Both the position numbers and the translations under genes were made by a program. DNA of 24,832 nucleotides. It comes from a virus. The stretch is taken from positions 1 through 24,832 of IMG/VR virus record IMGVR_UViG_3300006749_000116; one strand, given 5' to 3'. Under the pieces are notes generated by a model. It ran no database searches, was not told the origin of the DNA, and worked only from the letters and a program-made list of their open reading frames with translations. This document shows positions 1 to 24,832 of the stretch, piece by piece (position 1 is the first letter of the stretch; every line of letters starts with the position of its first letter).

Positions 1-230
1 AAGCAATACAGAACAAAAGGATAAAGCAACTAGAGGCTGAAGGGTATTATGTCATTAAGCTAATTAAGACAAATAAAAATGGAATACCTGATTTAGTTGC
101 CATCCCCGCAGACTGTGGTGTTATATTCTCTGAGGTTAAAACTCCGAAGGGTAAGCTATCTGTTTTACAGGAATATAGACTAAAAGAATTAGATAATCAT
201 GGCATCACTACAGAGGTTTACAGAGGATAA
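1..230 (+). CDS. VRR-NUC domain nuclease, 3' part
   Basis: This is the C-terminal 75 codons of a gene that begins before the window; the frame runs from base 3 and stops at TAA 228-230. The visible part carries the hallmarks of the VRR-NUC branch of PD-(D/E)xK nucleases: a basic strand YYVIKLI, then NGIPDLVAI with the metal-binding Asp at visible residue 30, then SEVKTPKGKLS with the E-V-K pair at 44-46, and a Gln at 56 in SVLQ. Stand-alone phage VRR-NUC proteins are about 90-130 aa, so only a short N-terminal piece is missing. Family members are structure-selective nucleases, and in phages they sit in replication and recombination modules. The next gene starts inside this one. The exact substrate cannot be told from sequence. 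Confidence 0.85.
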   Translation, partial: AIQNKRIKQLEAEGYYVIKLIKTNKNGIPDLVAIPADCGVIFSEVKTPKGKLSVLQEYRLKELDNHGITTEVYRG

Positions 231-528
231 AGGCTACGTTATAGACGAAGAGTTCCTTATGCAAGTAAAGCATTTTAACATGGGGCTTGTTTTAAGAATT
301 GCTAAATTCTTAGACAGAACTATTGATCAGATAAAAGACGACGAGTATGAACTGCAGTTTTTAGGTTGTGTCATTGATGACAACCCAGACAACCCCTTCT
401 ATTTTGCAGTTGAAGTTTACAAAGACTTAAGTGGCTTTGTGACTTTTTATAGTATAGAAGAAATAGATCTGGACTACTACTTAGATTTAATTAATTCAAA
501 ATGTTACTTAGATGAAAGAATGGGATAA
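199..528 (+). CDS. Unknown acidic protein, 109 aa
   Basis: I do not recognise a family. The protein is acidic, with a helical N-terminal half (VLRIAKFLDRTIDQIKDDEYEL) and an aromatic, strand-like C-terminal half (FYFAVEVY, FVTFYSIEEIDLDYYLDLI). There is no signal peptide or membrane segment. The ATG at 199 lies 32 bases inside the nuclease gene; a second in-frame ATG at 259 (residue 21) would remove the overlap and cannot be excluded. The end overlaps the next gene by 17 bases, so it is part of one tightly coupled operon with the nuclease and the DnaA-like protein. Confidence 0.7.
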   Translation: MASLQRFTEDKGYVIDEEFLMQVKHFNMGLVLRIAKFLDRTIDQIKDDEYELQFLGCVIDDNPDNPFYFAVEVYKDLSGFVTFYSIEEIDLDYYLDLINSKCYLDERMG

Positions 529-1027
529 CACCGAAGCAATCGTAAACAAAGTCTTTGGTTTAAAGATGATTACAGAAACACGGCAACGCCCATATGTGGA
601 AGCTCGAGCTGCGTTTTACAAGATAATGAGAGATGTATATCACAAAAATTTGCAGACAATAGGTAAAAGAACTAACCGAACTCATGCAACTGTTATAAAT
701 GGCGTTGTAAATGCCGGGGATTGGGTAAAAATAGATCCCTCTTTTAAGGTTAAATACAAACAAGTTTTAGACTTAGTTGAGTCTTATAATAGGACTTTTA
801 AAACGTATACGCCTGAAGATGAATTAGCTGAAGAAAACATTTCCTTGAAGAAAAGAAATAAATTACTAACTTTACAACTCGAAGTGGTTAATAGAGAGAT
901 AGATACAATTAAACGAAAAGGACGTCCCTTTGAAGGTTTGTTTTGTAGAATAGAACATCAGTTTAAAGGAGACGAAGCGACCGCTAATGTTTTAATTAAT
1001 AAATTTTTAAATGGAATATCTGTTTGA
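512..1027 (+). CDS. DnaA domain IV-like DNA-binding protein with coiled-coil tail
   Basis: Residues about 9-92 resemble the C-terminal DNA-binding domain (domain IV) of the replication initiator DnaA: RQRPYVEARAAFYKIMRDVY corresponds to the basic 'variant helix', and IGKRTNRTHATVINGV (residues 50-65) to the signature that in DnaA reads DHTTV, the helix-turn-helix that reads DnaA boxes. There is no AAA+ ATPase domain, so it cannot act as a full initiator. Residues about 102-136 form a Lys/Glu-rich coiled coil, and a basic tail follows. It may bind host oriC-like boxes or a phage origin, or act as a regulator. It overlaps its neighbours by 17 bases on both sides. The fold call is good; the biological role is inferred. 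Confidence 0.72.
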   Translation: MKEWDNTEAIVNKVFGLKMITETRQRPYVEARAAFYKIMRDVYHKNLQTIGKRTNRTHATVINGVVNAGDWVKIDPSFKVKYKQVLDLVESYNRTFKTYTPEDELAEENISLKKRNKLLTLQLEVVNREIDTIKRKGRPFEGLFCRIEHQFKGDEATANVLINKFLNGISV

Positions 1028-1244
1028 GAACATCGATGATGTCATGGCCAAGAGATGGTGCAACAAGTGTAAGATTGATTACCTTTTGCGTGTTGACGCG
1101 ACCATGTACACAAATTTAGGGATTGACTCTTCCCAAGCTGATCGAGATAGAGTTAAGCGTAAGTCTAAAAAGATTTATAATAATATTAAAAAAATTGATA
1201 GGGAAATTGGAGAAAGATTCTTATCTTCAATGGATAAATTCTAA
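1011..1244 (+). CDS. Small unknown basic protein, 77 aa
   Basis: No family is recognised. The N-terminal part has one WCNKCK pair, which could be half of a metal site, but no second cysteine pair follows. The C-terminal half is highly charged and helical (ADRDRVKRKSKKIYNNIKKIDREIGERFL). The ATG at 1011 overlaps the end of the DnaA-like gene by 17 bases, the same spacing as the junction before it, which supports it as a coupled gene. Confidence 0.6.
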   Translation: MEYLFENIDDVMAKRWCNKCKIDYLLRVDATMYTNLGIDSSQADRDRVKRKSKKIYNNIKKIDREIGERFLSSMDKF

Positions 1245-1248
1245 GACA

Positions 1249-1434
1249 ATGCCCTTAAGCCATTTAGCTAGTCCTCAAGTCATTTACATCAATTCGTTGA
1301 TGCATGACTTGAACTCTTTAAATGACGACCTATATGAGGCTTTAATGGATGGCGAAGATGATCAGGCTCAAGACGTAGCCAAAAGTCTTGTAGATCGACT
1401 ACAAGATGTAATACAAACCCTAGAGCATGGGTAG
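1249..1434 (+). CDS. Small unknown acidic helical protein, 61 aa
   Basis: No family is recognised. The frame is open further upstream to an ATG at 1123, but that part overlaps the preceding gene almost completely and reads as a shadow. The ATG at 1249, four bases after the preceding stop, fits the operon spacing. The product is mostly a single acidic helical unit (NSLNDDLYEALMDGEDDQAQDVAKSLVDRLQDVI). Its end overlaps the metallophosphoesterase gene by 8 bases. Confidence 0.6.
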   Translation: MPLSHLASPQVIYINSLMHDLNSLNDDLYEALMDGEDDQAQDVAKSLVDRLQDVIQTLEHG

Positions 1435-2449
1435 GAAGTCTATTCGTTTACGACTTAAAGAAGATGAGCATAAGATAATTATGGAGCATCGTGCATTAAA
1501 AGAAGAGTGCGATGCGGTGGGAGTCCCCCTAGATAATGTAAATCACTATTGGTATAAAGGTAAAAGCTTTTCTCTTCATGTAAAAAATGGAGGGGTCTCT
1601 TACGAAAAAGTGCGTAAAAACTTACTAGAAGAGCTAAAAGCTTATGTTCCGGAATATAAAAAAATAACTAGAACAAAGTCACCAGATCCTCACTGCCTGG
1701 TTATTGACCCTGCAGATATACACATTGGTAAGCTATGTGAGTCTTTTGAGAGTGGCGAGGATTATAACTCTCAGATTGCAGTATCTAGAGTGATAGAAGG
1801 CGTGCAAGGAATACTTGACAAGTCTTCAGGCTTTAACATTGATAAGATAGTTTTTATTGGAGGTAACGACATATTACACATAGACACTCCTAAGAGATCA
1901 ACTACGGCTGGAACTCCCCAGGACACGGATGGTATGTGGTATAGTAATTTTCTTATTGCTAAGAAACTATATGTGGATGTAATAGAACACTTACTTGGAG
2001 TGGCTGATGTTCACTTTGTATACAACCCATCTAACCACGACTATACAAATGGATTCTTTTTAGCAGATGTTATTCAAAGCTGGTTTAGGAAGTGTCCAAA
2101 CATAAAGTTTGATTGCTCTATATCTCACAGAAAATATTTGCAGTACCATAAAAATTTAATAGGAACGACTCATGGTGATGGGGCAAAGGCTCAAGACTTG
2201 CCATTGCTAATGGCTCAAGAGTCTCCTAAGTATTGGTCTTCAACAAAACACCGATACGTGTATACCCACCACGTACATCACAAGGTGTCTAAAGATTACA
2301 TAGGGGTTACTGTAGAGAGCTTAAGAAGCCCTAGTGGGACTGACTCCTGGCACCATAGAAATGGATATCAACACGCACCAAAAGCCGTAGAGGGATTTAT
2401 TCATCATCCTCAACATGGTCAAGTTGCTAGATTAACTCACCTATTTTAA
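1427..2449 (+). CDS. Calcineurin-like metallophosphoesterase, 340 aa
   Basis: The metal-binding motifs of the calcineurin-like phosphoesterase superfamily appear in order: D97-x-H99 in IDPADIHIGK, G145-G-N-D148, N203-H204-D205 in PSNHDY (the GNHD position), H249 in GTTHGDG, and the final H-x-H in YTHHVHH (281-285). These residues form the two-metal centre. The N-terminal 80 residues are a charged helical extension with NHYWYKGKSFSLHVK, seen on phage members of this family, and are not part of the catalytic core. Phage members are usually annotated as metallophosphoesterases or DNA exonucleases. The nuclease and DnaA-like gene nearby suggest DNA processing, but the substrate is not shown. All key residues are present, so it should be active. 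Confidence 0.88.
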   Translation: MGRKSIRLRLKEDEHKIIMEHRALKEECDAVGVPLDNVNHYWYKGKSFSLHVKNGGVSYEKVRKNLLEELKAYVPEYKKITRTKSPDPHCLVIDPADIHIGKLCESFESGEDYNSQIAVSRVIEGVQGILDKSSGFNIDKIVFIGGNDILHIDTPKRSTTAGTPQDTDGMWYSNFLIAKKLYVDVIEHLLGVADVHFVYNPSNHDYTNGFFLADVIQSWFRKCPNIKFDCSISHRKYLQYHKNLIGTTHGDGAKAQDLPLLMAQESPKYWSSTKHRYVYTHHVHHKVSKDYIGVTVESLRSPSGTDSWHHRNGYQHAPKAVEGFIHHPQHGQVARLTHLF

Positions 2450-2450
2450 A

Positions 2451-2543
2451 ATGAAAAAAATATTTAACCTTATTATATTAATCGGAATTAATATATTGTT
2501 TTGGCTAGCGCTAATACGACTTTGCTCTAAAGTGTTTGAATAA
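2451..2543 (+). CDS. Short single-pass membrane peptide, 30 aa
   Basis: The frame begins with ATG one base after the preceding stop and encodes MKKIF, then a strongly hydrophobic stretch (NLIILIGINILFWLALI), then R-L-C-S-K-V-F-E. The two N-terminal lysines and a hydrophobic core of about 17 residues fit a small inner-membrane protein or a minimal signal-anchor. Similar tiny membrane peptides in phages include lysis and exclusion proteins, but nothing identifies this one. The tight spacing after the phosphoesterase supports translation. Confidence 0.45.
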   Translation: MKKIFNLIILIGINILFWLALIRLCSKVFE

Positions 2544-2557
2544 TTAAATTAAATAAA

Positions 2558-2704
2558 ATGGAAGAAGCAATTGATGCATTGTATCAGAGATACAAGACCT
2601 ATGGATATGTAAGAGACGAGGATGTGGATCTTTTAAAGAAAGTGTATAATGAACTTCACCCCAAGTCAAGCAACCCTATAAAGTACGTTCAGTCCACAAC
2701 ATGA
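2558..2704 (+). CDS. Small unknown protein, 48 aa
   Basis: No family is recognised. An ATG after an AT-rich leader (AAATTAAATAAA) opens a 48-codon frame with a helical, charged product (EEAIDALYQRYKTYGYVRDE, then LLKKVYNELHP). Its TGA at 2702-2704 overlaps the ATG of the next gene as ATGA, a typical translational-coupling junction, which is the main reason for calling both genes real. Confidence 0.5.
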   Translation: MEEAIDALYQRYKTYGYVRDEDVDLLKKVYNELHPKSSNPIKYVQSTT

Positions 2705-2865
2705 GATACGTTGTTAGGTATATGCTTTATAGACAAGTAGACCCTAAAGCTTATTGGGAAACCAGAGAAAAAACTTTTGAGGATAAAGAGGATGCCTCTA
2801 TGTTTATAAACAACATAAAAGAAAACGTAGCGGTGAAGAATATCACCACTCAGTTTGTTCCTTAA
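2701..2865 (+). CDS. Small unknown protein, 54 aa
   Basis: The gene starts in an ATGA overlap with the preceding one. The product begins RYVVRYMLYRQVDPKAYWE and has a later helix (EDKEDASMFINNIKENV) and a strand-like end (KNITTQFVP). The alternation of a strand, a helix and a strand suggests a small alpha/beta fold, but no family is recognised. Its TAA at 2863-2865 shares TTAA with the stop codon of the giant gene on the other strand, so the two convergent genes overlap by four bases. Confidence 0.5.
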   Translation: MRYVVRYMLYRQVDPKAYWETREKTFEDKEDASMFINNIKENVAVKNITTQFVP

Positions 2866-5800
2866 TTTTCTATAACGTACTCAGAATAGTTCAGTAAGCG
2901 AGCTACAGCCTCTCCGGTGTCTTCTACATCTCCAGTTAATAGCTTGTAATAGTTTTCTGCTAGTTTTTTTACATTTTTAGCTGGAATTCCACCGAGTTCT
3001 AATATTTGTATAATTAATTTTACAGTGTACTCTGAAGTTTTTTCAGGAGAAGAACTGTTTACAAGGGGAACTAGTGACCTTGTAAATATCTCTTCTATAG
3101 CCATAAAAGCAGAAAGGTTTTTCATTCGCCCTGCCCAAGGTTTGTTAAGATATAGGTCTTTAGCGGCAACAAATAAATCTCCCATCAAAAACAGAGAGTT
3201 TAAGTTTCCTAAAATTAATGCGATACCTAACTCTTCTAAGTCATCATCATCAAAGTCTGTTAGAAGACCTGGCATGCCTAGTGCAACATATTGAAAAACA
3301 GTTGGAATAGCACTATGATATATCGCTAATCTCCTCCAGTTTTCATATGCGCTACCTCGACCCGTTTTTCTAGCAATTTCTTTAGCCTCTTTAAATGACT
3401 TACCCTCTCTCATGGCTTTGCCTAGAGCCGCAGATTTTCTATACAACTGCCTAACGGCCATAATGCTTTTTCTATTTAAAGCCTTTGGCGCTGATAGGAA
3501 TAAAGACATAAGCCTAGTATACTGACCACTTGTCTGCCACCAATCTTTGTCTTCAATAGCGCTATTTTGTTGTGTGCTTGTAGCCTCATTGGTAGCCTTT
3601 CGAGAAGCATAATCAATTGCTTGTTGTTCAGTGGCGTTAGGATTTTTTTCTGCAAATTTTTCTTTGTAATACAAATAGTTAGATATACCTCCCATTATTC
3701 CTCCCATGTCACCCTTTTTTACTAGGTACATCAAGGCGTTTTGAGCTTTAGAAATTTGATCTTTGCTAATTGATATATTTTTGCCCAGAAAAAAACTAAA
3801 TGATGGGTCATCACTAATAGTGTCATAATTATAGCCCTCTAAAACATTTGCTATAGAAGAAAACTCATACCTAGCCTGCAACACTGGAGAGTTGTCGTAC
3901 CACTCATTCCATAACTTTTTAGCATTTGGAGCAGCTTTAACCCAGTATTTAACCCAATTTCTAACTCCAACATAATCCGCAAAAGCGAAGGCAGAAGTTA
4001 ACTGTTTTACAAAAACGGTAGGATTTATACCTAGTTTGGCGCTAACAAAAGCTCCATTTAATTGATTTAATAAATCTATTTCTCCACTTTTTATACCTCT
4101 AGTGCTAAGTTTATTTAGCATGTCCGTAACAAGCTTGTAAGTTTCTTTCCCTGTGTTTTCCTCTATAGCTAGTCTAACATACTTATTATTAAATACGGTA
4201 CTAATTTCTTTTAAAGTTTCAGCATAAGCTCTAAAGTATTCCATGTCAGTAACATAGACACTTAAAGCTTTATCTCCATCTACTCTTAATATAGGGTTGT
4301 TATTTTTTACTCTTTCTTTTGTTGATTGACCTCCTATGCTGCTTCTATATTGAAGTTGACTTTTTAATAAATCAATCTGAACTTCTTTCTGATCAACATC
4401 TCTATAAAGTCTGCCTGCATAAAACTGATTCCATGGCATATTAGCACGATATATTCTTTTATATACATCGTTATAGTCATTGTATAGTGAAGGGAAGAAA
4501 ACATTAACTTGCCAATCTGCCCAAGCCTTAGTTTCGTCATCCAATAAATTAATTAAACCCTCCATTGTTTTAGCATAATTTTCACCATACATGGCTTTAA
4601 AAGCTGGTATATTCGCAGGGTCTTTATATTGATTGTATAAATAATATATTTGATTCTTACTTAATTGTATTTCTAAATCCCCTAGCTCACTAATTAATTT
4701 TCTTTTCTTTGTTTCGTTTTTTTCTTTTGATATCTTAAGTTTAATATCTTGTGCTTTTTGAGGATTAACATAAAGTCTCGTTGTTATTCCAGCTTTATTT
4801 TTTTCCATTTTAGAGATATAGTCTTTGCCAAAAATGCGTTTAGCATTATCATCAATCATTTTTGTGACTAATAATTTTCTTCTAGTAAACTCAGAAGTTG
4901 AATCCTTTACCCTATATGTAATCATCTCTTGAAAACGACCCCCTATCATTTCTCCAGGAATACGTGTTATTTTACCTACAAGGCCCTCCAAGGCGTTGTG
5001 TCTTGAAAAATATGTTTCTAAGCCCGTGAATGCTCTTTTGAATGCAGATAAAAATTTATTTCTACTTTTATTTTTATTTTGAGTTTTATTTGACGAATCA
5101 ATTTTCCATTGAGCCCTTTCTTCTTCTGTCTCTGGAATGTTTTGTCCTCCAGAAACATTATAAAAAGCTTCAGCAATCATGTTATTAACTCTTTGCTTAT
5201 AAGCATTTAACTCTTCTTTGTTTTCAGACTTTCCTCTCAAAACATACTTTTGCAACAATACTAAAACATTACTAAGAGCCTTTACTTTTAAAGGGTCTTT
5301 GTTTTCCATCATCTTAGCTGAGTTAAGCTCTATGGCGATTTGTAAAATCTCTAAACGATCTAAATCTTTTTGAGATAGCTCTTCAGCGGGAACCTTGCTT
5401 TTATCAATCGTTCTTTCTTGAGTTCGGCTCATTATATCTTCAAACTCTCGACGTTGTGCATCTATGGTGTCTTGAATTTTTTGCTCAGCCATGTTGTCAT
5501 CGACAATCATTCTCTTTAATTCAGCAAAACTATCTTGAAAAGAAGGTAAAAATCCTTTACCTTTAGTTCTTCCTGACTCTTTCTTTTGTGTTTTGGTGCT
5601 AAGTAATTTATTTATTTTACTTTCCACTTGAGAAGACTGAGCCTCTGAAACGTAACCAACAACCTTAGCCATAACCTCATCAATGTTTGTAGATCTAGAT
5701 TTTGGATCTACCTTTATGTCAGTAATAGCTTTTAACAATCTATTAACCTCGGGCTTATTGTAATCAATAGAGGGAAGATTTTGTCTAATAAAAGACCTTA

Positions 5801-8800
5801 GCATCATTTGCATTTCTTTAATGCCAGCCCTTCCTTTAGATCTTTCAGAAAGCATAGCCCTTAAGACTCTAAAGTTTTCTATAAACATTTTAGACCCGTA
5901 AGTTCCGACTTGACCGCTTATAATTCTGTCTAGGTCCAGCTTCATCTGGGCTTGCATCTCTTCGCTTTCATTCTTGTAGTCAGAATTTTTTTCTAGAGTT
6001 TCTATAGCTATTTTCCTAACGGCTTCTCTTTCTTTTTTACTTTCAGCAGTTAGCTTTTTAATTTGTGCTTCAGACAATCTTTTTGGTTTTGTCTCAAACA
6101 TTCTACTATAGCTACTTCTTTTAAGAACAACTTGCTCGGTAACCTCCGTCATTATGTCTACAAGTAATCTTTTGCCAGAGATAACGCCTCCTTTTACATT
6201 AGCAAAAGAGCTTGGCAATTCTACAGACCTGCCTATTTCTAAGTCTAATACTTGTTTTATTTTTTCTTTAGCAGTCTTTTTTAAACCTCTGACTCTAGTA
6301 TGAAACTTAGATTTATAAAAGGCTTTGGAAAGTATTGAAGGAAAGGAAAGACTAACTATCTTTTCACGCTTCATGGCTTCATTAATATCTGCTATTGAAT
6401 ACTTTTTTTCCTTAAGAAATGCTTTAATTGTGTTGTCTTTATATCCAGCAAACCTAGCCTGTGCTACTTTTTGAAATAGATTAGTTTCTGAATCAGTTTC
6501 TATTTCCTCAAGTTGTTGCCTTGGAGATATTTGTTGACTAGACTCAGAGGGTTTGGTTATAACAACTCCGGTCTTGCCAAATGTATTATCCTTGGTGACG
6601 GTAGCGTTATCTCCTAAAAGGTCTTGTACATAGTCTACAAGTTCATTGCCATCAAACCCCTTCTGATATTGTTGCTCACCACTAACCTCTATCAAATAAC
6701 TTTTTTCTTCGGGACCTGGCTCAAAGTTTTTAGCATTTGCCACATCGCCCTTAAAGCCTCTAGAGCTTATAACGGCAGTCCCTCCTTCATTAAGTTTTTC
6801 AAAAATATCTGTAACAATAAAGTCTCTGACATTCTTAGGAACGACATTCACTACATTAAGAGAAACAATAGAATCATATTTTTTATCTATGTCTTTAGCA
6901 CTAGTGTAAGTAGGCTTTGCTTTACCTTTCCACCTTTCAGTATTAATTTCAAAAGAATCAACCTTACGGCCTAACAGTTTTGTCATGGCATCTGTTCCAA
7001 CGCCAAGACCAGCGCCATAGTCTAACACTTCGCCCTCTATTTCTCGGTCTTTAATTATGTTAGCGGCTTTGATGTAGCTACCTCTAGTGTTCTCTCTCTG
7101 CGTTCTACCAGAGGCTTTAGATAAACTATCGTCAATTTGTTGACGATTAGCTACAACTCCTTCGCCACTTGCTTCATTAACAATATTATCTGCTCTAGAG
7201 ATGGCATCTTGCCTTCTCTCTTCAGCCTTTGTGAGGTCTGCTCCAGCTTTTGAAAATCTTTTTTTTGTTTCTTCATCTGTTTCTATTTCGTTATTTAATT
7301 TATTTACTGCTGTAACGTAGCTAAAACTTGGAGACACCTTTCCAGCCTTAGTCCAAAGTTCTTGTTCAAAATACCATATAACTGCTTGAAGTTCACTTAC
7401 ACTAAGATTTAATTTATTAGCCGCCAAAGTTACGGCTTTACGCATAATATCACGCTCTCTATCTGTCCTTGGTGTTTCTTGAATATTTCTTTCTCCTTTT
7501 ACAGTAGATAACATTGTACCCATATATCTATTCCAAGTACGACTCCACCATAAATCCATAGTGATTGTATCTCCAATACCAATCATATTTTGATAGAAAG
7601 CACCAATTTTTTCACCAAAAATAAATGCTCCATTACGCTTACCAACAGCTATTATTCTTGTGTTTCCATCAACGTCAGGAACTCCCTTGTTGTATTTTCT
7701 AAGTTCAGATACAGGTTGAGTTTTTTCAAAGAACGCAATAAGTTTATTAATGTCTTTACCTACAGATTTGTAAACCTTTTCTATCTTGGTTAGTTGTTGC
7801 GCCACAATATTACCTCTAGATGTAAATCCCGCTGGCTTGGGATATCCTTTTTTTAATTGTGATTTTTTAGCTTCAAATAGTTTTGGTGTTCCATTTTTAA
7901 ACGTCTCTGGATTTCCTAAAGCATCTACGCTTTGTACTATATATTTGGTTTTAGTTTCTCGAACCACAACGCCTGTACCTAAAGCCACGCCTTTTTTAGT
8001 AATAAAAGAAATTTTATCTTCCCCCCAGTTTTTAGCAAAATTTACGGCATCTCCGTTAGAGCGAATCCACAGAGTATATGCTGTCTTTAGGTTTTGGTTA
8101 GGGTTTGTTCCCGAAGAAGTGATTGCAAGAACTTGCTTGAACAACTTCATTTGATTGGGGTCTTCAAGCTCAGGCAATAAAACTTTCATTTTGTTTTCAA
8201 ACTCAGTAATGTCTTCCATGTACCAAGTCATACCCGAATCTCTTGCTCCTTTATTTAATGTATACAAAGACTCTTCAAATATGTTTTCTAAAAATCTAGA
8301 TATTAAATCTTGCTCAGAAGAATTTGGAGTCAACTCTGATTTTGCAAAGCCATTTAATATGTCTGCTACAACTATTTTTGTTGCATTTTTTTTAGGTGTT
8401 TCAACTCCTATAATATCTAAAGCTTCTTTTTGTTGCCTATTTGTTATTTTGCTTTTAGAATCTTTTTGTTCTTGCTTTAGTGATTGAACATCTTCTGCAA
8501 CAATCTCTTCACCAGTAGACACCTTGCGTGTCAGAATATTAATTAAGTCTATTACACTTTCATCAGTCTTGCCAAATGTTGCCTCAAGCTTAATGCCTAT
8601 TTTTTTAGCAATTTTTTTAAAAAACTCTATAATAGAATTCTTTGCTGGTTTAGGAAGTTCACTAAAGCCAAACTCTTCAGATGATAATAGACCAACTAAC
8701 TCTGCAAGAAATTCTTCATCTTGAATTCCAGATTTATATTTTTCGCTAAACTTCTTTACTCTTTTAGCCAAGGCGCTATCTTTCGGTAGGCTCTTTCCAA

Positions 8801-11800
8801 CCGACTTAACCATATCGGCAGCGATTTTTTGTAGTTCCTTAGAGTCTTTTACCTTGTCGATAAAGACCGCATGAAAAACCTCATGAGCAATTGTAGACCC
8901 CGTAGCCTTAGTTAAGTTAATATGAATAGTGTTTTTTGAAGGAATAAACTCACCTCTTCCACTTCTGCCTACCGCTAAAAGATAAGAGTCCTCGTTGTTG
9001 TGCAATATAATTTTAGTATTGGGTAGGATTTTTCTTATAGATCGAATAGCGGACTTTCCTCTTTTTATTAAAGAGGTTCGTTTTTTTCTTTCAGTAATTG
9101 GCAACTGAGACTCAGCGCCCTTTAAAAATAAATTGCCTTCAAGGTTAGTTCCTTCACTTTGAGTGTCTTCACTAACCTCAGCAAACTCTTCTCTAATGTC
9201 TTCTAACTCTTGAGCTTCAATTTCTTGAGGGCTTAACCCTGGCTCCGCAACCTCCTCTTCTGTAACTTCCTGAATCTGCGCCCCGCCATCAAGCTCTTGA
9301 GCTTCTTGGGGTGTAATCTCTTCGGTAGTAACTTGTTCGCTGGTGTCTCCTTCTCGAACTCCTTCGCTAACTCCGGCTTGTTCTTGTACATCCACCTCCT
9401 CTGTGCTTGACTCTTGAATGGCATCGTCTTCTTCTTTAACTGTTAATGATTCTTTTGTTTTTTCATCTAAAACGCTTTGAGGCGTAATTTCTTTATTAAT
9501 TAATTTTCGGATCTGATCCTCTAAAGTTTTTTTCTTTTCAGCGTCTATTGACACACCCAAAACCTCACTCTCTTCCTTTAATGATTTAAGGTCTTGTTTT
9601 AGCACAGATAAAACAGATACATATGAATTTTTTTCTTTAGCCTTCATGTTTTTAAACTCAGGCTTATTATCAATTATCTCTTTAACTTCTTTAACGCTAC
9701 TTAAATTATCTAATATCTCAGATTCTTGCTCAGGTGTCATCTTGCCTAACCTTCGCATATTGTAAACCCAAGACTGTATTTTTTCTCCAGAAATGTTATC
9801 AAGTTCTGAAGCCATGAAGCTTGTACTAGTTAAGTCGTTTGCTAGTTTATCATTCGCTTTGCCTGTAGCAATTCCATAAACATCTAAAGCTATGTTGGGA
9901 ATGTTTGTTCCAGCCCCTCCTATTATTTCAGCAACGGTCTCTTGAAGACTAAACCCTTGTCCAGCAACCGCTTGAGCTAAAACTTCTCCCGACCCCTCTT
10001 GTGCAGGTCCGATGATAACTTGAGAACCTAAAGCCGTTCCAACTAAACGACCTCGTGAGATAGTGCTATACCTTAAGCCTTTAAGTGCTTTACTCATTAA
10101 AGTACCACCAGCCAAGTCCACTCCAGATATTGCAATAGCCCTTGGTATTCCAACCCTATCTGCCTTATCCCAAACCTCTTCATCTTGCATTGCATTTAGC
10201 ATATCATCGGGATTAGATAAGTCGTAACCCTTTTCTCCTGCCGCTTCAAAAAACGCATTACCATACTCCACAATACCATTGGCTGCAGAAAAAGATGTAA
10301 TCACACCACTAGTTAGTCCAGCGCCAGCACCAGGAAGGCCTCCCCTAGCGGCTCCAATACCAATTTGCGCTAAAGTGTTTGCGACTCCAAAACGAAGACC
10401 CGCAGGTAACATCATAGCAAGACTTTCTCCCATGAAAGAAGCCATGTATCCAATAGGGTTGTTTAATATTGCAGTCTTTAATTCATTTGCAGACTTAGAT
10501 TGCTGAAACCTAGTCATGAGACGAGAAGTGGGAAGTTTAGATTGCTCTTCAAAATTTTTAGCCATCTCCTCAATAACCTCTTCTTTAGAAGAACCTGGAG
10601 TGCCTAGCATAACTGAAAATAATCCAACAATAGAATTACCCATTTTAGCACCACCTCTAATGGCGTTTAAAGTAGCCTTGTATCCATCTTCATACTCGCC
10701 ATTTAAACTCTTGTTGTGTTGACGATTATAATAAAGCATGGACTTCTCATATTCCTTAGCTGCTAAATTAGATGTAGAGAGAGATGAATTAAATTCTTTG
10801 ATTAGCCTTTCTAGTATTACAGAATCTTCTTCTGAAATAGTCCTTTGTCCTTTTTCTAGCTCAGACAAAACGCTAAATAAGTCTTTTCCAAAAATCCTTA
10901 CAGACTCTTTTTCTACCTCCTTAATAATATCTTTTGCCTCTTTGTTGTAAGCTGCGGCTTGACTGCTTCTTTCTTTTCTTTTGGAAACCAAATACTCATC
11001 AAGGTCTTCTCTTAGCCTCTGGTTACTTTTGTCTTTTATAGTCGCTCTTAAAGGAGCACCTTTTGCTACCGTATACACAGATTCGCCTTTAGAGTCTACG
11101 ATAAGCTTACTTATTTTATCAAACTCTTTTTGTTCGAGTTCGCTAAAGTCTGTAAAAGAAGGCAATCCTTGGCTATTAAAAAACTGAGGATACTTTTCTT
11201 TTATTTCTAACAACCTTTCGTCCTCTGTAATCTCTAGACCTGTACCTGTCATGGTCTGAGAATATTTGTTTATAATTTCATTAACCTCTTCAACCGCTAA
11301 CTTTTTATTTAAAAGCTCGTCGTATCTCAACTCTAAAGCTCTAACCTCATCATAGTCTACGCCTCTGTCCTCATAAAATTTTCTTGTCTCTTTTTCTATC
11401 TCAGGGTCTAAATCGCCCGATAACCTTTCTATTGTTTGATCATCAATTAATGGCGTTATATCTTTTTCACCAATTTCAGTTTGCCTTTCACCGCTTAATT
11501 GTTTCAATGTAGTAAAAGGGCCTTCCCCAACCACATCCTCTGTTTCAGAAGATATGCTCGTAAGCTTTCCATCGACCTTTCTTTGCGTGCCAAAAGGCGT
11601 AGACTCTAAGCCCTCTTTTGGAATATTTATATCTCCAACAAAATCTTCACCTTGATTCTCTGCGGGGGTAATGGTTTCTTTGGGAAAGCTAACTTCTCCA
11701 ACCATAGCCTCTGTTGTAGGAGATATGCTTGTAAGTTCACCATCAACCCTTGTTTTAACCCCAAAGGGGGTAGATTCTAGACCATCTTGTGGAATGTTTA

Positions 11801-12065
11801 CATCGCCAACAAATTCTTCAACTTCACCTTCTGCAAAGCCCGAAGAACCATCCTCTGAAATAGATTCCGTAACGATTTCTTCTTTTTTTTTTAAAACAAA
11901 ATCTTCTGCCCTTCCAACATCATAACCTTCATTTACTAAAAAAGAATGAAGTTCATTTCTTTTACTTTCGTCCTGCAAGGATGAGGTGAAATTATCAAAA
12001 CTCCCTAAATCGTAGCCTTCTTTAGTAAAGAAGTCAAATAGCTCTTGAGCTTTTATTTCATTCAT
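2862..12065 (-). CDS. Giant polyvalent virion protein with metallopeptidase and methyltransferase domains, 3067 aa
   Basis: This is probably a protein packaged in the virion and delivered with the DNA. Residues 8-56 hold two 30-residue EGYDxG...DF helical repeats; 83-184 a 57-residue tandem duplication; about 465-705 Gly/Ala-rich hydrophobic segments of ejection-protein type; about 870-975 a Glu-rich linker. A zincin metallopeptidase follows, with HEVFH at 1061-1065 and a probable third ligand E1122 in EEFLAE. Residues about 1260-1590 contain conserved-looking WWSRTWNRYMG and LQAVIWYFEQELW motifs of unnamed phage type. A class I SAM methyltransferase (about 1660-1825) has D1682-Y-G-A-G-L-G, an acidic loop FEIN and YDSIVSLNVVNVV. 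The rest is helical, ending with hydrophobic helices around an acidic DFDDDD. This mosaic matches the 'polyvalent proteins' described for phages. It is the last gene of the late region, 11 bases after the preceding gene. Length, domain mix and context are clear; the individual roles are inferred. Confidence 0.88.
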   Translation of the reverse strand: MNEIKAQELFDFFTKEGYDLGSFDNFTSSLQDESKRNELHSFLVNEGYDVGRAEDFVLKKKEEIVTESISEDGSSGFAEGEVEEFVGDVNIPQDGLESTPFGVKTRVDGELTSISPTTEAMVGEVSFPKETITPAENQGEDFVGDINIPKEGLESTPFGTQRKVDGKLTSISSETEDVVGEGPFTTLKQLSGERQTEIGEKDITPLIDDQTIERLSGDLDPEIEKETRKFYEDRGVDYDEVRALELRYDELLNKKLAVEEVNEIINKYSQTMTGTGLEITEDERLLEIKEKYPQFFNSQGLPSFTDFSELEQKEFDKISKLIVDSKGESVYTVAKGAPLRATIKDKSNQRLREDLDEYLVSKRKERSSQAAAYNKEAKDIIKEVEKESVRIFGKDLFSVLSELEKGQRTISEEDSVILERLIKEFNSSLSTSNLAAKEYEKSMLYYNRQHNKSLNGEYEDGYKATLNAIRGGAKMGNSIVGLFSVMLGTPGSSKEEVIEEMAKNFEEQSKLPTSRLMTRFQQSKSANELKTAILNNPIGYMASFMGESLAMMLPAGLRFGVANTLAQIGIGAARGGLPGAGAGLTSGVITSFSAANGIVEYGNAFFEAAGEKGYDLSNPDDMLNAMQDEEVWDKADRVGIPRAIAISGVDLAGGTLMSKALKGLRYSTISRGRLVGTALGSQVIIGPAQEGSGEVLAQAVAGQGFSLQETVAEIIGGAGTNIPNIALDVYGIATGKANDKLANDLTSTSFMASELDNISGEKIQSWVYNMRRLGKMTPEQESEILDNLSSVKEVKEIIDNKPEFKNMKAKEKNSYVSVLSVLKQDLKSLKEESEVLGVSIDAEKKKTLEDQIRKLINKEITPQSVLDEKTKESLTVKEEDDAIQESSTEEVDVQEQAGVSEGVREGDTSEQVTTEEITPQEAQELDGGAQIQEVTEEEVAEPGLSPQEIEAQELEDIREEFAEVSEDTQSEGTNLEGNLFLKGAESQLPITERKKRTSLIKRGKSAIRSIRKILPNTKIILHNNEDSYLLAVGRSGRGEFIPSKNTIHINLTKATGSTIAHEVFHAVFIDKVKDSKELQKIAADMVKSVGKSLPKDSALAKRVKKFSEKYKSGIQDEEFLAELVGLLSSEEFGFSELPKPAKNSIIEFFKKIAKKIGIKLEATFGKTDESVIDLINILTRKVSTGEEIVAEDVQSLKQEQKDSKSKITNRQQKEALDIIGVETPKKNATKIVVADILNGFAKSELTPNSSEQDLISRFLENIFEESLYTLNKGARDSGMTWYMEDITEFENKMKVLLPELEDPNQMKLFKQVLAITSSGTNPNQNLKTAYTLWIRSNGDAVNFAKNWGEDKISFITKKGVALGTGVVVRETKTKYIVQSVDALGNPETFKNGTPKLFEAKKSQLKKGYPKPAGFTSRGNIVAQQLTKIEKVYKSVGKDINKLIAFFEKTQPVSELRKYNKGVPDVDGNTRIIAVGKRNGAFIFGEKIGAFYQNMIGIGDTITMDLWWSRTWNRYMGTMLSTVKGERNIQETPRTDRERDIMRKAVTLAANKLNLSVSELQAVIWYFEQELWTKAGKVSPSFSYVTAVNKLNNEIETDEETKKRFSKAGADLTKAEERRQDAISRADNIVNEASGEGVVANRQQIDDSLSKASGRTQRENTRGSYIKAANIIKDREIEGEVLDYGAGLGVGTDAMTKLLGRKVDSFEINTERWKGKAKPTYTSAKDIDKKYDSIVSLNVVNVVPKNVRDFIVTDIFEKLNEGGTAVISSRGFKGDVANAKNFEPGPEEKSYLIEVSGEQQYQKGFDGNELVDYVQDLLGDNATVTKDNTFGKTGVVITKPSESSQQISPRQQLEEIETDSETNLFQKVAQARFAGYKDNTIKAFLKEKKYSIADINEAMKREKIVSLSFPSILSKAFYKSKFHTRVRGLKKTAKEKIKQVLDLEIGRSVELPSSFANVKGGVISGKRLLVDIMTEVTEQVVLKRSSYSRMFETKPKRLSEAQIKKLTAESKKEREAVRKIAIETLEKNSDYKNESEEMQAQMKLDLDRIISGQVGTYGSKMFIENFRVLRAMLSERSKGRAGIKEMQMMLRSFIRQNLPSIDYNKPEVNRLLKAITDIKVDPKSRSTNIDEVMAKVVGYVSEAQSSQVESKINKLLSTKTQKKESGRTKGKGFLPSFQDSFAELKRMIVDDNMAEQKIQDTIDAQRREFEDIMSRTQERTIDKSKVPAEELSQKDLDRLEILQIAIELNSAKMMENKDPLKVKALSNVLVLLQKYVLRGKSENKEELNAYKQRVNNMIAEAFYNVSGGQNIPETEEERAQWKIDSSNKTQNKNKSRNKFLSAFKRAFTGLETYFSRHNALEGLVGKITRIPGEMIGGRFQEMITYRVKDSTSEFTRRKLLVTKMIDDNAKRIFGKDYISKMEKNKAGITTRLYVNPQKAQDIKLKISKEKNETKKRKLISELGDLEIQLSKNQIYYLYNQYKDPANIPAFKAMYGENYAKTMEGLINLLDDETKAWADWQVNVFFPSLYNDYNDVYKRIYRANMPWNQFYAGRLYRDVDQKEVQIDLLKSQLQYRSSIGGQSTKERVKNNNPILRVDGDKALSVYVTDMEYFRAYAETLKEISTVFNNKYVRLAIEENTGKETYKLVTDMLNKLSTRGIKSGEIDLLNQLNGAFVSAKLGINPTVFVKQLTSAFAFADYVGVRNWVKYWVKAAPNAKKLWNEWYDNSPVLQARYEFSSIANVLEGYNYDTISDDPSFSFFLGKNISISKDQISKAQNALMYLVKKGDMGGIMGGISNYLYYKEKFAEKNPNATEQQAIDYASRKATNEATSTQQNSAIEDKDWWQTSGQYTRLMSLFLSAPKALNRKSIMAVRQLYRKSAALGKAMREGKSFKEAKEIARKTGRGSAYENWRRLAIYHSAIPTVFQYVALGMPGLLTDFDDDDLEELGIALILGNLNSLFLMGDLFVAAKDLYLNKPWAGRMKNLSAFMAIEEIFTRSLVPLVNSSSPEKTSEYTVKLIIQILELGGIPAKNVKKLAENYYKLLTGDVEDTGEAVARLLNYSEYVIEN
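9233..9424 (-). CDS. Overprinted small basic phage protein (MPFKS-AQRR type), 63 aa
   Basis: This frame lies entirely inside the giant gene, on the same strand but shifted in frame, over codons about 881-944. Checked codon by codon, it reads MPFKSQAQRRWMYKNKPELA and continues K-E-F-E-K-E-T-P. That is the recognisable start of a widespread small phage protein family (MPFKSxAQRRxMYxxxPexAkxfexxTP), usually about 50-70 aa and of unknown function. The expected LP(K/E) motif follows (KLLPKRL). The last 25 residues are extremely Lys/Arg-rich, which the Glu-rich codons of the host frame would produce by chance, so only about the first 37 residues carry real family signal. A purine-rich AAAGAAGAAGA precedes the ATG. 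The coincidence of start codon, motif and length argues strongly for a true gene. Confidence 0.75.
   Translation of the reverse strand: MPFKSQAQRRWMYKNKPELAKEFEKETPANKLLPKRLHPKKLKSLMAGRRFRKLQKRRLRSQG
11514..11819 (-). repeat. Tandem duplication within the giant gene
   Basis: Residues 83-127 and 140-184 of the giant protein are two copies of one 45-residue unit with a 57-residue (171-base) period. By direct alignment 30 of 45 residues match, including the block GLESTPFG, VDG and LTSIS. The first copy starts EEFVGDVNIP and the second EDFVGDINIP. The unit lies in an acidic, low-complexity N-terminal region before the hydrophobic part and looks like a recent in-frame duplication. Confidence 0.85.
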
Positions 12066-12076
12066 TGTTTACTTTT

Positions 12077-13873
12077 TTATTGCGATATTGGAGTTTTCTT
12101 TAGCTTTACTTTGTTTAACTCTTTTAAGTTTTTTAACGTAGTAGAATCTGTAACTACGCTTTCAATATCATTAATAGAAAGTTGTCTTCCATCTTCTGCA
12201 GCCGATTTAATTAAATCAATAAGGTTATAAACCTCAACTCTAGACTCGCGATATGTATCATATGGAAACTTGAGTTTTTCAATAACTCCAGGGAGAGAGA
12301 TAGTTAAAGTTCTACCTCTAAACCCTGGTATATATGGGCTTTCTGAAGAAACCTTCAAAACACCTTTATATTCGGCAGGTAAAGATTTTACGAGAATCTC
12401 CTCTGTGGCTTCACCTATGGCTCTTCTGCCAACACTATTAATATGTTCTTGTGGAGTTTTAGTCTCACCATCGACCTCTATTTCAATAGAAGCCAAAGGA
12501 ACTCCAGCGCCCTTTCGTCCTAGAGTTTTAGTTTCAATTAAGCTTCTAGGATTAGCCTTTGCGCCTGAAGCCACCCAATCATCATAAGCAACAGTAATAT
12601 CATCTACGTCAGATGGCAATAACTTAGTGCCTGCGGCAATAGTAAAGTCTTCAAATGTGCCATCTTTGGGTATTTGGTCTGTAGACCCATCTGGGTATGT
12701 AAGAAGAATTTCATCTTGTTTAACTTTAACTCTAGGAGCGTCTTCTCCTAGCCTTCCAAGAATAGAACCAAGTGCAGACTCAACGTCTACTTGTCCTCCC
12801 GAATATATTTTTTCTAATTCATTAATATATCCAATTCTCTTATTTTTTTTCAAAGCCAATCCTCTGTTGTATTGTCTGTCAGCAGAACTCTCTTCTCTGC
12901 CTGTTTGAACTTTCTCTATACTTGCACGTATTCTAGAACGGAGAATCTCTTCTGCATCAGTTTTTTGTTCTTCTGTAAGCTCAGGATTAAATATAGATGT
13001 TCCATCTTTTTTCATTAAGATTTTTTTAGGGTCATCTTTAGCGACTTTAGGATCGCTAGTATATGAATAACCCGCCTGTGCTAATATGTCTCCAGTTGTA
13101 ATATCTGAAACAAGAATACCATCTATTATATTTTTTTCTGCCTTTTGGTAATCTTTATTAAGCATAGCGCTTTTAATAGACTTAATGCCCCCTTGAGTTA
13201 GCGCAATGGTTGTAGGCTTTAATGTCTTTCCAGCGTCTATTACTGCCTGATCGATGTCTGGTCTATTAGCCCTATATCCCATTATTTGAGATAAGTTATT
13301 TACATCTAAAAGATCTTCGGGGTTGTTTGAAATCTTACCCGTTTCAGGGTCTCTTTTAGATATGTACATTCTGCCATTTACAGGGTTAACATATAAGGCT
13401 TGATTTTGAGCTCTATAAAACTTATTAAACATTTCGGTATTAAACTGCTCACTAGCGCCCGCCTCGTTATTTTGGACTCTCTTCAAAAGTTCATCTTGTT
13501 GTTCAGCTTGAGCCTTTGCTGCCTCAGCAAGCTGATCAACGCCATCATTTACAACCTGTCTTTGTTTTAAAAATTCTGAGGGTCGTAATCCGTTCCAGCC
13601 ACCTTTTTGCATTTCTGTCTGCTGCATCAATAAAAAATCACGGATTTGATCAGCGGCATCCATGTAAAATTCACCATTAAGCTTGTCTTGATTTGCCGCT
13701 AGCTTATTGATTTCATTGACATCCTCAATAGTTTGAAGTTCAATCTCCTGCCTTTCATCTTGCCTTCTCTTACTTTCTTTAGCTAAATCATCAGATAATT
13801 GACTTCCAATAGCTCCCCAATCCACGAAAGCCTTGTCGTCTCTTTTTACATATCCATAAAACGATTTTGCCAT
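12077..13873 (-). CDS. Internal virion / ejection-type protein, 598 aa
   Basis: It begins MAKSFYGYVKRDDKAFVDWG, a start I associate with internal or 'cargo' proteins of Bacteroidota podoviruses. Residues about 25-150 are charged, Gln/Glu-rich helices (SKRRQDERQEIELQTIEDVN, EAAKAQAEQQDELLKRVQNN). A more mixed alpha/beta part follows, with short strand-turn motifs such as VNPVNGRMYISKRD and RVKVKQDEILLTYPDGSTDQ. There is no signal peptide or membrane helix. It sits between the small Ala-rich ejection-type protein and the giant protein with only 11-16 bases of spacing, as in the T7 gp14-15-16 type arrangement. The role is therefore inferred from position and composition; no catalytic motif is visible. 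Confidence 0.6.
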   Translation of the reverse strand: MAKSFYGYVKRDDKAFVDWGAIGSQLSDDLAKESKRRQDERQEIELQTIEDVNEINKLAANQDKLNGEFYMDAADQIRDFLLMQQTEMQKGGWNGLRPSEFLKQRQVVNDGVDQLAEAAKAQAEQQDELLKRVQNNEAGASEQFNTEMFNKFYRAQNQALYVNPVNGRMYISKRDPETGKISNNPEDLLDVNNLSQIMGYRANRPDIDQAVIDAGKTLKPTTIALTQGGIKSIKSAMLNKDYQKAEKNIIDGILVSDITTGDILAQAGYSYTSDPKVAKDDPKKILMKKDGTSIFNPELTEEQKTDAEEILRSRIRASIEKVQTGREESSADRQYNRGLALKKNKRIGYINELEKIYSGGQVDVESALGSILGRLGEDAPRVKVKQDEILLTYPDGSTDQIPKDGTFEDFTIAAGTKLLPSDVDDITVAYDDWVASGAKANPRSLIETKTLGRKGAGVPLASIEIEVDGETKTPQEHINSVGRRAIGEATEEILVKSLPAEYKGVLKVSSESPYIPGFRGRTLTISLPGVIEKLKFPYDTYRESRVEVYNLIDLIKSAAEDGRQLSINDIESVVTDSTTLKNLKELNKVKLKKTPISQ

Positions 13874-13889
13874 TGTAATATATTTTTAA

Positions 13890-14648
13890 TTATCCTGGAA
13901 ATCCGTAATTATTTCCTCCAGTAATATTTATTTCTTCACCCATGTCAATGCCAGGCATTTGAGATGTTACACCACCCATTAATCTATTTCCTTGAAGAAG
14001 GTAATCATTTGGATTATATTCCATATTCCCCCCAGCTTCTCCAATTGCTTTTAAAGCTTTTTTATTTTTTAAAAAACCATAAAGAGGATTTAGTGTTTGA
14101 TCACTAAAAGCGCTAGTAATAGCTCCAGTTAAAGCTTTTGTTCCACTCGACAAAGCAGCGCCTCTCTGTTCTTGAGCCTGTGCGGCGGCGGCTTGTGCAT
14201 TTGTAGCTTCAAGTTTAGCTATATCTGCAAGGTCATCAAAAGACCTAGCCTCGTCTTTAGCTATAAGCTTGTCTCTTTCAAATAAAGCGTTAGCCATTTT
14301 ATTTTGTATTCCCTGTTGAGCGCTAGTTACTCCCGCTTGAACGCGACCAACGCCCCCTAATATACCTCTTGCCCCAACTTCTCTTAAGGCTTCAACTCCT
14401 TGTTGTTGTTGAGCAGTTAGCTCTCTTTGAGACAACTCGTAGGCCTCTAATGGAACTTGAACTTTTTCATAAGCCAAAGCGCCCGCAAAATCTTTTGCGT
14501 CACTAATAGCTTTTTGTGCTGACTTCTCAGCGTCTTTCATTAGTTTATTTTGTTTAGCTGATTGAGCATAGCTAAGACCTGCTCCAATTAGCTTAGGTAA
14601 AACTACTTTTGCGGCTGCAGCTAAAACTTGAGGTGGAATTGGTATCAT
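13890..14648 (-). CDS. Ala/Gln-rich ejection-type internal virion protein, 252 aa
   Basis: The N-terminus is hydrophobic and Ala-rich (QVLAAAAKVVLPKLIGAGLS), followed by long Ala/Gln/Glu helices (AEKSAQKAISDAKDFAGAL, LTAQQQQGVEALREVG, ATNAQAAAAQAQEQRG) and a Gly/Asn-rich C-terminal tail (NITGGNNYGFPG). Size, composition and position directly after the tail hub resemble T7 gp14 or P22 gp7 type proteins, which leave the virion first and help build a channel across the host envelope. A TANCTTTGT promoter-like box lies 23 bases upstream of the ATG, so this gene probably opens the transcription unit that ends with the giant protein. Confidence 0.65.
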   Translation of the reverse strand: MIPIPPQVLAAAAKVVLPKLIGAGLSYAQSAKQNKLMKDAEKSAQKAISDAKDFAGALAYEKVQVPLEAYELSQRELTAQQQQGVEALREVGARGILGGVGRVQAGVTSAQQGIQNKMANALFERDKLIAKDEARSFDDLADIAKLEATNAQAAAAQAQEQRGAALSSGTKALTGAITSAFSDQTLNPLYGFLKNKKALKAIGEAGGNMEYNPNDYLLQGNRLMGGVTSQMPGIDMGEEINITGGNNYGFPG

Positions 14649-14670
14649 AATACTGTAATCTGAGTTAATA

Positions 14671-14678
14671 CAAAGGTA
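14671..14678 (-). promoter_or_regulatory. Promoter-like -7 box TACCTTTG
   Basis: On the minus strand this reads TACCTTTGT, matching the Bacteroidota -7 consensus TAnnTTTG. It lies in a 37-base gap, about 22 bases before the start of the Ala-rich ejection-type gene. No clear -33 TTG is seen at the expected distance, so the box may use a phage-specific factor or be weak. Confidence 0.5.
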
Positions 14679-14685
14679 ACTAAAA

Positions 14686-15429
14686 TCATGGATATGATTT
14701 AAAGATACTAGATTCTACGCTAAATAATTCAACATGGGTGGTGTTTGTGTTTGTTAAAGTAAACTCACAATAGTAACCCATCACCCCTTGAGACTCTGCT
14801 TGAGGGTTTTTCACTACAAAAATAAAGTTTCCATTTGCAGGCGCTGCACCTGAGACGTTGACAGTTATTGTCTTTCTGTCTGCAGAGATAGCCGTTATAG
14901 CACCTACCTCTAGCTGAGGACTTAAGTCCTTGTATATGACGTCTCCAATACTTACAATTCCGTCTACTGCAAAAGTAAATAATAAGGTATAAGTAGTTCC
15001 AGAAGGATTAGCAACTGTTGTCACTTGACCTATGCCATCTATAGACCTCATGTGAAAATTAACTGGAGATGTGTTTGCCCTTATAAAAGAATAATAACTG
15101 CCTTCCTTTTCTTTAAAGAAAGACGAGTCTATAACTCCAGTTTCAAGATTAGTGGATAGTGTCGCACCCCAAGGAGAATTAGACTCCAAAGACAAAGTCT
15201 TAAAGGCTTTAACCTCTGTTGGGCTAGGATTAAAAACAGTGGTTATAGTAGAAGAGTGGTTCGTGCCATAAAATTTATTTCTAGCTAGGTTTGTGTTATG
15301 CCTATACAGATTGCCTTGATTGAACGTATACAAATAATTATTCATTCCAATTATATACTCAGGTATATAAGAATAAAAAGAGGGAAACCCTTTAACTGAC
15401 TCGCTATATGTTATAGTATAATCACTCAT
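14686..15429 (-). CDS. Separated C-terminal part of the tail hub ('muzzle'), 247 aa
   Basis: The segment YSESVKGFPSFYSYIPEYII, followed by NNYLYTFNQGNLYRHN, is typical of the C-terminal part of long P22 gp10-like / crAss-like tail hub proteins, where it normally continues the preceding polypeptide after a YDP...NEYVLS motif. Here that motif ends up in the upstream gene and this part is separate. I chose the ATG at 15429 (MSDYTITYS) because it overlaps the upstream TGA as ATGA; an in-frame ATG nine bases earlier (15438) is the alternative. The C-terminal half is beta-rich (ITVNVSGAAPANGNFIFVV). It is a structural protein of the tail, probably assembled with the larger piece. Confidence 0.65.
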   Translation of the reverse strand: MSDYTITYSESVKGFPSFYSYIPEYIIGMNNYLYTFNQGNLYRHNTNLARNKFYGTNHSSTITTVFNPSPTEVKAFKTLSLESNSPWGATLSTNLETGVIDSSFFKEKEGSYYSFIRANTSPVNFHMRSIDGIGQVTTVANPSGTTYTLLFTFAVDGIVSIGDVIYKDLSPQLEVGAITAISADRKTITVNVSGAAPANGNFIFVVKNPQAESQGVMGYYCEFTLTNTNTTHVELFSVESSIFKSYP

Positions 15430-18400
15430 GATACACATCCTATTGTTAGTTCATAATCGGTATTTCCCGCAGGAATAATCTTAACAACTGCCTGTGTTGG
15501 GTACTTGGTTGTCTTAGGTACTGATAGTGTTCCGCTAGAAGTAACGGCTCCACTAGTGGTAGTGACACCATTGTATATCACAGTAAAAGTTATATTGCTA
15601 GCAATTAATCCAATCGTGTATGTTAAAACAAAGGCATTACCACTTGCGCCCACATTGCCAAGTTCTACAGTAAACTCTCTAACCACCGCATCATTTGCAT
15701 TAATTTGCGCTCCACAAGGGATAATGGTTTCAGGCATATCAACCTCATTGTCTTTTACAGACAATACATATTCATTCATATAAGGATCATAGCCCCCTAG
15801 TTTTTGTCCATCAAAAGACTCAATAAACCTATCCCTAAACCACGAACGCATACCATAGTTAGATATTACCTCTAGTTTTTCGTTAGTACCCGCACCTGTT
15901 AATTTTAAAACCGCCCCTCTTTTGGCGTCTGTAAAGTAACGATCAAAGCCATATGCGGTAAAGCTTTCTGGATTTAAACTAATACCATACTCTTCGATTC
16001 TTGCAATCTGCTTTCCTAAAACTTCAGGTACTGATGTTATTGCACCACCACCAGCCGCATCTGAAAGTAAATTCTTTCCCGCTTGCACATAACTTATTTT
16101 ATCTTCTTGAAGACAAAGAATATCCGTCTCCCTAGCGTGAAGTTTTTGAATAGAGCCAAAATCTATCTCTAAATCCTTAAAATTAGCTAGTGCTAAATTA
16201 AACTCATTAAGTTTATTTACGTTAGACGTCGGGTTATATACACCGCTATAGGTTAAAGAACTTGCATTGCGTACTTGCTTGTATCCTTCTAAGGAAACAG
16301 AATTTGTTCGGCTTCCTATAGAAACAGAACTTCCTGCAATTAAGTCTTCTATTTTAATACCCTCAACTCCATTGCCAAAGGTATATGCGTTAAAAAAGTC
16401 TAGATTAATAATGGCTGGTTGAGATCCTGTTTGCGTTTGAACATTCCCAGAATGAAATCTATTTGTAATAGAAAAACTTTGAGAACCTTCATAAAAAACA
16501 CCTTCTGCAACAAGAGATGGCCTTGTTTCAAATACTAAAAAGTCTACATCACCACCAGCTGTATAGCTAAAGTTATTAGCAACCACCTTGGCATATAGAC
16601 CTGCTTTTGAAAATATCCCCGTTGCAGCTTCTATCGTTATATCTAAAACTTCAACTTCTACTAGGTTATTTAAAGGGCCTACACCGTCTACCTTACATAC
16701 TAATGTATCTCCTACAGAAAACTTTGTTTGGTTTTCACCCTCTAAAAGCATAAATATGGTATTGGTTACTCCTAAAACTTCAATATCAGATTTTTTTATG
16801 TAAACAGTTTCAAAAGAGCCTTGAGAGACTTGTAGAGCGAATTTATATCTAGTTGCCCATGGCGGGGCAAGGTTGTTTATTGTAGCCTTAAGATAATTTC
16901 TAGTGTCTGATGCGCTTACAGGAACAAATTGAGTATTTGTTTCAGATGTTAATACAGTAGAATTTCTTCCTTCTGCATCCATATATATTAAACCTAACTC
17001 ATAATCTCTATTACTATGAAGCGTTCTATTGTAGTCGCTTTTCATGTAGCTAATAATAGGATTAACAACTTCAACATAAAAAGCTAACTTGTCAGTGCCA
17101 CCAGCAACAACATACATCATAGCAGGAGACTGAAGCCTTACTAAGTTAGGTTGTCCAGAAGTAGAATTTATGTTAAAAGATTGATTATTGGTTCCGCTTC
17201 CGTTAGGCGCAGTTCCAATAAAAGTGCCGTTTTTTTCCCATTTTTTCTCTTGAAAATTATCTTGATTAAATTGATCAATAGGTACAGGGATATCACATCC
17301 AAACTTGTCTCCAAAAGTCAAACCCTTACACAAATTGGGAGTGTTTTGCATTGTTGTGCTACCAATTGCCGCTTGAAAAGATGAACCGTTAGTTATAAAA
17401 TCATATATACTAGAGTAGTTTCCATCTACCGTTATCTGTATAGATGTTCTAAAGGTACTAAACGTACTACTGTCCGTGTAGGTGGGACTAGATGTTCTAG
17501 CTTTAAATTTAAAACCAAGGTCTATTGTTATTATGTCTCCAGTTTGTAGAGTTACATTTGAAAAATTAAACTGAGCAGAGTCGTTTGCCACTGTAAAAGG
17601 TTGAGTGGTAAATCCATCATTATATGACACTCCACTACTTACAACAGAAGCGCCAATTTGATCAGAACTCACAACGGACTCGCTAACTAAATCAGTAGTA
17701 TAGTTTATAAGTAGAGGCTCTCCGTTTGGGTTTGTTACATTGTAACCTTCCACATAGTTACCATAAAATATGCGATTACCCATTTCGGTCTGAGCTTTTG
17801 CTTTTAATGGAACATTATCAAACAACCTCAAGAGCTCGCTCTCCGGTAGCGTTGTAAATACTTTGCTATTGGAAAACTCAACAACTTGAGTAGAGTTATC
17901 TGCCCACCCTTCTTCTTCTTTAGTAAACTTTTGAATAACATTTATAACATTAGAATTACTTTGCTTAAAACATAAGTCTATTCCAATAACACTAGCGGGT
18001 CCTGTGTTAATAGTTATATCGGCGGCGTTAAATGAATTTAACATTCCAACATTAGAATAAATTTCTTCATTAACTTCATAAGGTGAAGGAGCAAATGCCG
18101 CTTCAGAAAATTGAGATAAGGCGCTATATTCTCCATCGCTGTATTTATATCTATAAGCAAAAGATATAAATCGAGTCTCCATAAAATCATCTTGACCAGC
18201 TATGTTTTTTAATGCAAAAGTTGGAGAACTAATTGGAGATGGTCTTAAAACACTAATATCACCTTCAATAAAAGATGTAGGATACTGCCTAGTAACATCA
18301 ATACGACGAGGAGGATTTAAGTCATCTGTAAAAAACAAGAAGTTATCAATTAAGTTTACTCCAGTTATTAAGAACTTAGGGTCAAAGTTTAAAACAGATG

Positions 18401-18737
18401 TAGAGATTAAGTGATAGTTAAGGGCTTGAATGTTGGTATTATACGAAACCACCATGTCTACACCCCTAGTAGGGTCATGTACAAACCAATATAAAGTCTC
18501 TTGCGTTCCGTCCTCATAAGCGCCAATACAGACAGCGTTTGTACTTAAGCTACTTCCGTTATACTCTAGTGTGGTTATCTTAGTATTTCCTTTTGTATTT
18601 TCTAAAGCTCCAATGGTACTTCCTTCAGTTGACCCTAGTCTTACATTTAAAGCATCACGATATTCTCCTAAAGGAAGAATTCTTTCATCGACGCCCTTGT
18701 TCATGCGCCCCTTAAGAAAATTAGTTTTTATGTCCAT
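15426..18737 (-). CDS. Large tail hub / 'muzzle' structural protein, 1103 aa
   Basis: The N-terminus MDIKTNFLKGRMNKGVDERI, then LPLGEYRDALNVRLGSTEGS and GALENTKGN, is the characteristic start of tail hub proteins in P22-gp10-like and crAss-like podoviruses; the muzzle forms the lower tail tube. The rest is beta-rich with many Gly-turns (NLIDNFLFFTDDLNPPRRID, FISFAYRYKYSDGEYSALSQ), consistent with a propeller-like fold. Residues near 980-995 contain the YDPYMNEYVLS motif. The last 90 or so form an Ig-like/beta-sandwich domain ending in LTIGC, a type seen on many Bacteroidota phage tail proteins. The frame is open to a GTG at 18764, but the ATG at 18737, one base after the upstream stop, starts exactly at the family's usual N-terminus. 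Confidence 0.75.
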   Translation of the reverse strand: MDIKTNFLKGRMNKGVDERILPLGEYRDALNVRLGSTEGSTIGALENTKGNTKITTLEYNGSSLSTNAVCIGAYEDGTQETLYWFVHDPTRGVDMVVSYNTNIQALNYHLISTSVLNFDPKFLITGVNLIDNFLFFTDDLNPPRRIDVTRQYPTSFIEGDISVLRPSPISSPTFALKNIAGQDDFMETRFISFAYRYKYSDGEYSALSQFSEAAFAPSPYEVNEEIYSNVGMLNSFNAADITINTGPASVIGIDLCFKQSNSNVINVIQKFTKEEEGWADNSTQVVEFSNSKVFTTLPESELLRLFDNVPLKAKAQTEMGNRIFYGNYVEGYNVTNPNGEPLLINYTTDLVSESVVSSDQIGASVVSSGVSYNDGFTTQPFTVANDSAQFNFSNVTLQTGDIITIDLGFKFKARTSSPTYTDSSTFSTFRTSIQITVDGNYSSIYDFITNGSSFQAAIGSTTMQNTPNLCKGLTFGDKFGCDIPVPIDQFNQDNFQEKKWEKNGTFIGTAPNGSGTNNQSFNINSTSGQPNLVRLQSPAMMYVVAGGTDKLAFYVEVVNPIISYMKSDYNRTLHSNRDYELGLIYMDAEGRNSTVLTSETNTQFVPVSASDTRNYLKATINNLAPPWATRYKFALQVSQGSFETVYIKKSDIEVLGVTNTIFMLLEGENQTKFSVGDTLVCKVDGVGPLNNLVEVEVLDITIEAATGIFSKAGLYAKVVANNFSYTAGGDVDFLVFETRPSLVAEGVFYEGSQSFSITNRFHSGNVQTQTGSQPAIINLDFFNAYTFGNGVEGIKIEDLIAGSSVSIGSRTNSVSLEGYKQVRNASSLTYSGVYNPTSNVNKLNEFNLALANFKDLEIDFGSIQKLHARETDILCLQEDKISYVQAGKNLLSDAAGGGAITSVPEVLGKQIARIEEYGISLNPESFTAYGFDRYFTDAKRGAVLKLTGAGTNEKLEVISNYGMRSWFRDRFIESFDGQKLGGYDPYMNEYVLSVKDNEVDMPETIIPCGAQINANDAVVREFTVELGNVGASGNAFVLTYTIGLIASNITFTVIYNGVTTTSGAVTSSGTLSVPKTTKYPTQAVVKIIPAGNTDYELTIGCVS

Positions 18738-18738
18738 A

Positions 18739-19665
18739 TTACTTAATCCACTTATCTTGACCACGTAAATTCATTAGCAATCGACCAGGGTGAATGTTAC
18801 TGATTCTTATTTTAGCGTTTCGCAGTAATGCTGATTTTTCTTTTCTAGCTCTGTTTACAATATACTCTTGTACGTTTAATTTAGACGTTAAGATGGCATA
18901 TTTAACGTAAGCGTATACATACTCCTCAAAAAGTTTATTTACGCTAATAGAGGCAATGTCTCCACCCTCCATTCCATCAGATACATACTCAAGTATGGCA
19001 ATTTTATCTAGCATACCAGAACTAAAGTTTATAACTCCAGCTTTTTTGTCTATCCTAAAAGTAGGGTTGGCGTTTGCAGTCTCGGTGTTTAGTCCAAACC
19101 TAGCTCCAATATTGTATTCGAAATACCAAGAGCCATCACAACACCATCCTTCCTTGCCATTAAAGTTAGGATTGTTTTCGTTTAGATATATACTTTTCTT
19201 GGTTCCCTTTATTCTGTCTAAATCTAAATTAGAGTATTCAGGCTTTAAAATGTTACCATTCTCATCAAACAATATTCTACTCTCGTTGTCTTGAAGGTAT
19301 GCGCTTGTAGAATTTATCTGAATGTTTTCAGTAAGAGGGAAGATAACCCCATCTCTATATAGAGATACCCTTACCCAGTTCACATAGTCAGACGGCAAGA
19401 CAAATCTTAATTCATTGTCTACGCTTAATTCTAGAGCCTTAATCTCTTTGAAGGCATCATAGTTTAGCTCTTGAATAGCTCGCTTGGCATGAAACAACAC
19501 TTGATATCTCTCTGCATTATTTACCAACTCATTGTTGCCCGCGTATATCGCCATAAAATTATTTACAATATCAGACAGGCTAGTGTACTGATAAGAGCCC
19601 CAATTTGTGTTTTCTGCGGGATTCGCTCCGTTTGTGTAATATTGAAACTGAGTTAAGTATGCCAT
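18739..19665 (-). CDS. Head-tail connector / ring protein, 308 aa
   Basis: Residues about 30-110 (SLSDIVNNFMAIYAGNNELV, RYQVLFHAKRAIQELNYDAF, LRFVLPSDYVNWVRVSLYRD) match the layout of podovirus adaptor or ring proteins that stack below the portal: an N-terminal helical part, then a 'LPSDY' strand motif. The C-terminal part is helical (SVNKLFEEYVYAYVKYAILT, RARKEKSALLRNAKIRISNI). The same 'LPSDY' motif occurs in the upstream 241 aa protein, so the two are probably related stacked rings. It starts 3 bases after its neighbour and is followed by the tail hub gene. Confidence 0.65.
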   Translation of the reverse strand: MAYLTQFQYYTNGANPAENTNWGSYQYTSLSDIVNNFMAIYAGNNELVNNAERYQVLFHAKRAIQELNYDAFKEIKALELSVDNELRFVLPSDYVNWVRVSLYRDGVIFPLTENIQINSTSAYLQDNESRILFDENGNILKPEYSNLDLDRIKGTKKSIYLNENNPNFNGKEGWCCDGSWYFEYNIGARFGLNTETANANPTFRIDKKAGVINFSSGMLDKIAILEYVSDGMEGGDIASISVNKLFEEYVYAYVKYAILTSKLNVQEYIVNRARKEKSALLRNAKIRISNIHPGRLLMNLRGQDKWIK

Positions 19666-19668
19666 GTC

Positions 19669-20394
19669 TTATTTTTCTGATTGAGTTTCTTGCGCTTCTT
19701 GACCTGTTGCAAAGTTTACAACATCCGCCTCTCTTATTGATAGACCTGCGTATTGCAAAATCTTAACTACTAAGCTAGGCTCATCTGTAACTGGCAACTC
19801 AAAGTCTTGATAGTCTGCCGCGGACTGATTAAACACCGGCTCGCCTGAGCTTAGTGTAGACCATGTCCACTTGGGGTCTAAAGGGTTTCTAATATAGTAA
19901 GAGTCTACATTGGTAGCTCCATTAATAGTTGTAGGGTACACCTCTATAATATTACCTCTCTGAACATATACCGGAAAAGCAGTAGTGGGAGCTAATAGGT
20001 TTGTTGCTATTAAGCTTCTTATCTTATTCTCTTCTACCTTCTCTATCTCTACGCCTGGTTGTCCCACTCCGACGGTGTTGTACTGAACAACATTTAAAAG
20101 ATAGTAGTCTGAAGGTAAAGTGTATTTGCTTGTATTAGGGGTGACTTGAGCTAAGGTTGCTGTCTTAGAAAAGGTAGAGATAACCTCTTCATATCCTTTG
20201 CTTATGTCAGGAAGTCCCGTGCCCGACTGACGAGCGTTTTCTTTTACCACCTGATAGTTTAGATTATAAAAATAATCCTCAAAAAGATCCAACTGTGCTT
20301 GCTTAGCAAACAAGTTAAAATCTGAGGGGGATATATATCCGTAGTTATTTTTATTTAATACCGATAGTACAGTATTCCTTACTGAGTTTATCAT
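19669..20394 (-). CDS. Head-tail connector / ring protein, 241 aa
   Basis: The N-terminus is helical (NSVRNTVLSVLNKNNYGYIS, then FNLFAKQAQLDLFEDYFYNL), and is followed by YTLPSDYYLLNVVQYN, a motif common to adaptor proteins in podovirus necks. The middle is beta-rich (FPVYVQRGNIIEVYPTTING) with an IRNPLDPKW turn, and the C-terminus is helical (VVKILQYAGLSIREADVVNF). It opens the tail transcription unit: a terminator and a TATCTTTGT box lie just upstream, 17 bases from the ATG. The role is inferred from motifs and from its position between capsid and tail hub. Confidence 0.62.
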   Translation of the reverse strand: MINSVRNTVLSVLNKNNYGYISPSDFNLFAKQAQLDLFEDYFYNLNYQVVKENARQSGTGLPDISKGYEEVISTFSKTATLAQVTPNTSKYTLPSDYYLLNVVQYNTVGVGQPGVEIEKVEENKIRSLIATNLLAPTTAFPVYVQRGNIIEVYPTTINGATNVDSYYIRNPLDPKWTWSTLSSGEPVFNQSAADYQDFELPVTDEPSLVVKILQYAGLSIREADVVNFATGQEAQETQSEK

Positions 20395-20410
20395 TTTTAA
20401 AAGGTTTTAA

Positions 20411-20418
20411 CAAAGATA
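20411..20418 (-). promoter_or_regulatory. Promoter-like -7 box TATCTTTG
   Basis: The minus strand reads TATCTTTGT, identical to the box at 20794-20801. It lies directly downstream of the terminator at 20422-20450 and 17 bases before the start of the 241 aa ring protein, so transcription of the tail genes can restart here. No good -33 element is visible. Confidence 0.55.
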
Positions 20419-20421
20419 GAC

Positions 20422-20450
20422 AAAAAAAAGAGGCCTCTTTTGAGGCCTCT
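20422..20450 (-). terminator. Intrinsic terminator after the 95 aa gene
   Basis: A perfect 9-base-pair stem (AGAGGCCTC 20429-20437 with GAGGCCTCT 20442-20450) closes a TTTT loop. On the minus strand it is followed by eight U residues (the A run at 20422-20429). It lies 26 bases after the stop codon of the 95 aa gene. Confidence 0.9.
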
Positions 20451-20475
20451 AATTCGTAATAATGAGTGCAATAGA

Positions 20476-20763
20476 TTAAGAGAATGCAGTCATTGTAATT
20501 GAAGTCACAGTCTGACCACTAGGTAGAGCTACTGGTGATACAACATTTGTCCAGCTAGTCTCTGCAGCAACGACTAAAGCGTCATTGATTGCGTCAACCA
20601 AAGCTTGTGTTGAACCAACTGTTACACATACTAGATGATGAGAAACAGACCCTGCTAGGTAAATGTCTAGGCGTGTTGCGCTAGCTCGTTCTACATAAAT
20701 GCCCTCTCCACAAGGAATCAACTCAGTTCCTGCTCCTGTTACTAAAGAAATATATTTTGCCAT
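20476..20763 (-). CDS. Small virion-region protein, 95 aa (decoration or auxiliary protein candidate)
   Basis: It begins MAKYISLVTGAGTELIPCGE and then alternates short strands with one helix (TQALVDAINDALVVAAETSW), ending in strands (SPVALPSGQTVTSITMT). Small proteins of this shape (strands, a DAINDAL helix, strands) occur in the late region of many marine and Bacteroidota phages; their function is not established. It is a single-gene transcription unit with its own promoter-like box upstream and a perfect terminator downstream, which suggests a need for many copies, as for a capsid decoration protein. It is not an IHF-like protein, which crAss-like phages encode nearby. Confidence 0.6.
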   Translation of the reverse strand: MAKYISLVTGAGTELIPCGEGIYVERASATRLDIYLAGSVSHHLVCVTVGSTQALVDAINDALVVAAETSWTNVVSPVALPSGQTVTSITMTAFS

Positions 20764-20793
20764 CAGTTAAAAATGTTAGATGTTAATAAAGTA

Positions 20794-20801
20794 CAAAGAT
20801 A
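20794..20801 (-). promoter_or_regulatory. Promoter-like -7 box TATCTTTG
   Basis: The minus strand reads TATCTTTGT, 30 bases before the ATG of the 95 aa gene and immediately after the U-run of the upstream terminator. It fits the Bacteroidota TAnnTTTG consensus. A -33 TTG is not evident. Confidence 0.55.
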
Positions 20802-20804
20802 CTC

Positions 20805-20832
20805 AAAAAAAAAGACCCCATCTCTGAGGTCT
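20805..20832 (-). terminator. Intrinsic terminator after the 245 aa gene
   Basis: In minus-strand RNA, AGACCUC pairs with GGGGUCU (seven pairs, one G-U) around a six-base loop AGAGAU, followed by nine U residues (A run 20805-20813). It lies 19 bases after the stop codon of the 245 aa gene. Confidence 0.8.
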
Positions 20833-20851
20833 CTCTTTGTGTTTAGGTATT

Positions 20852-21589
20852 TTATTTCTGCTTTTCTAAAAGCTTAAGTGTTTCAACACCCTCGTCACTC
20901 TGCAAATATGAAGCCACAATATAAGTGGCAGACTCCCCAAAAGGAACCGTTAACATTTTTGTTTTGTTATTGGGTAAGTTAAAGTATACGTCTTTGTTTT
21001 TATTACGCATCCCTAGTAGTCCATCTTCAAAGAACTTAGCAACCTTACTCTCTAGCTCAAGCATAGGGTCGTTAAGTAAATCTAAAAACTCAAAAGGGTT
21101 CTGCTTGGCAAAGACCAACACATCTCTTTTTAACTCTGCGGTAGTCATCTTGTCAACAGAAGCGCCTAAGAGAACACGAGATATGTTCTCAAGCATGTCT
21201 AGTGTTAAGCTACGAGCTGCAATCAAAGCATCTACCTCCGCGTCAAGGCTCTGAACCTCTTCTTTAGCCTCAGCCTCTTTGTTAACCTCCACAAATATAT
21301 CACCAAACCCAGGGTGGTAAGATAAAAACTCTTGGAGAACAGGGTTGTCTTTAGGAACATGCAAAAAGCCATCATCAAAGATTATAGGCTCAACAATAGC
21401 AGTTCCATCTTGCTCGTCTTCAAAAGGTGATTTTTGGTTTCTAGCATATCGAAGAGGTCGATTGCTAGTCCCATCAAAATACAATAGAGGCTTACGACGA
21501 GTGTGTCGTGATGCTAGCATAAATGATAATGGTGGGGTTTTTCTTTTTAGGACATAGTTCATGTCCACGGAATTCTTATTTTTTTTCAT
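20852..21589 (-). CDS. Unknown late-region protein, 245 aa
   Basis: The N-terminal half contains RKPLLYFDGTSNRPLRYARN, then SPFEDEQDG, IIFDDGFLHVP and NPVLQEFLSYHPGFG, a pattern I associate with a conserved head-region protein of marine and Bacteroidota phages of unknown function. The middle is acidic and helical (NKEAEAKEEVQSLDAEVDAL), and the C-terminal half is helical with a beta hairpin (KDVYFNLPNNKTKMLTVPFG). It lies between the MCP terminator and its own terminator with no obvious promoter box, so it probably depends on read-through from the capsid gene. An in-frame ATG at residue 10 (MNYVLKRKT) is a possible alternative start. Confidence 0.6.
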   Translation of the reverse strand: MKKNKNSVDMNYVLKRKTPPLSFMLASRHTRRKPLLYFDGTSNRPLRYARNQKSPFEDEQDGTAIVEPIIFDDGFLHVPKDNPVLQEFLSYHPGFGDIFVEVNKEAEAKEEVQSLDAEVDALIAARSLTLDMLENISRVLLGASVDKMTTAELKRDVLVFAKQNPFEFLDLLNDPMLELESKVAKFFEDGLLGMRNKNKDVYFNLPNNKTKMLTVPFGESATYIVASYLQSDEGVETLKLLEKQK

Positions 21590-21611
21590 TAGATATAATT
21601 TAATATGATTT

Positions 21612-21641
21612 AAAAAAAGGGGGAGAGACTAACCCTCCCCC
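21612..21641 (-). terminator. Intrinsic terminator after the major capsid gene
   Basis: A 7-base-pair G/C-rich stem (GGGGGAG 21619-21625 with CTCCCCC 21635-21641) with a nine-base loop is followed on the minus strand by seven U residues. It sits 12 bases after the capsid stop codon. Confidence 0.88.
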
Positions 21642-21652
21642 GTTGAGTTTAT

Positions 21653-23059
21653 TTATCCTTCAAACAAGAAGAAGTTGTTAGCACCTAAAGTACAAACAGC
21701 ACGCTCAGAAAGGTAGTTAACCTCCATTGCGTCAAGGCTACTTGTAGCAGCGCCTCCTGCAGAACCTGTGATCCAAGTCTTATATCGACGATCTTCAGTC
21801 TCTGAAGCACGATATCTAACGTGAAGGAAAGGACGCTTAGCGTTCTTACCAAGGATTTGGTCATAAACAGTAGTAGATCCAGCAGGAACTAAAAGCCCTG
21901 AAATCTTACCAGCATTTAAACCACCACGCATAGTTGGGTCGTTCAAGTATTTCCAGTCAGTCTTATAGAAGTCATAACCACGAGAAAATCCTTTGAAACC
22001 TAAGTTTAAAGCCATCTCTTCGTCATTATCAAACAATCCGTAAGAAGTACCACCTGCTCCATAAGCGTTTTGTGCAGCCAACATATCGTCAACGTCAAAA
22101 CCGAACTGACGGTTTAAGAAAATAACATTCTCTTGGATAGCTCCTTGCTTGTCTAATCTTTCGATCATAGCATCAAAGTCAGCCAATGTAGTTGGATTTC
22201 CTCCAGACCAAACATTACCTCTAGCTCCCACAACGTGGAAGATACCTTCAGATCCTTTGTTTCCAACATCACCTCCAGCAGCGATTGCTCCTGATCCAGC
22301 AACAGCAGGAACAGCCTCAACCATAGCAGTCTCTAGGTAATCCTCAAAACGTAGACGAGTCTCGTGCTCTGATTTCATGTACCATAGGTATCCAGAAGCA
22401 CCATTCTCAGTAGTTACCTCTACCCATCCAATCTGAGCCATGTCAGAACCAGAAACAGCATACTTGTCTTTGATAATGATAGGAGAGTTCTCAAAAATTG
22501 AATCGTCAGCCTCTAAAGACTCAGTCATTCCATTTGTTCCTTTCTTAAATTCAGAACCATAGATAAAGATAGTGAACTTGTCAGTTGTAGCTGCAGTCAT
22601 ACCGTTTGCTTCATAGAAAGCAACAGTGAATTCCTTAGCGGCATAGTCTACTGCGGTTACAATAGCCTTATTAGTTGTTGAAAGAGCATTAGCGGAAAAC
22701 ATAACAGTCTGCCCAACTCTGATAGCGATACCTCCAGTGTTTGGATTAAGCGTATCGTTAACATCAAATGTTGCAGTGTCTGCATTAGTTAAGCCCGATT
22801 TTGGCGTAACATCAACATACTTAGTGTGAAGTCTTCCTTGCTCAGCCCATTTGATAAGGTCAGAGTTAGAAGGCATTTCAGCGCCAACCATTCTCAAGAA
22901 AGAAGCTACGGTACGGTTACCGTATCTCTCAAATTCCTTTTCATAAGTATCAGGAAGATACTGATTCAAGAAATTGAAGTTAGTAATATAATTTGTGGCA
23001 AGCGCTACGCGCTCGGCACTGGGTTGTAAGTCAAACCCGGGAACTGCATCTACAGCCAT
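21653..23059 (-). CDS. Major capsid protein, 468 aa
   Basis: Size, position after the scaffold and composition fit an HK97-fold major capsid protein of the crAss-like/Cellulophaga podovirus type. A helical N-terminus (SAERVALATNYITNFNFLNQ, YEKEFERYGNRTVASFLRMV) leads to a beta-rich insertion at about 95-170 (IAIRVGQTVMFSA, KEFTVAFYEANGM), a long helix at about 228-250, a Gly/Ala-rich loop at 255-270, then AMIERLDKQGAIQENVIFLN and SRGYDFYKTDWKYLND (about 359-374). The C-terminal part (RPFLHVRYRASETEDRRYKT, AMEVNYLSERAVCTLGANNF) fits the A-domain end of such proteins. The gene looks richer in G and C and more regular in codon use than its neighbours, as expected for a highly expressed gene. It has an AT-rich leader without a Shine-Dalgarno site and its own terminator. 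Confidence 0.85.
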   Translation of the reverse strand: MAVDAVPGFDLQPSAERVALATNYITNFNFLNQYLPDTYEKEFERYGNRTVASFLRMVGAEMPSNSDLIKWAEQGRLHTKYVDVTPKSGLTNADTATFDVNDTLNPNTGGIAIRVGQTVMFSANALSTTNKAIVTAVDYAAKEFTVAFYEANGMTAATTDKFTIFIYGSEFKKGTNGMTESLEADDSIFENSPIIIKDKYAVSGSDMAQIGWVEVTTENGASGYLWYMKSEHETRLRFEDYLETAMVEAVPAVAGSGAIAAGGDVGNKGSEGIFHVVGARGNVWSGGNPTTLADFDAMIERLDKQGAIQENVIFLNRQFGFDVDDMLAAQNAYGAGGTSYGLFDNDEEMALNLGFKGFSRGYDFYKTDWKYLNDPTMRGGLNAGKISGLLVPAGSTTVYDQILGKNAKRPFLHVRYRASETEDRRYKTWITGSAGGAATSSLDAMEVNYLSERAVCTLGANNFFLFEG

Positions 23060-23075
23060 AATAATTTATTTTTAA

Positions 23076-24212
23076 TCATTTATTTTTATTTGAACGGATC
23101 CTCAAGCCACGACCAGAGTCACTGCTTACGGACTTCACGTTGAACCCGCCTTTACTAAGAGTCTGTGGCGCTTGCCTAATGTCCATGTTAATGTTCTTAG
23201 ACTTTCTAGCTACATTGTCTACAGCGTCCGCCATGCCTTGTTCATAAAAGAACTTAGCTGCGCGTTCTGGGTTCATCGCCATTGCTAGGGCTTTATGGTA
23301 TCCTTTGGCGTCATCAATAACACCATCCTTATTAACGTACTTTGAAATAAAGTTGTTAAGATCAGATTGAGTCTTTTTGATTTCCGCAGCTTCAGCCGGA
23401 GAGTAGACTATATCCCTATCATTAACCTTGAATTCAAAACCTTTAAATTCGTTATTGAAGTATTCGTCAGTCTTCTTTTGAAACCATTCGTACTTTTTAA
23501 GTTCATCCTCTTGGGCACTTAAAACCTTCGCTTGATATTCCTTGTAAGCATTGATTTCTTCTTGGTCTTTTGTAGAAGCTGCACCCGGGCTTGACTCAAG
23601 AGGGGCTTTATACTTCTCTTTTTGATCCTCAAAAAAGTTCTTTGCTTTAGCAAGTTCTTTTTTCTTAGCTACCTTCTTACGCCTAATGTCTGACTCTTCA
23701 TCAATCTCTTTATCATAACCGAACTCTTCTTCAATCATAAAAGAGATGTCATCACTGTCAAGTCCATCTTCTTTGTTGGCATAATATCTCGCTAAGAGAG
23801 TATTGTCGTCTAGGTCATCAAAGTCTTCATTTAGTTTCATGAAGTCATTAATGCCTCGACCTGTTTCTTTTTTATACTTTAAATAAGCCGACACATCTTC
23901 TGGTAAATCTTCAGCTTGCTCTCTTTCAGAAAACAATTGATCTACAGAGTCAATCTGCTTATCATAGCGGTTTTTAATATATGAAAGAACGTCTTCCTCT
24001 TTAAGTGAGGAACTCTCTTTTTCAGCTTCTACAACCGGAGCCTCCTTTGGTGTTTCCTCTGGAGCTTCCTTTATGGTTGCTTCTTCTGTATTCTTTTCTG
24101 AGGTCGTTTCTCCTTGAGAAATTTCCTCTTCGTGTTTGGCTAACAATTCGTTTTCAACTTCTTGAACAGACTTTGTTTGAGCCTCACCGACTTCTCTTAC
24201 TTTTATTTCCAT
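23076..24212 (-). CDS. Probable capsid scaffolding protein, 378 aa
   Basis: The protein is long, very Glu/Lys-rich and helical, with a low-complexity acidic N-terminal third (EEATIKEAPEETPKEAPVVE), helical acidic segments (LPEDVSAYLKYKKETGRGIN, then DFMKLNEDFDDLDDN), a Lys-rich helix (RRKKVAKKKELAKAKNFFED) and a basic C-terminal end (GLRIRSNKNK). Scaffolding proteins commonly end in a short basic helix that binds coat protein. It lies directly before the capsid gene (16-base gap) and after the portal. No protease motif is visible. A promoter-like box lies 20 bases upstream. The call rests on position and composition. Confidence 0.72.
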   Translation of the reverse strand: MEIKVREVGEAQTKSVQEVENELLAKHEEEISQGETTSEKNTEEATIKEAPEETPKEAPVVEAEKESSSLKEEDVLSYIKNRYDKQIDSVDQLFSEREQAEDLPEDVSAYLKYKKETGRGINDFMKLNEDFDDLDDNTLLARYYANKEDGLDSDDISFMIEEEFGYDKEIDEESDIRRKKVAKKKELAKAKNFFEDQKEKYKAPLESSPGAASTKDQEEINAYKEYQAKVLSAQEDELKKYEWFQKKTDEYFNNEFKGFEFKVNDRDIVYSPAEAAEIKKTQSDLNNFISKYVNKDGVIDDAKGYHKALAMAMNPERAAKFFYEQGMADAVDNVARKSKNINMDIRQAPQTLSKGGFNVKSVSSDSGRGLRIRSNKNK

Positions 24213-24231
24213 GGATTTAATTTAATTGATA

Positions 24232-24239
24232 CAAAGTTA
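24232..24239 (-). promoter_or_regulatory. Promoter-like -7 box TAACTTTG
   Basis: The minus strand reads TAACTTTGT in the 45-base gap between portal and scaffold, 20 bases before the scaffold ATG. It shares the nine-base TANCTTTGT pattern with the boxes at 20794, 20411 and 14671. Confidence 0.5.
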
Positions 24240-24257
24240 TGATAAAAAAAATATTGT

Positions 24258-24832
24258 TTATCTAGGGTTAAACTCCGCTAGATCAAAGCCATCTAAAGAG
24301 TCTTCATTAGACTCAAAACTCACTGGAGGTAAATTGTTTTTTCTTTGCTCAATAAGTTTAGATTGTTCTGTGTTGGCTTGAGATATTCTTTTAGCTTTAG
24401 CTTCTTCTCTGTTTTTTTCCCTACTATCAATAGCCGCCTCTTGAACTCCTTTAATTTGCATTTGATACTCAAACTCAGTAGACATTAATTCTTTTTTAAG
24501 CATTGCCTCACTCTTTAGCTTCTCTATCTCAAAGGCAACTTCTGCTTGTTTGATTTGCATTTTACCTTGAGTTTCGGCTTGTATTTTCTGCATAGCCATC
24601 TGTGCAGCCATCTGTTGAGATTGAGCGTTTATCTTAGCTTGAGATTGTTGCTTCATCATTTCAGATTGTTGCTCTTCTTTCTTGTGTTGCTTTCTTTTTA
24701 CTTTAAGCAATTGATTAGCTAACTTAATGTTTTTGATTTCTCTAATATCAATAGCATCCTCTAAACCAATAGCATCTCTAGATAAAGCCATTTGTATATT
24801 AGATTCTAATTGAGCTTTTTCTTCTTCATCTG
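24258..24832 (-). CDS. Portal protein, C-terminal part (partial)
   Basis: The frame stays open to the window edge, so only the last 191 codons are seen; the ATG at 24791 is internal. The pattern SNIQMALSRDAIGLEDAIDI followed by REIKNIKLANQLLKVKRKQH is typical of the end of the portal core in Bacteroidota podovirus portals. A long Gln/Lys/Glu-rich helix follows (QQSEMMKQQSQAKINAQSQQ onward), and then an acidic tail ending FDLAEFNPR. Such extended helical tails are the barrel end of large portals. The order portal, scaffold, capsid supports the call. Confidence 0.75.
   Translation of the reverse strand, partial: DEEEKAQLESNIQMALSRDAIGLEDAIDIREIKNIKLANQLLKVKRKQHKKEEQQSEMMKQQSQAKINAQSQQMAAQMAMQKIQAETQGKMQIKQAEVAFEIEKLKSEAMLKKELMSTEFEYQMQIKGVQEAAIDSREKNREEAKAKRISQANTEQSKLIEQRKNNLPPVSFESNEDSLDGFDLAEFNPR

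Follow-up and report, generated by a model that had tools for sequence, protein, structure and literature searches.

A conserved small gene lies within, or directly behind, a giant gene of marine flavobacterial phages

We analyzed a 24,832-nucleotide stretch of viral DNA (IMG/VR record IMGVR_UViG_3300006749_000116; hereafter the window) in which a small ORF on the minus strand, 9424 to 9233, encodes MPFKSQAQRRWMYKNKPELAKEFEKETPANKLLPKRLHPKKLKSLMAGRRFRKLQKRRLRSQG* and lies along its whole length within a giant ORF at an offset of +1 (Table 1). The small ORF begins with ATG and comprises 63 codons and a stop, confirming the original prediction of a complete out-of-frame gene inside the giant gene on the same strand, and the in-frame TAA seven codons upstream identifies ATG 9424 as its own start. 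The homolog of the giant in Elemovirus isolates is annotated as ‘structural protein’, and from this annotation and the gene order we infer that the giant is probably an ejection (internal virion) protein. N4 vRNAP and T7 gp16 are giant ejected virion proteins of podophages, and like them the window giant is a late protein of great length, encoded where the structural cluster ends. Unlike these two proteins, the window giant has no RNA polymerase or transglycosylase match and instead gives zincin-like and weak methyltransferase matches.

Table 1. Positions of the small gene, its start signals and surrounding features in the window
Feature	Position	Strand	Description
Nested small gene, MPFKS family	9233..9424	(-)	63 aa, in the giant's +1 frame; core, residues 1–37; K/R-rich tail, residues 38–63
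Initiation context, -13 to -1	9425..9437	(-)	A at -13, -12, -11, -6, -5 and -3; no Shine-Dalgarno; fits Flavobacterium Kozak-like determinants
In-frame TAA, seven codons 5′ of the small ATG	9443..9445	(-)	Seen in sequence; rules out a long N-terminal extension of the small ORF
Giant gene	2862..12065	(-)	3067 aa; homologs are giant ‘structural protein’ genes in Flavobacterium phages; several domains
Zincin-like (HExxH) domain of the giant	8460..9095	(-)	Just downstream of the nested gene; survey bait
598-aa protein gene	12077..13873	(-)	Immediately upstream of the giant; most homologous loci have an ORF of ~600 aa at that position

The original prediction took residues 1–37 as the N terminus of a small phage protein family and proposed searching them apart from the tail. 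Residues 1–37 match phrog_1375 (E=3.8e-4), which bears out this assignment and averts the refutation that a failed search would have brought, and the K/R-rich tail searched alone has no match. The window protein also has both defining features of the MPFKS family, an MPFKS-x-AQRRW-type motif at the start codon and a short, strongly basic product with a K/R-rich tail. Residues M1, P2, F3, S5, A7, Q8, R9 and P17 are invariant across 35 aligned members, and the nested copies have a median length of 53 aa and a net charge of +15, compared to 58 aa and +14 for free copies. phrog_1375 and the free-standing MPFKS/MPFKSEKQRR proteins, such as URG13095.1 of phage 023Pt_psg01 and FlowerPower gp48, share the N-terminal motif, size class and basicity of the nested ORF and are annotated as hypothetical proteins of unknown function; their genes are ordinary separate genes, whereas the window copy lies wholly within another coding frame. 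An AlphaFold2 model of the small protein, based on an alignment restricted to the window and the fetched loci, contains three helices (mean pLDDT 84, pTM 0.47), and its best fold matches are uncharacterized phage proteins. Comparison with solved structures in the Protein Data Bank by sequence and by fold returned chance matches only, a Pfam and NCBIfam search gave nothing above cut-off, and for the MPFKS family we found neither a solved structure nor a named function. The small product is predicted to be a short, strongly basic (net about +15) and, according to the model, helical protein.

At least 482 IMG/VR stretches encode relatives of the small ORF, the best of which, among the matches listed, are ~60–80% identical over 40–60 residues; a scan of genome contigs confirmed no relative. 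In the set formed by the window and the best 80 of these at least 482 relatives, 64 small ORFs are enclosed by a longer ORF with the same +1 offset. This sample was picked by similarity to the small ORF and is thus biased, and we repeated the survey without that bias. The giants' C-terminal alignment (A1) is too diverged for the purpose, and the zincin-like domain (A2) therefore served as sole bait to fetch 80 loci without reference to the small ORF. Some of these contigs are near-duplicates, and the counts refer to loci rather than lineages. The small ORF is nested in 37 of the 80 loci, always in the +1 frame and always with an ATG, and stands directly behind the giant in 19 loci, 18 times after the giant stop (gap ≤97 nt) and once after an interrupted giant. 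No locus among the 80 surveyed carries both a nested and a downstream copy. The small ORF is absent from 24 loci, 11 of which are cut off on the 3′ side, and a different ~48-aa basic protein (MPFKK...) occupies the downstream slot in 8 of the 13 3′-complete giants that lack it. Neither small family occurs near five 3′-complete giants in the 80-locus survey, indicating that a partner of this type is not universal. The ATG and open frame, the loss of which in close relatives that keep the giant would have counted against the gene, are retained in all nested loci and in the closest relatives among the matches listed (L001–L003).

The second tiny basic family, with the sequence MPFKKVGxNKNVSPSGKVFTDKQVKLYYATDGFKKSKL..., directly follows the giant stop at loci L140, L144, L145, L151, L152, L154 and L199, and an MPFKKVG-type protein follows a split giant at L155; in the surveyed loci this family is never nested and never occurs alongside an MPFKS ORF. 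Locus L146 encodes a third small basic ORF, MARLQVQTFFKKKAKVRRPGVVAKSKSSNLKTSKLYKKKYRGQGK, at +528 past the giant stop that is possibly another holder of the same role. One contig of 105,284 bases (G020; L116 and L117) carries two different giants, each with its own nested small ORF, reflecting either genomes joined in assembly or a real duplication. At L131 (G038), the giant ORF is broken after 1115 aa and followed by a 1035-aa ORF, a result of a frameshift or an assembly error.

Flavobacterium johnsoniae belongs to a phylum without Shine-Dalgarno sequences, and A at positions -3, -6, -12 and -13 are positive determinants of initiation in this organism (Baez et al., PMC6847099). The window small ATG has A at all four positions, and in a non-redundant set of 38 nested loci A is more frequent than in the same-phase background at -13, -12 and -11 (0.87–0.89), -6 (0.82), -5 (0.92) and -3 (0.68). 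This context bears on the possibility that ribosomes shift +1 out of the giant to make a truncated giant with an MPFKS tail and no separate small protein, as the constant +1 relation and the short slippage window left by an in-frame stop a few codons upstream would allow. However, the small ATG is invariant, falls at the same point as the start of the free genes and has an A-rich initiation context that is specific to it, and in several nested copies a stop codon directly precedes the ATG and makes a frameshift fusion impossible there. A frameshift product is accordingly very unlikely.

The small frame could instead be a shadow of the giant, with conserved giant amino acids and Glu-rich codons forcing the +1 text and no second protein made. 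Across 74 related pairs, giant codon positions 1/2/3 differ at.251/.162/.331 in the flank N-terminal to the small ORF and at.195/.135/.380 in the C-terminal flank, a normal coding pattern on both sides. The small core gives.258/.123/.104 and the small tail.38/.146/.234, with the greatest variability in both at the third position of the small frame. In this comparison of the nested ORF with flanking linker, which the original prediction had proposed as a check, the giant third position is most variable in the flanks and least variable in the core; the 74 pairs share ancestry, and we read the counts as a pattern and not as independent tests. As a null, we shuffled the giant codons synonymously with the amino acids kept (53 giants, 200 shuffles each). 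Acidic codons leave the +1 frame open with an ATG in 8.8% of draws (6 of 200 for the window), with K/R-rich text, so openness alone is weak evidence. Against the family HMM, the products of shuffling nevertheless never reach the scores of real copies: 1,060 shuffled products have a median of 4.0 and a maximum of 33.9 bits, whereas real copies have a minimum of 50.1 and a median of 74.4 bits. The HMM was built from members that include nested copies and thus favors the real ones, but the gap remains wide. This gap, the low variability of giant third positions in the core and the free-standing occurrence of the same protein leave a shadow even harder to credit than a frameshift. The earlier explanation of the K/R-rich tail by Glu-rich codons survives in part, in that shuffled acidic codons do yield such text, but the tail is not merely a shadow: free copies that overlap nothing share its type and charge, and its codon-position pattern tracks the small frame.

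Evidence for the outer frame comes from the free copies, which carry a median of 7 stops (range 2–14) in the giant-equivalent frame, mostly owing to A+T-rich codon pairs, TTT AAA for example, that create TAA. The codon for Phe3 is TTC before AA/AG in nested copies and TTT in 20 of 25 free copies. Nested copies are recognized by an open giant frame, so their lack of stops is in part a matter of definition, and the value of the free copies is to indicate which stops nested copies must avoid. The locus shows two marks of dual coding, an inner ORF complete within the outer ORF with a fixed frame relation and start, and selection on both frames, supported by the codon-position flip and shuffle null for the inner frame and by coding-like flanks and the stops in free copies for the outer frame. 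A degenerate passenger, inserted in the linker and no longer needed, is the least credible reading: some giants do lack the small gene altogether, but nested copies are conserved across strongly diverged giants and substitutions in the core fall mainly at the third position of the small frame. Comparative sequence analysis thus shows a conserved small gene with both frames kept, located in one of two mutually exclusive places, the linker or directly after the giant stop.

The N- and C-terminal parts of nested giants are colinear with giants whose acidic linker is empty and whose small gene follows the stop, most clearly for L132 compared to L122, and the small gene therefore shifts place relative to an otherwise intact giant. 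Fusion in place, in which an N-terminal gene, the small gene and a C-terminal gene were joined by stop loss, is not supported: in phages with the outside copy, the N- and C-terminal parts already form a single ORF, with the small gene past its end. The term ‘overprinted’ in the original prediction implies a young gene that arose inside an old one, which probably does not fit here. De novo overprinted genes (reviewed in PMC8227390) likewise give two proteins from one DNA stretch, but such an inner gene has no homologs outside the overlap, whereas free homologs of the small gene occur both in these phages and in unrelated ones. The inner member of a classical overprinted pair is the new arrival, but in the window that member comes from a wider family, and it is the outer frame that is probably new to this stretch. 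Because the small gene is a member of a wider phage family and exists free-standing, the overlap looks more likely to have arisen by relocation, with the giant's linker as the putative younger reading and the small gene as the older partner. A tree of the zincin-like domain requires at least four changes between nested and downstream placement; the tree is unrooted with many weak forks, and we claim no direction for these moves. In the frame that the giant needs, free copies contain many stops, and an inward move would therefore require many synonymous changes or recombination with a lineage in which the gene is already nested. A shift outward is simpler.

In L107 and L108 (G011, G012), the giant extends over 17 nt of the small gene in the +1 frame and ends at a TAA spanning Ser5–Lys6, a form that looks intermediate between adjacent and nested. 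In L124 (G027), an apparently unrelated phage, the end of a 127-aa ORF overlaps a free MPFKS gene in the +1 frame. Rz1-type genes are complete small genes nested out of frame in a larger phage gene. The window pair shares this layout with the lambda Rz/Rz1-type embedded spanin genes (PMC5295617, PMC6139136), but Rz1 is a lysis lipoprotein, whereas the window gene lies in a giant structural gene, encodes a basic protein and also occurs outside its host gene in sister phages.

Cultured phages carry the same arrangement. In Flavobacterium phage elemoF_6-3D (NC_055853.1), an unannotated ORF at 52379–52507 on the plus strand lies within the giant gene at 48718–59802; 68 Elemovirus records match, some of them RefSeq duplicates of GenBank records, and those listed annotate only the giant's ‘structural protein’ there. 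MW202828 has a small ORF inside the giant at 741–12320, and record MW202828.1 labels this giant ‘reticulocyte binding/rhoptry protein’, very likely a misannotation. Common gene callers disfavor nested genes, and the expectation that annotation would miss this one is met by the RefSeq records of cultured relatives, which lack it. The window major capsid protein is 47–69% identical to those of MW202828, Maribacter phage Panino and Elemovirus phages, from which we infer that a flavobacterial host is likely for the window phage. The unannotated small gene is carried by dozens of relatives, including many sequenced laboratory isolates, in a group of marine flavobacterial phages. A literature search found no report of such nesting, which is weak evidence given incomplete journal coverage.

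We estimate a probability of roughly 0.88 that the nested ORF is a real, translated and dual-coded gene, where translation is inferred without expression data and the estimate excludes any role as a partner of the giant. In the mechanism we propose, the 63-codon gene would be translated in the +1 frame from its own ATG, in the linker between the giant's N-terminal region and the zincin-like domain. Ribosomes would initiate within the late mRNA, at a site that is rich in A, independent of a Shine-Dalgarno sequence and typical of Flavobacteriia, and synthesis of the small basic helical protein would coincide in time and place with that of the giant. Linkage to one giant in two places and replacement by another tiny basic protein downstream suggest that the small protein is the giant's partner, perhaps an accessory that binds nucleic acid or the acidic linker and is packed with, or acts alongside, the ejection proteins, but this weaker inference remains tentative. 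Less likely again is the full account in which the giant depends on a tiny basic partner, encoded in the acidic linker or directly behind, that is co-made and binds the linker or DNA handled by the giant, and in which an older gene was swallowed whole by its neighbor's frame more than once. If true, dual coding would here have been reached via relocation and not via the emergence of a new gene. Several features make the case unusually clean: many diverged copies, sister phages that carry the gene outside, an empty linker for comparison and a cultured phage–host pair, an Elemovirus phage with Flavobacterium sp. BAL314, in which translation could be tested. An overlap with an older-looking inner gene runs against the usual account of the inner gene as newcomer and suggests a broader hunt for nested copies of known small phage families.
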